From Phaeocystidibacter luteus (lineage in GTDB: Bacteria > Bacteroidota > Bacteroidia > Flavobacteriales > Schleiferiaceae), in the NCBI RefSeq assembly GCF_008933115.1, contig NZ_WBVO01000008.1:1-64000 (forward strand): DNA of 64,000 nucleotides. Reading direction: 5' to 3'. Each line of letters opens with the position of its first letter. Position 1 is the stretch's first letter. Position numbers and translations under genes: made by a program. Positions 1-64,000 of this stretch are shown one piece after another. The notes beneath the pieces are model-generated. The model worked only from the letters and a program-made list of their open reading frames with translations. It did not search any database and was not told where the DNA came from.

Positions 1-178
1 GGTTCGAGATGTTCGTGGTGGATCATCGGATGTGGTTCACCCGCCGGCTGGCGGGCAAGCTGCAAAATCGCAAAACAGGTGGTAAGCGAATGAATTCCCA
101 GCAATAGGCACGGTGCTTTAGCGCGTGCCGGGCATGAAGCGAAATCGCGTTATAATCCTGAAGCCTGACGCTCGACTA
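1..178. repeat. Left direct-repeat flank of the WG-repeat gene
   Basis: This stretch has no gene. It contains, in order, a block beginning GGTTCGAGAT, a CCCGCCGGCTGGCGGG hairpin (40-55), a CGCAAAACAG segment, a GCTTTAGC-loop hairpin (107-129) and a tail ending CCTGACGC near 171. The same blocks recur in the same order and orientation at 2226-2475, on the other side of the WG-repeat gene. The left copy is shorter in the middle, as if about 50-80 bases were lost between two CGCAAAA segments. The window begins inside this copy, so its full extent is unknown. Bases 179-214 show nothing recognisable. Confidence 0.7.
107..129. repeat. GCTTTAGC-loop hairpin, GGCACG stem variant
   Basis: Stem GGCACG/CGTGCC closes an 11-base loop containing GCTTTAGC. 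It belongs to a family with six further copies at 2413-2915. The form resembles a REP-type palindrome; the mobilising enzyme, if any, is not in the window. Confidence 0.6.
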
Positions 179-214
179 CTACCGAGGGTCGTGGAGCGTT
201 GTATCTCAATTAAA

Positions 215-2077
215 TCACCAATTGACTCTAGAGTCTGTATTCCAGAATTGAGCGGGGTTTATTGAAATAGGAATTTCGTTACTGATCACTTCCCGGTAAT
301 TCGGGCTGCCCAAAGGCCAAGATTCCTCGGTGGAAATATATACAACGGTGATTATCCTTACTTCCCCATTGACATTTTCAACGCGCTCTTCCGTGGGGTA
401 ACTAGGTTTTTCTACGCCTTCTTGAAACACTCTTTCGAATCGAACTCTCATTTTGGTTTGCATTCCTCCTTCGAACATAGGAATGGTTCGATACGCAACT
501 GAATTAGCTTTTATTGACTCCACCTTGAAGCCTTGAACCACGCATCCGTGTCCGCCATTAAATGAGATTGGTTTCCACACACCATCTCTAATGTCAAGGG
601 CTTCTATATAAAGAATCATATTCCCATCATGAGAATCGTAAAGAATGGGGCTACTAGTGTTATTGACTATTCTCACGGTTGGTCCCCGGAAAAATGAGTC
701 ACGGTTTAACACCATTTGTGTTGTATCAATCTCAATGTAAAAACCTTCTTTTTCAGGAATGTCTTGGTCATCAAATTCAATTGCTGGTCGAGAAACGCCG
801 TTGCCAATTTTGTAGTTGATATTGATAGCCATTGGAACTTGCCCTCCTGTATGATGAACTGCAACATCATCAGGTGTTATGTAGGTCACTCTTTCTCCAT
901 CTCTCAATACCACACTAACCGATTGATGATCTAGGAACTTAATTTGAGTATAATCTCGATAGAGTTCACCGGTGTTCAGATCGAGTAAGGTGTAAAAGAA
1001 CTCTCGCTCTTGAACGATGGCAAAACTTGGGGTCAGGAGAGAAACGCGACCATCAAAACCTGTTGGCAAATCGAGTCTTTGAAGAATGTTGAAATTGGTA
1101 TCAATCAAGCACCATTCTCCGTGGTATTGAACCATTGCTTTTCCGTCCAGAAAGGAATAATCATAGAACCTTTCAGTTCCACCAGGTCTCAAAAAATCAT
1201 CGGAAAGTGTGTCAAAAATGGTGTTTAACAATAACCACCCTTTATCTCGTGTGAATCCTATAAACCGGTTATCTGATACGGCGTGAAAGTTGTCAAAATC
1301 AGGGGCTTTAGTCAATTCACCTGATCGATTGAGAATCTGATAATCAAATTCTTTATTTCCGCCCTTTCGAAGAATTAAGGGAAAGCTATATGAACTCCAG
1401 TGCACCGAATATTCTTCAGGAAGCGTATACATCAATTCGCCTTGGAGGGACCAAAGCTGATCAAAAGCTGAAGAATTGGATGTAGTTGTTGCAAATAGCT
1501 GGTTATCGATTCGATTTATGAGGCAATGTTTCACTGGAATTGTGTCGATGCTGCCATCTGGCTTAGCGACGCCGAAGCGGTATTCAGAATTCGGCCCTAA
1601 GCTCAATATTACCTTATCCCCTGCAACCCTATTTACTGGTAGCTCTTCAATAACAACACGACCAAAGCGATTCAGAATAACTTGTGTGCTATCCTTTCTT
1701 CCAATGACAAGGTTCGAATTCGCCACATACAGATTATTGAAGCCATCATTCAATATTTGGAACTGATCGTCAATCAGCGCCCAACTTCCATCCACATAAA
1801 CACATGAAAGTCCGTGCTCGAAGTTTTCCACTTTTTCGAAGTTCTGCCACGTCAATCTGTGGCCTGAAGAATCAATAAAATGATAATATCCGCTTTCACG
1901 CACAGCGGCCTTCCCTTCCGAAAATAATTGGGCAGCATCGAATCTCGGCTGAATAACCCAAGAACCGTCAATGTCCTTATAACCCCACTTACCATCTTGA
2001 GCGAAAGGGAAAAGCATTTGGGCTTCTGCCAAGAGGCATGAAAGGAATAAGAGTATTGTAAGGAGAGCGCGAATCAT
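215..2077 (-). CDS. Secreted WG-repeat protein
   Basis: About 620 residues. The ATG at 2077 is preferred because it starts directly with a Sec signal peptide (MIRALLTILLFLSCLLAEAQ); an upstream in-frame start would add a non-signal leader. The N-terminal half carries WG/KWG beta repeats: DGKWGYKDIDGSWVIQPRFD near residue 25, then degenerate copies (DGSWALIDDQFQIL, KGWLLLNTIFDTL, GEWCLIDTNFNILQ). Such repeats fold as small beta units in Bacteroidota exported proteins of unknown function. The last ~200 residues look like a separate beta-rich domain with no recognised family. No T9SS sorting domain is evident. The gene stands alone, flanked on both sides by the same direct repeats. Function unknown. 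Confidence 0.8.
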   Translation of the reverse strand: MIRALLTILLFLSCLLAEAQMLFPFAQDGKWGYKDIDGSWVIQPRFDAAQLFSEGKAAVRESGYYHFIDSSGHRLTWQNFEKVENFEHGLSCVYVDGSWALIDDQFQILNDGFNNLYVANSNLVIGRKDSTQVILNRFGRVVIEELPVNRVAGDKVILSLGPNSEYRFGVAKPDGSIDTIPVKHCLINRIDNQLFATTTSNSSAFDQLWSLQGELMYTLPEEYSVHWSSYSFPLILRKGGNKEFDYQILNRSGELTKAPDFDNFHAVSDNRFIGFTRDKGWLLLNTIFDTLSDDFLRPGGTERFYDYSFLDGKAMVQYHGEWCLIDTNFNILQRLDLPTGFDGRVSLLTPSFAIVQEREFFYTLLDLNTGELYRDYTQIKFLDHQSVSVVLRDGERVTYITPDDVAVHHTGGQVPMAININYKIGNGVSRPAIEFDDQDIPEKEGFYIEIDTTQMVLNRDSFFRGPTVRIVNNTSSPILYDSHDGNMILYIEALDIRDGVWKPISFNGGHGCVVQGFKVESIKANSVAYRTIPMFEGGMQTKMRVRFERVFQEGVEKPSYPTEERVENVNGEVRIITVVYISTEESWPLGSPNYREVISNEIPISINPAQFWNTDSRVNW

Positions 2078-2201
2078 GTTGCAATTTACTAGAATGACGC
2101 TGATAGGTCGCACTGGGTTAGAAACTGGACTGTGTTTTCATCATGACGCCAGTCCCTGGTTTCTCGCAGATAAAATGAGGGGTGCGTGGTGGAGAGCCTC
2201 A

Positions 2202-2227
2202 CACAGAGACACGGAGGGCACAGAGGG
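2202..2227. repeat. Short CACAGAG-type tandem repeat
   Basis: Three imperfect units of 8-9 bases (CACAGAGA, CACGGAGGG, CACAGAGGG) lie at the left edge of the right direct-repeat copy. Similar CACAGAG strings occur as intergenic filler in many bacterial genomes. The rest of 2078-2201 contains the upstream region of the WG-repeat gene and one TTCTCGCAGA segment (2161-2170) that recurs at 2553 and 2826. Confidence 0.5.
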
Positions 2228-2475
2228 TTCGAGATATGCGTGGTGGATCATCGGACGTGGTCCACCCGCCGGCTGGCGGGCAGGCTGCAAAACCGCAAAA
2301 AGCAAATACGCCATATCAAAATCATCGGAGTGCGTAAAAAGCGCAAAACAGATACAGGGAAGCGCATGCTTACGTCCTGGAATTGATAGCTGCGCATGAA
2401 CCCCCAACTAGAGGCACGGTGCTTTAGCGCGTGCCGGGCTTGAAACTCGAACGGTTTTTCATCCTGACGCTTTCA
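2226..2475. repeat. Right direct-repeat flank of the WG-repeat gene
   Basis: Homologous to 1-178: the GGTTCGAGAT block, the CCCGCCGGCTGGCGGG hairpin (2265-2280), CGCAAAA segments and the GGCACG-stem hairpin (2413-2435), followed by a tail ending CCTGACGC. It is longer than the left copy in its middle. Short open frames on both strands here contain only repeat sequence and are not credible genes. Confidence 0.7.
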
Positions 2476-2915
2476 GCCTCTTGCCTCATAAAGCCGTGGT
2501 TCCAGGCATGTTGCTTTAGCTCATGCCGGGCTAGCCCGAGGTTCATGGAGGTTTCTCGCAGAGAAAATGAGGTGTGCGTGGTGGAGAGAGAACGCGGGGT
2601 GCGTGGTTCGCCCAGCTATAGGCACGGTGCTTTAGCGCGTGCCGGGCATGAAACTCAAACGGTTTTTCATCCTGACGCCTTCAGCCTAGTGCCTCATAAA
2701 GCCTTGGTTCCAGGCATGTTGCTTTAGCACATGCCGAGTTTCCAAACGCCATTCCCCGCCGGCTGGCGGGGATAATTCTCTTAGCCTCGTGGCTTTAGCC
2801 CGAGGTTCATGGAGGGAATAGAGGGTTCTCGCAGAGAAAATGAGGTGTGCGTGATGGAGAGAGAACGCGGGGTGCGTGGTTCGCCCAGCTTTAGGCACGG
2901 TGCTTTAGCGCGTGC
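2413..2915. repeat. Array of GCTTTAGC-loop hairpins
   Basis: Six hairpins share the loop core GCTTTAGC but have different stems. GGCACG/CGTGCC occurs at 2413-2435, 2621-2643 and 2893-2915; GGCATG/CATGCC at 2505-2527 and 2713-2735; CCTCG/CGAGG at 2785-2805. Each stem change is matched on the opposite arm, so pairing is kept. A third CCCGCCGGCTGGCGGG hairpin lies at 2755-2770. The compensatory pattern argues that the folded form is selected or copied. REP/BIME-like is my best classification. Confidence 0.65.
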
Positions 2916-2959
2916 CGGGCATGAAACTCAAACGGTTTTTCATCCTGACGCCTTCAGCC
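2553..2959. repeat. Two tandem copies of a ~272-bp repeat block
   Basis: The segment starting TTCTCGCAGAGAAAATGAGG recurs at 2553-2687 and 2826-2959 with about 272 bases between equivalent points. Each runs through AACGCGGGGTGCGTGG, the GGCACG-stem hairpin and a tail ending CCTGACGCC just before the next unit or gene. The second copy abuts the stop codon of the cytochrome c peroxidase gene at 2961. Confidence 0.7.
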
Positions 2960-2960
2960 C

Positions 2961-4868
2961 CTAATACTCTCCCCCAATCGCGCGATCATTCCATTCCGGG
3001 TGCCCATCGAAACTCGGTAGTTTTTCTGGTGCATGAGCCGTTTTGGGAAGCGAGGTCAATGCTCTCATAAACGCCACCAAATCGGCACTTTCCTCAACGG
3101 ATAGTTTTAGTTCATCGAATGGCAAGGTCTGGTTGGGAACATCGAGCCCACGGCCTGTACCGCCGCCTCTGTTGTAGAAGTCAACCACTTCCTCCAACGA
3201 TTCGAATACACCGTTGTGCATGTATGGCGCAGTCAATTCAGCATTCCTAACCGTTAAGGTTTTGAAACTGTGGTCGTAAATCGTCGAGCTCTCCTTGAGC
3301 AATCCCATGGCTCGACCTCTATCTGGGTCTAGTGCAGTCGCCGCCGTATCAACCGGAACACCCAAAACCTCTGTTTCCATATCTCTGAAATAAGGCGGAA
3401 CTAACCCCGCAAAGGTTGGCGCAAAGTGACAGGTACCACACACGGCCTTTCCCATGAACAAGTTGTATCCGCGCTTTACTTCCTCGGTAACTTCTCCCTC
3501 ACCCCGCAACCACTTGTCTACAGGCGAATCGAAGGAGCGCAATGAAATGATGTACGAAGCCAAGGCCGTCTCTACCGTCCTTTTATTGATTCTGGCATTC
3601 TCGCCATACACACGCTCAAACCATTGTCTGTACTCCTCACTTTCACCTAATCGCTGAACGATGTCAGCATACGAAGTATTAAACTCCTTTGGGTTGAAAA
3701 TCACATGGTCGAACTGCTCCTCCAGCTTGTGAGCGCGCAAATCATAAAAGTATCTCGGTGAGAGCACAGCGTTTACTAGTGTAGGCGCATTGCGATCTAC
3801 CGTGCCGTCAAATCCCATAGCAGTACTCTTCGCAAGACCGTCGGTGAATGCCTTGTCTGGACGATGACAACTCGCGCAACTTCTTTCCACGCTGGAAGAG
3901 AGAATCGGATCAAAGAAAAGGGCTCTTCCCAACTCAACCTTCTCCTCAGTGTACTCGCCTTCGCGAATCATGGTATAGAAGAAAGGGTTGATTAGCTCTT
4001 CGCTAAAGATGTGTTTCGAGCGATAATTAATCGACTGAACAGTTGAAGAGGTTTCATCCTTAAACTCGATGTACAAAATCTCCTGAGCCTTTAAAGTTCG
4101 CTGAAACAAGGGCTCAATAAATTCAACCGTAAAAGTAGCTCTATCGAACGTTTCAAAATCGGGATTGGATTCGAGAAAAGTGACAGCATCCTCCCATAGT
4201 TTCAAGTATGAAACCGCAAAAGTTGGGTCCACCGTCATGAGCTGAGATTCGAACGCGTACATTGCCTCTTTTGCAGCATTCAATGCAATTGCAGATTCGA
4301 GTATCGCTCGGTCCGAAGCGGGTGTGTCAAACCCAGTTACACCCTGGCTCAACACACGAATCAATTCAAATCGAACCGCCTCCAAAATCTCTCTTTCGCT
4401 GAAGCTATGATGAATGGAGAAACGTTCGAGAAGCTCCACCTTGCTCGTAAGCGTACGAGACTTTTCAATCAGGATTTCCCAATCGATTTCGCGCTCATAA
4501 ACCAACTCTTCCATCCTTTGAAGCCCTTGTGGCTCCATGACTACAACTGCCGAAGTTTTCGGCTCAAGATGAGGAAGCGGTGCTCCATTAATGAAGTTTA
4601 GAACCAACTCAGCATCAGCATAAAACACGAGATACTCAATCTCTTTGTAGGCCGTTCGCATCTTTTCAAAAGAGGCGATCATTTCTTCGTTTGACGAGCG
4701 CTCTAAAGCGAGTTCTTGGAACTCGGAGACCGACTCAGCAAATGACGAAATACCATCCGTGTAGGTTTGAGATACAAATTCTACAGGTGATTCTTCTACA
4801 GATTGAAAGGCTGACCCTACTAGGATGAGGGTTGTAACTGAAACGAGGGTGACAAACTTCAACTTCAT
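2961..4868 (-). CDS. Di-haem cytochrome c peroxidase (MauG/CcpA family)
   Basis: 635 residues with an N-terminal signal (MKLKFVTLVSVTTLILVGSA). The C-terminal ~350 residues are a cytochrome c peroxidase/MauG domain with two haem-binding CxxCH motifs, CASCH near residue 331 and CGTCH near 477, and the typical context FTDG and NAPTLVNAVLSPRYFYDLR. Family members reduce peroxide or oxidise protein or small-molecule substrates in the periplasm. The N-terminal ~270 residues are helical and longer than in classical CcpA (about 330 residues in all), possibly an imelysin-like region as seen in other Bacteroidota homologues. The gene lies downstream of, and in the same orientation as, the PhoX-like gene, with a strong hairpin in the 88-base gap. 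Confidence 0.9.
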   Translation of the reverse strand: MKLKFVTLVSVTTLILVGSAFQSVEESPVEFVSQTYTDGISSFAESVSEFQELALERSSNEEMIASFEKMRTAYKEIEYLVFYADAELVLNFINGAPLPHLEPKTSAVVVMEPQGLQRMEELVYEREIDWEILIEKSRTLTSKVELLERFSIHHSFSEREILEAVRFELIRVLSQGVTGFDTPASDRAILESAIALNAAKEAMYAFESQLMTVDPTFAVSYLKLWEDAVTFLESNPDFETFDRATFTVEFIEPLFQRTLKAQEILYIEFKDETSSTVQSINYRSKHIFSEELINPFFYTMIREGEYTEEKVELGRALFFDPILSSSVERSCASCHRPDKAFTDGLAKSTAMGFDGTVDRNAPTLVNAVLSPRYFYDLRAHKLEEQFDHVIFNPKEFNTSYADIVQRLGESEEYRQWFERVYGENARINKRTVETALASYIISLRSFDSPVDKWLRGEGEVTEEVKRGYNLFMGKAVCGTCHFAPTFAGLVPPYFRDMETEVLGVPVDTAATALDPDRGRAMGLLKESSTIYDHSFKTLTVRNAELTAPYMHNGVFESLEEVVDFYNRGGGTGRGLDVPNQTLPFDELKLSVEESADLVAFMRALTSLPKTAHAPEKLPSFDGHPEWNDRAIGGEY

Positions 4869-4884
4869 GATTCCGATGGATTAG

Positions 4885-4926
4885 CAACGGCACAAGGGGC
4901 CCCGATTTTGGAGCCCCTTGCCGTTG
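4885..4926 (-). terminator. Strong hairpin between phoX-like and peroxidase genes
   Basis: CAACGGC pairs with GCCGTTG, and inside it AGGGGC pairs with GCCCCT around a small A/T-rich loop. On the minus strand it follows the PhoX-like stop codon by about 30 bases and precedes the peroxidase ATG by 17. There is no clear U-run after it, so it may be a weak terminator or an mRNA-stabilising hairpin that sets the ratio of the two proteins. Confidence 0.65.
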
Positions 4927-4956
4927 GATAGTTAGTGTCAGAAGGTCTTGCGGGGA

Positions 4957-6741
4957 TTACTCAACGATCAAGCGCTGAACATCGCCGTTTGCATTCTTAA
5001 CAAAGTATACACCTGCGTTAAGGTGAGAGATGTCGATCAACTTCACTTCGCGGTATACGTTCAATCTGCGACCGTTCACGTCGTAGATCGCTACGTCAGA
5101 AGTTTCGTTGAAGTGCAACTCACGAGAAGCTGGGTTAGGGTAAATTTGGAAGCCGTTTCCGTCAAAAGAAGGCTCTTCAAATAGACCAATACCACCCGTT
5201 TCAAATCCGCTTATAGCGAAAGTAAGTGAGTTGTTGTACGGGAATGGGTTGTTAGAGCTAGGGTGCTGACAGTTCACAAGAAGAGTGTTTCCGTCAATCG
5301 CACGAGCACCCGTGATTTCAGCACCAGCAGGAACACCCGTGATACGCTTCAGCTTAGCCAAAGTAGGGTTAGCATCGCTCATGTCGTACATGTAAAGCTC
5401 ACAGAAACGGTTAGACTCGCCATCTGGAACACGACCAAATGAACTTCCGTTCAAGTCTTCCTGAATAACCATGTAGCTCTGACCGTTGATCTCCATGAAA
5501 GTAAGTCCGTCAGGGTTAGAAAGGTGATTCGTAGGGTAAGACTGTGGATCAGCTACAGGAAGGTAAGGACCACCTTCGATGAATGAGCTCACAGTTTCAG
5601 TAGCTGGGTCATACTCAACTACACGTCCGTAGTAATCCCAGTAGTCAGAGCTGTCTGGGTGAGTCCCTTGAGCCATAGCGCGAGCCATTGAAATTGGGCT
5701 GTGTACGGCTCCAGCAGCGTGCTCGTCAGCCCAACGTCCAGCAGGGTTGTCACGGCCAGTTTCAGTAAAGTAAACTTTACCCGTAGCTGGATCGATAGCG
5801 AACCACTCCATACGGTTGAACATAGTAGCTTGTGCAGCAACAGCCTGTCCTGTGATGTTCAATACATCAGTCATTGAACCGTTGTTGATAGCAATCCACT
5901 TCGAACCCGAAGCGTCGTGCTTGTATACGTAAAGTGTACCTGAAGTAAAGTCGCCTGGTGTTGTAGCAACGAACTTGGTGAAGAAGCCTGGAGTTGCATC
6001 CTGACCTAGGTAAACCGTTTGGTTGTCAGATGCAATTGCACCACCTTCAAATGGCTGACGGCCCCAGTTGTACTGCTTGCGGATAGCAACCGCGTTGATT
6101 GGATCAACCTCAGTCATCCAGTTCAAGTTCTCAACACGCTTGATAGTTTGTCCGTCTGCGAAAGAAAGACCACTGTTTGAGATAGTAAAGTCTGATGTAT
6201 CGCGGAAACCTTGACCACCAGCGTAGATTTGAGCGTTAGACGACTGCCACCACTCTTCTGCTGTCCAGATACGTCCGTCAGGACCAACTATACCACCACA
6301 GTTCATACCTGTTTCACCTGTAGTTGAGAAGTCGATGTTGAAGAACTTACCTTCACGACCGTCGTTCAAAGTTTGTGGAACTACAACTAGTGAGTCACCT
6401 TGACGAGCAATCTTGAATGATGTCATACCACCACCGTCACCAATCTTGTCATTGGCTTCGATTCTTTCGTGGTTGATTGTTACCCATCCAAGGTCGTTGC
6501 TGTTCGGATCTTCAGTGAATCCGATGAAGTCATGCCACTGCTTAGATAGTGTAGAGTCGTTCATGCCCGTTTGCACGTAGTCGTGACCACCAATGAATAG
6601 AACCTGCATTTGCAATGGGCTCTTTGGCATAACTACAGTGGCTGGAGCAAAGTCATTGACCGGAATAGATGGGTCAAATTTGATTTGAGCTTGAGAGGCT
6701 ACTGCTGTGAGTAGACCTGCTGCGAGTAGAATTTTTTTCAT
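4957..6741 (-). CDS. PhoX/DUF839-family secreted protein with T9SS sorting domain
   Basis: 594 residues. The ATG at 6741 is chosen because it begins a clean signal peptide (MKKILLAAGLLTAVASQAQ). The body matches the PhoX/DUF839 beta-propeller family: an NHE motif (90-92), NCGGIVGPDGRIWTAEEWW around Cys148, FEGGAIASDNQTVYLGQD, and EWFAIDPATGKVYFTETGRD. PhoX enzymes are Ca/Fe phosphatases; their iron-ligating Cys sits in the equivalent NC-G motif. The last ~75 residues (FQIYPNPASRELHF to the end) form a type A T9SS C-terminal domain. Proteobacterial PhoX normally uses Tat, but there is no twin-arginine here. Phosphatase activity is inferred from the family, not shown. Confidence 0.82.
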   Translation of the reverse strand: MKKILLAAGLLTAVASQAQIKFDPSIPVNDFAPATVVMPKSPLQMQVLFIGGHDYVQTGMNDSTLSKQWHDFIGFTEDPNSNDLGWVTINHERIEANDKIGDGGGMTSFKIARQGDSLVVVPQTLNDGREGKFFNIDFSTTGETGMNCGGIVGPDGRIWTAEEWWQSSNAQIYAGGQGFRDTSDFTISNSGLSFADGQTIKRVENLNWMTEVDPINAVAIRKQYNWGRQPFEGGAIASDNQTVYLGQDATPGFFTKFVATTPGDFTSGTLYVYKHDASGSKWIAINNGSMTDVLNITGQAVAAQATMFNRMEWFAIDPATGKVYFTETGRDNPAGRWADEHAAGAVHSPISMARAMAQGTHPDSSDYWDYYGRVVEYDPATETVSSFIEGGPYLPVADPQSYPTNHLSNPDGLTFMEINGQSYMVIQEDLNGSSFGRVPDGESNRFCELYMYDMSDANPTLAKLKRITGVPAGAEITGARAIDGNTLLVNCQHPSSNNPFPYNNSLTFAISGFETGGIGLFEEPSFDGNGFQIYPNPASRELHFNETSDVAIYDVNGRRLNVYREVKLIDISHLNAGVYFVKNANGDVQRLIVE

Positions 6742-7110
6742 TTTCCTTACTTCTTGGTTAAAGATGCAAGGCAAAAGTGCCCAGACTAGGTTACCCTCTT
6801 TTTAGTGGCTGGTCAACGAATGGTTGCTTTGATGTTAGCGATGTTGCCCTAGCTTTAAATATTCGGAACGGTTCTGCAATGGACTTAAAACTGGCTTAAC
6901 TAGCCGAATTCGCATTTCCTGCGGGCTCAGGGTTTTACAGTTTACCTCAAGGTTAGTATTAACAATGGGCCGTTTTATTTGGAATCCGTTCAAATAAGGA
7001 TTCCGATGATAGGGACGCCCGCAATCGCGCTCTCCTCCTAACTTTAACGAGCCTTTAACCGTCATTACAACGCATCCGAAGTTACTTTGTAACCGTTCAA
7101 TTGAATTTTT
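6742..7110. other. Divergent intergenic region between phoX-like gene and moxR
   Basis: No credible gene in 369 bases. It must hold the promoters of both divergent units. Visible structures are an inverted repeat GGAATCC/GGATTCC with a 10-base loop (6981-7004) and a 13-base palindrome at 7081-7093. No good -33/-7 pair is evident for the minus-strand gene. Confidence 0.5.
7081..7093 (+). promoter_or_regulatory. Palindromic -7 region upstream of moxR
   Basis: GTTACTTTGTAAC is a perfect 5-3-5 palindrome that contains TTACTTTG, one mismatch from the Bacteroidota -7 consensus TAnnTTTG. It ends 17 bases before the moxR ATG. No TTG lies at the usual -33 distance. It is a candidate core promoter with an overlapping operator. 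Confidence 0.35.
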
Positions 7111-8109
7111 ATGGAATCTAATACAGACGAAATTCGCAACGTCGAGGAACGTACGCCCGACCACAGCGCTTTCATCGACGATATCTACAGTGAACTGAGC
7201 AAGGTCATCGTGGGGCAACGCCACATGGTGGACGCCCTATTAACGGGCCTGCTGACCAACGGTCACATTCTTCTTGAGGGTGTGCCAGGTCTCGCAAAAA
7301 CGCTCGCTATTAAGAGCCTTGCCGAGGTTCTCGACGGATCCTACTCAAGGATTCAGTTTACGCCCGACCTCCTTCCATCCGACCTCATCGGAACACAAGT
7401 ATATAATGTGAAGGATGGTTCATTTACCACCAAGAAAGGTCCCGTGTTCGCCAACTTTGTCCTTGCCGACGAAATCAACCGCGCACCGGCCAAGGTTCAA
7501 GCCGCCCTTCTCGAGTCCATGCAGGAACGACAAGTGACGATTGCGGAAGAAACCTATCCGCTTCCAAAACCGTTCTTGGTAATGGCCACACAAAACCCGG
7601 TTGAGCAAGAAGGCACGTATCCACTTCCAGAAGCGCAGGTCGATCGATTCATGCTAAAAGTGATTATCGATTACCCTGAATATGCCGATGAACAGCACAT
7701 CATTCGCCAGAATCTGAGCAACACACCACCAGAACTGAAGTCTGTGGTGAGCTTAGAGACCATCGACAAGGCGAGAATGCAGGTCAGAGAAGTAGCGCTC
7801 AGCGAGAAAATGGAGAAGTACATTCTCGACATCATTTTCGCCACACGCGACCCGAAGGCCTACGGAGTTTCAAAACTTCAACCTCTAATCAGATTTGGCG
7901 CTTCTCCTCGAGGTTCTATCAACCTTGCCCTGGCAGCAAAAGCACATGCTTTCATTCGCAGAAGAAACTACGTTACTCCAGAAGACGTGCGAGCCATGGC
8001 GCTCCCCGTTCTTCGTCACCGCATTGGTCTAACCTACGAAGCAGAAGCCGAAGGCTATAACGCCGATCAGGTTGTCGTGGAACTCATTAATAGCATTGCG
8101 CTTCCATAA
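7111..8109 (+). CDS. moxR: MoxR-type AAA+ ATPase
   Basis: 332 residues. Walker A is GVPGLAKT (57-64), Walker B FVLADEIN (116-123), and sensor 1 lies in MATQNPVEQEGTYPLPEAQ, all hallmarks of the MoxR clade of AAA+ chaperone-like ATPases. These proteins work with von Willebrand factor A proteins to mature or remodel enzymes. It is the first gene of a nine-gene coupled operon (moxR, DUF58, membrane protein, batA-E, with batC carrying TPRs) and shares TAATG with the next start, so translation is coupled. The Bat genes were linked to oxygen tolerance in Bacteroides; the biochemical client is unknown. Confidence 0.95.
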   Translation: MESNTDEIRNVEERTPDHSAFIDDIYSELSKVIVGQRHMVDALLTGLLTNGHILLEGVPGLAKTLAIKSLAEVLDGSYSRIQFTPDLLPSDLIGTQVYNVKDGSFTTKKGPVFANFVLADEINRAPAKVQAALLESMQERQVTIAEETYPLPKPFLVMATQNPVEQEGTYPLPEAQVDRFMLKVIIDYPEYADEQHIIRQNLSNTPPELKSVVSLETIDKARMQVREVALSEKMEKYILDIIFATRDPKAYGVSKLQPLIRFGASPRGSINLALAAKAHAFIRRRNYVTPEDVRAMALPVLRHRIGLTYEAEAEGYNADQVVVELINSIALP

Positions 8110-8981
8110 TGGAAACCAGCGAACTCATAAAGAAGGTCCGACGCATCGAAATCAAGACGCGTCAGCTTAGCCGAAACGTTCTTTCGGGGGAGTACCACTC
8201 CTCCTTTCAAGGACGCGGTATGGCCTTTAGCGAAGTTCGCAACTACCAAGTAGGTGATGATATCCGCAGTATTGATTGGAATGTTACCGCTCGAAAAAAC
8301 GAACCTTTTATTAAGGTGTTCGAAGAAGAGCGCGAGCGTACCTTGATGCTTTTTGTGGATGTTTCGGCTTCCGGTCAATTCGGAAGCATCAAGCAAAGAA
8401 AATCCGAACTCGCCACCGAGCTTGCAGCAACTTTGGCCTTCTCTGCTATTCAGAATAACGACAAAGTTGGGGTCATTTTCTATACCGACCAGGTGGAACG
8501 TTACATCGCTCCGCGAAAGGGTAGACAGCACATCCTGACAATCATTCGTGAACTTCTAGAAATTGAACCGAAGGGAACGGGTACCGACCTGTCTAAAGCC
8601 ATCGAGTACATGAATGGCGTGCACAAGCGCCGAGCTATTGCGATGGTTATTTCAGACTTTATGGACTCTTCCTATCACCGTGCTCTGAAAGTCTTCGCCC
8701 GAAAGCATGAGGTTACTGCCCTTCATATTTCTGACGAGGCCGAATTGAACTTGCCTTCGCTGGGCGTTATTCCTATTGTAGATGCTGAATCTGGCCGAAC
8801 GGCCTGGATAAACTCTTCATCGAAATCCGAAAAACGGAAGCACCGCGAGAAGATGGATGCATACTCCGCACAGTTGGAGACCACGTGTAAGAGCTCTGGC
8901 ATCGGCCTAGTGAACCTTTCTACCAACGAAGATTTCGCCAAGGCTCTCCTTCATTACTTCAAATCTCACGGCCGACGATGA
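8109..8981 (+). CDS. DUF58 protein (vWA-like) of the bat operon
   Basis: 290 residues, no signal peptide. The DUF58 signature FSEVRNYQVGDDIRSIDWN is at 40-58, followed by a vWA-like core with a MIDAS-type DVSASG (84-89) and TDLSKAIEYM. DUF58 proteins almost always sit next to MoxR and are thought to be its cytosolic partner. The ATG overlaps the moxR stop by one base, and its own stop overlaps the next start as ATGA. Confidence 0.93.
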   Translation: METSELIKKVRRIEIKTRQLSRNVLSGEYHSSFQGRGMAFSEVRNYQVGDDIRSIDWNVTARKNEPFIKVFEEERERTLMLFVDVSASGQFGSIKQRKSELATELAATLAFSAIQNNDKVGVIFYTDQVERYIAPRKGRQHILTIIRELLEIEPKGTGTDLSKAIEYMNGVHKRRAIAMVISDFMDSSYHRALKVFARKHEVTALHISDEAELNLPSLGVIPIVDAESGRTAWINSSSKSEKRKHREKMDAYSAQLETTCKSSGIGLVNLSTNEDFAKALLHYFKSHGRR

Positions 8982-9871
8982 AACTCTGGAAACTCATAGC
9001 AGTCCTTTGCCTTCCCATTTTTTCCATGGGCCAGGCATCTTTTGAAGTTTCCTCTCCCGTAGAGCGCATGCAAATCGGCGATCAAATCAACCTAGTTCTA
9101 AAGGCCATTGTACACAAGAATGATAGGATTGAGTGGACACCCTTCCCCATTGCCGTTCAAAGCGGTCGATTGGTCAACAGATCCACCATGGATTCTGCCT
9201 TCAATGGCGATATGATTGAGCTAGTTGAGGTTTGGACCCTCACCTCATTCGACAGCGGGTTTGCCGTTGTGCCACCCATCGAAATACGTGTCAATGGTCA
9301 AACACTTCAGTCCGACCCCATCCTTATACAAGTTGATTTGGCAAAGAAGTCGAATCAATACCGGGATATTGCGGATCCTATTGGCCTGGAATATCCATTT
9401 TGGAAACTCATCCTTTCAATCATAGCCGCACTCACCGTTCAACTTCTTCTCGGATTGTTCTTAATCCGCCGAAGTAGAAAGCGTGAATCCAACACCTTGG
9501 TTAAAGACGATCGCACACCGAAGCAGCGGATAGAAGGTTTCCTCGCTAGAATTCACTTTAGAAGTGAGATGACCAATGAAGAGATGGACGTGCGCATTTC
9601 GAAAATCATTCAGCTGACCTACCGGTTGCTACAGGTTGAATTTGGCATCAACACCGGAATTGGCTCACCTGAAGATTGGGCGAAGAAACTCAAACTAAAC
9701 AGTGAATTCGAAGGAGATGCAGATGAGTTGGTCATCTTGATCGCCAAGGCCAATGAAATGCGATTTGGTGGAAGAGATATCGACGCCCCTACGGCCGAAA
9801 ACTGGCATACCCAATTGAAGGATTGGGTTGCGAAGAGCAAAACCGAAAAAATTGAAAATGAACCTGTTTGA
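8978..9871 (+). CDS. Bat-operon membrane protein of unknown function
   Basis: 297 residues. There is a signal peptide (MKLWKLIAVLCLPIFSMGQA), a ~115-residue periplasmic beta domain (ERMQIGDQINLVLKA, then VVPPIEIRVNGQ), one transmembrane helix at about 141-163 (FWKLILSIIAALTVQLLLGL) followed by RRSRKR, and a ~125-residue cytosolic helical tail. The periplasmic part resembles the beta repeats of BatD, and the fold order recalls DUF4381-like proteins beside MoxR operons in other phyla. The start overlaps the DUF58 stop (ATGA), and its end overlaps the batA start by 14 bases. No catalytic motif is visible. Confidence 0.85.
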   Translation: MKLWKLIAVLCLPIFSMGQASFEVSSPVERMQIGDQINLVLKAIVHKNDRIEWTPFPIAVQSGRLVNRSTMDSAFNGDMIELVEVWTLTSFDSGFAVVPPIEIRVNGQTLQSDPILIQVDLAKKSNQYRDIADPIGLEYPFWKLILSIIAALTVQLLLGLFLIRRSRKRESNTLVKDDRTPKQRIEGFLARIHFRSEMTNEEMDVRISKIIQLTYRLLQVEFGINTGIGSPEDWAKKLKLNSEFEGDADELVILIAKANEMRFGGRDIDAPTAENWHTQLKDWVAKSKTEKIENEPV

Positions 9872-10847
9872 GGGTACAACATTCGCTAACCCAGAATGGC
9901 TCTGGGGTTTAATTCTCATCCCAATTATGGGTGTGGGAATGATGTTGCGTTCACAAACCGGAACCGTGCGTTTTTCTCATTTTGAATCAGGCGGATTCAC
10001 ATGGGCGAACCTTCGTCCGTGGACTTCCCTTCTAAGCCTGATTGGCCTCGCGTGTTGGATTGTTGCTTTTGCAAGACCGCAATCTTCTCAACAAACCCAG
10101 CAGATTCGAGGGGGTGAGGGAATCGACATTTTCTTAGCGGTAGACGTGAGCTACAGTATGGAGGCACTTGACCTAAAACCAACACGCCTTGAAGCGCTCA
10201 AGGTTGTAGCCAACGAGTTCGTGAAGAATCGCCCGAATGATAGAATTGGCCTAGTGGTCTACGCTGGAGAAGCGTATACACAAGTTCCACTAACTACGGA
10301 CCACGAGGTGCTGACATCAGCCGTGAAGAGCTTGAACTCCGACCTGCTTGAGCCCGGAACAGCGGTGGGCATGGGGCTGAGCACGGCACTATCAAGAATC
10401 AAAGATTCAGAAGCAGAATCGAAGGTGGTTATTCTGATGACCGATGGCGAAAACAACCGTGGTGAAATCGACCCAAGATCTGCGGCAAGATTAGCGAGAG
10501 AACTCGGCGTTCGAGTTTACACCATTGGTATTGGAACCAAAGGCTACGCGATGATGCCTACACGAATCATGAACGGCCGAAAGATGTTGCAAAGGGTTAA
10601 GGTTAATATCGACGAAGACTTGCTTCGTGAGATTGCCGATGCAACCGAGGGAAGATATTTCCGCGCACAGAATAAGGAGCAGCTAGCGGATATCTATCAG
10701 GAAATTGACAGACTCGAGAAATCGAAAATTGAGGAATTGAAATTCGTGCAGTACGACGAGCACTTTTACCCGTGGGCTCTAGCTGGATTGCTGTTCATTG
10801 CTGCCGAATTCACGTTGAAGAACACCCTATTCAGATCAGTAGTATGA
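9858..10847 (+). CDS. batA: BatA, vWA-domain membrane protein
   Basis: 329 residues. The ATG at 9858 is chosen because MNLFEGTTFANPEWLW gives the usual BatA N-terminus; upstream in-frame starts lie deep in the previous gene. Two N-terminal transmembrane helices (about 13-30 and 57-72) are followed by a vWA domain with a complete MIDAS: D96-V-S-Y-S100, T146 (VPLTTDH) and D196 (MTDGENN). A third helix lies near 303-320. The vWA domain faces the periplasm in models of this family. It is the first of two tandem vWA paralogues. Confidence 0.93.
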   Translation: MNLFEGTTFANPEWLWGLILIPIMGVGMMLRSQTGTVRFSHFESGGFTWANLRPWTSLLSLIGLACWIVAFARPQSSQQTQQIRGGEGIDIFLAVDVSYSMEALDLKPTRLEALKVVANEFVKNRPNDRIGLVVYAGEAYTQVPLTTDHEVLTSAVKSLNSDLLEPGTAVGMGLSTALSRIKDSEAESKVVILMTDGENNRGEIDPRSAARLARELGVRVYTIGIGTKGYAMMPTRIMNGRKMLQRVKVNIDEDLLREIADATEGRYFRAQNKEQLADIYQEIDRLEKSKIEELKFVQYDEHFYPWALAGLLFIAAEFTLKNTLFRSVV

Positions 10848-11863
10848 GTATCGTTTGGGCAAATCCAGAATGGCTTAAGGCCTTGCTCGCAATCCCCGTT
10901 TTGATTGCGATTTGGGTTTTCCATGCCATGTGGAGTGCTCGTGCACGAAAGAAACTAGGTATAGAAGATATACGTCATGATTGGATTGTGCGACGCTCAC
11001 CGTGGAGAACGGTCGTTAGAAACGTTGCTGCCCTCCTCGCCTTGTATTTCGGCATTGTTGCGATGGCAAATCCTCAACAAAAGGGAAAGGAAATAGAGGT
11101 TGAAAAGAAAGGTCTGGACATCGTATTTGCAATCGACCTGAGTAAGAGCATGCTCGCAGAAGACATCGCTCCGTCACGATTAGAACAAGCCAAGCAATTT
11201 GCAAGAAAGGTCATCGACCTCTCCGCGAGTGACCGCATCGGAATCGCCGGATTCTCAGGAGCTGCGTACAAGCAACTTCCAATTACCTCCGACCATGGCT
11301 CGGCGAAATTCATTCTCAATTCACTTGAGCCCAACTTAATTCCTTCTTCTGGCAGCGACTTTGCCGAAGCGATCCGCATGGGTACCTCAATGTTCGACAA
11401 GAACGTTCAACAAGATAAAGTGCTCATCATCATAAGTGACGGCGAAGATCACCCCGACGAATGGAAAGAGGCCGTGGAATCGGCCATTGATTCTGGTCTA
11501 CACATCTTCACCGTGGGCATTGGAACCTCTAGAGGTGGTCCCATTCCAACGGGCAGAGACGGCAAATTTCACCGTGACAAAAACGGAGAAGTTGTAGTGA
11601 CCAAACGCGAGGACGTCGTGCTTCGTGAAATTGCTGAAGAAGGCATGGGAGAATACTTTGATGGAAACAATTCTCGAGAGGCCTCGATGCTCATTGAAAA
11701 CATAAAGACCCTTCAACTCGCCGAATTTGGCGTGACACCGCTCAGTGAAATGGAAGATCAGTTTCAAATCCCACTTGGGATTGCAATCCTCTTCCTGCTC
11801 ATACGTACTAGTTTATCCGAACGCAGTTCTCAAACCCTATCAAAATGGCTAAAGCAAGCATAA
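10844..11863 (+). CDS. batB: BatB, vWA-domain membrane protein
   Basis: 339 residues. It starts at the ATGA overlapping the batA stop, giving MSIVWANPEWLKALL, parallel to BatA. The MIDAS begins D98-L-S-K-S102, with ITSDH and IISDGEDH supplying the other metal contacts. Flanking transmembrane helices are at about 12-30, 59-75 and near the C-terminus (QIPLGIAILFLLIRTSL). It is clearly paralogous to BatA, including the ANPEWL motif and the SRLEQAK/TRLEALK helix. It ends 19 bases inside batC. Confidence 0.93.
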   Translation: MSIVWANPEWLKALLAIPVLIAIWVFHAMWSARARKKLGIEDIRHDWIVRRSPWRTVVRNVAALLALYFGIVAMANPQQKGKEIEVEKKGLDIVFAIDLSKSMLAEDIAPSRLEQAKQFARKVIDLSASDRIGIAGFSGAAYKQLPITSDHGSAKFILNSLEPNLIPSSGSDFAEAIRMGTSMFDKNVQQDKVLIIISDGEDHPDEWKEAVESAIDSGLHIFTVGIGTSRGGPIPTGRDGKFHRDKNGEVVVTKREDVVLREIAEEGMGEYFDGNNSREASMLIENIKTLQLAEFGVTPLSEMEDQFQIPLGIAILFLLIRTSLSERSSQTLSKWLKQA

Positions 11864-12858
11864 CACTGTCGATGATACTCGCGCTGTGCCTTTGGGGAAT
11901 CTCGCTAAAAGCACAATCCTACGACGAAGAAATGAAGCGTGGCAATGAGCTCTACGCTGCCGAGAAATACGCCGAAGCCGAAAAGGCGTATCGCAACGCG
12001 ATGTACGAAGATGGCGAGCGCTTCGAATCTAGATTCAACCTTGGCGATGCCCTGTTTCGTCAGGAAGCATACGAATCGGCCATAGATGCTTATCGCGAAG
12101 CGTCACTGAGAACATCAGAGGGCTCCAAGCAATCCATGGCGTGGTATAACATCGGCAATGCGCATATCGCGTTAGAGCAATTTGAAGAAGCCATCGAAGC
12201 CTTTCAACAGGCCTTGCTTCGCAATCCGAAGAACGAAAACGCTCGACACAACTTGTCGAAATTGCTCCGAGACTACAACAAGCAAGAGGAGGACAAGCAG
12301 CAAAATCAGCAACAAAACCAAGAAAACCAACAGGGAGAGCAGAACGACGATTCACAGAACCAGGAAAATCAACCTACCCCTGAAGAAGGGGATCAAAACG
12401 GTGAATCGGAGAGCAACGAAAATGGAAACCCTGACCCAGACCAGCAGCAAAACGACCAGCGCGACAGCGACAATTCCGGCAACAATCCGGATGAAGTGCC
12501 AGACGATACGCCAATGGATTCCCAGGAAGGAGGTTCGAATGCAAAAAAGCAACAGAACCAAAGAAGTCAGGGTGACCCAGAACAGCAGATGAGAGATAAC
12601 CAGCGAGATCTAGCTTCTGGGGAAGATGGTGATGGAAACGGTCAAGGTTCGCCTCAATCACTTGCGGGGGATGAAGCTGAAATCAACGCGGATCAACGCG
12701 AAGGTGGAAGCATGGCGGTTCCTATGACCATCAACGAACTTGAAAACTTACTAGAAAAGGCGGAGAGGGCAGATGAAACTACCCTCCAAAGAATATTTGT
12801 CCAACAGGGAAGAGATAGAAAAGGAAAAGCCGAGACCAAAGGAGAAAAGGACTGGTAA
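11845..12858 (+). CDS. batC: BatC, TPR protein with acidic/Gln-rich tail
   Basis: 337 residues. A signal peptide (about 1-23) is followed by three or four tetratricopeptide repeats (about 26-135: NELYAAEKYAEAEKAYRNAM, SRFNLGDALFRQEAYESAI, AWYNIGNAHIALEQFEEAIE). Residues ~150-280 are low-complexity Q/N/E/D (QNQQQNQENQQ), probably disordered. A short conserved helix (ENLLEKAERADETTLQRIF) ends the protein. TPRs suggest a periplasmic scaffold for the vWA proteins. It overlaps batB by 19 bases and is followed immediately by batD. Confidence 0.92.
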   Translation: MAKASITLSMILALCLWGISLKAQSYDEEMKRGNELYAAEKYAEAEKAYRNAMYEDGERFESRFNLGDALFRQEAYESAIDAYREASLRTSEGSKQSMAWYNIGNAHIALEQFEEAIEAFQQALLRNPKNENARHNLSKLLRDYNKQEEDKQQNQQQNQENQQGEQNDDSQNQENQPTPEEGDQNGESESNENGNPDPDQQQNDQRDSDNSGNNPDEVPDDTPMDSQEGGSNAKKQQNQRSQGDPEQQMRDNQRDLASGEDGDGNGQGSPQSLAGDEAEINADQREGGSMAVPMTINELENLLEKAERADETTLQRIFVQQGRDRKGKAETKGEKDW

Positions 12859-14613
12859 ATGAAGAAGTGGATATACATAATAATGGCGTTTGCGCTCAAC
12901 CTCATCGGACATGAGGCCATGGCGCAAGAACCGCAGTTTATCGCTCGCGCTGGAAGTAACACCTATCAGCTCGGTGAAGAGATTATCGTGTTCTTTAAAA
13001 CGAACGCGGAAGGTTCGGACTTTGTCCCACCGTCAAATCTAACGGACGATTTCTACAAGCTTAGCGGACCCTACGTGTCGAGAAACGTTTCCATGAGCCC
13101 TGGTCAAAGCAGTATGACCATGACCTGGGAATACCGCTTACGAGCGAAGAAAGTCGGGGAATTCGAATTGGCGCGTGCTGCTATCAAAATCAATGGTGAG
13201 CGCTATTACACCGACCCGCTGAAAATTAAAGTGGTTGCGAATTCAGAACAACGCGACGACTCAAATGACCCTAGGGTCTATGCCTCGAAGCGACTGTACA
13301 TGCGTATTATCCCATCGAAGCTGAGGGTGTATGTAGGCGAGCCGCTGGGCGTCACCTATCGTTTGTACGGCTATGATCGCCCTACTGGCTCACTCGACTT
13401 CAAGGAACTTCCAAATTATGAAGGTTTCATTACGGAAGACGTGGAATCTCGCGCGCAGCCTCGTCAGGATATTGACGACGAAGGAAACCCTTTCCTCACT
13501 TGGGACGTGGCCTCAAAAGCACTTATTCCACAACGTGCAGGCGTGTTTGAGTTCGACCCTCTAGTAACGGTTATTCCAACTCCTATTCCGGTGGAAACAC
13601 GCGACATGTGGGGAAGGCGAACGCGGGGCTATCAAACCTATGAAAACCTCAACACGGCCTATCATCCCGACATTGAAGTAGTTCCATTGCCGACGAACAA
13701 TCGACCGAGTGGGTTCAATGGTGCTGTTGGTGATTTCGAATTTCAGGTAGAACTCTCCAGAGGAGAAGTTGATGTCAATGAAAGCGTCACCCTCACTTTA
13801 CAGCTTAAAGGAAAGGGTAACTTGAATACCATCAAGCTTCCGGAAGTGGAGCTGCCTGATCAGCTCGAGTTATTCGAACCTGAGGATGAAAACTCTATAA
13901 TCGCTTCACCTAGCGGGCTCCGCGGTGAAATGAAACGAGAGTATGTGCTCGTGCCAAGATACAAGGGTACCTACAAGATTCCTCCTTTGGACTTTTCGTA
14001 TTTCGACCCGGAAAAGGAGGAGTATGTAACCGTGAAAAGTGAGGAGCTCATCATTCGTGTTTCAGGCGAAAGCCCAGTGATCGCTACAACCGAAGGACGA
14101 GTGCCTACAAAGCCATCGAGCACCAACGAGAAGCAGGATGTTGAGTACTTAAACGAGGACATCCGCTGGATTGAACCCGTGAGAGAAGGAGTTGGCGCCC
14201 CAAGCACATTCTATCGCTCGGCGTGGTACATTGGCGGCGTGAGTGGATCCTTCCTGTTCACCGCTTATTTCTTGTTTGCCGGATCTATTCGCCGTTGGAA
14301 TGACAGCCGTTTCGACAAATTGGCCGCGGCAAGAAAAACAGCAGACAAGGCTATATCCAAGGCAGGGGAATGGAGAGAGGCACGCTATGCCCTTGGTCAA
14401 TTCTTAAAAACAGGATATGATGCTGCTTTTGCGGATCAAATAGACGGAAAGCTGCAACGCATTTTGGTGGATCGTGGATTGAATGACGCTGAGGCTCAAA
14501 TGGCCTATGAACTACTCCGACAAAGCGAAGCGGCGGAATATGGTGCAACTATCACATCTTTTGAAGCTTGGAAACAAGACGCAAAGGCATGGATTCAAAA
14601 TCAAACCAAATGA
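12859..14613 (+). CDS. batD: BatD, periplasmic multi-domain membrane protein
   Basis: 584 residues. A signal peptide ending in the region HEAMAQ is followed by tandem beta domains typical of BatD (FIARAGSNTYQLGEEIIVFF, then KLRVYVGEPLGVTYRLYG, then VELSRGEVDVNESVTLTLQL), one transmembrane helix around 456-474 (YIGGVSGSFLFTAYFLFAG) and a cytosolic helical C-terminus. The ATG follows the batC stop with no gap. The last four bases overlap batE (ATGA). In the family BatD is proposed to be the main periplasmic receptor of the Bat complex. Confidence 0.93.
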   Translation: MKKWIYIIMAFALNLIGHEAMAQEPQFIARAGSNTYQLGEEIIVFFKTNAEGSDFVPPSNLTDDFYKLSGPYVSRNVSMSPGQSSMTMTWEYRLRAKKVGEFELARAAIKINGERYYTDPLKIKVVANSEQRDDSNDPRVYASKRLYMRIIPSKLRVYVGEPLGVTYRLYGYDRPTGSLDFKELPNYEGFITEDVESRAQPRQDIDDEGNPFLTWDVASKALIPQRAGVFEFDPLVTVIPTPIPVETRDMWGRRTRGYQTYENLNTAYHPDIEVVPLPTNNRPSGFNGAVGDFEFQVELSRGEVDVNESVTLTLQLKGKGNLNTIKLPEVELPDQLELFEPEDENSIIASPSGLRGEMKREYVLVPRYKGTYKIPPLDFSYFDPEKEEYVTVKSEELIIRVSGESPVIATTEGRVPTKPSSTNEKQDVEYLNEDIRWIEPVREGVGAPSTFYRSAWYIGGVSGSFLFTAYFLFAGSIRRWNDSRFDKLAAARKTADKAISKAGEWREARYALGQFLKTGYDAAFADQIDGKLQRILVDRGLNDAEAQMAYELLRQSEAAEYGATITSFEAWKQDAKAWIQNQTK

Positions 14614-15377
14614 GAACTAGCATCCTTTTCATCAGTTTGATAGCGTCGGTTTTGGGTTTTGCCAAAGAACCCATTCCGCCTGATAGCACTTCACTACTTC
14701 AAAATGCAGTTTGGGCTTTTGAAGATGGACAGTTTTCCGAGGCATATGCGCTTTGGGAAGAGTATGCAAGCACCGAGGAAGCGGTAGACCCTACCGTGTA
14801 CTACAATATGGGCAACGCAGCATGGAGAGGTGGTGAAATTGGAGAAGCCATTTGGAATTGGAATCGAGCGCTGAAGCTCGATCCAGATATGAAAGACGCC
14901 AAGTTCAACCTTCAATTTACTGATGATGTACTGGTAGACCGCATCCGACCGCTGGATAAAAGCCCCGTAGATGAGGTGATTGAGAAGATATGGTCAGCCT
15001 TAACTCCGCAAACTTGGGGATTGATAAGCCTCTTCAGCTTCTTGGGAATGATGGTATTCTTCGCCGTTTTCAAGTATGGCAATTTCGCAGGTTCAAGAAT
15101 CTTCATGCCATTGGCATTTGTACTTCTGTTCACCGGAATCGCTGCTGGCGGAATTGGCTGGAAACACCAATATGAATTGGACAATACATTGACCGCGGTA
15201 GTTTTAGAGCCGAATGTCTACATCAAATCAGCACCCATGATTGGGGCTGGTGATGCCTTCATTCTTCATGAAGGAACCCAAATGGACGTGCAAAAAACCG
15301 CTGGAGATTGGTTGGAAATTCACCTCGCAGATGGAAAAGTGGGTTGGGTTCAAAGCGAATACGTAGGCGTGTACTAA
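14610..15377 (+). CDS. batE: BatE, TPR and SH3-like membrane protein
   Basis: 255 residues from the ATGA overlapping the batD stop; upstream in-frame starts are inside batD. The order is signal peptide (MRTSILFISLIASVLGFA), TPRs (about 30-105, PTVYYNMGNAAWRGGEIGEA), two transmembrane helices (about 130-150 and 155-175) and a C-terminal bacterial SH3 domain (AVVLEPNVYIKSAPM to VQSEYVGVY). SH3 domains of this type often bind peptidoglycan or peptides. It is the last gene of the operon; the next gene starts 24 bases on and may be read through. Confidence 0.92.
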   Translation: MRTSILFISLIASVLGFAKEPIPPDSTSLLQNAVWAFEDGQFSEAYALWEEYASTEEAVDPTVYYNMGNAAWRGGEIGEAIWNWNRALKLDPDMKDAKFNLQFTDDVLVDRIRPLDKSPVDEVIEKIWSALTPQTWGLISLFSFLGMMVFFAVFKYGNFAGSRIFMPLAFVLLFTGIAAGGIGWKHQYELDNTLTAVVLEPNVYIKSAPMIGAGDAFILHEGTQMDVQKTAGDWLEIHLADGKVGWVQSEYVGVY

Positions 15378-15401
15378 CATCGGCTTGATTATCTTTCCGG
15401 C

Positions 15402-16892
15402 ATGAATCGCCGGATTGAGTCGCTCATCATCATTCTCCTTCTCCTACCAACCATCTGGATGTATGTACCAGCTGGACACGATTGGGGAGGCGATTTTGCA
15501 CAATATATCCTTCAGGCGCAAGACCTTCTTCAGGGTACGAATCGTGCCACAGAACTCTACCTGTACAACGCTGATTACTATCGGCTCGCGCCACCATCCT
15601 ACCCAAATGGACTGCCGCTGGTATTAGCCGGATGGATCGCCCTTTTTGGCGATGGTATTCAGGGCATGATTGTATTAATGACGCTGATATCCGTTCTGTT
15701 TGGCCTAGGTGTATTCCGATTGCTAAGGCAAAATTTCAATTTTTGGATTAGTCTCGCCGCCCTCTTCCTCACCATGTACAATCCGTGGATGATTCGCTTC
15801 AAAGCAGAAGTGATTGCCGATTTGCCTTTTGCTACACTTATCGTTTGGACACTTTTGGTGTACCAGCGGTCGCTGAACGGCAAACTCTGGGCGCACATAC
15901 TTACGCCGCTGCTGGTGGGATTGACTATTATGACAAAGGCGCACGGAATCATTCTGTTGGCGGCCTTTGCACTTGATGGATTCTCCCACTTCAGACAACG
16001 CGAAACCAGAAAACAAGGCATACGTAGTCTTTCAAACGTGATATTGGGCAGCGGAATCACGGCCATTGGAGTTGCACTATTCTCGGCACCCGGTGGTATT
16101 CAATTGGGACATTTCAGCTCAATTACGGCTGACCACGGGGGCTATGGATCGGCTTTCTTTTCAAATCTCATCGGGTACTTCAATATCTATGTCGCCTACT
16201 TTATTCGTGATGTTGGTTCCCTTACTTGGGTAGCGGAGGTTGTTGGTCACATCATGGCTTATTCGGCAATCCTCGGACTAGTGCTTCGGTGGGTCAGAAA
16301 GCAATTCGGAATCTTGGATTGGGTATTTCTTGGATTGATGGCCGCTCTTCTTCTTTTCCCCATCACAAACGGCTTCCGCTATTTGTTGCCCGCCTATCCT
16401 GCATTACTGATTTACAGCTTATCTGGCCTTTCAGCCATTCCGTGGCACAAGCTCAAAAGACCTTGGCTAGCGCCCGCTTTAGGAATGGCCTTGGCCGCCT
16501 TCATCTTCTTTAAAGGATGGGGCAAGATTGCAGAGTTACCCGCTATCCCTGAGGGTCCGTATCTCGCCAAATACGATTCATTACATGAAAGCTTGAAAGC
16601 CCACACAGATGACCTCACCATTCTGGTCACCGAGAAACCTAGAGTGTTCGGGCTCTTTCATGGACTTCATGCTGGTTCGGTGGCTCCCTCACAAAGTGAT
16701 ATTCATTCGGGTATCAAAAATCTTGTTGAATCTTTCGAGGAGCGGAACGATGGAGAGGTGCGTGGAATTTGGGTTCTAGACATTCATTTCATCTCTCATC
16801 CGTCAATTGACCATTACGTTCAAGACGGAGATAAATCGATGGGCGAGAGAATAGATGGAGACGGTTGGACGTTGAGGAAATATGGGAGGTAG
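15402..16892 (+). CDS. Multi-pass GT-C-like membrane glycosyltransferase
   Basis: 496 residues with 10-12 predicted transmembrane helices. The first periplasmic loop holds GHDWGGDFAQYILQAQDLL, an Asp-containing motif typical of GT-C enzymes (PMT/ArnT-like), which transfer sugars from polyprenyl phosphate carriers. The helix pattern continues with a Tyr/Asn loop (TELYLYNADYYRLAPPSYPNG) and a soluble C-terminal ~110 residues. The acceptor cannot be told from sequence. The gene begins 24 bases after batE in the same orientation but is functionally unrelated to it as far as I can see. Confidence 0.65.
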   Translation: MNRRIESLIIILLLLPTIWMYVPAGHDWGGDFAQYILQAQDLLQGTNRATELYLYNADYYRLAPPSYPNGLPLVLAGWIALFGDGIQGMIVLMTLISVLFGLGVFRLLRQNFNFWISLAALFLTMYNPWMIRFKAEVIADLPFATLIVWTLLVYQRSLNGKLWAHILTPLLVGLTIMTKAHGIILLAAFALDGFSHFRQRETRKQGIRSLSNVILGSGITAIGVALFSAPGGIQLGHFSSITADHGGYGSAFFSNLIGYFNIYVAYFIRDVGSLTWVAEVVGHIMAYSAILGLVLRWVRKQFGILDWVFLGLMAALLLFPITNGFRYLLPAYPALLIYSLSGLSAIPWHKLKRPWLAPALGMALAAFIFFKGWGKIAELPAIPEGPYLAKYDSLHESLKAHTDDLTILVTEKPRVFGLFHGLHAGSVAPSQSDIHSGIKNLVESFEERNDGEVRGIWVLDIHFISHPSIDHYVQDGDKSMGERIDGDGWTLRKYGR

Positions 16893-16952
16893 GACAATTC
16901 AGACAGTCTATTCCCCAGAATTTCAGAACTTTGAAATCCCTCAAACTACTTC

Positions 16953-17693
16953 ATGTACAAGTACTTACTTGGCCTAGCCACACTGTTCACCCTAAGTTGC
17001 GGTTCCGATGGAAGTGCCGAAGCTGGCATCGCTCCTGCTTCGACACCAGATCCGGTTGTGGTTGAAAAAGAAGAACCACAAGCTCGTCAAATGGACGTGG
17101 TTGAGAAGCTCAGAACCGATACCGTTTACGAAGAATTTGACGACAAATTTCACATCCGTCTGGTGGGTAGAATAGACACGGTTCTCAACTTCGACGATAT
17201 CCCAATGAAGCTTTTTAGCAGATTCAGGCTGCAGAAGGTTGAGGTGTATAAAGAGAATGGCTTTTGGGTGATTCCGCATCCAGATTATGAGTTTAAGTTG
17301 GGCGAAATGCCCTTTGATGAAACGCTCAACGAGGTCGTTTATGTGGAAGGCGATAGCTCCAAGTTCGACAACATCAATGGCTATTCACAGCTCTATGGCA
17401 TACGCGATGGTGAGCTTCCAAGCACACAATTCGCTCGATTTACTTTCTTGCCAAAAGGTGGAGATGTGAGGTCGGTAACGCCCCACCATTATGAGGATCT
17501 CTTCAACGTGAATCTCAAGGGCGAAGGAAAATCAGCCAACCCCCAAGCTTATCGAACCAAAGATGGCGGCATGATTATCACGCTGCGAGGTGGAGGCGAA
17601 AATTCGGAGTACCTCGCTATTCTCCTTTTCGCGAAAAATGGTCAACTTGTGAAGCGAAAAGTTGAAACCATTGCCGAGCCAAGCGAATCATGA
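16953..17693 (+). CDS. Lipoprotein of unknown function
   Basis: 246 residues. A lipoprotein signal ends in LFTLSCGS, with Cys16 the likely lipidated residue, followed by a short Gly/Ala/Pro/Glu linker. The body is a mixed alpha/beta domain with no family I recognise (DKFHIRLVGRIDTVLNFDD, GGMIITLRGGGENSEYLAIL). It overlaps the next gene by four bases (ATGA), so the two are co-translated. The upstream GT-C gene ends 60 bases earlier. Confidence 0.75.
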   Translation: MYKYLLGLATLFTLSCGSDGSAEAGIAPASTPDPVVVEKEEPQARQMDVVEKLRTDTVYEEFDDKFHIRLVGRIDTVLNFDDIPMKLFSRFRLQKVEVYKENGFWVIPHPDYEFKLGEMPFDETLNEVVYVEGDSSKFDNINGYSQLYGIRDGELPSTQFARFTFLPKGGDVRSVTPHHYEDLFNVNLKGEGKSANPQAYRTKDGGMIITLRGGGENSEYLAILLFAKNGQLVKRKVETIAEPSES

Positions 17694-18259
17694 AATTTAT
17701 TGATGAAGAAGAGTTTGAAAAACTGACCTCTTCCGACCTTGAAAAAGCCACTTACGAGGCCTGCACTTTTATTGAGTGTGACTTCACCGATGCGGATTTA
17801 TCTGACATCACATTCGTGGAATGCGACTTCATCAGTTGCAACCTCAGTAATGTAAAAATCGTTGATACCCAATTTCAAGAAGTGAAATTCTCGGGATGTA
17901 AAATCTTGGGACTCCCGTTTCATCGATGCAAGTCGATGTTGTTTTCGGTTCAATTTCAAGAATGCCGACTTGAACTTTGCGGCTTCAATGGAATGACACT
18001 TTCGGGAACTCCATTTGTAGATTGTCAGCTCATCGAAACTGATTTTTCGGGTACAGATGCGCGCGGTTGCACTTTTGCAGGAACGTCTTTTGACCGATGT
18101 GTCTTCGATGATACGCAGCTAGATAAATCGGACTTCAGAAAAACATCGGGACTTCAACTCAATCCCGAATTCAACTCCATTCAAGGAGCCTTATTCAATC
18201 CAGGGGGTCTAGCAGGCTTACTGACAAAATACGGGCTGAAGGTTGAGCCAGAAGATTGA
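17690..18259 (+). CDS. Pentapeptide-repeat protein
   Basis: 189 residues, no signal. From about residue 15 to 155 it shows A(D/N)LxF-type pentapeptide repeats, many with Cys (ACTFIECDFTDADLSDITFVECDF, DFSGTDARGCTFAGTSFDRCVF), predicted to form a right-handed quadrilateral beta helix. A short C-terminal segment (FNPGGLAGLLTKYGLKVE) resembles the cap of Qnr/McbG-like proteins. Some members protect DNA gyrase, but most have no known role, so no function is assigned. Coupled to the upstream lipoprotein by ATGA. Confidence 0.88.
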   Translation: MKFIDEEEFEKLTSSDLEKATYEACTFIECDFTDADLSDITFVECDFISCNLSNVKIVDTQFQEVKFSGCKILGLPFHRCKSMLFSVQFQECRLELCGFNGMTLSGTPFVDCQLIETDFSGTDARGCTFAGTSFDRCVFDDTQLDKSDFRKTSGLQLNPEFNSIQGALFNPGGLAGLLTKYGLKVEPED

Positions 18260-18282
18260 TAAATTGAAACTACCTTCACGGT

Positions 18283-18603
18283 ATGATTTTCTTTAAAACA
18301 ATCATTTCATTCTTGCGCGATGCCGAGTATCGAGGCTTGCTGATGACGACACTCGTTATTCTGGGCACCGGGACAGTCGTCTATCATTATGTTGAAGGAT
18401 GGAGGTGGCTCGACAGCCTGTACTTTTCCGTGATTACCCTCACCACGATTGGGTATGGCGACTTCTCACCTCAGACTGACTTTGGAAAGATCTTCACCCT
18501 GTTTTACATACTCCTTGGGATTGGAATAATACTGACGTTCGTCAATACCGTTTTTCATCACTTCAATTCGGTAAAGAAGAACCCCGAAAAACGCCTAAAA
18601 TAG
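18283..18603 (+). CDS. Small two-helix potassium channel
   Basis: 106 residues. Transmembrane helices at about 19-36 and 70-92 flank a pore loop with the canonical K+ selectivity filter TTIGYGDF (54-61). This is the minimal KcsA-like Ion_trans_2 architecture, which should assemble as a tetramer. There is no regulatory RCK domain on the protein. A KtrA-like RCK protein is encoded far away at 54927, but no link can be drawn from sequence. It begins 23 bases after the pentapeptide gene. Confidence 0.9.
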   Translation: MIFFKTIISFLRDAEYRGLLMTTLVILGTGTVVYHYVEGWRWLDSLYFSVITLTTIGYGDFSPQTDFGKIFTLFYILLGIGIILTFVNTVFHHFNSVKKNPEKRLK

Positions 18604-18641
18604 GTACCACACCCCCCTGTTCTCTCCCCGAATAAAAGCCC

Positions 18642-18649
18642 TACCTTTG
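18642..18649 (+). promoter_or_regulatory. -7 box upstream of the SulP gene
   Basis: TACCTTTG matches TAnnTTTG exactly and lies 28 bases before the ATG. At the -33 distance there is TTC rather than TTG, so the assignment is moderate. Confidence 0.35.
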
Positions 18650-18677
18650 CCGCCCTTTCCAAGCAAACGGTATAGCT

Positions 18678-20285
18678 ATGAGTCGGATTTTCAACAACTT
18701 CACTTTCAATCCTAGTAAAGACATCCTTTCGGGATTAACCGTAGCACTCGCCTTGGTTCCTGAGGCAGTTGCATTTGCTTTTGTAGCAGGAGTTCCACCT
18801 ATGGTTGGACTTTATGGCGCCTTCATGATGGGACTCATCACCTCGCTGTTTGGAGGTCGACCAGGCATGATTTCCGGTGCCACAGGTGCGATGGCCGTGG
18901 TTATGGTCCACCTGATTATGGTAGGAAACGAAGTGGGCGACTCGCTCGGTCAGGAGAACCTAGGACTTTCATGGCTATTCATCACGCTTTTGATTACGGG
19001 TGTCATCCAGATGATGGCCGGTGTACTCAAGCTTGGGAAATTTGTCCGACTCATTCCTCATCCCGTAATGATGGGCTTTGTAAACGGCTTGGCCATTGTG
19101 ATTTTCCTTTCTCAGCTTGGGATGTTTAAGGAAAATGTCGGCGGAGAATGGACTTGGATCTCTGGTTCGCAATTGTACATCATGCTTGCGCTTGTAGGCT
19201 TGACTATGGCAATTATGTACTTCTTGCCGAAACTTACGAAGGTTGTGCCCGCTGCGCTCACAGGAATTGTAGTTGTTGCTATGATTACCATTTTTGGCGG
19301 GATTGATGTGAGCACTGTAGGTTCATTTATCCGAGATGGTGGAGGCGATGGACTCGCGGGTGGCTTACCTACACTTCAGCTCCAGATCTTTGGTTTGTTT
19401 GATACGATGTCGGGACATTGGGGAACTATCCTTTCGACGGCTGCACTTTTGGCGGCTGTTGGTTTGATTGAATCGCTCATGACATTGAACTTGGTAGATG
19501 ACTTGACTGAAACACGCGGATCTGGTAACCGAGAGTGTTTGGCTCAAGGAGGCGCAAACTTCATCAACGGCCTGTTCGGAGGCATGGGCGGTTGCGCGAT
19601 GATTGGTCAGTCGATTATCAATGTAAATTCTGGTGGTAGAGGCCGCCTTTCTGGATTGGTTGCCGCTGTAGCCTTGTTGATGTTCATCCTCTTTGGGGCA
19701 CCTTTAATTGAACAAATCCCTATTGCTGCCTTGGTGGGGGTAATGTTCATGGTTGTCATTGGCACTTTTGCTTGGAGTAGTTTCAGAATTCTAAACAAGA
19801 TTCCGGTTGCTGATGCGATTGTATTGATTGCGGTATCGGCCATTACGGTTTGGCAGGACTTGGCCATTGCGGTTATTGCAGGTGTAATTATGAGTGCGCT
19901 CGTTTTTGCTTGGAAGAACGCCACAATGATTCGCGCACGCAAGCGCATGAAGGAAGATGGAACAAAGGTGTATGAGATTTGGGGTCCACTTTTCTTTGGA
20001 TCTGTTCAAGGGTTCAACACCAAATTTGACCCGAAGAATGACCCGAATCGAGTTGAAATCGATTTCATTGAATCTCGAGTAAGTGACCATTCGGGAGTTG
20101 AGGCTATTCGCAACCTTGCCAACAAGTATCTCGATTTGGGCAAGGAAGTTCACCTGACACACCTCAGCCCAGAATGCATCGACCTCTTGATGCGTCGAAA
20201 TCCGGAGTTCGAGACAATCATTGACCGTTCGATTGAAGACCCGCGGTATCACGTGGCGACGGATATGCTGGACCAGGAGGTGTAA
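18678..20285 (+). CDS. SulP-family (SLC26) anion transporter with STAS domain
   Basis: 535 residues. The N-terminal ~410 residues are the SulP membrane domain, 12-14 helices with the signature LALVPEAVAFAFVAGVPPMVGLYGA (start of helix 1) and GGRPGMISGATGAMAVV. The C-terminal ~120 residues form a STAS domain (VYEIWGPLFFGSV to the end). The family carries sulfate, bicarbonate or other anions, often with Na+ or H+; the substrate cannot be read from sequence. It has its own -7 box and is followed 104 bases later by a small HTH gene. Confidence 0.93.
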   Translation: MSRIFNNFTFNPSKDILSGLTVALALVPEAVAFAFVAGVPPMVGLYGAFMMGLITSLFGGRPGMISGATGAMAVVMVHLIMVGNEVGDSLGQENLGLSWLFITLLITGVIQMMAGVLKLGKFVRLIPHPVMMGFVNGLAIVIFLSQLGMFKENVGGEWTWISGSQLYIMLALVGLTMAIMYFLPKLTKVVPAALTGIVVVAMITIFGGIDVSTVGSFIRDGGGDGLAGGLPTLQLQIFGLFDTMSGHWGTILSTAALLAAVGLIESLMTLNLVDDLTETRGSGNRECLAQGGANFINGLFGGMGGCAMIGQSIINVNSGGRGRLSGLVAAVALLMFILFGAPLIEQIPIAALVGVMFMVVIGTFAWSSFRILNKIPVADAIVLIAVSAITVWQDLAIAVIAGVIMSALVFAWKNATMIRARKRMKEDGTKVYEIWGPLFFGSVQGFNTKFDPKNDPNRVEIDFIESRVSDHSGVEAIRNLANKYLDLGKEVHLTHLSPECIDLLMRRNPEFETIIDRSIEDPRYHVATDMLDQEV

Positions 20286-20338
20286 GATAAGGTTGCCTCA
20301 AACGCTATCACATTTAACCTTTGCGAAGCATGAAAAAC

Positions 20339-20368
20339 TTGAGAAGTTTCCATAAATGGATACTTTTG
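20339..20368 (+). promoter_or_regulatory. Promoter of the HigA-like gene
   Basis: TTG (20339-20341), 19 bases, then TACTTTTG (20361-20368): a textbook Bacteroidota promoter. Transcription would start near 20375, leaving a leader of about 15 bases before the ATG at 20390. This argues against the upstream in-frame ATG at 20330, which precedes the promoter. Confidence 0.55.
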
Positions 20369-20389
20369 AGGTTTAACTTTAAGGGAAGA

Positions 20390-20713
20390 ATGTCATCATC
20401 AATAAAATTCAAATCCCTAGATCAACTAAAAGATCGGGACATCGGAAAAATAGGATCCGCTGCACGTGACAAGTACGAATTTGACTTGCAAGTGGATATC
20501 CTCGGAGAAATGATTAAATCAGTTCGAAAGGAACGCCAACTTACCCAAGAGCAACTTGGAAACTTAATTGGGGTTCAAAAGTCACAGATATCGAAGCTTG
20601 AAAGAAATACTAAGAATGTTACCATCGAAACGGTACTCAAAGTATTTCGTGCACTGCGAGCTAATGTGAAATTTAGCGTTGAAATCCTTGAAGCTGATTT
20701 CCGGACGGCTTAG
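20390..20713 (+). CDS. Solitary HigA-like XRE antitoxin/regulator
   Basis: 107 residues from MSSSIKFKSLDQL. A helix-turn-helix spans about 42-95 (IKSVRKERQLTQEQLGNLIGVQKSQISKLERNTKNV), with the C-terminal form usual for HigA-type antitoxins (VLKVFRALRANVKFSVEIL). HigB toxins normally lie immediately upstream, but here the upstream gene is a transporter and no toxin frame exists on either side. It may be an orphan antitoxin or a chromosomal regulator. The start was chosen from the promoter at 20339-20368. Confidence 0.75.
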   Translation: MSSSIKFKSLDQLKDRDIGKIGSAARDKYEFDLQVDILGEMIKSVRKERQLTQEQLGNLIGVQKSQISKLERNTKNVTIETVLKVFRALRANVKFSVEILEADFRTA

Positions 20714-20779
20714 TTCTTTACAACTTACCATTTTGTCAAGAAATCAATTATTACCTTGGGGAGAGCAAACTCTCTCGAA

Positions 20780-21427
20780 ATGTACAAGGCGTTTCTACTT
20801 TCAATTTTCACTGGACTCTCATTCGTCTCGCAAGCCCAGAATGCTTTTGGGGTAAACTTCATGGCTGGTCCAGGCTATTTCACCAATTCGTATACAACGG
20901 ATGATGGTCCTACACCCATAAATTATCGAGGTAGATTGTACCTCGACTTGGAGGTCAGTAAAGAGTCGCCAACCAAGAGATTCTTTAGGATTGAATTGGG
21001 TTTGGGTAGACATGCCATTACCGACCGTTGGGAAACCACTACTCCAGACATGCCGGACGGTACCGGCGAATTCGCGGATGTGTATTACTACTTCAACAGT
21101 GTGTATACGGGGCTAAAGTTTCGACAAGAGCTCAATGCTGTGAAGCACCTCTCTATTGGTGTAGGGGCAGGATATCACTCCATTCGGTCGTTTCGAATCT
21201 ACTCCCCAAACATCATGGATAGAACAGTTACTGACATCAGCTATTCGGCCGTGGAAGTATCGGGAAGTGTGCAATACGAGGTACCTATCACCAAGCGTAT
21301 ATCCTTTGTCCCCTCTCTAGAAGGCCAAGTTGCTTGGCAATTTGACGGTTTAGGCGATAATGCGCCGTTGGACGCGATGATTGCTGGGATATACCTAGGT
21401 GTAGGATTTCAATACAGTTGGGAATGA
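20780..21427 (+). CDS. Outer-membrane beta-barrel protein (paralogue 1)
   Basis: 215 residues; the ATG at 20780 opens a signal peptide (MYKAFLLSIFTGLSFVSQAQ). The remainder alternates short amphipathic strands with aromatic girdle residues (FGVNFMAGPGYF, YYYFNSVYTGLKF, HLSIGVGAGYH) and ends in an aromatic residue pair (YSWE), as for an 8-stranded beta barrel of the OmpA/PorT-like type. Its stop overlaps the next gene (ATGA), a protein of the same size and plan. Function unknown. Confidence 0.75.
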   Translation: MYKAFLLSIFTGLSFVSQAQNAFGVNFMAGPGYFTNSYTTDDGPTPINYRGRLYLDLEVSKESPTKRFFRIELGLGRHAITDRWETTTPDMPDGTGEFADVYYYFNSVYTGLKFRQELNAVKHLSIGVGAGYHSIRSFRIYSPNIMDRTVTDISYSAVEVSGSVQYEVPITKRISFVPSLEGQVAWQFDGLGDNAPLDAMIAGIYLGVGFQYSWE

Positions 21428-22086
21428 AGCAGTTGAATCATATTGTCGTTCTAGTTTTTGCCTTCGTTTGTTTCACACTCGATACGACTGCACAACCATA
21501 TGAGCGCGTTGCGCATTCATTTGGGGTGAATGCCTACTACGGACCTGCTAGTTGGTACTTGAAAAATAACTATGAAAAAGGCGAAACGCCATACAACTTT
21601 GAATTGTCAGGATTCTACGAAATTCAAGTGGCCAAATCTGAGAGAACGGTGGTTCGGTTCGGCCTTTCAATTGGAAGATTTGGAAGTTCATACGCTGGAA
21701 ATGTTATCGATACAAGTTCGAACATGCAATTGCCTGCCAACCAATTCGTCTACTATAATTATTACGGAGTGAATGCCGGCTTGAGAAAAGCCATCTCGTG
21801 GCCATTCAATTTAACCTACATTACCTACCTAAAATACCATAAGGTTCAGACTGTTGATATAATCACTGATTATTTGCCAGATGAGACATACGCTGAGGAA
21901 GATTTGTGGGCACTTGGTTTGGCAATACAACTTCAATACGACGTAAAACTTAGCAGGTCTTTTTACTTAAGTCCATATCTCAAATACTCAATGAACGCTG
22001 CGTTCACTGATTGGATATTAGCAGGGCCAACTGGTGATTTTTTTGGAGGTTTTTATGGAGGTATAGAGGTGTTATACCGGCTATAA
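21424..22086 (+). CDS. Outer-membrane beta-barrel protein (paralogue 2)
   Basis: 220 residues from the ATGA overlapping the previous stop. Signal peptide MKQLNHIVVLVFAFVCFTLD. It parallels the upstream protein: FGVN followed by YGP and a YEKGETPYNFE segment matching DDGPTPINYRG there, then YYNYYGVNAGLRK matching YYYFNSVYTGLKF. It ends YRL, a typical barrel terminus. The pair looks like an old tandem duplication. Function unknown. Confidence 0.75.
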   Translation: MKQLNHIVVLVFAFVCFTLDTTAQPYERVAHSFGVNAYYGPASWYLKNNYEKGETPYNFELSGFYEIQVAKSERTVVRFGLSIGRFGSSYAGNVIDTSSNMQLPANQFVYYNYYGVNAGLRKAISWPFNLTYITYLKYHKVQTVDIITDYLPDETYAEEDLWALGLAIQLQYDVKLSRSFYLSPYLKYSMNAAFTDWILAGPTGDFFGGFYGGIEVLYRL

Positions 22087-22228
22087 TGGAACGAGTCTTT
22101 CTTGAATATCACTACTCAATTCGCTCCGATCTACGCCTTGAGTCTCAATTAATGCGTACCGCACTTTTCCATGCAAACACTATAAATCCGGTGATCAAAT
22201 AATAAAAGTGTAAAGGAGCAGATTCAAT

Positions 22229-22312
22229 TCAATTGGCATACTCAATCATCAGCATGACCACAAACCCAGGTTCCTCAGTATGATTCCGATCCTATCAGAC
22301 TATATGGATGCT
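22229..22312 (-). pseudogene. Frameshifted C-terminal remnant of a lipoprotein gene
   Basis: On the minus strand the last codons read TEEPGFVVMLMIEYAN-stop, against DSEPGFVAALIAEYSK-stop at the end of the lipoprotein at 22705-23295. Just upstream, in another frame, comes GSES against GFED. The nucleotide match continues through small deletions (GAT-AGGAT against GATTTAGGAT) but fades beyond about 22312, and stops occur in every frame upstream. I read it as the decayed end of a duplicated copy. The rest of 22087-22425 has no other supported gene. Confidence 0.6.
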
Positions 22313-22425
22313 AAAGTTTGGGGTAGAAATGGCCATGAGATTCTAATGTACTTTTGAAGTTGCCAGTAAATCCGGTTTCTGCCTTCAATCCTTTGGTCGT
22401 TCAACAACCTTCAAATCAACGAAGC

Positions 22426-22698
22426 ATGCTCTCCTCAGAAGAACTCTTCATCTTTCTCGTGTCGATAGTTCTATTGTGGATATTCCCTGTCGTCAAAATG
22501 CGCAAATCAAATCGACGGGCTTTACTCATTCATTTGATTGTTCAGATTACCTATTCCTTGTTCTTTATAGGGTTGCTAGATTCTAACAGCGAATTCGGTT
22601 CGAGTCTGCTGTGGCTGTTTTACTGGGTCTTTATCACCCTTGCACACTTGATCGGACTCAATTTTTGGGCGCTTTTTAAGGTGAAAAGAAGCGCCTAA
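22426..22698 (+). CDS. Small three-helix membrane protein
   Basis: 90 residues from the ATG at 22426 (MLSSEELFIFLVSIVLLWIF). Three hydrophobic segments (about 6-24, 35-53 and 61-82) with a basic loop (KMRKSNRRA) and a basic C-terminus (KVKRSA). No family recognised. A TACTTTTG box lies at 22349-22356, about 70 bases upstream. A longer version from a TTG near 22354 would add 24 residues without a signal and is less likely. It is convergent with the lipoprotein gene, only 6 bases apart. Confidence 0.55.
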   Translation: MLSSEELFIFLVSIVLLWIFPVVKMRKSNRRALLIHLIVQITYSLFFIGLLDSNSEFGSSLLWLFYWVFITLAHLIGLNFWALFKVKRSA

Positions 22699-22704
22699 TG
22701 GATT

Positions 22705-23295
22705 TCACTTGCTGTACTCCGCAATTAGCGCTGCCACGAAACCGGGTTCGGAATCTTCATCTTCAAATCCTAAATCGGTTGACACCGAGTGGTTGCATTT
22801 CTGCTTGACGCCATCAACCGTCTCTTGGTTGCATGCACATCCGATTATCTCACCTAATCCGATATTGATTAGTCCTCTCTTTCGGATAAACCTACAAGAG
22901 GCGCAAGGGTCACCCGAACACGTATGTCTATCTGCCATCGTATTCACCCCATACATTACGACCGCATCTCCTTCTATGACTAATGGGATTCCAATTCCGG
23001 AGGCATCCGATAGAACGAAGAGGAGTTCAATTTCGGATGAATTATGGGCGAATAGAGCGAGTTCGGAGGCGGTAAGTCCGCTTACTGAACAAAAGGTCTC
23101 AAGCATTTCTGAAGTTTGAATCGTGAATGAAAAAACACCATCGACAATGCGACCAACTTGGAGGTTTGGAGTCACGGCTAGTTGGTCAATCGCATCAGAA
23201 CTTTTCGGTGATGTACGCTCTACTTTTCCACGTTCGCATGACACCGTGAGAAGGAATAAGAACGCAATGAGCGGGGTAAGAACTTTGATCCTCAT
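22705..23295 (-). CDS. Lipoprotein with a C-terminal cysteine cluster
   Basis: 196 residues. The lipobox is LLTVSCERG, Cys20 lipidated. After a ~100-residue domain comes a dense Cys region: HTCSGDPCASCRFIRKRG, then IIGCACN and KQKCNH. The spacing CxxxPCxxC...CxC suggests disulfides or metal binding, but the family is not recognised. A frameshifted remnant of a paralogue's C-terminus lies about 500 bases further along in the same orientation (22229-22312), so this gene was probably once duplicated. The upstream 257 bases (23296-23552) contain only a small inverted repeat, TACTGA/TCAGTA (23395-23412). Confidence 0.75.
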   Translation of the reverse strand: MRIKVLTPLIAFLFLLTVSCERGKVERTSPKSSDAIDQLAVTPNLQVGRIVDGVFSFTIQTSEMLETFCSVSGLTASELALFAHNSSEIELLFVLSDASGIGIPLVIEGDAVVMYGVNTMADRHTCSGDPCASCRFIRKRGLINIGLGEIIGCACNQETVDGVKQKCNHSVSTDLGFEDEDSEPGFVAALIAEYSK

Positions 23296-23552
23296 AGGTA
23301 CTGGTTTTGGTTAAAGAAAGATGAATAGACAGCCTTATTCAACCCTTCTATTCCGCAAGCAACAAAAACCTCAAGTGAAGTCTGTGGCCTTACGTACTGA
23401 AATTTGTCAGTATGACTCGCCGAAAAAAAAGGAAGAGGTTATAAATCGAGAAAGGACAACTGCGCACTCACCAGGAAGCGTCCGACCAAGAATAGCTTCA
23501 AACATTCTCCCCAGCGAATTGTCTAAATTATACCCACTAACAGACAATCGCC

Positions 23553-24350
23553 GTGAAGAAGAACATCTTACTACTCGTCAATACAATTACCCTAATTTTC
23601 ATGTTGGCCGTAAACGGGCTTGGCGGTTCGGGCACATACTTTGGTAAATCAGTAGGTGAAGTCAGCAATGAAAACGATACGCTCATTACCCCCGCAGGGT
23701 ATGCATTCTCAATATGGGGAGCGATTTTCCTTGGGCTCATCGTGTACGTAATTGCCCAATGGGTAAATCGGAATACTGCGAGGGCAAACGAGTCGCTCAT
23801 TCCTGGCGGGTGGTGGTTCGCCGTTTCAAACTTGGCAAACGGACTTTGGGTTTTCGCTTGGGTTCACGAACAGTTTGTATTAAGTGTAATCTTGATGCTC
23901 ACTTTGCTTTTCTCGTTAACGCAATTGGTCATCAAACTACGACTCGAAATTTGGGATGCTCCCATGCGCGTGATGCTCACGGTGTGGTGGCCCCTCACCT
24001 TCTACTTCGGTTGGATTATCTCAGCCACGGTGGTGAACATAGCCGCGGTTCTTAAAATATCCGGTTGGGATGGCTTCGGCATTGCCGAAAATGTATGGTC
24101 TATGGTTATGATTGGCGCCGCTACATCCATTTACGTTTACCTTGTTGTGGTTCGTTGTTTGCGCGAATCAGCCACAATTGGAATCTGGGCCTTTGTTGCC
24201 ATTGCGTACAAGTTTTGGGAGGTTGAACCCAGTGTGGCTTACGCTGCAATTGTGGGAATTGGGATCTTGTTCATCACCACAAACCTCCACGCATACAAAC
24301 ACAGGGCAACATTACCGGGGATTCGAAAGACCCCGCCAGAGTACAAGTAG
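23553..24350 (+). CDS. TspO/MBR-like membrane protein
   Basis: 265 residues starting at a GTG (MKKNILLLVNTITLIFML). About eight hydrophobic segments, Trp-rich, with TPAGYAFSIWGAIFLGL (about 45-61), a hallmark of the longer TspO/MBR-related tryptophan-rich proteins of Bacteroidota, then NGLWVFAWVHEQF and VWWPLTFYFGWIISA. Classical TspO has five helices and about 160 residues, so this is the extended relative. TspO proteins bind porphyrins or sterol-like ligands; the role here is unknown. There is no obvious partner gene. Confidence 0.75.
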   Translation: MKKNILLLVNTITLIFMLAVNGLGGSGTYFGKSVGEVSNENDTLITPAGYAFSIWGAIFLGLIVYVIAQWVNRNTARANESLIPGGWWFAVSNLANGLWVFAWVHEQFVLSVILMLTLLFSLTQLVIKLRLEIWDAPMRVMLTVWWPLTFYFGWIISATVVNIAAVLKISGWDGFGIAENVWSMVMIGAATSIYVYLVVVRCLRESATIGIWAFVAIAYKFWEVEPSVAYAAIVGIGILFITTNLHAYKHRATLPGIRKTPPEYK

Positions 24351-24383
24351 AATATGTAATTTCGAATTTTAAGTCGCTCTCTC

Positions 24384-25055
24384 ATGAAAACGCTATCTAC
24401 TCTAGCCCTTGCGCTATTTTCTTCCATTTCGGCCTTAGCACAGTTTCCGGAAACAGACGTGTTTGTTCAGGGACAATTTGGACTTGGTAACAGAATAAAC
24501 CGAACGTGGACCTCCTCAGAGTCTTTGATAGGTTCAAGTTACGCTGTTGGTATTGGTGCAGATATACACATATTGCGTGCCTTGTCCATCCGTGTATCTG
24601 GTGGTTACCATGCAAATGGTGAAGTTGCCGCAACGAGAAGGTATACCGTTGGACAAGGAGGCTTGTTTGAAGTCGATTCTCGCTTTCACAGTTTTACAAC
24701 GAACCTCAATCTTGGAGTACGATATTGGTTTGGGAAATTACCATTCGCCATCGGCCTAGGTGGCAACCTTCATTCGTTATATCAAGGTAAAGCCGTATCC
24801 GAAGTTCGAGTCTTGGAAGAAACCAACGACCCCGCCATTCAAGATGGCACGTATGAAAGCTATATAACATTGGATGAAAAACGAATAGGCTTTGGACCCT
24901 ATGCCGAGGCCTTGTATCGCTTCAAAATTACGGACCAAATCGGCCTAAACACGGGTTTATTCTACACGTACACCATCTTTCCAGAAGGTGAAGATCACGG
25001 AGGATTCGATTTATGGAGTTTGAATGCGAGTATAGAGTTGAGTTATTCGTTTTGA
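24384..25055 (+). CDS. Outer-membrane beta-barrel protein
   Basis: 223 residues with signal peptide MKTLSTLALALFSSISALAQ. Repeated amphipathic strands (FVQGQFGLGNRINRTW, LSIRVSGGYHANGE, FAIGLGGNLHSLYQG, FGPYAEALYRFKI) and a terminal LSYSF are typical of small OM barrels with an outer-membrane-protein beta-barrel fold. It resembles the two barrels at 20780-22086 in size and plan but is too diverged for me to call a paralogue. Convergent with the antitoxin-like gene that ends 5 bases downstream. Confidence 0.75.
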   Translation: MKTLSTLALALFSSISALAQFPETDVFVQGQFGLGNRINRTWTSSESLIGSSYAVGIGADIHILRALSIRVSGGYHANGEVAATRRYTVGQGGLFEVDSRFHSFTTNLNLGVRYWFGKLPFAIGLGGNLHSLYQGKAVSEVRVLEETNDPAIQDGTYESYITLDEKRIGFGPYAEALYRFKITDQIGLNTGLFYTYTIFPEGEDHGGFDLWSLNASIELSYSF

Positions 25056-25060
25056 CAATT

Positions 25061-25312
25061 TTACCACCCTTCCATCTCATATTCAAGCTCATCCACATCT
25101 GTGAATTTCCCCTTATCGATGGATTGGTCTGCTTCTCGAACCTTATTTACATACTCGTCTTGTGTGAGTGGCTCATCTCTCACTGTGTAGGCAACGATCT
25201 CGTCAGCTGAGTTTGTATAACTCTCAAATACTGCAGTCATAATTCGCAGGACGCGTTCATCTGCAGAGTTCACATATTCGTGAAGCTTTTTTCTCAACTC
25301 TATGGTACTCAT
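25061..25312 (-). CDS. Antitoxin-like small acidic protein, no partner toxin
   Basis: 83 residues (MSTIELRKKLHEYVNSADERVLRIM...). The N-terminal helical pattern and acidic C-terminus (DQSIDKGKFTDVDELEYEMEGW) resemble the antitoxin half of Bacteroidota RelE/ParE modules, in which the toxin normally follows directly. Here the following sequence is the end of a convergent beta-barrel gene, and no toxin frame exists. Either an orphan antitoxin or a stand-alone regulator. The family assignment rests on pattern only. Confidence 0.55.
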   Translation of the reverse strand: MSTIELRKKLHEYVNSADERVLRIMTAVFESYTNSADEIVAYTVRDEPLTQDEYVNKVREADQSIDKGKFTDVDELEYEMEGW

Positions 25313-25414
25313 AACCTACATCATTTGCGTTTGTCTCAAAGATAATTCAAACAAAATAGGATCCTGATTTCTCAAGACGTACACTTCTTCAAATTTCAAG
25401 TACCAGATTGCCTA

Positions 25415-25942
25415 CTACTCCGAAACAGCCGCAAACGAAGGTCTCACCTGCTTGCCAAACGCGCTTTCCAAGTGCTCAACGTCCCTTTGCGAAAGCCCAA
25501 TAACTTCAGCCTTGTCTTCTAATCCCTCGCTGTTCTTGAATGAAATTCGAAGCGTATTCGAGCCATTAGCAGCTTTCTGAATTTCCATAGAAATAATACG
25601 GCTATTAGCTATCCTAAAGAACTGCTTGCCACGCATCAAGCGCTTTCTCAACGGGTAAACCAAAACTACAACGAGAGGTACAAGACCTACCTCTAAGTAA
25701 TCTCCAAGCGCATTCCATTCTACACCGAACATCAGTAAAATTGCTCCACCAATCACCAACAAAAAAACGATGCTCTTGAGGTAAGATACGGCTACTTCTT
25801 TCCAAGTCTGACTGTATTTCGACTCGAATGCATTCTCAGGAATACTCTTGATACTTTTCCAGTTTCCAGTATCAGAATATGAGATAAACTCGTCATCAAC
25901 ATTGATGAAACCGTGCTTCGTTTCGAACCAAAACCTCTCCAT
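25415..25942 (-). CDS. Membrane protein with a PH-like cytosolic part
   Basis: 175 residues. Two transmembrane helices (about 54-72, YLKSIVFLLVIGGAILLMF, and 80-98, YLEVGLVPLVVVLVYPL) sit between an N-terminal ~50 residues and a C-terminal ~75-residue beta-rich segment (KQFFRIANSRIISMEIQKA) that recalls bacterial PH-like domains. No family assigned. Its start overlaps the stop of the aminotransferase gene by one base (TAATG), so the two are co-translated, although no functional link is obvious. Confidence 0.6.
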   Translation of the reverse strand: MERFWFETKHGFINVDDEFISYSDTGNWKSIKSIPENAFESKYSQTWKEVAVSYLKSIVFLLVIGGAILLMFGVEWNALGDYLEVGLVPLVVVLVYPLRKRLMRGKQFFRIANSRIISMEIQKAANGSNTLRISFKNSEGLEDKAEVIGLSQRDVEHLESAFGKQVRPSFAAVSE

Positions 25943-27093
25943 TAGAGTGTGTTGAGTATCTCCGCGCCCCGTTCAAGGGTTTCCGAGTTTTTCGCAAAGC
26001 AGAACCTCAGCACTTTATGATCAGTAGGCACATTGTAGAAGACCGAAACCGGTATACTCGCCAAACCCTTTTCAATAGTTAACCGCTTGGCATACTCCAT
26101 ATCCGGTTCATCGGTCACGGCTGAATAATCCATCAAAACAAAATAGCTTCCATGTGAGGCAAGTGCTTTGAATCTGGAGGACGAAACGAGCTTCAAAAAC
26201 TCGTCGCGCTTTTGGGCATACATTTGTCCGACCTCCCATTGCGAACCGTCTGTAAGAAACTCTGCCAAACCCACTTGGGCGGGTCGGTTTACCGAGAATA
26301 CATTGAACTGATGAACCTTCCTGAATTCCTTCATTAGGTTTTGAGGAGCGACCGCATACCCGAGCTTCCAACCCGTCATGTGAAAGGTTTTGCCAAAACT
26401 ATATACCGCAATGGTTCGCTCAGCGAGGGCACTTCTGCTCAACAAAGACTGATGTTTCAAGCCGTCAAAAATGATGTGCTCATACACCTCATCCGCCAAG
26501 AGCAGAATGTTGCTATTCTTCACGATGCGCTCTAGTCGGTCTAAATCTTCCTCTTTTAATACCGCGCCGGTAGGGTTGTGCGGGTTGTTAATCACAATCA
26601 TCTTTGTCTTGTGACTAATCATGTGTTGCAGCTGATCCCAATCGATATGATAATCCGGAAACTGTAGCTTCACATACACCGGAGTTCCTCCAAAAAGCTC
26701 TACCAAAGGAGCATAAGCATCGTATGCAGGTGTGAATAGAATCACCTCATCGCCCTCTGTAATAGTAGCGGCCATGGCGGTGCAAAGCGCTTGTGTTGCA
26801 CCGGCGGTGATGGTTATTTCGTCTTCTGGGTTGAATGCGGTTCCGTATCGCTGCTCTATTTGCTCAGCTATCCGTTCGCGCAACGGCAGCCAACCTCCCA
26901 TTGGCGCATACTGGTTGTGACCAGATTTCATGGCATTGGAAACCGCTTCAATCAGCTTTGGATGCGGATCAAAATCTGGGAAGCCTTGCGATAAATTGAC
27001 GGCATTATGCTGTTGAGCAAGGGCACTCATTTCCGTAAAAATGGTGGTGCCAACGCGCGGCAATTTCGAGGAAAGATGTCCGGGGTATTGCAT
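25942..27093 (-). CDS. ybdL: Methionine aminotransferase, fold type I (YbdL-like)
   Basis: 383 residues. The ATG at 27093 (MQYPGHLSSKLP) is preferred over a TTG six bases upstream. Class I/II aminotransferase with the Schiff-base lysine K235 in YSFGKTFHMTGWKLGY, NNPHNPTG (N173), and DEVYEH (D201, Y204), all PLP contacts. The N-terminal LSSKLPRVGTTIFTEMSALAQQ and NLSQGFPDFDPHP are typical of YbdL/kynurenine aminotransferase-like enzymes that transaminate methionine, Phe or Tyr. It probably completes methionine salvage or aromatic turnover in the cytosol. Confidence 0.88.
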   Translation of the reverse strand: MQYPGHLSSKLPRVGTTIFTEMSALAQQHNAVNLSQGFPDFDPHPKLIEAVSNAMKSGHNQYAPMGGWLPLRERIAEQIEQRYGTAFNPEDEITITAGATQALCTAMAATITEGDEVILFTPAYDAYAPLVELFGGTPVYVKLQFPDYHIDWDQLQHMISHKTKMIVINNPHNPTGAVLKEEDLDRLERIVKNSNILLLADEVYEHIIFDGLKHQSLLSRSALAERTIAVYSFGKTFHMTGWKLGYAVAPQNLMKEFRKVHQFNVFSVNRPAQVGLAEFLTDGSQWEVGQMYAQKRDEFLKLVSSSRFKALASHGSYFVLMDYSAVTDEPDMEYAKRLTIEKGLASIPVSVFYNVPTDHKVLRFCFAKNSETLERGAEILNTL

Positions 27094-27128
27094 CCTCAAA
27101 ATGTAATGAAAATAGAATGGAAACCCGA

Positions 27129-27632
27129 CTATCTAACTCGATTGAGCAAATAGATTTTTCGGTTCTGGTCATCAGGACGACCAACCACCATATTCATGTA
27201 GTCTGCTTCTTCCTTCAGTTCGCCTCCTTTGCGGATGAACCCTTCCACCAAGGGCATGCAAATCCCCCAAGATCCCGATTGTTGGCAATCGTCGTAACTC
27301 GCAATTCGAACCGCAGTATGGTTCCCAGTTACAACGACCGCATATTGATAGCCAGCTGCAACCTCCAAAGCCTTCTCGGCATTTGCCACGTAGAAGGTCA
27401 ACACCTGATCCGCGTTAGCCTTGGCATCTTCAATCAACGTTTCAATCTGATTTCCCTCCATGCTTTTGAGCACGGCTGGGTTCTCCGCAAATGCTTCTAA
27501 CAAAGATATCTCTATTGATTCCTGAAGTTCGGGAGTTTCTCCTGAATGAATTGTTTCGACATTGGCGTCGGACGATTCATTTGAGCACGCAAATGCGGCG
27601 AAAGCAGCGAGAGCGATAAGTACCTTTTTCAT
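27129..27632 (-). CDS. Lipoprotein of unknown function
   Basis: 167 residues. The ATG at 27632 opens a lipoprotein signal (MKKVLIALAAFAAFACSNES, Cys16). A much longer in-frame extension upstream is excluded because it would overlap the next gene and bury the lipobox. The body has a helical region followed by a conserved-looking end with two Cys (DDCQQSGSWGICMPLVEGF). The function is not recognised. It starts 6 bases after the stop of the upstream small membrane protein, so the two form an operon. Confidence 0.78.
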   Translation of the reverse strand: MKKVLIALAAFAAFACSNESSDANVETIHSGETPELQESIEISLLEAFAENPAVLKSMEGNQIETLIEDAKANADQVLTFYVANAEKALEVAAGYQYAVVVTGNHTAVRIASYDDCQQSGSWGICMPLVEGFIRKGGELKEEADYMNMVVGRPDDQNRKIYLLNRVR

Positions 27633-27637
27633 GATAA

Positions 27638-28003
27638 TTATTGAGAGTTTAAGTTTCGTTTTGCGTAGCCAATCCAGATAAAGAGAAAGATTGGAAGGAG
27701 GATGAATACGAGAAGCCAGTAGACCTCCAATAAGTCTGGGCTCAAGACGATAAGTCCGACCATTGAAGCAAGTGCGATTATCCCGCCTTGAAGCTCTTTC
27801 TTCCAAGCCCACATCATTCCGCCCACGGTTCCTAATGGAAAGAAAATGAAGGAAACGATGTTATCTGTAGACTGAGATTCGACGCCTGTAGCGGTGATTC
27901 CAAATTGATTGGAAAACATCGCGAGGATGGCAAAAATTGCGATGATGAGTGCCCACGCTCGAGCGATGTACGTGATGGCATTCAGCCAATTGAATTTCTT
28001 CAT
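27638..28003 (-). CDS. Small four-helix membrane protein
   Basis: 121 residues with four hydrophobic segments (about 12-30, 47-65, 73-88 and 93-113). It starts MKKFNWLNAITYIARAWALI and ends GYAKRNLNSQ. The layout matches the DUF-type ~120-residue four-helix proteins common in Bacteroidota, whose function is unknown. First gene of a two-gene unit with the lipoprotein downstream. A near-consensus TACCTTTC lies just upstream (28008-28015, minus). Confidence 0.65.
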   Translation of the reverse strand: MKKFNWLNAITYIARAWALIIAIFAILAMFSNQFGITATGVESQSTDNIVSFIFFPLGTVGGMMWAWKKELQGGIIALASMVGLIVLSPDLLEVYWLLVFILLPIFLFIWIGYAKRNLNSQ

Positions 28004-28052
28004 TGGGGAAAGGTACGAAGACTCACTGCAACGAGCGGATTGTGGTCCAATT

Positions 28053-29273
28053 CTAGAACGAATACTTCAGCATGGCCTGAATTCTAGAAGCTGAACCTGT
28101 AGCAAGGTCTACATTCTGAATATTCCCCCATTGGTACTCAATACCCGTCATCACATGAGAATCGAGCGCATAAATTAAGTTGTAATGCCCCATATATCCA
28201 TTGTCAAGTGTATGGTCCGATCGAAAATCAAGCTCTCCCCTGTCGGTTCTCGCAAGCGCGAAATTTGTTTGAAGTTTGGGAGTGATGTGATATCCTGCAC
28301 CTACGGCAAAAGTGATAGCATCTTCTAATACAAACGACCCATCGGGACGAATAACAGCGCCTTGATCGGTTCCAGCGAAGATGAGAATCTGATCCGTAAT
28401 TCCTCGGTTGTAGGACATATGCCAGGTGACGAAAAGGTCAGAGGTAAGCCCTTGGCGACCATTGAGAACAACTCCCCAACCCAAGGCGGTCGAAGTCGGA
28501 CCTACTCCAAGTCCGTACCACCTAATTTGCTCAAGCTGTGCTCCCATGGATATCATGCCATTGTCGCGGTTATTCGTGATTCGAATGGATCCTACTGGCA
28601 TTACGGGCATTGCTCTACCAACTACCGTGTCTGGATTGAAGATTCCGTTGAGGCCAGGCATTTCTGCCGATACACCGAGTTGCCAATGCGGTGTAAAATC
28701 ATGCTCGTATCTAACTTGTACACTACGCCCGCCAAAGAGGGCATCTCCAGCAGAAAAGTCCATAATGAAAGGGAAAACGCGAAGGTCAGAAAGGTTTGTC
28801 CACGTTTGGCCGACCGTCCAGCCTCCATACTTCACAAATGCGTGGCGCAATCGTGGTTGTCCGGCCCCTAAAGATTCGTCAAAGAAGTCAAACTCAATGA
28901 AGAACTTCATGTCTCTTCCCAAACCGGTCTTTCTGCGAATGTCAAAATTGAAGCGAGTTTCGCGAACATGCATATTGAAGAATGGTCCGAATGCCGCTTC
29001 TGGAACATTATCGGCATAAATCTGACTCATCAACAATTGATTTCTACTTCCCGAACCATTGAAATCGTAAATCGCATCAATTCTAAAATAACCCCCAAAC
29101 TTCAGGTAGAAGTCGGAATCAGGAATTTTGATCGCTCCGGGAAAGTTGAGTTCAGTAGCACGTGCGCTATCTTCTGGAGCTCCCCGAAGGTTGTTGTAAT
29201 GGCTTTGAGCACGCAAAGCACTACTGAAGATAAGTGTCGTCATTAACAAAATAGTAGACAGAGTGTGCCTCAT
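28053..29273 (-). CDS. DcaP-like trimeric porin
   Basis: 406 residues. Signal peptide MRHTLSTILLMTTLIFSSALRAQ, then FPGAIKIPDSDFYLKFGGYFRIDAIYDF, the start motif of the DcaP-like porin family, followed by strands of a 16-stranded barrel (MKFFIEFDFFDE, RHAFVKYGGWTVGQTWTNLSDL) and a terminal aromatic (MLKYSF). Family porins take up small carboxylic acids or dicarboxylates across the outer membrane. It is divergent from the next gene, another barrel, with about 190 bases between them. Confidence 0.82.
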   Translation of the reverse strand: MRHTLSTILLMTTLIFSSALRAQSHYNNLRGAPEDSARATELNFPGAIKIPDSDFYLKFGGYFRIDAIYDFNGSGSRNQLLMSQIYADNVPEAAFGPFFNMHVRETRFNFDIRRKTGLGRDMKFFIEFDFFDESLGAGQPRLRHAFVKYGGWTVGQTWTNLSDLRVFPFIMDFSAGDALFGGRSVQVRYEHDFTPHWQLGVSAEMPGLNGIFNPDTVVGRAMPVMPVGSIRITNNRDNGMISMGAQLEQIRWYGLGVGPTSTALGWGVVLNGRQGLTSDLFVTWHMSYNRGITDQILIFAGTDQGAVIRPDGSFVLEDAITFAVGAGYHITPKLQTNFALARTDRGELDFRSDHTLDNGYMGHYNLIYALDSHVMTGIEYQWGNIQNVDLATGSASRIQAMLKYSF

Positions 29274-29295
29274 TACTTCAGGTCTGTTGGATTAA

Positions 29296-29308
29296 GTATC
29301 AAAGATAC
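29296..29308 (-). promoter_or_regulatory. Palindromic -7 region of the porin gene
   Basis: On the minus strand GTATCTTTGATAC is a perfect 5-3-5 palindrome that contains TATCTTTG, an exact TAnnTTTG match. It lies 22 bases before the porin ATG. No TTG is present at -33. Confidence 0.4.
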
Positions 29309-29463
29309 CCAAATAGATAGATGGACATTAAAGTTGGCAGGTCCTAATCGATTTTACATCTTAACTTAAGGACAATTGCACCTCAATTGAATTCAGAAAT
29401 GATAAATTGCAAACATAAAGTTCTCGAAGAGTGCTTGACATCGAACTGACTTCTCTACTTATT

Positions 29464-30345
29464 ATGAAAAAGCTGTTTTCATTTCTACTTTTTATTCTCG
29501 TAGGTAACTTCTCCTTCGCTCAAGATGCTGACGGAACGAGTACTTCAGACCTAGCAAAGAAACTAGCGGACCCGAACGCTACATTGGGACAGATGTTGTT
29601 CCCGATTGACTACATTCAGTACGGTAATGCGCTCGATGAATCTAGGCAAAATGCTTTCGTAGTCTCTTTCCAACCCTCTCTACCCATATCTATTTCCGAT
29701 GGGCTGAACCTGTACGTTCGTCCGCTCGTGCCTATCTATATTAGCCAGCCCGTTATTGGTTCCAACGGATTTGAACAACGAACCGCACTTGGAAACATTA
29801 GCGCCGATGTGGCTATCGGCAAAACTTGGCCATCAAAATGGATTACTCTTGTCGGAGTTTTTGGCGGATTTCCGACAGCTTCGGACGAGGCACTACGTAT
29901 GAATTATACAACGCTTGGACCTGAATTAATGGTCGCAAAACTGACAAATTTCGGTGCGGTTGGACTCATCGTAAGTCATGCTTGGGGAATTGGCGGTTCG
30001 GATGCAGATCCTTCAACAGTTTCTGTCATTCAAGATAATTTCTGGATTGCTTCAGGGGGAAGCACTACTGCGAGCGTTACAGCTGGACAGTACTTTTACA
30101 CCATCAATTTGAAAAATGCTTGGCAAATAAATGCGTCACCAACGTATTCTTATAATCACCTTGCTGAAGAAGGCAACAGACTTACTCTTCCGCTAGGTAT
30201 CGGCGCTCAAAAAGTCTTAAAGCTCGGAAGTCTACCAGTGCGGATTGGCGCACAATATTGGTATTATGTAGATGCGCCGGACAACTTTGGGCCAAGACAT
30301 CAAATCCGATTTACAATCGCACCAGTGGTACCGTTACCTTGGTAA
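29464..30345 (+). CDS. Outer-membrane beta-barrel transporter-like protein
   Basis: 293 residues; the ATG at 29464 starts the signal peptide (MKKLFSFLLFILVGNFSFAQ), while an upstream frame start adds a non-signal leader. Then SDLAKKLADPNATLGQMLFPIDYIQ and VVSFQPSLPISISDGLNLYVRPLVPI, a pattern of Bacteroidota barrels often mislabelled 'neuromedin U' in databases. It ends in strands ...RHQIRFTIAPVVPLPW. Substrate unknown. The downstream M20 peptidase starts 38 bases later. Confidence 0.7.
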   Translation: MKKLFSFLLFILVGNFSFAQDADGTSTSDLAKKLADPNATLGQMLFPIDYIQYGNALDESRQNAFVVSFQPSLPISISDGLNLYVRPLVPIYISQPVIGSNGFEQRTALGNISADVAIGKTWPSKWITLVGVFGGFPTASDEALRMNYTTLGPELMVAKLTNFGAVGLIVSHAWGIGGSDADPSTVSVIQDNFWIASGGSTTASVTAGQYFYTINLKNAWQINASPTYSYNHLAEEGNRLTLPLGIGAQKVLKLGSLPVRIGAQYWYYVDAPDNFGPRHQIRFTIAPVVPLPW

Positions 30346-30383
30346 ATGAGACCTTCATATTTCATATCTCAACCTTTCATATC

Positions 30384-31943
30384 ATGAAACCGATCCATTC
30401 CAAACTTTCCCTATTAGCCCTGGTAGCCATAATGGCCTCGTGTGGCGGAGATTCAGAGAAAGAAAGTTCAACCACCACCCCCGCGGAAGTCGACCTAAGC
30501 GAATTCACCTCCAAACAGATGACCGGTGTAGAGCAAATTGAAATTGACGTCGATTTAGACGCCGCTATTCAGCGTCTCTCAAAAGCCGTGACCTTCAAAA
30601 CAATTTCCAATCAAGATCGCGACGATTTTGATACCGAAGCCTTCGCGAATTACCACAAATTTCTCGAAGAGTCGTATCCGAATGTGCATAGGGAATTGAA
30701 AAAGGAAGTTCTCGGAGACCCACGTCCATATAGCTTATTGTATACATGGGAAGGCACCGACCCCTCACTTGAACCCGCACTATTCTATGCCCACCAAGAT
30801 GTGGTTCCTGTTCCAGAAGAATCTAGAGACCAGTGGAACCAAGATCCTTTTGCAGGAGCTATTGCCGACGGATACATTTGGGGTAGAGGCGTACTAGATG
30901 ACAAGAACCAAATTCACGGAATTCTCGAAGCAGCTGAAATGCGTATCGCCGAAGGCTGGAAGCCCTCTCGCACCATCTACTTTGTGTTTGGTCAAGATGA
31001 AGAAGTGGGAGGACATGAAGGTGCGCGATACATTGCAGATGTGCTCGAAGAACGCGGTATCGAACGATTCGCCTATGTTATGGATGAATCAGCTCCACTT
31101 ACACCTGGCATATTCCCTGGAATTCCAGATAACACCGCACTTATAGGCATCGCCCAAAAAGGATTTATCAGTCTAGAAATTGCCATAAGCGGCGTTGGCG
31201 GTCACTCATCTCAACCGCCTACTGAATCAAATATTGGTATTCTAGCAAAGGCCATCACAAAGCTCGAGGAGGCACAGTTCCCATACAAGATTCACCCAGC
31301 AGTAAGACATCAGTACCGCTACATGGGGCCAGAAATGCACGAAGCTCAACAGCCCATGTACGCTGCCGTTGCCTTCGGAAAAGACGATGAACTTACTGAC
31401 CTTGAACAAGAGTTCATCAATGAAATGGCAGAAAATCAAGTAACCCGCGCCATGCTTCACACGACGATTGCCACAACTATGTTCAATGCGGGTATCAAAG
31501 ACAACGTCCTACCACCAACTGCCACTGCAGTTGTAAACTTTCGCCCAATGCCAGGCGATTCACCGGAAGTTATCATTCAGCACGTTAAAGATGCAATTGA
31601 TGACGATCGAATTACGGTTCGTGATATTTCAGCATCCACACCAGCCACAAACATCGCGAACCCAGAAAGCGATGGCTACAAAATGCTAGAAAAGACGATC
31701 CGTCAGATTTACGGAAACGATCTCATTGTTGCGCCATTCTTCGTTATTGGAGGGTCAGATTCCAAACATTTCCAAGCGAGAGATTTTGCACCAGATGTTT
31801 TCACAATCACCGCTATTCAGCTTGAGAATGTGAAAGAATTTGAAGGGTTCCATGGTGTAAACGAACGCATTCTTGTGGAAGAATATGCCCGCACTATCGG
31901 CTTCTTCTACCAAATACTGGGCAACCTAGAAGACATGGAATAG
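30384..31943 (+). CDS. M20 metallopeptidase lipoprotein (PM20D1/carboxypeptidase S-like)
   Basis: 519 residues from the ATG at 30384. Lipoprotein signal ...LVAIMASCGGD (Cys19). The M20 zinc motifs are present: YAHQDVVPV (His near 137), WGRGVLDDKNQ (Asp), FGQDEEVGG (catalytic Glu pair), VMDESAP and a C-terminal HGVNERI. A dimerisation domain (FISLEIAISGVGGHSSQPP) sits in the middle. The closest plan is PM20D1/carboxypeptidase S: LLYTWEGTD, W...DPFAGAI, DGYIWGRG. These hydrolyse N-acyl or peptide bonds; here it would act in the periplasm. The terminator at 31963 follows. Confidence 0.9.
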   Translation: MKPIHSKLSLLALVAIMASCGGDSEKESSTTTPAEVDLSEFTSKQMTGVEQIEIDVDLDAAIQRLSKAVTFKTISNQDRDDFDTEAFANYHKFLEESYPNVHRELKKEVLGDPRPYSLLYTWEGTDPSLEPALFYAHQDVVPVPEESRDQWNQDPFAGAIADGYIWGRGVLDDKNQIHGILEAAEMRIAEGWKPSRTIYFVFGQDEEVGGHEGARYIADVLEERGIERFAYVMDESAPLTPGIFPGIPDNTALIGIAQKGFISLEIAISGVGGHSSQPPTESNIGILAKAITKLEEAQFPYKIHPAVRHQYRYMGPEMHEAQQPMYAAVAFGKDDELTDLEQEFINEMAENQVTRAMLHTTIATTMFNAGIKDNVLPPTATAVVNFRPMPGDSPEVIIQHVKDAIDDDRITVRDISASTPATNIANPESDGYKMLEKTIRQIYGNDLIVAPFFVIGGSDSKHFQARDFAPDVFTITAIQLENVKEFEGFHGVNERILVEEYARTIGFFYQILGNLEDME

Positions 31944-31962
31944 CATTCAATCAAAAAACAAA

Positions 31963-31996
31963 AGGGCTGAAGAGGAATTCTTCAGCCCTTTTTTTA
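31963..31996. terminator. Bidirectional intrinsic terminator
   Basis: AGGGCTGAAGA pairs with TCTTCAGCCCT around a short loop, followed by TTTTTTT on the plus strand and preceded by an A-rich run that serves the minus strand. It sits between the convergent M20 peptidase and LamG genes. Confidence 0.9.
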
Positions 31997-32023
31997 TACC
32001 TATAATTGGAAGATGATCTAAAC

Positions 32024-34786
32024 CTAGAAAGTAGTCATCTTCGCCACTAACGGCGCCTCATTATCCCTCATCCAGCGGAGGAGATACACACCAGCCTGAT
32101 CTGGACGATTGAAAGACGTCAACTGACCATTCACCTCTTTTACATCGATCACACGGCCACTTATGTCCATGAGTTGAATTTGACCGGTCTGTGCTTGCTC
32201 GCCGATGTCTACTTGCCACTGGCCGTCCGACTGTGTTACGTATAGTTCTGTTGGCGCAAACTCCGGAACAGTTATAGCACTTTGACTAACGGCAACCCAC
32301 AGAGTGCGGCTATCCCCCGCATTGGATTCAAAATACGAATAAGGTGCGTTGAGAAGGTGATGTGTCTTTTGTGCTGTGGAATCAATCAACCAGACATCCA
32401 TATACTGACCAAAATGATCCTTGTTGTAATCTACGGTGTGCGATCCAGCTTCCCCAACCTCAATCGTTACTGGGTAGGTTTTAGTCACCCCAACAGGAAG
32501 GTCAGCCGAAAGAATTGACTGCGTGCCCTGGGTAGTAGGAATCCACATGCTAGGAACATCCGAGTTCATTGAGCGAAGATCATACGCTTCGAGACCTTGG
32601 TCCCAGGCATCGGTGGCATCTGGGTCGAAGATTACGAGCACCTGATCTCGAGAACTATCTGGGTCATACACATTCAATCGAAGTGCGGGATTAACTCTCT
32701 TGTGGAACACTGAATTTCCGCTCGCCATGCGATCTGCGTATCGATGCGGATTCTTCAGGGTGAAAGTTTCAGAATTTGCATCTGAGGCGGACATCTTCAC
32801 CCAAAATGCAGTGAATGGGCGAATAAATGAGAACCCACCTGAAGTTGTTGCCGTCGTATTGTCGTGAGATTCCAAAGACTCACCTGAAGCCAGCACCGCA
32901 ACATATTGTCCAGCAGAAGGATCCCAAATGTGCACACCTTGATAGGCAAAAGGCCATTCCGATGGATTATCCGCACCGCCATCCCCATTGTAGTCATTGA
33001 GGAGCTTTGAAATGTCTATCGCTCCTGGATATGGGTTCGCAATGAGATTCCAACCACGGTTCTGAGCTACTTGATCAGCACTTGGATCATAATAATTATA
33101 GCACGTTGTACTGTGATTTCCGCTGGCCAGACCCCCTTTGAAGGATATTACACTGTTGAGGACAGGAAAGTTAGCGTCGGATTCGTAAATCACATAAGGT
33201 TTATTCACCGCGCTTTCTGTGCTGTCCGTTATTGCGGTCCACCCATTGGCGTTGGTAGTTGCGCCATTCTCCGAAGCATCCCAGGTGAAAATATTCGCCG
33301 TTGCCGTTCCGGTGTAGTCTAAGGTTAAATCATCATTGAAGTTACTCGGCTTGCCCGCGTTATTGGGGTTAGAAAAATGACGCCAACCGTCCACTCCACT
33401 AGAGAACCTAGTTCGCATGGAAATATTAGGCGACCCAGAAATAGACGCTTCTGCGCTTGTGTTGGACACGCCCCCACCGTAATAAATAGTCAACGAGGCA
33501 TTGCTCATATTCCAGGTGTTCGACCCAGTAGCTTCTGTGAGCATTAGACCACCATCCTGGATGGTGATTGTGGAATTTGATAAATTGAAGTTGTGACTTG
33601 AACTTTTGACATCAAAAATACCACGAATGGTAGTCCTTGAGTTTGCCATTGAGATGGTAGTACCGGTAAAGTTAATTCTTCCTGTAGGGTCGATGAAAAG
33701 GTGTCCTTGTCCACACCAACTGCAACCTCCCGGCTTGTTTACGGCACGTATACTCCTCGTTACTGTTATAGTCTCGTTCACGTGAAAACTACCCCCTTGA
33801 ACTACCAAGTCTCTCATAACGGGAGCAATTGAGGTATGACCGTTAATTGTGGAGTGTGAGCCTGGCCGTTTTAAAGTTGAATCGGCATCACTGGCGTGTG
33901 CAAAGTCGATCATTAAGGCCCCCAAATTGAACGCGTCATCACCACCAGCCACATCTATCTGATCATACTCGTGCTTTATGCGGATCTTGGTGTACTGATT
34001 TGTCACGTCTGGCACACCTTGCCCGGTAGCCCAAGTACCGCTCACGTACAAATCACCCGAAGCAATAGTATAATACGGTACAGGCGCCGTAGTTCTCACC
34101 GAAGTTGGCGTCGTGGCATTAGCCGTACTACCGTTGCTTCCATTCGACACACTATCTACCAAGGTGTTACTTGCCAGCGTTTCAAACGTGAAATATCCTT
34201 CCAATGCCGTAGTGTCATCGTCCGCAAACGAGATGGTATCTTGCTGATACCAGAGTACATTCTCCTTCGTTCTCGCCTCACTCCAAAATCTCAATTCATC
34301 AAAACTTGCCGAGGCCGGCGTAGTCGGCGAAGTGCTCAATGCACCCAAGTACCATTGACCCGAAGACAAATCTGGATTCCAAGTTGTTTCCACCACAGAA
34401 TCCGTTCGCGAGCCATCCAGCCAGAGCTTCAACTCATTCCCCGATTCATCGTCCATCACTAACGCCACATGGTGCCATGCAGAGGCGCTTACCGCATTGG
34501 TGAACGTACGAGTGTCCGTTCCATCTGAAATCGTCACCACCAAATCTCCACTTGTGAGTTGGAAAGTGAGGTATCCGTTATCTAGACCGAGTAACTCCGC
34601 CGTGCCGTCTGTATCGTAGAACCAAAATTCAACGGTGAAGTTGTTTCCGGCACTTCCAAAGTTTCTCTTGGTTTCATTGCCGAGGTCGACGTAATCTCCA
34701 GCTGTACCGGAAAGGGTCAACATTTTTCCTTGTCCAAATACGATGAAAGAGGCGAGCGAGAAAGTTAAGAGCAGTAGTTTTTTCAT
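32024..34786 (-). CDS. Secreted LamG-domain protein with T9SS sorting domain
   Basis: 920 residues. Signal peptide MKKLLLLTFSLASFIVFGQ; a LamG/ConA-like domain at about 25-215 (YVDLGNETKRNFG, FTVEFWFYDTDG, WHHVALVMDDES, ASFDELRFWSEAR); a central beta-helix-like region (SSHNFNLSNSTITIQDGGLML); a region with WNLIANPYPGAIDISKLL; and a C-terminal ~75-residue T9SS-type domain (QLMDISGRVIDVKEV to VAKMTTF). Such proteins are cell-surface or released adhesins or glycan-binding proteins. The ATG overlaps the stop of a 55-residue peptide gene (TGATG), so translation is coupled. Confidence 0.85.
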   Translation of the reverse strand: MKKLLLLTFSLASFIVFGQGKMLTLSGTAGDYVDLGNETKRNFGSAGNNFTVEFWFYDTDGTAELLGLDNGYLTFQLTSGDLVVTISDGTDTRTFTNAVSASAWHHVALVMDDESGNELKLWLDGSRTDSVVETTWNPDLSSGQWYLGALSTSPTTPASASFDELRFWSEARTKENVLWYQQDTISFADDDTTALEGYFTFETLASNTLVDSVSNGSNGSTANATTPTSVRTTAPVPYYTIASGDLYVSGTWATGQGVPDVTNQYTKIRIKHEYDQIDVAGGDDAFNLGALMIDFAHASDADSTLKRPGSHSTINGHTSIAPVMRDLVVQGGSFHVNETITVTRSIRAVNKPGGCSWCGQGHLFIDPTGRINFTGTTISMANSRTTIRGIFDVKSSSHNFNLSNSTITIQDGGLMLTEATGSNTWNMSNASLTIYYGGGVSNTSAEASISGSPNISMRTRFSSGVDGWRHFSNPNNAGKPSNFNDDLTLDYTGTATANIFTWDASENGATTNANGWTAITDSTESAVNKPYVIYESDANFPVLNSVISFKGGLASGNHSTTCYNYYDPSADQVAQNRGWNLIANPYPGAIDISKLLNDYNGDGGADNPSEWPFAYQGVHIWDPSAGQYVAVLASGESLESHDNTTATTSGGFSFIRPFTAFWVKMSASDANSETFTLKNPHRYADRMASGNSVFHKRVNPALRLNVYDPDSSRDQVLVIFDPDATDAWDQGLEAYDLRSMNSDVPSMWIPTTQGTQSILSADLPVGVTKTYPVTIEVGEAGSHTVDYNKDHFGQYMDVWLIDSTAQKTHHLLNAPYSYFESNAGDSRTLWVAVSQSAITVPEFAPTELYVTQSDGQWQVDIGEQAQTGQIQLMDISGRVIDVKEVNGQLTSFNRPDQAGVYLLRWMRDNEAPLVAKMTTF

Positions 34787-34953
34787 CAGGCTTGGTTTTT
34801 CTTCTTCTGATATACGCCGTATCCCACGCCAGCGGCAGCAATCAAAATAAATGGTAATGGTGCAGGTGTGCTTGGGTTACCCGGTTGGGCAAACAAAAAA
34901 AGCGGGATGCCCAACATGAGTAGGGCGAACAGCGTCAGTCGGTACGATTTCAT
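34786..34953 (-). CDS. Short PID-CTERM-like secreted peptide
   Basis: 55 residues, below usual ORF cut-offs. Reading the minus strand: MKSYRLTLFALLMLGIP..., a signal peptide ending about FAQ, then a Pro-rich stretch PGNPSTPAP and PLPFILIAAAGVGYGVYQ followed by KKKNQA. This signal-Pro-rich-hydrophobic-basic plan matches the PID-CTERM class of short Bacteroidota proteins thought to be sorted to the envelope, although the PID residues themselves are replaced by PLP. The stop TGA overlaps the ATG of the LamG gene (TGATG). The role is unknown; the coupling suggests it assists or anchors the LamG protein. Confidence 0.7.
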   Translation of the reverse strand: MKSYRLTLFALLMLGIPLFLFAQPGNPSTPAPLPFILIAAAGVGYGVYQKKKNQA

Positions 34954-35072
34954 TTCTCTCGCAGCTTAGTTGGTCGGTCTTAAGTCTTCTCTCTTCTTCG
35001 CCAGAAAGTTAGCATTTTTTTCAACGACCCTACCCTCAAAATCGACGAAGACCGTCAGCCTCCAATTATTCG

Positions 35073-35080
35073 TACCTTTG
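35073..35080 (+). promoter_or_regulatory. -7 box upstream of kdsD
   Basis: TACCTTTG, an exact TAnnTTTG match, 17 bases before the kdsD ATG. No TTG at the -33 distance. It would drive the four coupled genes kdsD-kdsA-kdsC-gluQ. Confidence 0.38.
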
Positions 35081-35097
35081 AACCAAACTTTTCTTCC

Positions 35098-35700
35098 ATG
35101 GTTACATCGCGCATCCAAGCGATTATTGAACAGGAAATCCAAGCGATTCAAAACATTCCGGTCGACGGAATCATCGAAAAGGCCGTTGCCATCATCCACG
35201 AGCAAGTGCACCTCAAAGGAGGTAAAGTTGTCGTAAGCGGAATGGGCAAAGCTGGACAAATTGGCGTGAATATCGCCACGACCCTCAGTAGCACAGGCAC
35301 GCCATCTATTTTCCTTCATCCAGCTGAGTCGCAGCACGGCGATTTAGGGATGGTGCAGAAAAACGATGTGATGTTCCTCATTTCCAATTCTGGAAAGACC
35401 CGTGAAATCATTGAAATGGAGCACCTTGTAAAAGAGATGTATCCAGACATCAAGATTATTGGACTAACAGGGTCTATGGAAGGCGACCTCGCCAAGTTTA
35501 GCGATGTACTCCTATACACTGGAGGCCCCAAGGAGGTTTGCCCATTGGGCTTGGCGCCAACCACATCGACTACGGTCATGACCGTAGTTGGCGATATTTT
35601 GGTGGTTATGATGATGGAGAAAATCAACTTCACAAAAGAAGAATACGCCAAGCGCCACCACAGTGGTTACTTGGGAGTTAAAGCAAGAAATAAAAGCTGA
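35098..35700 (+). CDS. kdsD: Arabinose-5-phosphate isomerase, SIS domain only
   Basis: 200 residues. A single SIS sugar-isomerase domain: VVVSGMGKAGQIGVNIATTLSSTGTPS (about 44-70), HPAESQHGDLG, FLISNSGKTREI, and CPLGLAPTTSTT, the KdsD/KpsF signature. Typical KdsD (about 320 residues) has two C-terminal CBS domains, which are absent here. It converts ribulose-5-phosphate to arabinose-5-phosphate, the first step of Kdo synthesis. The next gene begins at the overlapping TGATG. Confidence 0.9.
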   Translation: MVTSRIQAIIEQEIQAIQNIPVDGIIEKAVAIIHEQVHLKGGKVVVSGMGKAGQIGVNIATTLSSTGTPSIFLHPAESQHGDLGMVQKNDVMFLISNSGKTREIIEMEHLVKEMYPDIKIIGLTGSMEGDLAKFSDVLLYTGGPKEVCPLGLAPTTSTTVMTVVGDILVVMMMEKINFTKEEYAKRHHSGYLGVKARNKS

Positions 35701-36476
35701 TGGGATTTACACTCATTGCCGGCCCATGTGCCATCGAAAATGAAGAAACACCTCGCGCAATCGCCAAGGAAGTGAAAGCGATGTGTGACGACTTAGGTAT
35801 TCGTTACATCTTCAAGGGAAGCTACCGAAAGGCTAACCGATCTCGCCTGGATTCCTTTACAGGCATTGGAGACGAAAAAGCACTCGGCATCCTCAAGTCA
35901 ATTGGCGAAGAATTCGGAATTGAAACGATTACAGATATCCACGAATCACACGAAGCAGAGCTTGCTGCGAAATACGTGGATCACCTGCAAATTCCCGCAT
36001 TCCTCTGCCGACAAACCGAGTTGCTTATTGCAGCCGGAAACACCGGCAAAGGGGTGAATATCAAAAAAGGACAATTCCTTTCTCCAGAAGCGATGACGTT
36101 TCCTGTGGAGAAAATTAAGTCTACCGGTAACGACAACGTTTGGGTGTGCGAAAGAGGAGTAACCTTTGGTTACAGCGATTTGATCGTAGATGCCACTTCC
36201 ATTCATCGCCTCAAAACGCATGGTGTTCCGGTCATCATGGACTGCACGCACTCTGTTCAGAAGCCAAACAAAACAGAAGGTGTTACGGGGGGCGACCCTA
36301 GCATGATAGAAACGATTGCACTTTCTGCGGCAGCAACGGGTGCCGATGGCTTCTTTATCGAAACGCATCCCGATCCGAAGACCGCTAAGAGCGACCCACA
36401 TACGATGCTTCAACTCGACAAACTGAGAGGTATCCTTGAAAAGACTATGGCAATCCGCAAAGCACTGAATTTATGA
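35700..36476 (+). CDS. kdsA: Kdo-8-phosphate synthase
   Basis: 258 residues. It condenses arabinose-5-phosphate with PEP to Kdo-8-phosphate. Signature segments: AGPCAIENEE (7-16), FKGSYRKANRSRLDSF, LQIPAFLCRQTELL, VCERGVTFGYSDLIVD, and FFIETHPDPKTAKSDP. The Cys10 in AGPCAIE takes the place of the Asn found in the metal-free E. coli enzyme, which indicates the metal-dependent class. Start overlaps kdsD (TGATG); its stop overlaps kdsC (ATGA). Confidence 0.94.
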   Translation: MGFTLIAGPCAIENEETPRAIAKEVKAMCDDLGIRYIFKGSYRKANRSRLDSFTGIGDEKALGILKSIGEEFGIETITDIHESHEAELAAKYVDHLQIPAFLCRQTELLIAAGNTGKGVNIKKGQFLSPEAMTFPVEKIKSTGNDNVWVCERGVTFGYSDLIVDATSIHRLKTHGVPVIMDCTHSVQKPNKTEGVTGGDPSMIETIALSAAATGADGFFIETHPDPKTAKSDPHTMLQLDKLRGILEKTMAIRKALNL

Positions 36477-37096
36477 CCATTGCAGAAACGCTCAAGCACA
36501 ATCTCGAATACTTCAGCGGTCAGGAAATTGACCTTGCCAAAATTAGCGTGACAGCTGTCCTCGACCTTGCCGCGCAACTGAATATCCCGGCTGAGGACCT
36601 TCTTCATTGCGACCTAAAGGCTAAGGAAAAGGCTAAGAACATCCGCATGGTGATCATGGATTGCGATGGCGTTCTCACCGATGGCGGTATGATTTTCACA
36701 GCAAATGGCGACGAAATCAAGCAGTTCAATGCCAAGGATGGCATGGGAATCAAAGCCTTGAAAAACAACGATATTCTGACTGGAATTATCTCCGCCGGAA
36801 AAGAGCCTCGCCCTATCGAAAAAAGAGCTGAGATGCTCGGTATCGATCGCGTTTACGTAGGCACTCGACCTAAAATCGAAGTCCTCAACGAGTGGATTAA
36901 TGAGCTCGACATCCTGCCAGAAAACATCGCCTATATTGGCGACGACATCAGCGATCTTCCAATACTCGAAGTAGTAGGCTTTTCAGCTTGCCCTGCCGAT
37001 GCTGTCGCAAGTGTGCGTCAGGCGGTAGACGTCATCCTTCCTCTTAAAGGGGGCCAGGGAGTTGTTCGCGAGTGGATTGACAGATACCTCGTGTAG
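36473..37096 (+). CDS. kdsC: Kdo-8-phosphate phosphatase, HAD superfamily
   Basis: 207 residues. HAD motif I VIMDCDGVLTDGG has nucleophile D63 and D65; motif IV is YIGDDISDLP. It hydrolyses Kdo-8-phosphate to Kdo. There is a ~55-residue N-terminal extension (MTIAETLKHNLEYFSGQ...) not found in E. coli YrbI-type KdsC (about 188 residues). Motif II reads GIISAGKEPRP instead of the usual ITGR-type sequence, but the Lys expected from the family lies further on (TRPKIEVL). It starts at the ATGA overlapping kdsA. Confidence 0.88.
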   Translation: MTIAETLKHNLEYFSGQEIDLAKISVTAVLDLAAQLNIPAEDLLHCDLKAKEKAKNIRMVIMDCDGVLTDGGMIFTANGDEIKQFNAKDGMGIKALKNNDILTGIISAGKEPRPIEKRAEMLGIDRVYVGTRPKIEVLNEWINELDILPENIAYIGDDISDLPILEVVGFSACPADAVASVRQAVDVILPLKGGQGVVREWIDRYLV

Positions 37097-37099
37097 CAC

Positions 37100-38023
37100 A
37101 TGTCTGGAGCAAAGCCGCGCTTCCGCTTCGCTCCTTCGCCTACGGGCGAACTTCACATGGGTAATTTTGCCACCGCCGTCCTTGCTTGGCTCCAAGCGAG
37201 GTCGATGAATGGTACCTTCATTTTACGCATTGAGGACAATGACACGCAGCGAAGCAAGCAAGAATATGCCGACCAAATCATGCGTGACATGGAATGGTTG
37301 GGCTTGGATTGGGATGAAGGTCCGTTCTACCAAAGCAAACGCACCGACCTCTACCGCGATGCGCTTTCCAAACTCGAGAAGGCCGACCTGATTTATCCTT
37401 GTTTCTGCTCCAGAAAAGACCTTCAAGCTCTTGCTTCTGCTCCACATGGCATTTCTTCAGAAGGACCGGATTATCCGGGCTTCTGCAGAGACCTTTCTAA
37501 AGAAGAAGTTGCTGCGGCGAGGGAGGAAAAAGATCCTTCCTTTAGGTTCAGATTGCCCCACCGTTCCTACAGTTTCACGGATTTAATCTGCGGAAAACAG
37601 GAGTATCCGCCGGGTTATGGTGGCGACTTTGTGGTCAAGAGAGCAGACGGAATGTGGGCGTATCAATTGGCATGTACGGTAGACGATTTAGACATGGGAA
37701 TTACACATGTGTTAAGGGGCAGCGATTTACTGGATTCTACCCCAAGGCAGCTTGCGCTGACAGACGTGCTAGGGGGAACAGCTCCGAGCTACGCGCACTC
37801 GCCATTGTGGATGGGAGAAGATGGGCACCGATTGTCGAAAAGAAATGGAGCCAAGAGCATTCGGGAATTGAGGGAGAGTGGGATGTCAGCAGATGATGTG
37901 CTCGGAAAAATTGGAGTGCTTTCGGGATTGATGGATGAATATGGAAGCGCATCTCTTCAGGAGTTACGTGATCAATTCGATCTGAGTAGAATCGGCTCAA
38001 AACATGTCGATTACATCCCCTAA
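37100..38023 (+). CDS. gluQ: Glutamyl-Q tRNA(Asp) synthetase
   Basis: 307 residues, the size of GluQ-RS, which lacks the anticodon-binding domain of GltX. Class I motifs: FAPSPTGELHMGN (10-22) and RLSKRNGAKS. Zinc ligands are suggested by YPCFCSRKDL and DYPGFCRDL. The enzyme glutamylates queuosine in tRNA(Asp). Its ATG is 3 bases after the kdsC stop, so it is part of the kds operon although unrelated in function. The ATG at 37100 gives the expected N-terminus. Confidence 0.9.
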   Translation: MSGAKPRFRFAPSPTGELHMGNFATAVLAWLQARSMNGTFILRIEDNDTQRSKQEYADQIMRDMEWLGLDWDEGPFYQSKRTDLYRDALSKLEKADLIYPCFCSRKDLQALASAPHGISSEGPDYPGFCRDLSKEEVAAAREEKDPSFRFRLPHRSYSFTDLICGKQEYPPGYGGDFVVKRADGMWAYQLACTVDDLDMGITHVLRGSDLLDSTPRQLALTDVLGGTAPSYAHSPLWMGEDGHRLSKRNGAKSIRELRESGMSADDVLGKIGVLSGLMDEYGSASLQELRDQFDLSRIGSKHVDYIP

Positions 38024-38027
38024 TCGT

Positions 38028-38035
38028 TACATTTG
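38028..38035 (+). promoter_or_regulatory. -7 box upstream of the T9SS adhesin-like gene
   Basis: TACATTTG, an exact TAnnTTTG match. The transcription start would lie near 38042, after the in-frame GTG at 38035, which is why the ATG at 38065 is chosen as the start of the gene. Confidence 0.4.
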
Positions 38036-38064
38036 TGCGGATTAGATTCAATTTGCTCTCACTT

Positions 38065-40383
38065 ATGTTCGCACTATTACGCCAGAAACTCCTCCTCTGT
38101 ATTGGTTTCATAATTTTTGCTAGCTCAAGTTTTGCCTCTCACTACGAGGGTGGACAAGTGTATTGGGAAGCATTGGGCAACGACAGGTACATCTTTTACG
38201 CGCAACTGGTTGGTCACACCGAAGCCCATTCTCATGCCCTACCCTATCAATTGACGGTTTATACGAATGTTCCAGGACGCTCAACTATACTTCTAGCCCT
38301 GCACGATACAGAGCGGCTCACGCAGTATTGCAATGATTCAACTGAACGCAACCTAGAACTCCGAACTTTCCGAAGTCTTCCAATAACACTTGCAGCACCA
38401 GCCGCTGGAACGCGGTACGATTTCTGGTTTGAAGACTGTTGCCGAGCCGACACCTCTGAAATCAACGTAACAGGGTACAGCGACGTTTACTACGACGCCT
38501 ACATGTGGCATGCAGGTGCGAATAAGTCAAGTGGTTATTTCAATATTATTAACACCTTCCGGAATTCGTCTACGCGTGCTATTGACGTTAAGCCAAACCC
38601 CGGCGGAACGGATTCTACCATGAGCGTTAGTATGGCCTTTGCCAAAACTCAGAATGGTGCGAATGTCACTTATAATACAGGATACAGTCAAAACTTCCCT
38701 ACTTCGCCCAATGATTCACTTTCTGCGGATGGTATGTTTTATTCGGGCTTGATTGATTCCAGCTTTCACGCCGTATTAGCATTCTCTGGATACAAACCAG
38801 CTCCGAATGGAGTTGGACTAGCAAGTGTTGTGAGGTACACGTTTGGGTTGAAGTACATTGACATGCAATATCACAGCGAACCGAAGCTATCGCAACTGAA
38901 CTCTTCACACGCGTTTGATGTAAGAAATCACGACAGTGCCATTTTCATTCAAACGTTTAGAACGGATACAATCGAGATTGAATTTGAGGTGAGGGATACC
39001 AGCTCGCTCATTGCAGCTGGAGACTCAATCCAAGTGTACTTCAGCGAGCCTACTCCTCATTCGCCGGGATACTCATCCTTGCCTGAGCTTATACCGACGC
39101 AAAGCTCAACCGCATTAGCCGACACCGGAATGATTCGTTTCAAATTCAGATGGCTTGTTCCAAGCGACCTTCCGGTAGGCACCCACACCTTTGATTTGGT
39201 GGCGGAGAACAATCGTTGTCCAGGCAATGGTCTTACAATTCGGAGCTTGTTCTTCACAAGTAGTGATACACGAGTATTCAAAGACTATGTGGTATGCCCG
39301 AATGTTCCAACCCAACTGAATGGGCCTTCGGGTTCAAATGTTCAATGGATCCCCACAACCGGATTGAACTTTAACTCCGGTTCCTCTCGACCTTATGCAA
39401 CGGTTGATTCAACGAAGATTTATTACTGTGTGGTGAATGGCGACACGGTAGAAATTCATCGTATGTTGGTACACGATCAAACACCATTGACCGTATCATT
39501 GAATGGAACCACTTTGAGCATTGATAATCCATCAATCTATTCTGATACCCGAAGCTTGTACTTCTATAAAGTTCTTGTTGCCGCACTCGACTCTAACATC
39601 ACAAGCGTCTCAGGAGATGGCGATTACAGCATAAAGGCGTATGACGCCAACCGCTGTTTTGACTATTCAAATACTGTCTCCTTGACAACTAGTTCAAGGA
39701 TTGAATATGCAGTAATTGATGAACATGTTCAATCCTCGGGATGGGACGACATCAACTCATTTGAATATGGCATTAGCTTTTTATCACTTCCGGGGAATAT
39801 GACCGAACTTCATCACATGTTGCTGCCTGGAGTTCGTCGCGATATCTACGCTCAAACCCACTCTATTCAAGGTTTCGTGAAAATTGGTCAAGTTGGTAAT
39901 GCTCTCAATTTCTCGGTATCGGATTATAATCCAAGTTCTACCCTTATCACGTTCAATCCTCCATTTGTTATCGACTACACAGCTACATACCGTTTCGAAT
40001 TTGCTTTGACAGGATATGAAGGACACATTGCCCATCAATTTCCTTATTCAACTCCCAAAGCATTAATCTTTAATACCAAAGTGAATAATAATCAGATGGA
40101 TTTCATCCAAATAGTATTCCGTGGTCAGAAAGGATTATCCCAAGCCGAACTATCGAATGAGGTTTCCATCTTTCCGAATCCAGCTCAGAATTACGTCCGA
40201 ATTTCGGGCATTCAGGAGAACACATCCTTTGAGATTGTTGCATCAGATGGATCTACAGTCAAAACTGGAACGGTTGAGCCCGAAGGTTTAATCTCAACTG
40301 CTGAACTTAAATCTGGAGTGTATTATTTACGACTTCACGACAATCGAAATCATTGGGTTGAAAAGCTAGTAATCGCTAGATAG
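38065..40383 (+). CDS. Large secreted protein with T9SS type A sorting domain
   Basis: 772 residues. Signal peptide MFALLRQKLLLCIGFIIFASSSFA, followed by SHYEGGQVYWEALGNDRYIFYA, the opening typical of Bacteroidota gliding or adhesin-like proteins (ASH...G..ITY). The middle is beta-rich with Cys pairs (DTERLTQYCN, FWFEDCCRAD, ENNRCPGNG). The C-terminal ~80 residues (VSIFPNPAQNYVRISG ... GVYYLRLHDN ... KLVIAR) are a canonical type A T9SS signal. The surface role (adhesion or gliding) is inferred from family style. The ATG at 38065 is supported by the promoter. Confidence 0.8.
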   Translation: MFALLRQKLLLCIGFIIFASSSFASHYEGGQVYWEALGNDRYIFYAQLVGHTEAHSHALPYQLTVYTNVPGRSTILLALHDTERLTQYCNDSTERNLELRTFRSLPITLAAPAAGTRYDFWFEDCCRADTSEINVTGYSDVYYDAYMWHAGANKSSGYFNIINTFRNSSTRAIDVKPNPGGTDSTMSVSMAFAKTQNGANVTYNTGYSQNFPTSPNDSLSADGMFYSGLIDSSFHAVLAFSGYKPAPNGVGLASVVRYTFGLKYIDMQYHSEPKLSQLNSSHAFDVRNHDSAIFIQTFRTDTIEIEFEVRDTSSLIAAGDSIQVYFSEPTPHSPGYSSLPELIPTQSSTALADTGMIRFKFRWLVPSDLPVGTHTFDLVAENNRCPGNGLTIRSLFFTSSDTRVFKDYVVCPNVPTQLNGPSGSNVQWIPTTGLNFNSGSSRPYATVDSTKIYYCVVNGDTVEIHRMLVHDQTPLTVSLNGTTLSIDNPSIYSDTRSLYFYKVLVAALDSNITSVSGDGDYSIKAYDANRCFDYSNTVSLTTSSRIEYAVIDEHVQSSGWDDINSFEYGISFLSLPGNMTELHHMLLPGVRRDIYAQTHSIQGFVKIGQVGNALNFSVSDYNPSSTLITFNPPFVIDYTATYRFEFALTGYEGHIAHQFPYSTPKALIFNTKVNNNQMDFIQIVFRGQKGLSQAELSNEVSIFPNPAQNYVRISGIQENTSFEIVASDGSTVKTGTVEPEGLISTAELKSGVYYLRLHDNRNHWVEKLVIAR

Positions 40384-40398
40384 TGGTCTCCATGTGAA

Positions 40399-40434
40399 TT
40401 GCAAGCGACGCGACAAACTGATTCGCTACCTTTG
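40399..40434 (+). promoter_or_regulatory. Promoter of yicC-gmk-nadD
   Basis: TTG (40399-40401) and TACCTTTG (40427-40434), spaced by 25 bases, a little longer than the usual 17-23. The -7 box lies 18 bases before the yicC ATG at 40453. Confidence 0.4.
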
Positions 40435-40452
40435 CCACCAAAGCATCTGAAC

Positions 40453-41316
40453 ATGATTCGTTCCATGACCGGCTTTGGGAAGGCCGTTGCACAGCTTCCC
40501 GGTAAAAAAGTTACGGTTGAGATAAAGAGTCTCAACAGCAAAGGCCTCGACCTCAACCTACGCCTACCTGGCAGCCACCGAGAAATGGAAGTGGACGTTC
40601 GCGATCTGCTCGCCAATGGAATTCAGCGCGGAAAAGCTGATATCGGTTTCTATGTCGAGCTCACCGGTGCCGATGAAGCACCGGCCATCAACGCTGAAGT
40701 TGTTAAGGGGTATGTGCGCCAGCTAAACGGCATTGCACGTGAGCTGGGTTTGGAGAGTGACGTACTCTCATTGGCCATGCGTATGCCAGATGCACTGAAG
40801 AATGAATCACGTGAAGTGAGTGACGAAGAGAAAAAAGCAATTCTCGACACATTCTCTGAAGCCCTTGAAAAGTTCAACACCTTCCGTTCACGCGAAGGTG
40901 ACCACCTCGAAGAAGATCTTCGCGGAAATATTCAAACCATTCGCGATTTACTCGCTGCTGTTCCTCAATTTGAAGAAGAGCGCATTGTAAATACACGCGA
41001 GCGAATGCTCAAGGCACTCGAGAATCTGGAGGCCAAAGTTGACGAAAACCGATTCGAACAAGAACTCGTTTTCTACCTCGAGAAATACGACGTCAATGAG
41101 GAAAAAGTTCGTCTCGCCGGTCACCTAGACCACTTTGTGGAATCGTTGGCGGAATCAGGCGTTCACGGACGTAAGCTCGGGTTTATTAGCCAGGAAATCG
41201 GACGGGAAATCAATACGCTTGGATCTAAGGCGAACCACGTAGAGATGCAGAAACTCGTGGTTGGAATGAAAGAAGAGTTGGAGAAAATCAAAGAACAAGT
41301 ATTGAATGTTCTCTAG
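40453..41316 (+). CDS. yicC: YicC-family endoribonuclease
   Basis: 287 residues. The ATG at 40453 gives the universal N-terminus MIRSMTGFGKAV; the frame extends upstream across the promoter and is not used. The YicC_N domain lies at about 1-155 (VEIKSLNSKGLDLNLRLP). The C-terminal DUF1732 lies at about 205-287 (HVEMQKLVVGMKEELEKIKEQVLNV), with EIGREINTLGSKAN, the conserved end. YicC cleaves RNA and affects stationary-phase growth in E. coli. Overlaps gmk by 11 bases; the trio yicC-gmk-nadD is a standard Bacteroidota operon. Confidence 0.94.
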   Translation: MIRSMTGFGKAVAQLPGKKVTVEIKSLNSKGLDLNLRLPGSHREMEVDVRDLLANGIQRGKADIGFYVELTGADEAPAINAEVVKGYVRQLNGIARELGLESDVLSLAMRMPDALKNESREVSDEEKKAILDTFSEALEKFNTFRSREGDHLEEDLRGNIQTIRDLLAAVPQFEEERIVNTRERMLKALENLEAKVDENRFEQELVFYLEKYDVNEEKVRLAGHLDHFVESLAESGVHGRKLGFISQEIGREINTLGSKANHVEMQKLVVGMKEELEKIKEQVLNVL

Positions 41317-41878
41317 GGGAAAACTCGTCATATTATCAGCTCCCTCTGGCTCTGGAAAGACGACAATCATTCGTCATTTACTCGAAGTATATCCCGAGCT
41401 TGAGTTTTCGATTTCAGCAACAAGCAGAGCCCCCAGAGGAAAGGAACAGCACGGTGTAGATTACTATTTTCTCAGCGCTGATGAATTCAGAAAGCGCATA
41501 GAAAATGGAGAATTCCTCGAATGGGAAGAAGTTTACGAAGGAACCTATTACGGTACGCTTCGCTCGGAAGTAAGTCGTATTTGGGACAAAGGCGGGCATG
41601 TAGCTTTTGACATTGACGTTGTAGGCGGTCTCAACCTAAAGAAACACTTCGAAAAGCGAGCCTTGGCCGTTTATGTGAGGGTACCTACCATGGAAGAATT
41701 GGAGAAGCGCTTACGCGGAAGAGGAACCGATTCTGAGGAAAAAATCCAACAGCGTTTGGCAAAAGCGGAGGAAGAAGGTAAACGTGAATCTGAATTCGAT
41801 ATCACCATCGTAAACGACGAACTCGAAAGAGCTTGTCGCGAAGCTGAAGAGAAAATCGGAGCTTTTTTGAAGTCATGA
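41306..41878 (+). CDS. gmk: Guanylate kinase
   Basis: 190 residues. The P-loop SAPSGSGKTT is at 11-20, followed by ISATSRAPRGKEQHGVDYYF (GMP-binding Ser/Arg/Tyr cluster) and GEFLEWEEVYEGTYYGTL. It phosphorylates GMP to GDP, essential for GTP and dGTP pools. The length is typical. Overlaps yicC at the start and nadD at the end (ATGA). Confidence 0.96.
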   Translation: MFSRGKLVILSAPSGSGKTTIIRHLLEVYPELEFSISATSRAPRGKEQHGVDYYFLSADEFRKRIENGEFLEWEEVYEGTYYGTLRSEVSRIWDKGGHVAFDIDVVGGLNLKKHFEKRALAVYVRVPTMEELEKRLRGRGTDSEEKIQQRLAKAEEEGKRESEFDITIVNDELERACREAEEKIGAFLKS

Positions 41879-42453
41879 AATCGCACGTCGGACTCTTTTT
41901 TGGAACCTTCAACCCGGTGCATGTGGGGCACATGATTATCGCTCAACACATGTTGGAATACAGCGATATGGATCAGCTTTGGTTCATGGTAACTCCGCAC
42001 AATCCACATAAAAAGAAGAGCACGTTATTGGATGACCGCCAGCGTTTGCACATGGTAGATCTGGCGATTGTAGACCATGTTCGCATGAAGGCGTCTGACG
42101 AGGAATTCAATCTGCCTCAACCTAGCTATACAATAACCACACTCACCCATTTGAGTGAAAAGTATCCGGATAAAAAATTCAGCCTAATTATGGGCATGGA
42201 CAATCTGGAGAGCTTTCACAAGTGGAAGAACTTCGACAAGATTATAGAGCAACACGACCTCTATGTGTATCCACGTCCGGGACACGATGGTGGCGAGTTT
42301 GGAAGCCATCCGAAGGTACATGTGATTGACGCTCCGAATATGGAGATATCGGCCACACGAATTCGCGAATCGCTAAAGGATGGAAAGGATCTTTCGTACA
42401 TGGTTCCAAGAGCGGTTTGGGACTACCTCGACAGCTCCGGATTCTATCGCTAG
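41875..42453 (+). CDS. nadD: Nicotinate-nucleotide adenylyltransferase
   Basis: 192 residues. Nucleotidyltransferase motifs GTFNPVHVGHM (10-20) and ISATRIRESL (about 160-169), with TPHNPHKKK for substrate phosphate binding and MGMDNLESFHKWKN. It adenylylates nicotinate mononucleotide to deamido-NAD in NAD synthesis. Start is the ATGA overlapping gmk. The 3' end overlaps the convergent CHAP gene by four bases. Confidence 0.95.
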   Translation: MKSHVGLFFGTFNPVHVGHMIIAQHMLEYSDMDQLWFMVTPHNPHKKKSTLLDDRQRLHMVDLAIVDHVRMKASDEEFNLPQPSYTITTLTHLSEKYPDKKFSLIMGMDNLESFHKWKNFDKIIEQHDLYVYPRPGHDGGEFGSHPKVHVIDAPNMEISATRIRESLKDGKDLSYMVPRAVWDYLDSSGFYR

Positions 42454-43034
42454 GGCAGTCGAAGCCAGCCTAGCACACCGTCATCCAGCGTCCACTTACC
42501 ATCTTCATAACTCATTCGTATTGATACTCGACTTGGTGCGTTCGGACCAGGATTTTGCTGAGTTATTTCTATTGAATTTTCATTGACGGCGGAAACAATG
42601 GCAACGTGGCCGTATGGATTCCAACGCGTGCCTTCAAACACAATTAGGTCCTTTACCGCTGGTTGTGCTTTGCCTTGATTTGAAAATTGGAGTAGTCCGC
42701 GATTCGGGTTGAGTGCACCATCGGCAATATCGGGATCATATAAATCCACCGCATGACCCCATGGGTTTGGCATTTTGTGATGGAGATGTTCGAGATAATA
42801 GCGCTTCACGAATTCAACGCACTGGTACTTGAGTCCGATGTTGTAACCGTCGGCCGAAGTATTTCTGCCCGACACATTACCGACTGAGCCATTGTAGTAC
42901 ACGATTACGTCGTTTAGCGTGTCGACCGGCTCACCCACGTCGTAATCAGAAGTAAAATTGACATTGAAGTAAGACCAACTGCAGAGAGCGCTAACCATGA
43001 GAATGAGTAGAATGGAGAGGAAGCGAAACTTCAT
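42450..43034 (-). CDS. Secreted CHAP-domain amidase
   Basis: 194 residues. Signal anchor MKFRFLSILLILMVSALCSW, then a CHAP domain: YQCVEFVKRYYLEHLH (catalytic Cys near 72), NPYGHVAIVSAVNENSIEI (catalytic His near 144) and QQNPG. CHAP enzymes cut peptidoglycan cross-links or, in glutathionylspermidine amidases, an amide bond of a small metabolite; EFVKRYY and NPWGHAVDLY are shared with the latter subgroup. Convergent with nadD. Confidence 0.85.
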   Translation of the reverse strand: MKFRFLSILLILMVSALCSWSYFNVNFTSDYDVGEPVDTLNDVIVYYNGSVGNVSGRNTSADGYNIGLKYQCVEFVKRYYLEHLHHKMPNPWGHAVDLYDPDIADGALNPNRGLLQFSNQGKAQPAVKDLIVFEGTRWNPYGHVAIVSAVNENSIEITQQNPGPNAPSRVSIRMSYEDGKWTLDDGVLGWLRLP

Positions 43035-43075
43035 TAATTAGCCTTTTGAATAAGGTATGGATTCTATCTCTTAGT

Positions 43076-43108
43076 TTGGATAATGTTTACCAAAAATTGG
43101 TACTTTTA
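43076..43108 (+). promoter_or_regulatory. Promoter and operator of the ParD-like gene
   Basis: TTG (43076-43078), 22 bases, then TACTTTTA (43101-43108), one mismatch from TAnnTTTG. Between them ACCAAAAATTGGT (43089-43101) is a perfect 5-3-5 palindrome, in the right place for autorepression by a ribbon-helix-helix dimer. Confidence 0.42.
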
Positions 43109-43122
43109 ACAAAAGTCAAAAA

Positions 43123-43362
43123 ATGAGCAAGAACACATCTGTCTCTCTTGGAGATTACTTTGATGAATTCGTTCGCGATCAAATTCAGAGTGGTCGGTAT
43201 AAGAACGTTAGCGAAGTTATTAGGGCAGGGCTTCGGCTTCTAGAAACTGAGGAAGGTAAAACAGCTGCATTGAAAAAGGCAATTGAAGCGGGAATCGAAA
43301 GTCCACGATCGGAGGATTTTGACTTTGATAATAATTTGAAAGAGCTAAAGAGAATTCCTTAG
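43123..43362 (+). CDS. ParD-like antitoxin without partner toxin
   Basis: 79 residues: MSKNTSVSLGDYFDEFVRDQIQSGRYKNVSEVIRAGLRLLETEE, the full ribbon-helix-helix of the ParD/CopG antitoxins, then an acidic tail (SPRSEDFDFDNNLKELKRIP). ParE toxin genes normally overlap or directly follow parD. The following gene, 26 bases on, is a membrane protease, and no RelE/ParE frame exists nearby. An autoregulatory operator precedes it. An orphan antitoxin is the simplest reading. Confidence 0.8.
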   Translation: MSKNTSVSLGDYFDEFVRDQIQSGRYKNVSEVIRAGLRLLETEEGKTAALKKAIEAGIESPRSEDFDFDNNLKELKRIP

Positions 43363-43388
43363 TACATTCCCTTACTAAACTAACCCAC

Positions 43389-44102
43389 ATGTTCGGTCTT
43401 TACCAATCACTTTCAGAAACAGCCTTGCTCTTGATACTCGGGCTAGGCATTTTGGGATACCAAGGAAAATCAGCCGATATCAGCAAAATGCTCATCGCCG
43501 TGATTTCCTTCTTCATGTACAAATCAATTCTGTACGAAGGATTCGGACTTCTCTCCTTTCCCGATGTGATTCCTGGTAAGTACAATTGGGAAGGTAAACT
43601 AGCTTCGTTGGTTTTACTTGTGCTCATTTCATTCTTGGCGTTCGGAAAGGATTGGGACGGTGTGGGTTGGACGCGTAAGATTCAGAATAAGAAAAAGACC
43701 TGGACGGTGACAGGAGTGCTTTTCGTGCTCTACGGATTGTACGCCCTATTTTACCTATCGGGAAGAATACAAGAAGACGCCAATTCATTCTTGTACCAAA
43801 TCTCCATGCCTGGATTCTCTGAGGAGTGGATGTACCGTGGGGTATTGTTCGCCTTGCTCATACCCACTGCTGAGGCGCAGAAAAAAGAATTTTGGCCGGC
43901 TGCGATTGCCATCACGCTTCTCTTCGCCTTTACACATGCTTTCAGAATTACGGGTGAGGTAGAGTTGACTTTTAATACGGGTAACTTTATTTACGCATTG
44001 GTCACAGGCTCCGCATTCATGTATTTGCGGGTGCTCAGTGGATCTCTATGGGTTCCGATCCTATTGCACGCTTGGTTCAATGCGGCGGGGTACTTCTTAT
44101 AA
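43389..44102 (+). CDS. CPBP-family intramembrane metalloprotease
   Basis: 237 residues with about 7 hydrophobic helices. The CPBP (Abi/CAAX) motifs are present: EEWMYRG (motif 1, EExxxR, near residue 144), FAFTHAF (FxxxH) and HAWFNAAG (HxxxN). The family includes CAAX prenyl proteases and bacteriocin-processing or self-immunity proteins; the substrate here is unknown. The next gene starts 6 bases after the stop, so the two are probably co-transcribed. Confidence 0.85.
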   Translation: MFGLYQSLSETALLLILGLGILGYQGKSADISKMLIAVISFFMYKSILYEGFGLLSFPDVIPGKYNWEGKLASLVLLVLISFLAFGKDWDGVGWTRKIQNKKKTWTVTGVLFVLYGLYALFYLSGRIQEDANSFLYQISMPGFSEEWMYRGVLFALLIPTAEAQKKEFWPAAIAITLLFAFTHAFRITGEVELTFNTGNFIYALVTGSAFMYLRVLSGSLWVPILLHAWFNAAGYFL

Positions 44103-44108
44103 ATTGAA

Positions 44109-45362
44109 ATGCAAAAACATTCTCTCTCTCCCTCTCTAATCGGTAAAAGACGCTTTTACATTGGCGTAGTTATGGGCCTTTTAATGGCTTTTGCCATGTT
44201 GGCCTTTTTGCAAGTTTTGAACTATAGTTTCCTGCTGCAACAGCTCGAACTTGCCATAGAAGCTCCCAACTTATTTTATTCCCCTCGATCAAAGTATTTG
44301 CTTTGTGGCCTCGCGGCCATGTCGGGAGCCTTCACCACCATGATGATTTGGTTCGCGCAAGCGGGTGTTCGAAACATCAAAATTCGTCGAGCTTTCCGAA
44401 ACGCATGGACGTTAAGCGCCCTACTCTTTTTCTTGATTATCGGATTGACAATTCGCTATGCAAGTATCGCTTACAGCTCCATCCATGGCGCGGAAATTGT
44501 CGTTCCAAGCACAGTGAACGAGATGCTGGGTCCACTGTACTATGTGCTTCCAATTTTTGCAGTACTTATTGCTTGGAATCCACTATTTCGTGTCTTCAGG
44601 ATTTACAAAATCGCACTCGCTACACTCTCGGCAACCTTTGTATTTACGCTGGCATTCTTCTATTTGATTCAACCTCCAATTGACCTCAATGCGGTTTATG
44701 CGCATCGCTATGCTGATCAAATTCACTTTATGGAACAGACCTTCGAAAGGGCGGAAACAGAATATGGAATTACCTTTTCGGAAGCCGACCGTAAGACCTT
44801 GAGCATGACGATTTGGTCTGACGATAGGAAAGTGACTGAGGATGCCTTGGTAGAACTAGTTTTATCAGACAGGCGTATGACGCTCGATAGCGCAATTATG
44901 CTCGAAACCGTCTTGCTAAAGTCCAACCACGGATTGATGAGTCAACCGATGAACCGATACTTAACGGAATCTGGAATCATCGCCCTAAGATTGGTACGCA
45001 AATACCGCATGACGGATTCCTCAGAGGTTGATCTGAGAACAGAGCTGAGGTATATGGTGAAGGAGGAATGGATGATCGAAAATTTGAGAGAAAAGACGGA
45101 AGAGATAATAGGGGGCAGAAATACTTCCGAGGGTAGCTCAAGCTCAACTGATATGGAAACGTGGGAAGAGTACCTTTCTTGGTTTAACGAGACCTACAAC
45201 GACAGTATAAGAAGTGATGCTGAATACGAGCGCGTTGAGCCTTATAATATTCTCATCGACTTCGATATACTCGGGAATCCAATTCTGGAAACGTATGGCC
45301 ATTCCCCGAAGTACAAAGGGGAGATGGACAACTACATGCGATTAGGACCGTTATTTCCATAA
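44109..45362 (+). CDS. Membrane protein of unknown function
   Basis: 417 residues. Five or six transmembrane helices occupy the N-terminal ~200 (about 17-40, 64-82, 100-118, 140-158, 167-187), followed by a ~210-residue soluble, mostly helical, charged domain with a Ser/Thr-rich linker (GGRNTSEGSSSSTDMETWEEY). No family recognised. It begins 6 bases after the CPBP gene. The 3' end overlaps the convergent deacetylase gene by 12 bases. Confidence 0.65.
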   Translation: MQKHSLSPSLIGKRRFYIGVVMGLLMAFAMLAFLQVLNYSFLLQQLELAIEAPNLFYSPRSKYLLCGLAAMSGAFTTMMIWFAQAGVRNIKIRRAFRNAWTLSALLFFLIIGLTIRYASIAYSSIHGAEIVVPSTVNEMLGPLYYVLPIFAVLIAWNPLFRVFRIYKIALATLSATFVFTLAFFYLIQPPIDLNAVYAHRYADQIHFMEQTFERAETEYGITFSEADRKTLSMTIWSDDRKVTEDALVELVLSDRRMTLDSAIMLETVLLKSNHGLMSQPMNRYLTESGIIALRLVRKYRMTDSSEVDLRTELRYMVKEEWMIENLREKTEEIIGGRNTSEGSSSSTDMETWEEYLSWFNETYNDSIRSDAEYERVEPYNILIDFDILGNPILETYGHSPKYKGEMDNYMRLGPLFP

Positions 45363-45974
45363 TGAAGGTAAAGAAACAGGCTGCCAACCCTTCGCTTGAA
45401 TGTGCTGAAGAATTTTCGGCAAGGCTTCCTTTAGTCTCGGCCAAGCCTTGACACTATCGTGGAAGACGACAATATCTCCCGGCTTCAAGGTGTTGACCAC
45501 GTTCTTCACACAGTCGGCTCCAGAAATTTCCATATCGAAATCCCCCGAAAGGATGGTCCACATGATGATGCGGTACTTTTTACTCAATGCCTTTGCTTTG
45601 CGCGGCGAAATTCGTCCATAAGGTGGTCTGAATAAGTCGCTCTCCACCAACGCGGCCGCCCGTTCAACATCCTCAATGTAGGCTCGTCGATCCAGCTTCC
45701 AACCGTTCACATGGGAATAGCTGTGATGCCCAATGGAATGTCCAGCGTCTAACACGGCTTGCACAATCTCGGGATGCGCCTCAACATTCTTCCCAATTAG
45801 AAAGAAGGTAGCCTTGGCATTATACTCGTCGAGGATATCTAGTACAGCTTGTGTTATCTCCGGAGTGGGACCGTCATCGAACGTAAGAAACACTTCGTTA
45901 GTAGCCTCAGGAATTCGCCAAGTGAGGGTGCCAAGTGGGACTTGAAAAAGTGAGGGTACTCTCTTTGGGTACAT
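45351..45974 (-). CDS. Polysaccharide deacetylase (NodB-type)
   Basis: 207 residues. NodB motif 1 is TFDDGP (31-36) with the catalytic base and a metal Asp, motif 2 is HSYSH (84-88), the two metal His residues, and motif 3 is FRPPYGR. Members remove N- or O-acetyl groups from chitin, peptidoglycan or other glycans. There is no signal peptide, only a short N-terminus with PLGTLTW, so its location is unclear. It stands alone between convergent and HTH genes. Confidence 0.9.
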   Translation of the reverse strand: MYPKRVPSLFQVPLGTLTWRIPEATNEVFLTFDDGPTPEITQAVLDILDEYNAKATFFLIGKNVEAHPEIVQAVLDAGHSIGHHSYSHVNGWKLDRRAYIEDVERAAALVESDLFRPPYGRISPRKAKALSKKYRIIMWTILSGDFDMEISGADCVKNVVNTLKPGDIVVFHDSVKAWPRLKEALPKILQHIQAKGWQPVSLPSLWK

Positions 45975-46012
45975 GGCGATGGGATTGTACGACTAAGTTA
46001 GGCTTTACAACA

Positions 46013-46306
46013 TTAAGCTATTGAAATCGTCAACTTTCGCCCTAATCCAATTTCGATCAGCCGAGAGTATGTTGATATCTGAATGTCACTTAGACCCCTT
46101 TCAATTCGCGAAATATAGCTCTTCTTTGTTCCAGTTTTTTCGGCGAGCTGTTCTTGTGTCATTCTTGCTTCCTTCCGAGCTTCTTTTAACATAACTCCCA
46201 GTCGAAAGGCAAGTGAATCCGTTTCAAACTCTTCTCGTTTTGAACTCCCTTTTGCACCGTATTTCTGCTCCAGTAACTCATCGAAGTTGTCAATGGCTTG
46301 CATCAT
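46013..46306 (-). CDS. HigA-like XRE antitoxin/regulator, no partner
   Basis: 97 residues from the ATG at 46306 (MMQAIDNFDELL); a GTG 18 bases upstream lies inside a palindrome and is unlikely. Helix-turn-helix of the XRE class: LGVMLKEARKEARMTQEQLAEKTGTKKSYISRIERG (about 36-71), then SDIQISTYSRLIEIGLGRKLTISIA, the C-terminal form of HigA-type antitoxins. There is no HigB/RelE gene on either side. The palindrome at 46323-46332 is its likely operator. Confidence 0.75.
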   Translation of the reverse strand: MMQAIDNFDELLEQKYGAKGSSKREEFETDSLAFRLGVMLKEARKEARMTQEQLAEKTGTKKSYISRIERGLSDIQISTYSRLIEIGLGRKLTISIA

Positions 46307-46322
46307 AAGAGATATAAAGTTC

Positions 46323-46332
46323 ACTAATTAGT
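46323..46332. promoter_or_regulatory. Operator candidate of the XRE gene at 46013
   Basis: ACTAATTAGT is a perfect palindrome, extended with one mismatch (TTCACTAATTAGTAAA). It lies 16 bases upstream of the ATG at 46306 and shares TTAGTAAAC with the palindrome at 49713-49727 in front of the other XRE gene. Confidence 0.4.
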
Positions 46333-46358
46333 AAACACTAAGGTAGTACTATCAAGCA

Positions 46359-47258
46359 TTAACTACGAACACTTCGCTTATAAAAATTCGCCAAATACAC
46401 CCCCAAGAATATCAACCCTGCGGCACCTGCCTCTCGCCACGAAATCATGTCTAACCCCAGCATCAAACTAAAGCTTGTTGCAAACACAGGCTGAAGATAG
46501 ATGTACGCACTCACCGTAGTGCTCGAAACTGTTTTTAGTGCATAAACGTTCAACAGGTAGGCGAAGAATGTGGTGAACACGACCACAAAGCCTGCCTGAG
46601 CATATATCGATACTGTCCATGTTTCCCATGGTGCCGAATAGAGTTGTCCAGCTCCGAATGGAAGAACATAAAGCAATCCAAAGCCAAACACCCATTTGAT
46701 AACCTGAATAGGAGGGTACTTCTTCATCAATGGCTTCACAACAATGAGGTAAAGCGCATAGGATGTGGCATTGATCAACACAAAGAGGTTACCCAACGAG
46801 GTATCGCTATTCAGCAAATCAACTTCTCCTTTTCCAGAGATCAGCCAAATGGCACCGCTAGCACCAAGTGCAATTCCCACGATTTTCAACCATCCCAGCC
46901 CTTCCTTCAATACGATTGCTGACAGCACCAATACCAGAATCGGATTGATGGTCATGATGATACTCGCATTAATCGGTGTAGTGCGTTGTAACCCTTCAAA
47001 GAACATAATCTGATTGAGTGCAACCCCGAAAAGACCCGCAAGCGCGAACCTCCATATGTCGGACTTCTCAATTCTTTTGGCCGCGGTGCCGCGATGGACA
47101 ATCCAAAACAAAATAGATGCACCGATAGCTCTCAAAAGAATGAATCCTCTAGGTTCAAGAAATCCATTCATCACCTCTTTAGCCATGATGTAATTCACCC
47201 CATAGATTAGGGCAACCGCCAATAGGGCGAAGTGTGCGTTCTTAATCGAGCGATCCAT
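46359..47258 (-). CDS. EamA/DMT-family transporter
   Basis: 299 residues with ten predicted transmembrane helices arranged as two EamA repeats (first ~1-140, second ~150-290). Typical features: AVALIYGVNYIMAKEVM, LQRTTPINASIIMTINPILVLVLSAIVLKE at the end of the first repeat, and SAYIYLQPVFATSFSLMLG in the second. The family exports or imports amino acids, nucleotides or metabolites; no substrate can be given. Its start overlaps the ArsC-like stop by one base (TGATG). Confidence 0.88.
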   Translation of the reverse strand: MDRSIKNAHFALLAVALIYGVNYIMAKEVMNGFLEPRGFILLRAIGASILFWIVHRGTAAKRIEKSDIWRFALAGLFGVALNQIMFFEGLQRTTPINASIIMTINPILVLVLSAIVLKEGLGWLKIVGIALGASGAIWLISGKGEVDLLNSDTSLGNLFVLINATSYALYLIVVKPLMKKYPPIQVIKWVFGFGLLYVLPFGAGQLYSAPWETWTVSIYAQAGFVVVFTTFFAYLLNVYALKTVSSTTVSAYIYLQPVFATSFSLMLGLDMISWREAGAAGLIFLGVYLANFYKRSVRS

Positions 47259-47608
47259 CAGCCCAGTGCTTCACTTGCGGCGGTCACGTCCTTCTTGGCA
47301 GAACCAATAAATATTTGATTGCCAACAAGTACAACCGGACGTTTTAGGAATGTGTCTTCTTGAAGAATGTACTTCTTGTAATCCCTTTCACTAAGCTCCA
47401 TTTCATTCAGTCCCATCGAGCGATACTTCATTGCTCGCCTAGAAAAAAGCGCTTCGTAGCTTCCAGCAAGACTAGCCATCTCGTCGATTTCTTCTTCGGT
47501 TATAGGCTCGTTTCTTATATCGCGAAGTTCAGCGCCTTCCGTATTCCATTCCTTGAGTAAACGTTGGCAAGTTGAACAGCTTGGCAAATGAAAGATGACC
47601 TTTTTCAT
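47258..47608 (-). CDS. ArsC/Spx-family thioredoxin-fold protein
   Basis: 116 residues. The ATG at 47608 is supported by a -7 box just upstream; a longer in-frame extension to 47656 would cover the promoter. C11-S-T-C14 in HLPSCSTCQRLLKEW is the ArsC/Spx active site, DIRNEPITEEEI and FLKRPVVLVGN (about 86-96) are family hallmarks (the RP motif). Members are arsenate reductases, Spx-like regulators or simple reductases; no choice between these can be made. It is coupled to the EamA transporter downstream (TGATG). Confidence 0.85.
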   Translation of the reverse strand: MKKVIFHLPSCSTCQRLLKEWNTEGAELRDIRNEPITEEEIDEMASLAGSYEALFSRRAMKYRSMGLNEMELSERDYKKYILQEDTFLKRPVVLVGNQIFIGSAKKDVTAASEALG

Positions 47609-47625
47609 AGAGATTTTCTTTGCGA

Positions 47626-47652
47626 CAAAGGTACACTTCGCGAAAGGTTCAA
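47626..47652 (-). promoter_or_regulatory. Promoter of arsC-like and EamA genes
   Basis: On the minus strand TTG (47652-47650), 16 bases, then TACCTTTG (47633-47626), exact -7. It lies 17 bases before the ATG at 47608 and would drive both genes. Confidence 0.42.
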
Positions 47653-47797
47653 TCACAGAATATCAAGTGAGTCTATGAGTACAGTGAAGCCTTCATATGT
47701 GACGTTCGTCGGACGAAAAATGTCGTTAATAGAATAGTAATGTGTCGGTGAGGGCGAGAATTCTTATCTTTTCCTTCTAATCATCAAACTGCTAACT

Positions 47798-49348
47798 ATG
47801 AAACGACCCCAGATTTGGGTTACACTGTTTGGAGGAGTCCTGCTCTCCCTATCGCTTCAGGCCCAGCAAAAGCCGAATGTCCTCGTCCTTTGGGGAGACG
47901 ATATCGGCACATGGAACATCAGCCACAACAACCGTGGAATGATGGGTTACGAAACACCGAACATCGATAGAATCGCTGAAGAAGGTGTTGGATTCACAGA
48001 CTATTACGCACAGCAAAGTTGTACTGCAGGTAGAGCTGCCTTCATTGGCGGTACGGTCCCTGTTCGTTCGGGCATGACCAAAGTTGGGCTTCCCGGAGCC
48101 GAGCAAGGGTGGCAAGAGAACGATGTTACCATGGCTACCGTGATGAAGTCGCAAGGCTACCGCACAGGTCAGTTTGGTAAAAACCACCAAGGTGACCTCG
48201 ACGAGCACTTGCCAACAAACCATGGCTTTGACGAATTCTACGGAAACTTATACCACCTCAATGCTGAGGAAGAGCCAGAGCACCGCGATTATCCCGGTGA
48301 CATGGTCCTCCGCGATGGAAGAACCTTCCGCGAAACTTACGGTCCACGTGGAGTAATTCACTCTTTTGCCGACGGAAGAATTGAAGATACCGGACCTCTT
48401 ACTAAAGAGCGCATGGAGACTGTTGACGATGAAACCGCAGCCGAGGCTATGCGTTTCATTCGTGATGCAGTAGCAGCCGGCGAGCCATTCTTCGTTTGGT
48501 GGAACGGTACAAGAATGCACTTCCGCACACACGTGTCAGAAGAGCACACCGGTCTTTCTGGCCCGAGTGGAAACGAATACCACGACGGTATGGTTGAGCA
48601 CGACATGCACATTGGTCAGTTCCTCGATTTGCTCGACGAACTCGGCATCGCCAACAACACGATTGTGATGTACTCGACAGATAATGGTCCGCACTACAAC
48701 ACGTGGCCAGATGCGGGTACTACTCCTTTCCGCAGTGAGAAAAACTCAAACTGGGAAGGTGCCTACCGCGTTCCAACGTTTGTAAGATGGCCAGGAAAGT
48801 GGCAAGCGAACGTTACCCTCAACGGTATCGTTGCACACGAGGACTGGTTGCCAACCTTCGCCGCAGCCGCTGGCTATGACGATGTAAAAGAAGAATTGCT
48901 GGAAGGCGTGAAGCTCAACGGTAGAACGTACAAGAATCACCTCGACGGATACGACATGAACGACTATCTGGCTGGTGAGACGGACGAGTCTCCGCGTAAA
49001 GAGTTTTGGTATGTAAATGATGATGGCGATTTCGTCGCAGCGAGATATGAAGACTGGAAGATTGTCTTCCTGGCGAATCGCGGTGTAGCTTTCGGTGTAT
49101 GGCGCGAGCCTTTCACAGAACTCCGCGTGCCATTGATTTTCAACTTGAGAAGAGATCCGTTTGAAAAAGCTCAGCACAATGCTAACACATACGACGATTG
49201 GTTGATTGATCACGCCTTTGTGATTGTGCCAGTCCAGCAGATGGCTGCTAGGTTCATTCAAACGTTAAATGAATATCCACCTTCCCAAACGCCGGGATCG
49301 TTTAACCTACAATCGGTCATGGAAAACCTAGACTTTGGAGGTAGGTAA
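47798..49348 (+). CDS. Arylsulfatase (S1 family)
   Basis: 516 residues with signal peptide MKRPQIWVTLFGGVLLSLSLQAQ. Sulfatase fold: WGDDIG (D34, D35 metal), the FGly site SCTAGRAAF (Cys75, C-x-A-x-R) and GQFGKNHQGD (K128, H130), with MYSTDNGPHY closing the metal site. The distinctive segments MMGYETPNID and FDEFYGNLYHLNAEEEPEH mark a common arylsulfatase subgroup. It hydrolyses sulfate esters in the periplasm. Cys75 must be converted to formylglycine, but no maturase (FGE or anSME) is in the window. Followed by a terminator. Confidence 0.93.
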   Translation: MKRPQIWVTLFGGVLLSLSLQAQQKPNVLVLWGDDIGTWNISHNNRGMMGYETPNIDRIAEEGVGFTDYYAQQSCTAGRAAFIGGTVPVRSGMTKVGLPGAEQGWQENDVTMATVMKSQGYRTGQFGKNHQGDLDEHLPTNHGFDEFYGNLYHLNAEEEPEHRDYPGDMVLRDGRTFRETYGPRGVIHSFADGRIEDTGPLTKERMETVDDETAAEAMRFIRDAVAAGEPFFVWWNGTRMHFRTHVSEEHTGLSGPSGNEYHDGMVEHDMHIGQFLDLLDELGIANNTIVMYSTDNGPHYNTWPDAGTTPFRSEKNSNWEGAYRVPTFVRWPGKWQANVTLNGIVAHEDWLPTFAAAAGYDDVKEELLEGVKLNGRTYKNHLDGYDMNDYLAGETDESPRKEFWYVNDDGDFVAARYEDWKIVFLANRGVAFGVWREPFTELRVPLIFNLRRDPFEKAQHNANTYDDWLIDHAFVIVPVQQMAARFIQTLNEYPPSQTPGSFNLQSVMENLDFGGR

Positions 49349-49362
49349 GTCAATACATTAGA

Positions 49363-49391
49363 AGGGTCGCCTTGAGCGGCCCTTTTTTTTA
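49363..49391 (+). terminator. Intrinsic terminator of the sulfatase gene
   Basis: AGGGTCGC pairs with GCGGCCCT (one G-U) around CTTGA, followed by a run of eight T. Confidence 0.92.
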
Positions 49392-49709
49392 TTCCTTTTT
49401 TCGATTCGGAAACAGTGTATCCATATTGGCGTTGAGCACGTCAAGCCTGTCAATAAGCAAGCGCATTTGTCGCTCGGTCGCGTATTCAGACGTTGGGTCG
49501 CGACTATAATTTACCATCTCGTACACGGGCATGTCGAATACTTCGGCCAACTGTATGAGTTGCTTTAACGACCAATCGCGGGTTCCAGATTCTAATCTTT
49601 GATATTGGCGGAGACTTACATCGAGCTGGATGCTCATGTATTCTTGGGAGTACCCTCTTTCTACTCGAAGCTTTCGAATGCGTTCCCGAACGTCTCTTAA
49701 CCGGTCCAT
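49389..49709 (-). CDS. XRE-family transcriptional regulator
   Basis: 106 residues from the ATG at 49709. Helix-turn-helix: IRKLRVERGYSQEYMSIQLDVSLRQYQRLESGTRDWSLKQLIQLA (about 11-55), then a C-terminal ~45 residues with a coiled-coil-like end (RLLIDRLDVLNANMDTL) that may dimerise. A TTG-initiated extension to 49742 would cross the palindrome at 49713-49727, which more likely is its operator. The gene tail reaches the sulfatase terminator. The target beyond self-regulation is unknown. Confidence 0.75.
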   Translation of the reverse strand: MDRLRDVRERIRKLRVERGYSQEYMSIQLDVSLRQYQRLESGTRDWSLKQLIQLAEVFDMPVYEMVNYSRDPTSEYATERQMRLLIDRLDVLNANMDTLFPNRKKE

Positions 49710-49712
49710 AGG

Positions 49713-49727
49713 CTGTTTAGTAAACAG
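49713..49727. promoter_or_regulatory. Operator candidate of the XRE gene at 49389
   Basis: CTGTTTAGTAAACAG, a perfect 7-1-7 palindrome ending 4 bases before the ATG at 49709. Strong candidate for autorepression. Confidence 0.5.
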
Positions 49728-49779
49728 GTCTGTGGTGGTCAATGCAAGTATAACGATTCTATTATAAACCCAACGGGTT

Positions 49780-51438
49780 CTACGAGTGAAGTAACTCTCT
49801 GCAACGATTTACGACCGATTCGGTATCCATGCCACACCCCAAATGCAGCTCGTCTACCGAACCATGCTCTACAAAGCGATCTGGAAGATGAACCTGACTC
49901 AACCTCACCTCATCTACCCTATTTTCATGAAGCCACTCCGAGAGGGCGCTTCCTAGTCCACCGACAGAGGAATCTTCTAGCGCGACCCAATGAGTTGCTC
50001 TTGAAGCCGCACTCAACGCGCGCTTATCAATAGGCTTGATAAAAGTATGATGTATGACGCCAACCGTGTATCCGTCTTTTTCGAGCGTATTGGCAACGTC
50101 CATTGCTCTTCTTGACATGGTGCCGGTAGACATCAAATAGAGCTTCTTCCCTTCTCTGAGTACTTCGGCAGACCCAAATTCAACATCATCAAACTTACCC
50201 TGAGCGTCGAATCTCGCTTCTGTATCTCGTGGATAACGAATAACGAATGGTCCATTGTGCTGGGTCGCTGTGTAGAGAACATTTCGAAGTTCAATCCCAT
50301 TGCGTGGAGCGCTGATTACCAGATTAGGTATGGGGCGCAAAAACGCCAAATCGAAAGCTCCATGGTGGGTTGGACCATCATTGCCAACTAGCCCAGCTCT
50401 ATCCAAACAGATGATAACGTGCAGATTCTGCAGAGCAATGTCATGTATGATTTGGTCGTAAGCTCTCTGAGCAAATGTGCTGTATAAATGCAAAATTGGA
50501 ACTCCGCCGGCAGCGGCGATTCCGGCTGAAAGCGTTGCCGCATTTTGTTCTGCGATACCGACGTCTAGAACGCGCTGTGGATACTTTGCGGCCACCTGGC
50601 TTAGTCCGGCTCCAGAAAGCATTGCTGGAGAAACCACGGTAAGTCTATCGTCTCTTTCGAGCAGTTCCTCTATAGCCTGACCAAAAACATCCTGGAATGG
50701 CAACTCCGACTTATAATTCGGCTCGGAAGGCAAGAACTCTGCTATCGTTTCAACATGCAAAACTCGTGGTCCGCTGGCCGACAAAGCATAACGGAGTTGT
50801 TGAACCAAGTCCGACATTTGATGGCCATTTACACTCCCCATGTAACGGATATTCATAGACTGGAAGAACATCTCGTAGGTTTGGCCCTCATGCAGAGCTC
50901 CCACGTTTGGGTCGATCGCCTTTTGGTTATCATTTAGAATGATAAGCACATCAAGTCCCGTGGTACCGAGGTAATTCAAAGCTTCAAAGGCCATCCCGCC
51001 GGTGAGGGCGCCATCACCTATTACGGCCACATGCTGATTGGACCTTCCAAGTTTATAATCTTGAATCGCCATGCCCGTCACCGCTGATATCGACGTGGAG
51101 GAATGTCCGGTTCCAAAAGCGTCATACGGACTTTCAGATCGACTAGGGAAGCCGCTCAATCCGCCATGTTTTCTGTTTGTAGAGAACTTGTCGGCTCTAT
51201 CGGTTAGCACCTTGTGCACATATGCTTGATGACCAACATCCCATATTAGCACGTCCTCCGGAGCTTTCAATACGTGGTGAAGCGCGACGGTCAACTCACA
51301 CACGGACAAGCTGGACTCTAGGTGCCCCTTTTTCTCCTTTGTTGCATTTGGAATGAACTCCCTTAGGATGACGGCCACCTGCTCCAACTCGGAGATGGAC
51401 ATGCGGCGTAGCTCTTCTAGGGATGGAATGTTTGGCAT
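49780..51438 (-). CDS. dxs: 1-deoxy-D-xylulose-5-phosphate synthase (compact)
   Basis: 552 residues, compared with about 620-640 usual. Thiamine-diphosphate enzyme joining pyruvate and glyceraldehyde-3-phosphate in the MEP isoprenoid pathway. Motifs: HLESSLSVCELTVALH (His39), GDGALTGGMAFEALN (141-155), ILNDNQKAIDPNVGAL (metal Asn171), DVGIAEQNAATLSAG (catalytic Glu) and DRAGLVGNDGPTHHGAFD. The missing residues lie between the first and second domains (around 235-250). All key residues are kept, so it should be active. The ATG at 51438 gives the expected start. Confidence 0.9.
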   Translation of the reverse strand: MPNIPSLEELRRMSISELEQVAVILREFIPNATKEKKGHLESSLSVCELTVALHHVLKAPEDVLIWDVGHQAYVHKVLTDRADKFSTNRKHGGLSGFPSRSESPYDAFGTGHSSTSISAVTGMAIQDYKLGRSNQHVAVIGDGALTGGMAFEALNYLGTTGLDVLIILNDNQKAIDPNVGALHEGQTYEMFFQSMNIRYMGSVNGHQMSDLVQQLRYALSASGPRVLHVETIAEFLPSEPNYKSELPFQDVFGQAIEELLERDDRLTVVSPAMLSGAGLSQVAAKYPQRVLDVGIAEQNAATLSAGIAAAGGVPILHLYSTFAQRAYDQIIHDIALQNLHVIICLDRAGLVGNDGPTHHGAFDLAFLRPIPNLVISAPRNGIELRNVLYTATQHNGPFVIRYPRDTEARFDAQGKFDDVEFGSAEVLREGKKLYLMSTGTMSRRAMDVANTLEKDGYTVGVIHHTFIKPIDKRALSAASRATHWVALEDSSVGGLGSALSEWLHENRVDEVRLSQVHLPDRFVEHGSVDELHLGCGMDTESVVNRCRELLHS

Positions 51439-51878
51439 GCGGTAAAGGTAGGGATACTGGGAATATCGGGCTAATGGTTATCAGACCAATAGACTCATAG
51501 ACCAATGGACCGATAGCTTCAAATTAGGCTTTCATTCTGTTTCGGCGAATGATCCTTTTCTCTGCCCTAAGGTGGGGAACCTTCTTCGTATCGCCTTATG
51601 GCAATCGCCTTCTCATTTATCCTGTTCAAAACTACCCGATTGTAAACGTTTACTATACGACTTATGTAGTGGACTTTGCGGAAATTGATGGTTGGGCGGT
51701 GGGGGCATTAAACCCATGGTATAACCAACATTTTTGATCGTTTCAGAGACGAATCTCCAGGGAAATCTGCCAAAACTATTCTTCACGTTACGACCAGTTG
51801 GTCATATATACGTCCATTCGTTTGGTGTTGAAGCCGGTTCACTCTGATAAATTGCTTGCTCACCAAATCACCATTACC
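51439..51878. other. Intergenic region with dispersed repeat modules
   Basis: 440 bases without a convincing gene. It holds a near-consensus -7 (TACCTTTA, minus, 51443-51450) for dxs; a run of short AGACCAAT/AGACTCAT units (51471-51516); and a 12-base palindrome GTAAACGTTTAC (51642-51653) inside a segment that recurs at 57236. A 62-codon open frame at 51549-51737 has no signal or family and is not accepted. Confidence 0.45.
51642..51653. promoter_or_regulatory. LacI-type operator candidate (GTAAACGTTTAC)
   Basis: Perfect 12-base palindrome with a central CG, the style of LacI/PurR-family operators. The segment TTGTAAACGTTTA followed by TACGACT recurs at 57236-57256. No LacI-family gene is in the window. 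Confidence 0.35.
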
Positions 51879-52052
51879 ATGAAAAGGCAAATTGTACTAT
51901 TCGCCCTGCTCCTCTCTTTTTTAATCCCCAAGTACGCAAGCGCTCGACCCTTTTGGGGAACTGATGAATCGTCAGGCACCGTATCCAGTCGATTGATGGG
52001 ATCATGCTTCATTTGTTACGATTACTATGTCTTTTGGTCAAAGTCGATGTAA
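51879..52052 (+). CDS. Short secreted peptide upstream of a secreted protein
   Basis: 57 residues. The ATG at 51879 opens a clear signal peptide (MKRQIVLFALLLSFLIPKYASA), leaving a mature peptide of about 35 residues beginning RPFWGTDESSGTVSSRLMG with two Cys (GSCFICYDYY). The next gene starts one base after the stop. Not recognised; it may be a leader, a secreted peptide or a small companion of the downstream protein. Confidence 0.5.
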   Translation: MKRQIVLFALLLSFLIPKYASARPFWGTDESSGTVSSRLMGSCFICYDYYVFWSKSM

Positions 52053-52053
52053 T

Positions 52054-52668
52054 ATGCAGATGGGAACCTTGCTAAAGGTAGTCTTCCTTGCATTGAGCTC
52101 GTCACTCTTGATGGCTCAAGAGAAATGTGACACGCTGAATACAGTGGATTTGACGCGGCATTTCAACAGAAATGAAACACGGACTATCTCAGGGGACTGT
52201 TCCCCTGAGTGTTTCATTCCCGCTCACCCTAACGTGGAGGTTGACTATCGATTTTTGATTCAATGCACCGATTCTTCCCTCCTGTACTGGACGGTCGTAA
52301 TTGATGGTAAATTCGAAGGACTAAAACTTGAAGCTCAAGACGTTGTCATACAGCGAATCTTAAGTTCACACACGTGCATTCCCATCGTGCAAGACAGGTA
52401 TACTGTAGAGGTAACAAATGACCAAATAAGTATTCAATTCCCGAGAGGAATCATACTCGAATCGGGACAGCATTTATCCATTCTCATTGCGGGGAGAAGC
52501 CTCAGCACGGCGGGTGTTTCGTTTCAATCTGGGGCATTCACAAATGAAAACGGTTTCTCTTCTTTCCTGGATTCCCCGAATGGGTCAATTTCTACGAGAG
52601 AATTGTATTGTGGCGAATTACCGCCAAATACAGTGGGTGGGTTCGTGTTTCGAGCGGTGGTTGATTAG
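52054..52668 (+). CDS. Secreted protein of unknown function
   Basis: 204 residues from the ATG at 52054 (an ATG two codons later is equally possible). Signal peptide MQMGTLLKVVFLALSSSLLMAQ, then a beta-rich body with five Cys (EKCDTLNTVD, GDCSPECFIPAHP, SSHTCIPIVQD, RELYCGELPP). No family or sorting domain recognised. Coupled to the 57-residue peptide gene upstream. The 3' end runs into a dispersed repeat (52660-52724) between this gene and trpS. Confidence 0.65.
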   Translation: MQMGTLLKVVFLALSSSLLMAQEKCDTLNTVDLTRHFNRNETRTISGDCSPECFIPAHPNVEVDYRFLIQCTDSSLLYWTVVIDGKFEGLKLEAQDVVIQRILSSHTCIPIVQDRYTVEVTNDQISIQFPRGIILESGQHLSILIAGRSLSTAGVSFQSGAFTNENGFSSFLDSPNGSISTRELYCGELPPNTVGGFVFRAVVD

Positions 52669-52724
52669 ACTGATGTTCTGACAGAAATGAGGAATCCCAA
52701 GAGGTGCAGCCGATCACGGAATCC
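52660..52724. repeat. Dispersed ~62-bp repeat, copy 1
   Basis: The stretch from ATTAGACTGATGT through GAGGAATCCCAAGAGG and TGCAGCCGATCACGGA matches 56948-57012 at roughly three of four positions. It overlaps the stop codon of the upstream gene and the end of trpS. In the second copy the core folds as TCCCGA/TCGGGA around GAGGCGCAGCCGAT; here the stem is degenerate. Confidence 0.55.
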
Positions 52725-53695
52725 TAATACCCCATCGCTTCTCTAACGCGTCCAATTGTCGCTCTCGCCACTACACGCGCCTTTTCTGCACCTTTCTCAA
52801 GCGCCTCATAGATCGCATCAGGTTGAGTCATAAGCTCGTCGAACTTCTGACGTTCTTCCGCAAACTCTTCGAGAATCAACTCGAGTAAAGCCTTTTTCGC
52901 GTGACCATAGCCGTAGTTGCCACCGAGGTAATTCTGGCGCATCTCAGCTACTTGCTCATCTGTTCCCAACAAGCGATAAAGGGCGAATACGTTGCAGGTA
53001 TCTGGGTCTTTCGGTTCCTCCAATGGCGTCGAATCTGTAACAATGGCCATTACCTGCTTCTTCAATTGCTTCTGAGGGAGGAAGATATCAATGACGTTGC
53101 CATAGCTCTTAGACATCTTTTGTCCATCAGTACCGGGTATAGTCATCACGTTCTCGTCAATCGCAGCCTCAGGAATCACGAAAACCTCTTTATCGTATGC
53201 TAAGTTCACCTTGGTGGCGATGTCGCGCGTCATTTCCAAATGCTGCTTCTGATCCTTTCCTACCGGAACCACATCAGCATCATACATGATGATATCGGAT
53301 GCCATCAAGACAGGATAATCGAAAAGCCCCGCATTCACATCACTAAGCTTGTCACTTTTATCCTTAAAGCTATGTGCATTCGCAAGCATCGGATACGGCG
53401 TAAAGCAGTTCAAGTACCATGTTAATTCCGTGCATTCCGGAACAGCCGATTGAAGATAAAATACAGACTTCTCCGGATCCAATCCACACGCCAACCATGC
53501 CGCAGCAGTAGCTAGTACGTTTTGCTTCCGAACTTCAGGATCCTTAATCGTAGTAAGGGAATGTAAGTCGGCAATGAATAAAAATGATTCGGTGTTCGCA
53601 CTATTCGCACGCTTAATAGCAGGACGAATTGCACCAAGGATGTTTCCCAAATGCTGACGTCCGGAACTCTGAATTCCGGTAAGTACTCTTGTCAT
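52724..53695 (-). CDS. trpS: Tryptophan-tRNA ligase
   Basis: 323 residues. Class I motifs HLGN (15-18) and KMSKS (193-197), with QSSGRQHLGNILGAI at the start and DQKQHLEMTRDIA in the middle. It charges tRNA(Trp). Typical length. Last gene of a minus-strand group (metB-like, ktrA, SDR, lipoprotein, trpS); the ATG is 14 bases after the lipoprotein stop. Confidence 0.96.
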   Translation of the reverse strand: MTRVLTGIQSSGRQHLGNILGAIRPAIKRANSANTESFLFIADLHSLTTIKDPEVRKQNVLATAAAWLACGLDPEKSVFYLQSAVPECTELTWYLNCFTPYPMLANAHSFKDKSDKLSDVNAGLFDYPVLMASDIIMYDADVVPVGKDQKQHLEMTRDIATKVNLAYDKEVFVIPEAAIDENVMTIPGTDGQKMSKSYGNVIDIFLPQKQLKKQVMAIVTDSTPLEEPKDPDTCNVFALYRLLGTDEQVAEMRQNYLGGNYGYGHAKKALLELILEEFAEERQKFDELMTQPDAIYEALEKGAEKARVVARATIGRVREAMGY

Positions 53696-53709
53696 TATTT
53701 CTCTTCAGA

Positions 53710-54210
53710 TTATCGGCGGAGAATCACTAGCATGTCCACAGGTATAAAGGTACCTGTAGCGGTGTCAAAAATAGGCATTACTGTTTGCCAACGCTGCTTC
53801 TGGTCATAATCTTCGATGATTTCAATCTTCAAAGTGTCTATGCCATCTTCCACATAGACCGAATCCGTTCCAACGGTCCACCATGTGCCACTCCCGCTTC
53901 TGTAGAATGGAAGTCGCAATGGCTCACTCGTGCCTATATCAATGCGCGCCGTGAAACCAAAGAAATAATCCGCGTCGCCGTCTGGTCGATAATCAAAAGT
54001 GCCATATGTATCAACGCCCTCACCTGTGAGGTTCACACCTTGAGCCGGGTTGATGGGGTTGGGCATATATGCCTCATACTCAACATGGGTGAGTTGCCAC
54101 GGTTGGGCTAATCTAGAATCCAATGTTCCAGTGCGGGTGTACTCACTAGGGTCGTCGCCACCGCATGCAACCAAGGTGAGAATAAATACAGAGAGTAAAG
54201 CCTTCTTCAT
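53710..54210 (-). CDS. Lipoprotein of unknown function
   Basis: 166 residues. Lipobox LTLVACGGDD (Cys16) followed by an acidic linker. The body, a beta-rich domain (QPWQLTHVEYEAYMPNP, DYRPDGDADYFFGF, GSGTWWTVGTDSVYVED, MLVILRR), resembles the lipocalin-like single-domain lipoproteins of Bacteroidota that begin with a W-x-L-T segment, but I am not certain of the family. Located between SDR and trpS genes in the same orientation. Confidence 0.75.
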   Translation of the reverse strand: MKKALLSVFILTLVACGGDDPSEYTRTGTLDSRLAQPWQLTHVEYEAYMPNPINPAQGVNLTGEGVDTYGTFDYRPDGDADYFFGFTARIDIGTSEPLRLPFYRSGSGTWWTVGTDSVYVEDGIDTLKIEIIEDYDQKQRWQTVMPIFDTATGTFIPVDMLVILRR

Positions 54211-54231
54211 AGAGTTCGAATGTATGTAAAT

Positions 54232-54927
54232 CTACAAATCTCTCACTGAAAATACGTTAGAAGGAGCTCTGTCGGGCCACAAAGCCATCTTACCAATGAT
54301 TTCAGCCACCTCATTTGGAGATTTTAATTCGCCTGCCTCATGCATCGATTTGAATCGCTCAATCTCTGGGAATTCCTCGGCGGATTTCGAACGTATATCC
54401 GCCTGCATCTCAGTATCCACAACACCTGGAGCAATACTGAAGAATTGGATACCCTTTTCTTCTTCAGCCCAAACGCGCGTCATCATATCTACCGCAGCTT
54501 TCGATGCACAATACGCACTCCAAGAAGGAATCGGATATTGAGCAGCACCCGACGAGATTGAAACAACTACGCGATTTGAAGCTTTGGAGTTTTTTGAGAA
54601 TTGGTTCGTCCAGCGCATCACGGCAGAAACGTTCAATTCGAACAGGGAAGAAATGGAAGTTGAATCCAGCGATCCTATCGGGTTAACTGGACCCAGCCAT
54701 CCTGCATTATTGATGAGAATCTCGCGCTTCGCGTTAGGGTTTAGTTCCAACGAAAGCTCGCTTCCTACTTCCGTCAAATCAACCTTGTGATGCGTGTAAT
54801 TTGGATGTTCAATGGAAGTCCTGCGGCTGTAGCCATGGACGAGCGTGTCGGATTGGGCACAAAAGAACTCAGCAAGTCCTTTACCCAATCCGCTACTCGT
54901 TCCGGTGATGTGCACCACCGTACTCAT
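54232..54927 (-). CDS. Short-chain dehydrogenase/reductase
   Basis: 231 residues. The nucleotide-binding motif GTSSGLG (9-15) is at the N-terminus, ILINNAGWLG follows, and the active site is SISSG...WSAYCASK (Tyr near 141, Lys near 145). It ends PSNVFSVRDL. SDRs oxidise or reduce alcohols, ketones or sugars with NAD(P); no substrate can be assigned. Its start overlaps the ktrA stop by one base (TAATG). Confidence 0.9.
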   Translation of the reverse strand: MSTVVHITGTSSGLGKGLAEFFCAQSDTLVHGYSRRTSIEHPNYTHHKVDLTEVGSELSLELNPNAKREILINNAGWLGPVNPIGSLDSTSISSLFELNVSAVMRWTNQFSKNSKASNRVVVSISSGAAQYPIPSWSAYCASKAAVDMMTRVWAEEEKGIQFFSIAPGVVDTEMQADIRSKSAEEFPEIERFKSMHEAGELKSPNEVAEIIGKMALWPDRAPSNVFSVRDL

Positions 54928-55595
54928 TAACTGTTGATTTCTATGAATCTTTCGATGTCTCTTACCGTACCAAAGACAACAATGATGTCGCCTTTTTCTA
55001 CGATGGTCTCAGCATCTGGCACACCGTAAATATGGTGTTCATTGTTCTCTTCACGAAGAAGTGTAACAAGATTCAGCTTGTACTTCTCGCGAAGTCCAAT
55101 GTCCCCCAGTGTTCTACTGTAAAGTGCTTTTGGTGCTTTGATTTCAACGATTTCATATCCATCAGGAAGCTCGAAGCACATGACCACTCCTGGGTTCATC
55201 AGCTGCTCGGCCACGTTGTTTGCAACCTCATCTTCTGGACTCAAGATTTCCTGAATGCCCATTTTCTCGAGGATGCGTCGCTGCGTAGCCCCTTGCGCTC
55301 GTGCGATGATACGGCCAATCTCCATTTCTTGAAGCTGGAAACAGCAAAGAAGCAAGTCTTGGAAATTCTGACCAATGGATACGATGACCGCATCCATCTT
55401 ATTCATGTCTTGCGACTCAAGTGCCTTTTGATCTGTCGCGTCGAGGGTAACCGCATAAGCCACATCCTCTCGGATAGCCTCGACTTTTTCCTCGTCGGTA
55501 TCAATGGCGATCACCTCAGCTCCTTTTTGGCTCAACTTTCGAGCGATGGCGGAACCGAACTGACCGAGTCCGATAACGGCAAATTTATCTGCCAT
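54927..55595 (-). CDS. ktrA: KtrA/TrkA-type RCK regulatory subunit
   Basis: 222 residues. An N-terminal Rossmann RCK_N domain with GLGQFG (9-14) and VIAIDTDEEKVEAIRED is followed by a C-terminal RCK_C domain from about 140. The size and single-unit plan match KtrA, the nucleotide-gated regulator of the KtrB K+ transporter. No ktrB/trkH gene is adjacent, so its membrane partner must be elsewhere. First gene after its own -7 box. Confidence 0.88.
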   Translation of the reverse strand: MADKFAVIGLGQFGSAIARKLSQKGAEVIAIDTDEEKVEAIREDVAYAVTLDATDQKALESQDMNKMDAVIVSIGQNFQDLLLCCFQLQEMEIGRIIARAQGATQRRILEKMGIQEILSPEDEVANNVAEQLMNPGVVMCFELPDGYEIVEIKAPKALYSRTLGDIGLREKYKLNLVTLLREENNEHHIYGVPDAETIVEKGDIIVVFGTVRDIERFIEINS

Positions 55596-55612
55596 AACAA
55601 TTCATTCTAAAT

Positions 55613-55630
55613 GAGTTACAAAGGTAACTC
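55613..55630 (-). promoter_or_regulatory. Palindromic -7 region of ktrA
   Basis: GAGTTACAAAGGTAACTC is a perfect 7-4-7 palindrome. On the minus strand it contains TACCTTTG (55626-55619), an exact -7 match, 23 bases before the ktrA ATG. It overlaps the stop of the upstream metB-like gene. Confidence 0.45.
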
Positions 55631-56796
55631 TATCCTAGCTGGTTTAATGCATTATTGAGGTCCGCAATGAGGTCGTCTGCATCTTCGATACCAACACTCA
55701 ATCGGATCAATCCATCAACCACGCCTGTCTTCATTCTTTCTTCTACTGGAATTGCGGCGTGTGTCATGCTCGCCGGGTGGCCAGCAAGAGATTCTACTCC
55801 ACCGAGAGATTCGGCGAGCGTAAAGACGTTCAAGTTAGAAACAACCTTACTTGCATCTTCGAAGGTTCCGCCTTTTACAACGAACGAGATCATTCCGCCG
55901 AAGTCGCTCATCTGCTTCTTAGCCACTTCATGACCCGGATGGTCTTCAAAACCTGGCCAATAAACCTTGTCAACCTTCGGATGATTGCGGAGATATTCGG
56001 CTACGACCTTTCCATTCTTACAATGGCGCTCCATGCGAACATCCAACGTTTTGATTCCTCTAAGTGTGAGGAATGAATCCATTGGTCCACAAACGCCTCC
56101 CGCCGAATTCTGTATGAAATACAATTTCTCAGCAATGTCTTTGTCAGCAGTTGTCAGCAAACCAAGCACAACATCTGAATGGCCTCCTAGGTACTTAGTG
56201 GCACTATGAAGAACGATATCAGCACCGAGTTCAATTGGTCGTTGAAGGATTGGAGTAGCAAAAGTATTATCCACAACAAGCATCGCTCCGGCCTGCTTGG
56301 CAACTTTGGCCATCGCTTCAATATCGATGACATTCATCATCGGGTTCGTTGGGGTTTCTACCCAAATAAGTTTAGTCTTATCGTTTACGAGCTTCTCCAC
56401 GTTTGCCGCATCATCCATAGCGGTAAAATGGAAAACGAGTCCGAAGTCCTGATAAATCTTTGTAAACTGGCGATAGCTTCCTCCGTAGAGGTCGTTTGTC
56501 GAGATGATTTCATCCCCGGGCTTGAGCATCTTAAGCACACAGTCAACTGCGGCTAGTCCGCTACCAAAGGCTAAACCGTATTTGCCTCCTTCTAGCGAAG
56601 CGATGCTTTTCTCCAAAGCGTGACGTGTCGGGTTCCCTGTACGTGAATACTCATACCCTTTGTGCACACCTGGAGCGGCTTGTGCATATGTTGAAGTTTG
56701 ATAAATCGGAGGCATTACAGCACCCGTGCTTGGGTCATGCTCTTGGCCTCCATGAATGGCTAGCGTACCGATTTTGAGGTCGCTTTGATCTTTCAT
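55630..56796 (-). CDS. metB: Cystathionine gamma-synthase/lyase-type PLP enzyme
   Basis: 388 residues from the ATG at 56796; a TTG extension of 6 residues is less likely. Cys/Met metabolism PLP family: YEYSRTGNPTRHALE (49-63), FGSGLAAVDCVLKM, and the Schiff-base lysine K201 in LHSATKYLGGHSDVV, with ESLGGVESLAGHPASMTHA near the C-terminus. Cystathionine gamma-synthase, gamma-lyase and related enzymes share these, and reaction type cannot be fixed from sequence alone. A near-consensus TACCTTAG lies at 56826-56819. Confidence 0.85.
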   Translation of the reverse strand: MKDQSDLKIGTLAIHGGQEHDPSTGAVMPPIYQTSTYAQAAPGVHKGYEYSRTGNPTRHALEKSIASLEGGKYGLAFGSGLAAVDCVLKMLKPGDEIISTNDLYGGSYRQFTKIYQDFGLVFHFTAMDDAANVEKLVNDKTKLIWVETPTNPMMNVIDIEAMAKVAKQAGAMLVVDNTFATPILQRPIELGADIVLHSATKYLGGHSDVVLGLLTTADKDIAEKLYFIQNSAGGVCGPMDSFLTLRGIKTLDVRMERHCKNGKVVAEYLRNHPKVDKVYWPGFEDHPGHEVAKKQMSDFGGMISFVVKGGTFEDASKVVSNLNVFTLAESLGGVESLAGHPASMTHAAIPVEERMKTGVVDGLIRLSVGIEDADDLIADLNNALNQLG

Positions 56797-56947
56797 ACTC
56801 AATAAATTTTGCAATGCTAAGGTATCATTTCATGTCTAATCGACCACTTAGCTAATAGACTAATGGCTGAGCTGTGGGATTGTTCATTTGGACATCCCAA
56901 CCGCAAGGAAGAATGCCGTGGTGCGAAACCTGGTAGGAAGTTCGGTG

Positions 56948-57012
56948 GATGAATTGACTGATGTGCCAACTTAAAGGAGGCATCCCGAGAGGCGCAGCCG
57001 ATTCGGGAGAGG
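56948..57012. repeat. Dispersed ~62-bp repeat, copy 2
   Basis: Homologous to 52660-52724. The core CATCCCGAGAGGCGCAGCCG folds as TCCCGA/TCGGGA with the loop GAGGCGCAGCCGAT. The flank ATTGACTGATGTGCCAAC matches ATTAGACTGATGTTCTGAC of copy 1. Confidence 0.6.
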
Positions 57013-57235
57013 GTTGGAGGGAAGAAAGCAAACATCTGGTGAAACGAAAAAATAGAGCAGAAGGTCGAGGTGTCAATGGTAGGAGTGGGGTGCGAAGACC
57101 TGGGGGGCCCCAACCCCACCCCCTGTGGTGAAGTTCTAAAACCTAATTGGAATTCATTCAAAGTTCAAAGGGACAAAACAGCGACAATCAGGGGACATTT
57201 CGTGGACAATCAATATGGGTGAATAACTAAGCGTT

Positions 57236-57258
57236 TGTAAACGTTTAATCTACGACTA
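57236..57258. promoter_or_regulatory. Second TTGTAAACGTTTA element
   Basis: TTGTAAACGTTTA, two bases apart from TACGACT, as at 51640-51662. The palindrome is one base short here (GTAAACGTTTAA), so binding may be weaker than at the first site. Confidence 0.3.
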
Positions 57259-57288
57259 GTGCTTTTCTAGTTTGTAACTTGAAACTGG

Positions 57289-57320
57289 GGCGGGGTTTAG
57301 AGCCCCCAACAAACCCCGCC
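57289..57320. repeat. Strong GC-rich hairpin
   Basis: GGCGGGGTTT pairs perfectly with AAACCCCGCC around a 12-base loop. There is no T-run on either side, so it is not a standard intrinsic terminator. Confidence 0.6.
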
Positions 57321-57377
57321 AAAGCACTCACACAGCCCAGAACTTCCAGTCTTTAACTTCTTACCTCCCTAGAGCTA

Positions 57378-57419
57378 CAGCCTCGAGCCTGTAGCCTCTA
57401 GCCTCCAGCCCGTAGCCTA
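57378..57419. repeat. Heptameric tandem repeat (NAGCCYN)
   Basis: Six in-phase 7-base units: CAGCCTC, GAGCCTG, TAGCCTC, TAGCCTC, CAGCCCG, TAGCCTA, then a degenerate TAGTCGC. It lies just before the accC terminator. Confidence 0.65.
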
Positions 57420-57430
57420 TAGTCGCTTAC

Positions 57431-57465
57431 AAAAAAGCCCCCACACCAATCGGTGCGAGGGCCCA
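57431..57465 (-). terminator. Intrinsic terminator of accB-accC
   Basis: On the minus strand GCCCTCGCACC pairs with GGTGTGGGGGC around GATT, followed by TTTTTT. It lies about 50 bases after the accC stop. Confidence 0.9.
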
Positions 57466-57514
57466 TATCATTTGTCCGCGCAGTGTGCCACGAAGCAATT
57501 TGTTCTAAATTTTC

Positions 57515-58858
57515 CTATCTCTCCTCCAACACAAAGTCCTCCATGAACTTCGTGGTGTAGTTTCCTGCTAGGAAATTCTTGTCTTCCATGAGCTGACGGT
57601 GGAATGGAATAGTCGTTTTGATTCCCTCAATAACGAACTCATCCAATGCACGCTTCATCTTGTCAATCGCCTCTTCGCGTGTACGCGCTGTGGTAATCAA
57701 CTTTGCAATCATAGAATCGTAATGTGGTGGAATTACGTATCCTGCGTAGCAGTGTGTATCCAAACGAACTCCATGTCCACCTGGCGCATGGAAAGAAGTG
57801 ATCTTTCCTGGAGATGGGCGGAAGTTGTTGTAAGGGTCCTCCGCATTGATGCGGCATTCCATTGAATACAACTGAGGCTCATAGTTTCTTCCTAGAATCG
57901 GAATACCTGCAGCAACCTTGATTTGCTCACGAATGAGATCATAGTCGATAACCTGCTCCGTAATCGGGTGCTCTACCTGAATACGGGTATTCATTTCCAT
58001 GAAGTAGAAGTTGCGATGCTTGTCAACCAAGAACTCAACTGTACCAGCGCCTTCATACTTGATGTACTCGGCAGCTTTAACAGCCGCTGCTCCCATCTTT
58101 TCACGAAGCTCTGGAGTCATGAAAGGACTTGGAGTTTCCTCTGTCAATTTCTGGTGGCGACGTTGAATTGAACAATCGCGCTCAGAAAGGTGACAAGCAG
58201 CACCAGTTTGGTCACCCACGATTTGAATCTCGATGTGACGAGGTTCCTCGATGAGCTTTTCCATGTACATGCCGTCGTTTCCGAAGGCAGCACCTGCTTC
58301 CTGACGAGCAGAATCCCAGGCTTTTTGGAGATCTTCTTTCTTCCAAACAGCGCGCATACCCTTACCCCCACCACCAGCGGTGGCCTTAAGCATTACAGGG
58401 TATCCAACTTCTTCGGCCAACTTAATGCACTCGTCGAAGTCCGCAATAATACCATCAGAACCAGGTACACATGGTACACCAGCGGCCTTCATGGTAGCTT
58501 TAGCGGTAGCCTTGTCACCCATCTTGTCGATGTGCTCTGGGCTAGCTCCAATAAACTTGATGCCGTTTTCAGCACAGATCTTGGAGAACTTGGCATTTTC
58601 TGACAAGAACCCGTACCCTGGGTGAATGGCATCTGCATTGGTGATTTCCGCTGCAGAAATGATGTTTGGAATATTGAGGTAACTCTCGCTACTCGGTGCA
58701 GGACCAATGCACACGGCCTCATCTGCGAAGCGAACGTGCAATGAATCAGCGTCTGCCGTAGAGTAAACAGCTACCGTTTTAATGCCCATTTCGCGGCATG
58801 TACGGATTACACGAAGTGCAATCTCACCACGATTGGCAATGAGTATCTTTTTGAACAT
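57515..58858 (-). CDS. accC: Acetyl-CoA carboxylase, biotin carboxylase subunit
   Basis: 447 residues, the standard AccC length. ATP-grasp biotin carboxylase: [15 protein letters not shown] at the N-terminus, [14 protein letters not shown] (Gly-rich ATP loop, about 160-172), [20 protein letters not shown], and [15 protein letters not shown] with catalytic Glu and Arg. It carboxylates biotin on AccB with bicarbonate and ATP, the first step of fatty-acid synthesis. The 30-base gap from accB and the terminator after it make it the last gene of the operon. Confidence 0.97.
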
Positions 58859-58888
58859 AGGATCAGAATTAGGTTCTGCCCTTGGGGC

Positions 58889-59380
58889 TTAAGACGGATC
58901 TACCAAGAACAATGGCTGATCGTATTCAACCGGCTTCTGGTCGTCAACCAAGATCTTAACAATCTTACCAGAAACTTCGCTTTCAATCTCGTTGAAGAGC
59001 TTCATCGCTTCGATGATGCAAACAACTGCACCTGGCTTGATTTCATCACCAACTTCGCAGAAAGTATCCTTGTCTGGAGAAGGTCTGCGGTAGAAGGTTC
59101 CAATCATTGGCGACTTAATAGTGATGTACTTGCTGTCGTCCTCTGCCGCTGGTTCTGCAGCGGCCGGAGCAGCCGGAGCAGGGGCAGCAGCTGGTGCCGG
59201 AGCAGCAGCCGGAGCTGGCGCAGGTGCGGCAGCTGGTGCAGCTACATGTTGTACTACTGTTGTCGCTTCTTCACCACCGGTCTTAATGGTAATCTTGAAG
59301 TCTTCAGTCTCGAGGTTCACCTCACTTGCGCCAGACTTGGCTACAAACTTGATAAGGTTTTGGATTTCTTTTAAGTCCAT
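58889..59380 (-). CDS. accB: Biotin carboxyl carrier protein
   Basis: 163 residues. An N-terminal dimerisation part (MDLKEIQNLIKFVAKSGASEVNLE), an Ala/Pro-rich flexible linker (about 47-80), and a biotinyl domain with IIEAMKLFNEIE, K127 being the biotinylated lysine. It carries CO2 between AccC and the carboxyltransferase. Located 26 bases after fabH and 30 before accC. Confidence 0.97.
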   Translation of the reverse strand: MDLKEIQNLIKFVAKSGASEVNLETEDFKITIKTGGEEATTVVQHVAAPAAAPAPAPAAAPAPAAAPAPAAPAAAEPAAEDDSKYITIKSPMIGTFYRRPSPDKDTFCEVGDEIKPGAVVCIIEAMKLFNEIESEVSGKIVKILVDDQKPVEYDQPLFLVDPS

Positions 59381-59406
59381 ATTTCGAGGGATTAGGGATA
59401 TCCGAG

Positions 59407-60408
59407 TTAATTCTTAGGGTCAATTGCCCACTTGAGATAGATCGACCCCCAAGTGAATCCACCGCCAAAAGCAGCGAACACTAGGTTGTCTCCTTTTTTC
59501 AATTTTGAAAGGTAGTCCCACAACAAGAGCGGAAGCGTACCATTCGTCGTATTTCCGTAGCGCTGAATGTTCAACATAACCTTGTCATCATCCAAGCCCA
59601 TGCGGTTTGCCGTAGCATTGATGATGCGAAGGTTTGCCTGGTGTGGAACGAGCCAATCAACATCTTCGCCTGTGAGATTGTTTCGCTCAAGAATTTGAGC
59701 ACTCACATCGGCCATGTTGGTTACAGCGAACTTGAATACTTGCTGGCCTTCTTGATAAACAAAGTGCTTGTTTAATTCAACCGTTTCCTGCGAAGCTGGA
59801 AGAATCGAACCTCCTGCATCAATCTTAAGATACTGACGTCCACTACCGTCGCTGCGAAGCACCTCATCCTGAACACCATACCCTTCGGTATTTGGCTCAA
59901 GAAGGACACATCCTCCACCGTCACCGAAAATGACACAAGTGGTACGGTCTTCATAGTTGATGATGGAAGACATTTTATCTGCACCAACGACTAGTACCTT
60001 CTTATACCTGCCACTTTCTATAAACTTCGAACCTGTGGACAAGCCATATAAGAATCCGCTACATGCGGCCATCAAATCGTAGGAAAATGCATTGTTTGCG
60101 CCAATGTTGGTGGCGATGTATGCCGCTGTAGATGCTACGGGCATATCAGGTGTTGCAGTACAACAAATCACGAGGTCTACATCCGACACGTCAACACCGA
60201 ACTTCGACTTCATATCGTCGACAGCACGAATGCCAAGGGTGGATGTACCTGCGCCTTCTTCCTTGAGAAGTCGACGTTCCTTGATACCGGTACGCGTGGT
60301 GATCCACTCATCAGTAGTGTCCACCATCTCTTCCAACAATGCGTTGGTCAAGCGAAATTCCGGCACATAGCCTCCAACTGCTGTAATCGCGGCTGTTACT
60401 TTGCTCAT
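59407..60408 (-). CDS. fabH: 3-oxoacyl-ACP synthase III
   Basis: 333 residues. Thiolase-fold KAS III: the catalytic Cys116 in MAACSGFLYGL, then His in VPHQANLRI and Asn in YGNTTNGTLPL near the C-terminus; the first residues (TDEWITTRTGIKERR) are typical. It condenses acetyl-CoA with malonyl-ACP to start fatty-acid synthesis. It follows rpmF after a terminator with a weak promoter-like TTG-N16-TAACTTTA (minus strand, near 60448-60441) upstream, so it may be transcribed partly on its own. Confidence 0.95.
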   Translation of the reverse strand: MSKVTAAITAVGGYVPEFRLTNALLEEMVDTTDEWITTRTGIKERRLLKEEGAGTSTLGIRAVDDMKSKFGVDVSDVDLVICCTATPDMPVASTAAYIATNIGANNAFSYDLMAACSGFLYGLSTGSKFIESGRYKKVLVVGADKMSSIINYEDRTTCVIFGDGGGCVLLEPNTEGYGVQDEVLRSDGSGRQYLKIDAGGSILPASQETVELNKHFVYQEGQQVFKFAVTNMADVSAQILERNNLTGEDVDWLVPHQANLRIINATANRMGLDDDKVMLNIQRYGNTTNGTLPLLLWDYLSKLKKGDNLVFAAFGGGFTWGSIYLKWAIDPKN

Positions 60409-60502
60409 TGCGATTGGTATTAACCTAGGGCGAAAGCGGTAAAGTTAGGCCTTCACCGCGGTTCAACAAATTTTCGCTGAACTTTCTCCCTGAATAGAGG
60501 GC

Positions 60503-60540
60503 AAATAAAAAAGCAGACCCAATCATGTGAATGAGTCTAC
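60503..60540 (-). terminator. Terminator or attenuator after rpmF
   Basis: On the minus strand GTAGACTCATT pairs imperfectly with GATTGGGTCTGC, followed by TTTTTT. It lies between rpmF and fabH and may partly end yceD-rpmF transcription. Confidence 0.75.
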
Positions 60541-60566
60541 TTCCGCTATACGTTGTGGTAGGTCGA

Positions 60567-60755
60567 TTACGCCTCTTCCTTCTCGAGGACAACCTTTCCT
60601 TTGTAGTACAATTTGCCTTCGTACCAGTGAGCACGGTGATAAAGGTGTGCTTCACCTGTAGTTGGGTCAACCGCAATTTGTGGTGCAGTTGCCTTGTAAT
60701 GTGTACGACGCTTGTCACGGCGAGTAGTCGACTGTCTGCGCTTTGGATGTGCCAT
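60567..60755 (-). CDS. rpmF: 50S ribosomal protein L32
   Basis: 62 residues. The N-terminus [20 protein letters not shown] is the near-universal L32 sequence (PKRRxSKxRRxxRRAHW type). The central Cys pair seen in many L32 proteins is absent ([15 protein letters not shown] at the place of the zinc ribbon), so this is the zinc-independent C-minus form. It directly follows the DUF177 gene, a pairing found in most bacteria. Confidence 0.95.
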
Positions 60756-60788
60756 GATTCCTAATTTATAGTGCTCGTTCTGTTGAGC

Positions 60789-61331
60789 TTAATTCAACAA
60801 ATCTTTCAATTTTGACCAACGTGGATCAACATCGTCGTCCTCATCATCATCATTCGATTCTGGTGGTGCACCCGGCATGTACTTTTCCAACAAGTCCAAG
60901 GCTTCCTCGTCTACATCTCCCTCTTCAACCTTGGGATGAATAAACTTGGTTGGCAGCGACAATACAATCAATTCATAAATGAACTGAGAGAGGTTTACTT
61001 CATACTCACCGTGCGGCAAGATCAAGATTTCATCATCATCATCGTTGTAAGCATCACCAAACTTCACAACCAAGTCAAAGCTGTTCTTCAATTCCTGATC
61101 AAATGGCTCCCCCGTAAGGTCGCACTCAACAGGAACCATACCTTTCATCTTAAAGGCAAACTCCAACATGGTGTTCTGCTTCGCTAGCTCCACCTTCACG
61201 TTCACCTTTATTCCAGGTAAGTCGTGATAATCAAATAATACGTCTAAGAACGTCTCGTCAATCTCATACTCAAAGTCATGCCGACCCAAAGGCAATCCGG
61301 AAAACACAATGTTGTAGTCCTTCTTCTTCAT
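60789..61331 (-). CDS. yceD: DUF177/YceD family protein
   Basis: 180 residues from the ATG at 61331 (MKKKDYNIVFSGLPLGRHDF); an in-frame start at 61367 lies inside the promoter and is rejected. DUF177 features: CDLTGEPFDQEL (here one Cys only), FIYELIVLSLPTKFIHP, and an acidic C-terminus (DDDEDDDVDPRWSKLKDLL), the hallmark ending. YceD-family proteins are linked to rRNA processing or large-subunit accumulation and nearly always precede rpmF. Confidence 0.9.
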   Translation of the reverse strand: MKKKDYNIVFSGLPLGRHDFEYEIDETFLDVLFDYHDLPGIKVNVKVELAKQNTMLEFAFKMKGMVPVECDLTGEPFDQELKNSFDLVVKFGDAYNDDDDEILILPHGEYEVNLSQFIYELIVLSLPTKFIHPKVEEGDVDEEALDLLEKYMPGAPPESNDDDEDDDVDPRWSKLKDLLN

Positions 61332-61356
61332 GGTCTCTACACGTTCTTTGAGCCCG

Positions 61357-61386
61357 CAAAAATACAAATCTTTCGTTACCCTTCAA
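61357..61386 (-). promoter_or_regulatory. Promoter of the yceD-rpmF-fabH-accBC operon
   Basis: On the minus strand TTG (61386-61384), 19 bases, then TATTTTTG (61364-61357): an exact Bacteroidota promoter. Transcription should begin near 61350, about 19 bases before the yceD ATG at 61331. Confidence 0.65.
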
Positions 61387-61400
61387 TATATATCTGAAAA

Positions 61401-62462
61401 TCAACGCGAGTCACGCGTAGATTTCCCAAATGCAAGAGGGTTTTTGGTGATGTCAATATGCTGCGAACGGCTTCTGAATGCGTCAATCGCCATATATACG
61501 GCCTGTCTAAAACTACTTTCATCCGCAGTGCCATTTCCAGCAATTTCATACGCCGTACCATGGTCTGGCGACGTTCGAATGACCGGAAGACCGGCCGTGT
61601 AGTTCACTCCTTCGCCAAAATGTAGCGTCTTAAATGGTATCAATCCCTGGTCGTGATACATAGCCAATACAGCATCAAACTTCTCATATGCGCCCGAACC
61701 AAAAAATCCGTCAGACGAATAAGGCCCCATCGCCACAATTCCTTTCTCAAATGCAGTCTTTACCGCCGGCTCAATGATTTCAGCTTCCTCTTTTCCCAAC
61801 AATCCTCCATCACCCGCATGTGGATTCAACCCCAAAACGGCAATCTTAGGTTTACGAATAGAAAAGTCACTTACCAAGGCATCGTTCAACTGACGAAGCT
61901 TAGCAACTATCCCCTCCATAGTGAGTTCTGCAGCTACTTTCTTCAGTGGAACATGGCCAGTAACCAAGCCTACCTTTAAATGCGTACCACATAGAATCAT
62001 CAGTGGATCCGCTTCAAAGTACTCGCCCAAAAATCCGGTATGACCCGTAAACGGACGATCTTCTTTATCAATGTTGTTCTTATTTACTGGCGCAGTGACC
62101 AGCACATCAATGTGGCCCTTTTTCAAGGCTTCACTTGCAATCTCAAGCGATTTGAACGCGTAATCTCCAACAACCGGATCTTCCTTGCCAAACTCTAGGC
62201 TCACCATCTCGTTCCAGCTCTCCACCACGTTGAATCTTCCGTCTTTTGCGTCAACGGCCGACTTCACATTCTGAAACTTGAAATCGCCCTCCCCAATCGC
62301 CTTTCTGTGGTAAGACAATGCCTTACTCGACGCAAAGAGAATTGGCGTACAAAGTTCCATCATGGCCTGATCGGCGAAGGCTTTAACAATCACCTCCATA
62401 CCGATTCCGTTCAAATCGCCGCACGAAATACCGACCCTCACTATCTGGTTTTCGCTACTCAT
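61401..62462 (-). CDS. pdxA: 4-hydroxythreonine-4-phosphate dehydrogenase
   Basis: 353 residues. Metal ligands are suggested by TGHTGFLGEYF, LAMYHDQGLIPFK and TSPDHGTAYEIAG; the start (VGISCGDLNGIGMEVI) and APVNK are family hallmarks. It oxidises 4-phosphohydroxy-threonine in the DXP-dependent pyridoxal phosphate pathway, which also uses the Dxs product made by the dxs in this window. The start overlaps the leucyl aminopeptidase stop (ATGA). Confidence 0.95.
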   Translation of the reverse strand: MSSENQIVRVGISCGDLNGIGMEVIVKAFADQAMMELCTPILFASSKALSYHRKAIGEGDFKFQNVKSAVDAKDGRFNVVESWNEMVSLEFGKEDPVVGDYAFKSLEIASEALKKGHIDVLVTAPVNKNNIDKEDRPFTGHTGFLGEYFEADPLMILCGTHLKVGLVTGHVPLKKVAAELTMEGIVAKLRQLNDALVSDFSIRKPKIAVLGLNPHAGDGGLLGKEEAEIIEPAVKTAFEKGIVAMGPYSSDGFFGSGAYEKFDAVLAMYHDQGLIPFKTLHFGEGVNYTAGLPVIRTSPDHGTAYEIAGNGTADESSFRQAVYMAIDAFRSRSQHIDITKNPLAFGKSTRDSR

Positions 62463-63862
62463 GCTTTGTTCTTTAAGTAATCAAAGAGGATGCGAACTCC
62501 AACACCGGTTGCTCCTTTAGTTCTATATCCATCGGCTGCCGACAAAAATGCCGGTCCGGCAATGTCGAAATGTACATAGGGATAATCCGTGAAGTGCTCA
62601 AGGAACTTACCCGCAGTGATTGCTCCCGCTTCTGGACCTCCTATGTTCTTCATGTCCGCAATATCGCTTTTCAACATGTCGCTGTACTCTTTCCAAAATG
62701 GGAAGATGGCTAAACGCTCGTACACAGACTTACCCGAATCGCTCAAATGATCGAAGACCTTCTTCTCAGCCGTACCCATGGCCACTATCCCTTGCGTGCC
62801 AATCGCACGTGCAGCAGCACCTGTGAGCGTCGCCAAGTCGATGACCAATTTCGGATTAAACTTCTTCGCGTAGTGTAATGCATCCGCCAAGATCAATCTT
62901 CCCTCAGCATCCGTATTCATCACTTCAACAGTAGTTCCGTCATACATCGTAATCACATCTCCAGGTGTGATAGCGTTCAACCCCGGACGGTTATCCGTTG
63001 CCGGTACGAGGCCAATGACATGGACATCCAATTTAGCTTTACTAACAGCTACCATGGTTCCGATAACTGCTGCCGCTCCCCCCATGTCACTCTTCATTGT
63101 GTCCATGGCAGTTGAGGGCTTCAAACTCAAACCTCCAGTATCGTAAACAACGCCCTTACCAACCAAGATGATTGGCTTCTTATTTCTCGCATTATCTGGT
63201 TTGTACTCCATAATGCTAAACGTCGGCGGGTCAATACTTCCCTTGTTTACACCTAGAAGTCCACCCATCTTGAGCGACTCAATTTTCTTTTTGTTGAATA
63301 TCTCGACGTGAAAACCACATTCTTCTCCAAGTTGCTTCGCCGTGTAGGCGAGCTTCTCTGCATTGAGCTGGAGAACCGGGGTGTTCACAAGATCACGAGC
63401 AATACATGTGGCCTCAACTCGAACCGACACTTCCTCAAAATCCTCCTTAGTACAAGAAGGCAAGAAGATGCTCACGAGTTTGTTCTTCTTCTTTTCACTG
63501 TCGCTGAACAGCTCTGTGAATTTGTAGTTCCTCAACGCACAACCCTCAGCAATTGCCGCCGCGAATTCACCTTCAATTTGAACTGCCGCTTCGTGATGCG
63601 CATTCAGCCAGCCAGCAAGTGCTGCACCCGCTCTACGCGCCGCTTCAACATGTTCGTAATTTTCTCCTTTGTTCTTGAGAATTCTTGCGAGATGGTACCT
63701 TCCCGATGATGGAATTTGAATCCAGCCCGAGAAGCTGTTCTCCGAAGCATGGTTAATGTAGGCGGCAGAGTCCGTACCGAAATGATCGATAATGGCCTGA
63801 ATATCAGATGATGCAAACGCCTTAACCGCGTCAGAGGAAGCAGTGTTTTGAATAAGCGACAT
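62459..63862 (-). CDS. pepA: M17 leucyl aminopeptidase
   Basis: 467 residues. The M17 signature NTDAEGRL lies near residue 317, and the metal/catalytic set VGKGVVYDTGGLSLKPS, MKSDMGGAAAV follows the family pattern. The usual ITFDSGG is VVYDTGG here, as in some Bacteroidota. It releases N-terminal amino acids from peptides in the cytosol; members also bind DNA in E. coli. It is the first gene of the pdxA pair, behind a TACTTTTG box. Confidence 0.93.
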   Translation of the reverse strand: MSLIQNTASSDAVKAFASSDIQAIIDHFGTDSAAYINHASENSFSGWIQIPSSGRYHLARILKNKGENYEHVEAARRAGAALAGWLNAHHEAAVQIEGEFAAAIAEGCALRNYKFTELFSDSEKKKNKLVSIFLPSCTKEDFEEVSVRVEATCIARDLVNTPVLQLNAEKLAYTAKQLGEECGFHVEIFNKKKIESLKMGGLLGVNKGSIDPPTFSIMEYKPDNARNKKPIILVGKGVVYDTGGLSLKPSTAMDTMKSDMGGAAAVIGTMVAVSKAKLDVHVIGLVPATDNRPGLNAITPGDVITMYDGTTVEVMNTDAEGRLILADALHYAKKFNPKLVIDLATLTGAAARAIGTQGIVAMGTAEKKVFDHLSDSGKSVYERLAIFPFWKEYSDMLKSDIADMKNIGGPEAGAITAGKFLEHFTDYPYVHFDIAGPAFLSAADGYRTKGATGVGVRILFDYLKNKA

Positions 63863-63885
63863 AGAACTGAATTAGAGTTGTGATT

Positions 63886-63893
63886 CAAAAGTA
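63886..63893 (-). promoter_or_regulatory. -7 box upstream of pepA
   Basis: TACTTTTG on the minus strand, an exact TAnnTTTG match, 23 bases before the ATG. There is no TTG at -33. Confidence 0.38.
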
Positions 63894-63944
63894 GCAAAAA
63901 GGAAAGGCCTTGCCTACTGCATCGCAACTAGTCTACTTTCTGCC

Positions 63945-64000
63945 TTACTCCATCAACCTAAACTCACTTTGCATCGTATTTACATTGAAGCCTTGTTCTG
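63945..64000 (-). CDS. Possible C-terminal end of a gene running off the window
   Basis: Reading the minus strand from the window edge, one frame stays open for 17 codons: EQGFNVNTMQSEFRLME-stop. The amino-acid composition is that of a real C-terminus, and the gene would be in the same orientation as pepA, ending 83 bases before the pepA start. Too short to assign; it may be chance. Confidence 0.25.
   Translation of the reverse strand, partial: EQGFNVNTMQSEFRLME

Follow-up and report, generated by a model that had tools for sequence, protein, structure and literature searches.

A divergent PID_CTERM miniprotein of Phaeocystidibacter luteus belongs to a peptide family associated with T9SS-type cargo genes and XrtF/XrtX-type exosortases

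A 55-residue miniprotein encoded in the window (the whole 64,000-nucleotide stretch of Phaeocystidibacter luteus analysed in this work) proved to be the product of a real gene and a member of a widely distributed family of very small membrane peptides, often encoded beside T9SS cargo genes, in genomes with an XrtF/XrtX-type enzyme. The interpretation towards which we lean is that PID miniproteins are exported and cut by XrtF, and that the processed head serves the display of the adjacent T9SS cargo. The features of the locus were as follows:

34786..34953 (-): gene P0001 for the 55-residue miniprotein, a divergent PID-CTERM relative (translation, relatives, NF046080 match)
34888..34953 (-): putative signal peptide, residues 1-22, with predicted cleavage after FLFA (sequence, hydropathy, [AGS][QH]P in relatives)
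34855..34887 (-): Pro-rich mature N-terminus, QPGNPSTPAPL, residues 23-33 (identity with paralogues and the G001 orthologue)
34807..34854 (-): Ala/Gly-rich hydrophobic segment, PFILIAAAGVGYGVYQ, residues 34-49 (NF046080 and paralogue alignments)
34789..34806 (-): basic C-terminal end, KKKNQA, residues 50-55 (sequence; K50 invariant among the six paralogues)
32024..34786 (-): 920-residue LamG protein with a T9SS-type C-terminus, cargo candidate (frame, domain and C-terminus matches)
34301..34582 (-): Laminin_G_2 domain, residues 69-162 (PF02210, 30.9 bits, cut-off 22.9)
32039..32371 (-): cargo C-terminus, consisting of a pre-CTD segment and the CTD (local model, 44.3 bits; alignment A2)
35098..35700 (+): divergently oriented SIS-domain gene, presumably KpsF-like, the syntenic anchor common to the window and G001 (L055) (gene comparison)

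The translation of the 55-codon frame gave, in this order, a signal peptide ending in FLFA, the segment Q-P-G-N-P-S-T-P-A-P, PLPFILIAAAGVGYGVYQ and KKKNQA, in agreement with the earlier note, which had described a small minus-strand gene with a signal peptide, a Pro-rich segment, a hydrophobic tail and a basic end. The overlap of its stop codon with the ATG of the 920-codon frame (TGATG), also described there, was seen in the sequence. The putative signal-peptide border, [AGS][QH]P, was present in 72 of 74 relatives, and the second hydrophobic segment was weak (no 19-residue Kyte-Doolittle window above 1.6 outside the signal peptide). A search of the window genome itself revealed six further relatives of the peptide, and AQPGNPSTPAP was identical in the window peptide, four of these paralogues and the G001 orthologue. 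When the six copies were compared pairwise (15 pairs), their 11 codons showed 5-10 differences at third positions and 0-1 each at first and at second positions (serine TCN vs. AGC). Conservation of the short frame, on which the earlier proposal depended, was thus observed in the six own-genome relatives and the G001 orthologue, and in the six copies compared the amino acids of the segment were kept despite the codon changes; the relatives and this third-position type of change confirm the frame as a real gene, far beyond chance. The TGATG overlap could be taken to mean that the frame is a leader for translational coupling, or a short frame that stands before the LamG gene by chance, but this is hardly credible: the amino-acid sequence is under selection, the G001 orthologue occurs without LamG, and the cargo gene mostly lies upstream of the peptide (CTD gene upstream of 52 and downstream of 5 of the 74 peptides of the order-level set). 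Both were ruled out by the third-position changes under a constant protein sequence, together with the gene order.

Against NF046080 (PID_CTERM) the window peptide fell short of the cut-off (17.1 vs. 26 bits), with model positions 10-25 aligned to residues 38-53. It shares with PID_CTERM the nature of a short secreted protein and the order of its parts (signal peptide, Pro-rich part, weakly hydrophobic C-terminal helix and basic end), but reads PLPF in place of PIDG, so that the P-I-D residues before the helix are absent, a change that had been noticed before. Three own-genome paralogues exceeded the NF046080 cut-off, and identity with the C23 paralogues was 54 and 51%. Judged by these alignments, the window peptide shares descent with PID-bearing peptides and is a divergent relative of PID_CTERM, and its designation as PID-CTERM-like is upheld by this homology. 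The motif varied among its kin: PIGG in the syntenic orthologue (L055, G001), PIDGG in three paralogues, and PFGF or PLGF in others. Because the orthologue reads PIGG and three paralogues PIDGG, the peptide does not constitute a separate class, and the earlier suggestion of a variant sorting class was abandoned. Matches of the window sequence to Gram-positive LPXTG anchors and to ETRAMP were below the cut-offs and were read as generic helix-plus-basic-end similarity. The NCBIfam numbering suggests that curators already tie PID_CTERM to XrtX; a literature search for PID-CTERM found no paper under that name.

The PEP-CTERM signal ends many large unrelated proteins. PID_CTERM was hardly ever found in such positions: among 296 Bacteroidota genomes, 140 of 141 NF046080 matches were inside frames of 183 aa or less, the sole exception being a 995-aa frame (L189). 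The two are alike in having a tripartite signal (motif, helix and basic end) together with a membrane transpeptidase, and differ in this confinement to short frames; the PEP-CTERM/EpsH exosortase system is described in PMC7468200. A sorting signal making up nearly the whole of a protein would be unusual, and that so little would be left for it to sort is an oddity that counts against the exosortase-substrate view.

The 920-residue protein matched TIGR04183 (T9SS type A) with 19.4 bits (E 0.00079), below the cut-off of 23. It was recognised by our own cargo C-terminus model, which had not been trained on it (model positions 4-117), and alignment A2 matched 32045-32371 of its gene at E 1.5e-9. 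By these matches its C-terminus is homologous to other T9SS tails and, SprA being present in the window genome, the protein is a predicted T9SS cargo. Of its earlier description as a LamG T9SS protein, the Laminin_G_2 domain (over the cut-off) and the homologous C-terminus stand, and the type A assignment stays below the cut-off. The specific pairing with the peptide was not conserved: in G001 the peptide is kept beside the same divergent gene with no LamG gene at that locus, and in G002 a LamG orthologue occurs without such a peptide in the stretch examined. The peptide may assist export of the LamG protein; a role as a LamG-specific partner was ruled out, since each of the two genes has an orthologue that lacks the other beside it. 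Two cargo genes of the window genome with the pre-CTD segment had no such peptide in the stretch examined.

At the level of the class, the link between PID-CTERM-like peptides and T9SS cargo genes was borne out. The PID miniprotein gene abutted a T9SS-type cargo gene in 23 of 29 phylum loci, whereas of the 318 control genes 10 had such a neighbour (Fisher 7e-23; these tests ignore the relatedness of the genomes). The phylum loci were the best-scoring 29 of the 141 NF046080 matches (L113-L141), one per genome, and the adjacency recurred across the phylum in both gene orders. The order-level search gave 92 matches, of which 75 were taken, 74 counted and 17 left out; the 75th match (G010:C11, L151), outside the counts, adjoins a 551-aa CTD protein. 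For 55 of the 74 peptides a CTD gene lay on the same strand no more than 150 bp away, a partly circular count since the local model was trained on order-level cargo, and 19 had no adjacent CTD gene; the training included neither the window cargo nor any of the phylum or Flavobacterium loci, and it left out nine of 62 upstream neighbours as well. At E 0.01 or better, 45 of the 62 upstream neighbours matched TIGR04183 and 20 matched NF033708 (type C). All 318 controls were scored with the local cargo C-terminus model and 62 of them were compared with NCBIfam; for these 62, TIGR04183 was absent among the 25 families listed. The cargo proteins next to the peptides thus bear type A/C tails, but many of them stand apart by an RF.L.F-containing pre-CTD segment, and TIGR04183 recognises some only below its cut-off or fails to recognise them. 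The search for short frames upstream of other LamG/T9SS genes, which the earlier note had advised, confirmed a widespread adjacency but mostly in the opposite order, with the CTD gene upstream of the peptide. A literature search found no report linking PID_CTERM peptides to T9SS cargo genes.

The sorting enzyme that was to be looked for was present in the window genome: an XrtF (TIGR04128) at G000:C1:430347-430892 with 130.4-130.7 bits (cut-off 90) and with Cys, Arg and His, accompanied by the XrtF-associated membrane protein TIGR04127 (57.7 bits, cut-off 35). Among the 296 Bacteroidota genomes, a TIGR04128 match at E 1e-5 was found in 49/49 PID-positive versus 41/247 other genomes (Fisher 2.4e-31, kinship ignored). 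These matches were over the cut-off in 8 and below it in 41 of the 49 PID-positive genomes, so strict XrtF is not what co-occurs with PID; for the window's family, the figures for XrtF above its cut-off were 25/26 vs. 2/11 (p 4e-6). Peptide and exosortase genes were adjacent in six genomes (G012, G089, G101, G128, G170 and G328), and the run of genes also included the cargo in G012, G089 and G170. In the latter three, the peptide-adjacent exosortases scored best for XrtF (G012), XrtY (NF046083; G089) and XrtX (NF046081; G170), each below the cut-off of that family. Cys and Arg were invariant in 13 exosortases and His was present in 12, the exception being that of G012. Neither Foldseek of the XrtF model (pLDDT 87.1, pTM 0.81) against PDB, at E 0.001 or better, nor a profile search of PDB sequences with XrtF gave a match, so the XrtF fold is unconfirmed.

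All 49 PID-positive genomes, and all 90 genomes of the sample with an XrtF-type match, also had SprA. This constant presence of SprA, together with the adjacency to cargo genes and the Ala/Gly-rich helix, would suit a peptide that is not cleaved at all and acts as a single-pass inner-membrane accessory for a class of T9SS cargo, for instance near GldL/GldM, with only an indirect link to XrtF. Such an accessory is unlikely: it leaves unexplained the peptide-exosortase gene pairs and the association within the SprA-positive genomes (n=227), where TIGR04128 was matched in 49/49 PID-positive versus 41/178 genomes (Fisher 4e-25). PID miniproteins are good candidates for substrates of XrtF/XrtX, the difference from the XrtF, XrtX and XrtY systems being that a miniprotein, and not a large protein, is proposed here as the substrate.

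In the favoured reading of cleavage by XrtF, the peptide would be exported by Sec, and signal peptidase would leave a mature peptide of ~33 residues, with a short head rich in Pro in the periplasm, a single Ala/Gly-rich helix in the inner membrane and a basic end in the cytoplasm. XrtF, as a putative Cys-Arg-His membrane transpeptidase, would cut where head and helix meet, at P-[ILF]-[D/G/P], and transfer the Pro-rich part to an acceptor in the membrane. Once processed, the head may serve the surface display or anchoring of the T9SS cargo encoded next door. Through gene adjacency the miniproteins also connect two sorting routes of the envelope, that of the exosortase in the inner membrane and that of T9SS in the outer one.

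In Flavobacterium, 22 of 30 loci had the peptide gene beside a gene that we take to be ribE (L224 was mis-parsed and counted as a miss). This copy is not beside a cargo gene, and one PID-type copy lies near ftsZ, beside a LuxR-type gene. Such copies, together with the biofilm phenotype of the Fjoh_0651 and xrtF deletions in PMC10936215, fit an XrtF substrate with a role of its own, as biofilm matrix or envelope lipopeptide, adjacent to cargo genes through shared regulation only. This we find doubtful, as the cargo link recurs phylum-wide in both gene orders and is more specific than shared regulation needs.

According to PMC10936215, biofilm and surface colonisation of F. johnsoniae require XrtF, and the substrates of its exosortases are named as future work; PID miniproteins are concrete candidates for that question, which can now be tested in deletion strains already published. 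Genome G482 has a PID-like peptide about where gene counting puts Fjoh_0651, a small hypothetical gene, and Fjoh_0651 may accordingly be a PID-like peptide, an identity derived from this counting and not from annotation. In the mutant table of PMC10936215, the xrtF, Fjoh_1449 and Fjoh_0651 deletions share the same entries, and so do the mutants of porU, porZ and the aminotransferase gene Fjoh_0334; zorbs were absent in eight of nine mutants, and colony spreading was lost in the sprA mutant only. The phenotype is not specific, because porU, porZ and Fjoh_0334 give the same entries and eight of the nine mutants lack zorbs. It is a tentative possibility that XrtF/XrtX and T9SS act as a single pathway throughout the Bacteroidota, each PID head-acceptor conjugate displaying or anchoring the adjacent cargo; in F. 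johnsoniae the PID miniprotein would then be Fjoh_0651, and losing it would be equivalent to losing XrtF.

Alignment A3, to which two of the 30 Flavobacterium loci (L202 and L203) supplied rows, was weakly specific, and its matches in 326 of 398 Flavobacterium genomes were not used as a PID count. The contig scan with alignment A1 yielded one true relative, L050, and two Streptacidiphilus loci that were discounted, their match spanning just 11 residues.

The window peptide was a genuine gene, and its stop overlapped the start of the 920-codon frame of the LamG protein (TGATG):

34786-34953, minus strand, translated frame of the 55-residue peptide, MKSYRLTLFALLMLGIPLFLFAQPGNPSTPAPLPFILIAAAGVGYGVYQKKKNQA
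32024-34786, minus strand, frame of the LamG protein

Six further relatives were found in the window's genome (G000; 3.2 Mb, 27 contigs, the window lying on contig C26), and three G000 peptides passed the cut-off of the PID_CTERM model (NF046080); the window peptide scored 17.1 bits (NCBIfam cut-off 26). The window peptide shared the segment AQPGNPSTPAP without any change with four paralogues and with the orthologue in genome G001, which was defined through the same divergent neighbour gene, presumably of SIS type. Over the corresponding 33-base block (15 pairs), 5-10 of 11 third positions differed, with 0-1 first and 0-1 second position differences per pair, the latter two from serine codons. 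The short frame proposed by the earlier note as an overlooked gene was thus conserved in homologous loci, with changes mostly at third positions. An alignment of six G000 peptides gave matches in 31 of 60 relatives' genomes (G000 included). Seventy-two of the 74 peptides examined contained [AGS][QH]P, usually at the putative signal-peptide end; P[IVL][DN]G was present in 34 and P[FLI]GF in 24, so that Asp is not a fixed feature of the family (the G001 orthologue carried APIGG). The changed PID residues, suggested earlier to mark a variant class, were indeed a departure in the window peptide, but one of several in the family.

A search of 296 Bacteroidota genomes, each at least 90% complete, with NF046080 at E 0.001 gave 141 matches, spread over 49 of the genomes. 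All except one, in a 995-aa frame, fell in stop-to-stop frames of 31-183 aa (140 of 141); the PID_CTERM sorting domain was therefore nearly the whole protein. That one large frame, L189 4115-7036 (G221:C1:2167132), measured 973 aa when read from its first start codon, and its PID_CTERM-like end scored 35.5 bits. The PID peptide at L198 4506-4769 (G089:C1:4120520) had a lipobox-like signal peptide end, LLFSC, and could therefore have a lipoprotein as its mature head. A more distant PID-like peptide (AQPDNPATPAPLDE...) at L019 6852-7121 (G000:C21) and its counterpart at L276 6760-6948 (G002:C26) each lay 3' of a 131-aa gene (LuxR-type in L019, GerE match), near genes which we take to be ftsA/ftsZ-like; no T9SS cargo adjoined the peptide in either genome.

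The LamG protein matched Laminin_G_2 (30.9 bits, Pfam cut-off 22.9) and scored 19.4 bits against the T9SS type A tail (NCBIfam cut-off 23). Among 41 genomes of the family, only G002 contained another full-length match (45% identity), and no PID-like peptide was seen beside it in the fetched stretch; G001 kept the peptide orthologue, with the LamG gene absent there. The LamG gene and this peptide therefore became joined, or were separated, within the genus, and the exact coupling noted earlier is not conserved; conservation lies at the level of a peptide class paired with a cargo class. Two other window genes, 38035-40383 (+) and 4957-6774 (-), encoded proteins whose C-termini weakly resembled T9SS tails (22.2 and 18.0 bits, our local model of cargo C-termini), with no short frame of the AQP...P pattern beside them.

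The upstream gene was on the same strand and ended within 50 bp of 49 of the 74 peptides, and at 51-400 bp for 14; for the others it was on the opposite strand (7), on the same strand beyond 400 bp (2) or absent before the fetched DNA ended (2). Forty-five of the 62 distinct same-strand upstream neighbours (up to 400 bp) matched TIGR04183 and 20 matched NF033708 (type C), possibly overlapping sets (E 0.01 or lower), and many shared a segment of the type DL...Y.F......RF.L.F before the C-terminal tail (CTD). With the local model, trained on 53 of these 62 neighbours, an adjacent same-strand CTD gene was found within 150 bp of 55 peptides (52 upstream, 5 downstream, 2 both) and was absent for 19. 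At phylum loci outside the training set (best matches, not a random draw), a same-strand CTD gene lay upstream within 400 bp in 23 of 29, versus 10 of 318 control genes, which were other genes of the initial loci (Fisher 7e-23). The six exceptions were L117, L123, L125 (whose stretch held no upstream gene), L126, L135 and L141.

The peptide-first order of the window was the rarer one, yet recurrent. At L277-L283 in Flavobacterium, cargo genes encoding 567-607 aa lay 15-129 bp behind a PID-like peptide. There were eight of them, L279 having two; they were picked from matches to A3, a weakly specific alignment of PID-like peptides, and scored 44-68 bits over almost the entire local model. Among the matches listed, 29 extended into the pre-CTD segment, to position 5 of the model or lower; 22 of these adjoined a peptide, the model being trained on part of them, and 7 did not. 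Two of the seven were G000 cargo genes, L142 (G000:C23:70250-70612) and L143 (G000:C6:14139-14480); a search by pattern turned up no peptide of this kind in the fetched stretches, which for L143 stopped about 100 bp upstream. A third gene beside peptide-cargo pairs (L018 2355-3482, L062, L108, L279-L283) encoded a secreted protein with a GIGT.TPN- or VGVGTTNP-like start, matching Peptidase_S74 in L018.

The co-occurring sorting enzyme sought after the earlier note was found. PF09721 exosortases were present in 70 of 296 genomes (38 of 49 PID-positive), and the XrtF model TIGR04128 matched 90 of 296 at E 1e-5: 49/49 PID-positive versus 41/247 others (Fisher 2.4e-31). Since just 34 of these 90 genomes exceeded the TIGR04128 cut-off, including 8 with PID matches, the co-occurring partner is an XrtF/XrtX/XrtY-like group, not strict XrtF. 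The T9SS marker SprA occurred in 227 genomes, and none of the 49 PID-positive or 90 XrtF-type-positive genomes lacked it; among the 227, XrtF-type enzymes were present in 49/49 PID-positive versus 41/178 (Fisher 4e-25). PID-negative here means lacking an NF046080 match at E 0.001, and several Flavobacterium genomes so counted carry PID-like peptides by A3. In the window's family, XrtF exceeded the cut-off in 25 of 26 PID-positive versus 2 of 11 PID-negative genomes, one of these 11 (G012) having an 81-aa peptide (NF046080, 30 bits) missed by the first model. These Fisher tests ignore relatedness of the genomes; what can be set against this is that peptide and enzyme genes adjoin each other in six genomes, and that the cargo link recurs from the window's family to other classes of the phylum.

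The six genomes (G012, G089, G101, G128, G170 and G328) belong to five families by their labels. The order was cargo, peptide, exosortase in G089, the same with a T9SS-type cargo and a following small protein (no NCBIfam match) in G012 and G170. The gene that follows the exosortase of G128 matched NF046082, the XrtX-associated membrane protein (148.1 bits, cut-off 75). PID_CTERM, XrtX, the XrtX-associated protein and XrtY are numbered consecutively (NF046080-NF046083), from which we infer that NCBIfam curators already connect PID_CTERM with XrtX. The G000 XrtF (130.7 bits), followed by a TIGR04127 match (57.7 bits, cut-off 35), adjoined none of the G000 peptides found. Cys105, Asn143 and Arg146 were invariant in 13 aligned exosortases and His166 was present in 12; the conserved His was missing from the XrtF-like enzyme of the G012 run (L149 2198-2746).

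Beyond the frame, homology, neighbourhood and co-occurrence, which were observed, signal peptidase and then XrtF would cleave the miniprotein, and an acceptor would receive the processed peptide, with a putative role in cargo display. The parts are of known kinds (CTERM signal, exosortase, T9SS cargo). As far as the open-licence literature shows, which is weak evidence of absence, the new points are that the CTERM signal is almost confined to miniproteins, that these pair with T9SS-type cargo genes, that this extends to genomes with XrtF and that a published xrtF phenotype now has a candidate substrate.

In G482, the genome treated as the counterpart of F. johnsoniae, a PID-like 80-residue peptide (PGLPINQDLPYLIAAGLLLG...) adjoined a riboflavin synthase gene, presumably ribE, at 710.5 kb; xrtF lay at 1,661 kb. 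The peptide matched A3 weakly (E 1.7e-4) and was related by position and tail to other ribE-linked copies. Of the 30 Flavobacterium loci that matched A3 best, 22 had a ribE neighbour, and two of the 30 had contributed to A3 itself. In a transposon screen of F. johnsoniae (PMC10936215), deletion of xrtF (Fjoh_1448), of Fjoh_1449 or of the hypothetical gene Fjoh_0651 gave identical summary-table entries: reduced sand colonisation, much reduced biofilm and no zorbs. Since porU, porZ and the aminotransferase gene Fjoh_0334 had the same entries, and zorbs were absent in 8 of 9 mutants, this common phenotype is suggestive but not specific; sprA and porV shared the biofilm and zorb entries, and colony spreading was lost only in the sprA mutant. 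Exosortase substrates are named there as future work. Fjoh_0651 is small, since a 434-bp fragment including the presumed promoter complemented it (PMC10936215).

A 2283-base G482 gene with a CTD (778.7-781.0 kb) had the length of the porZ (Fjoh_0707) fragment given in PMC10936215. Between it and the peptide lay 68 frames of at least 40 aa, 61 of at least 60 aa or 46 with a codon score above 0.15; our own selection (above 0.03) gave 56 genes, or 55 without one doubtful frame. With 55 the peptide would be Fjoh_0651, and with 56, 0650. Also nearby, three and five places off, were short genes of 417 and 405 bases; as we read it, the 434-bp fragment could contain either of them only if it included almost no upstream DNA. 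Gene counting, not annotation, makes the PID-like peptide a candidate for Fjoh_0651.
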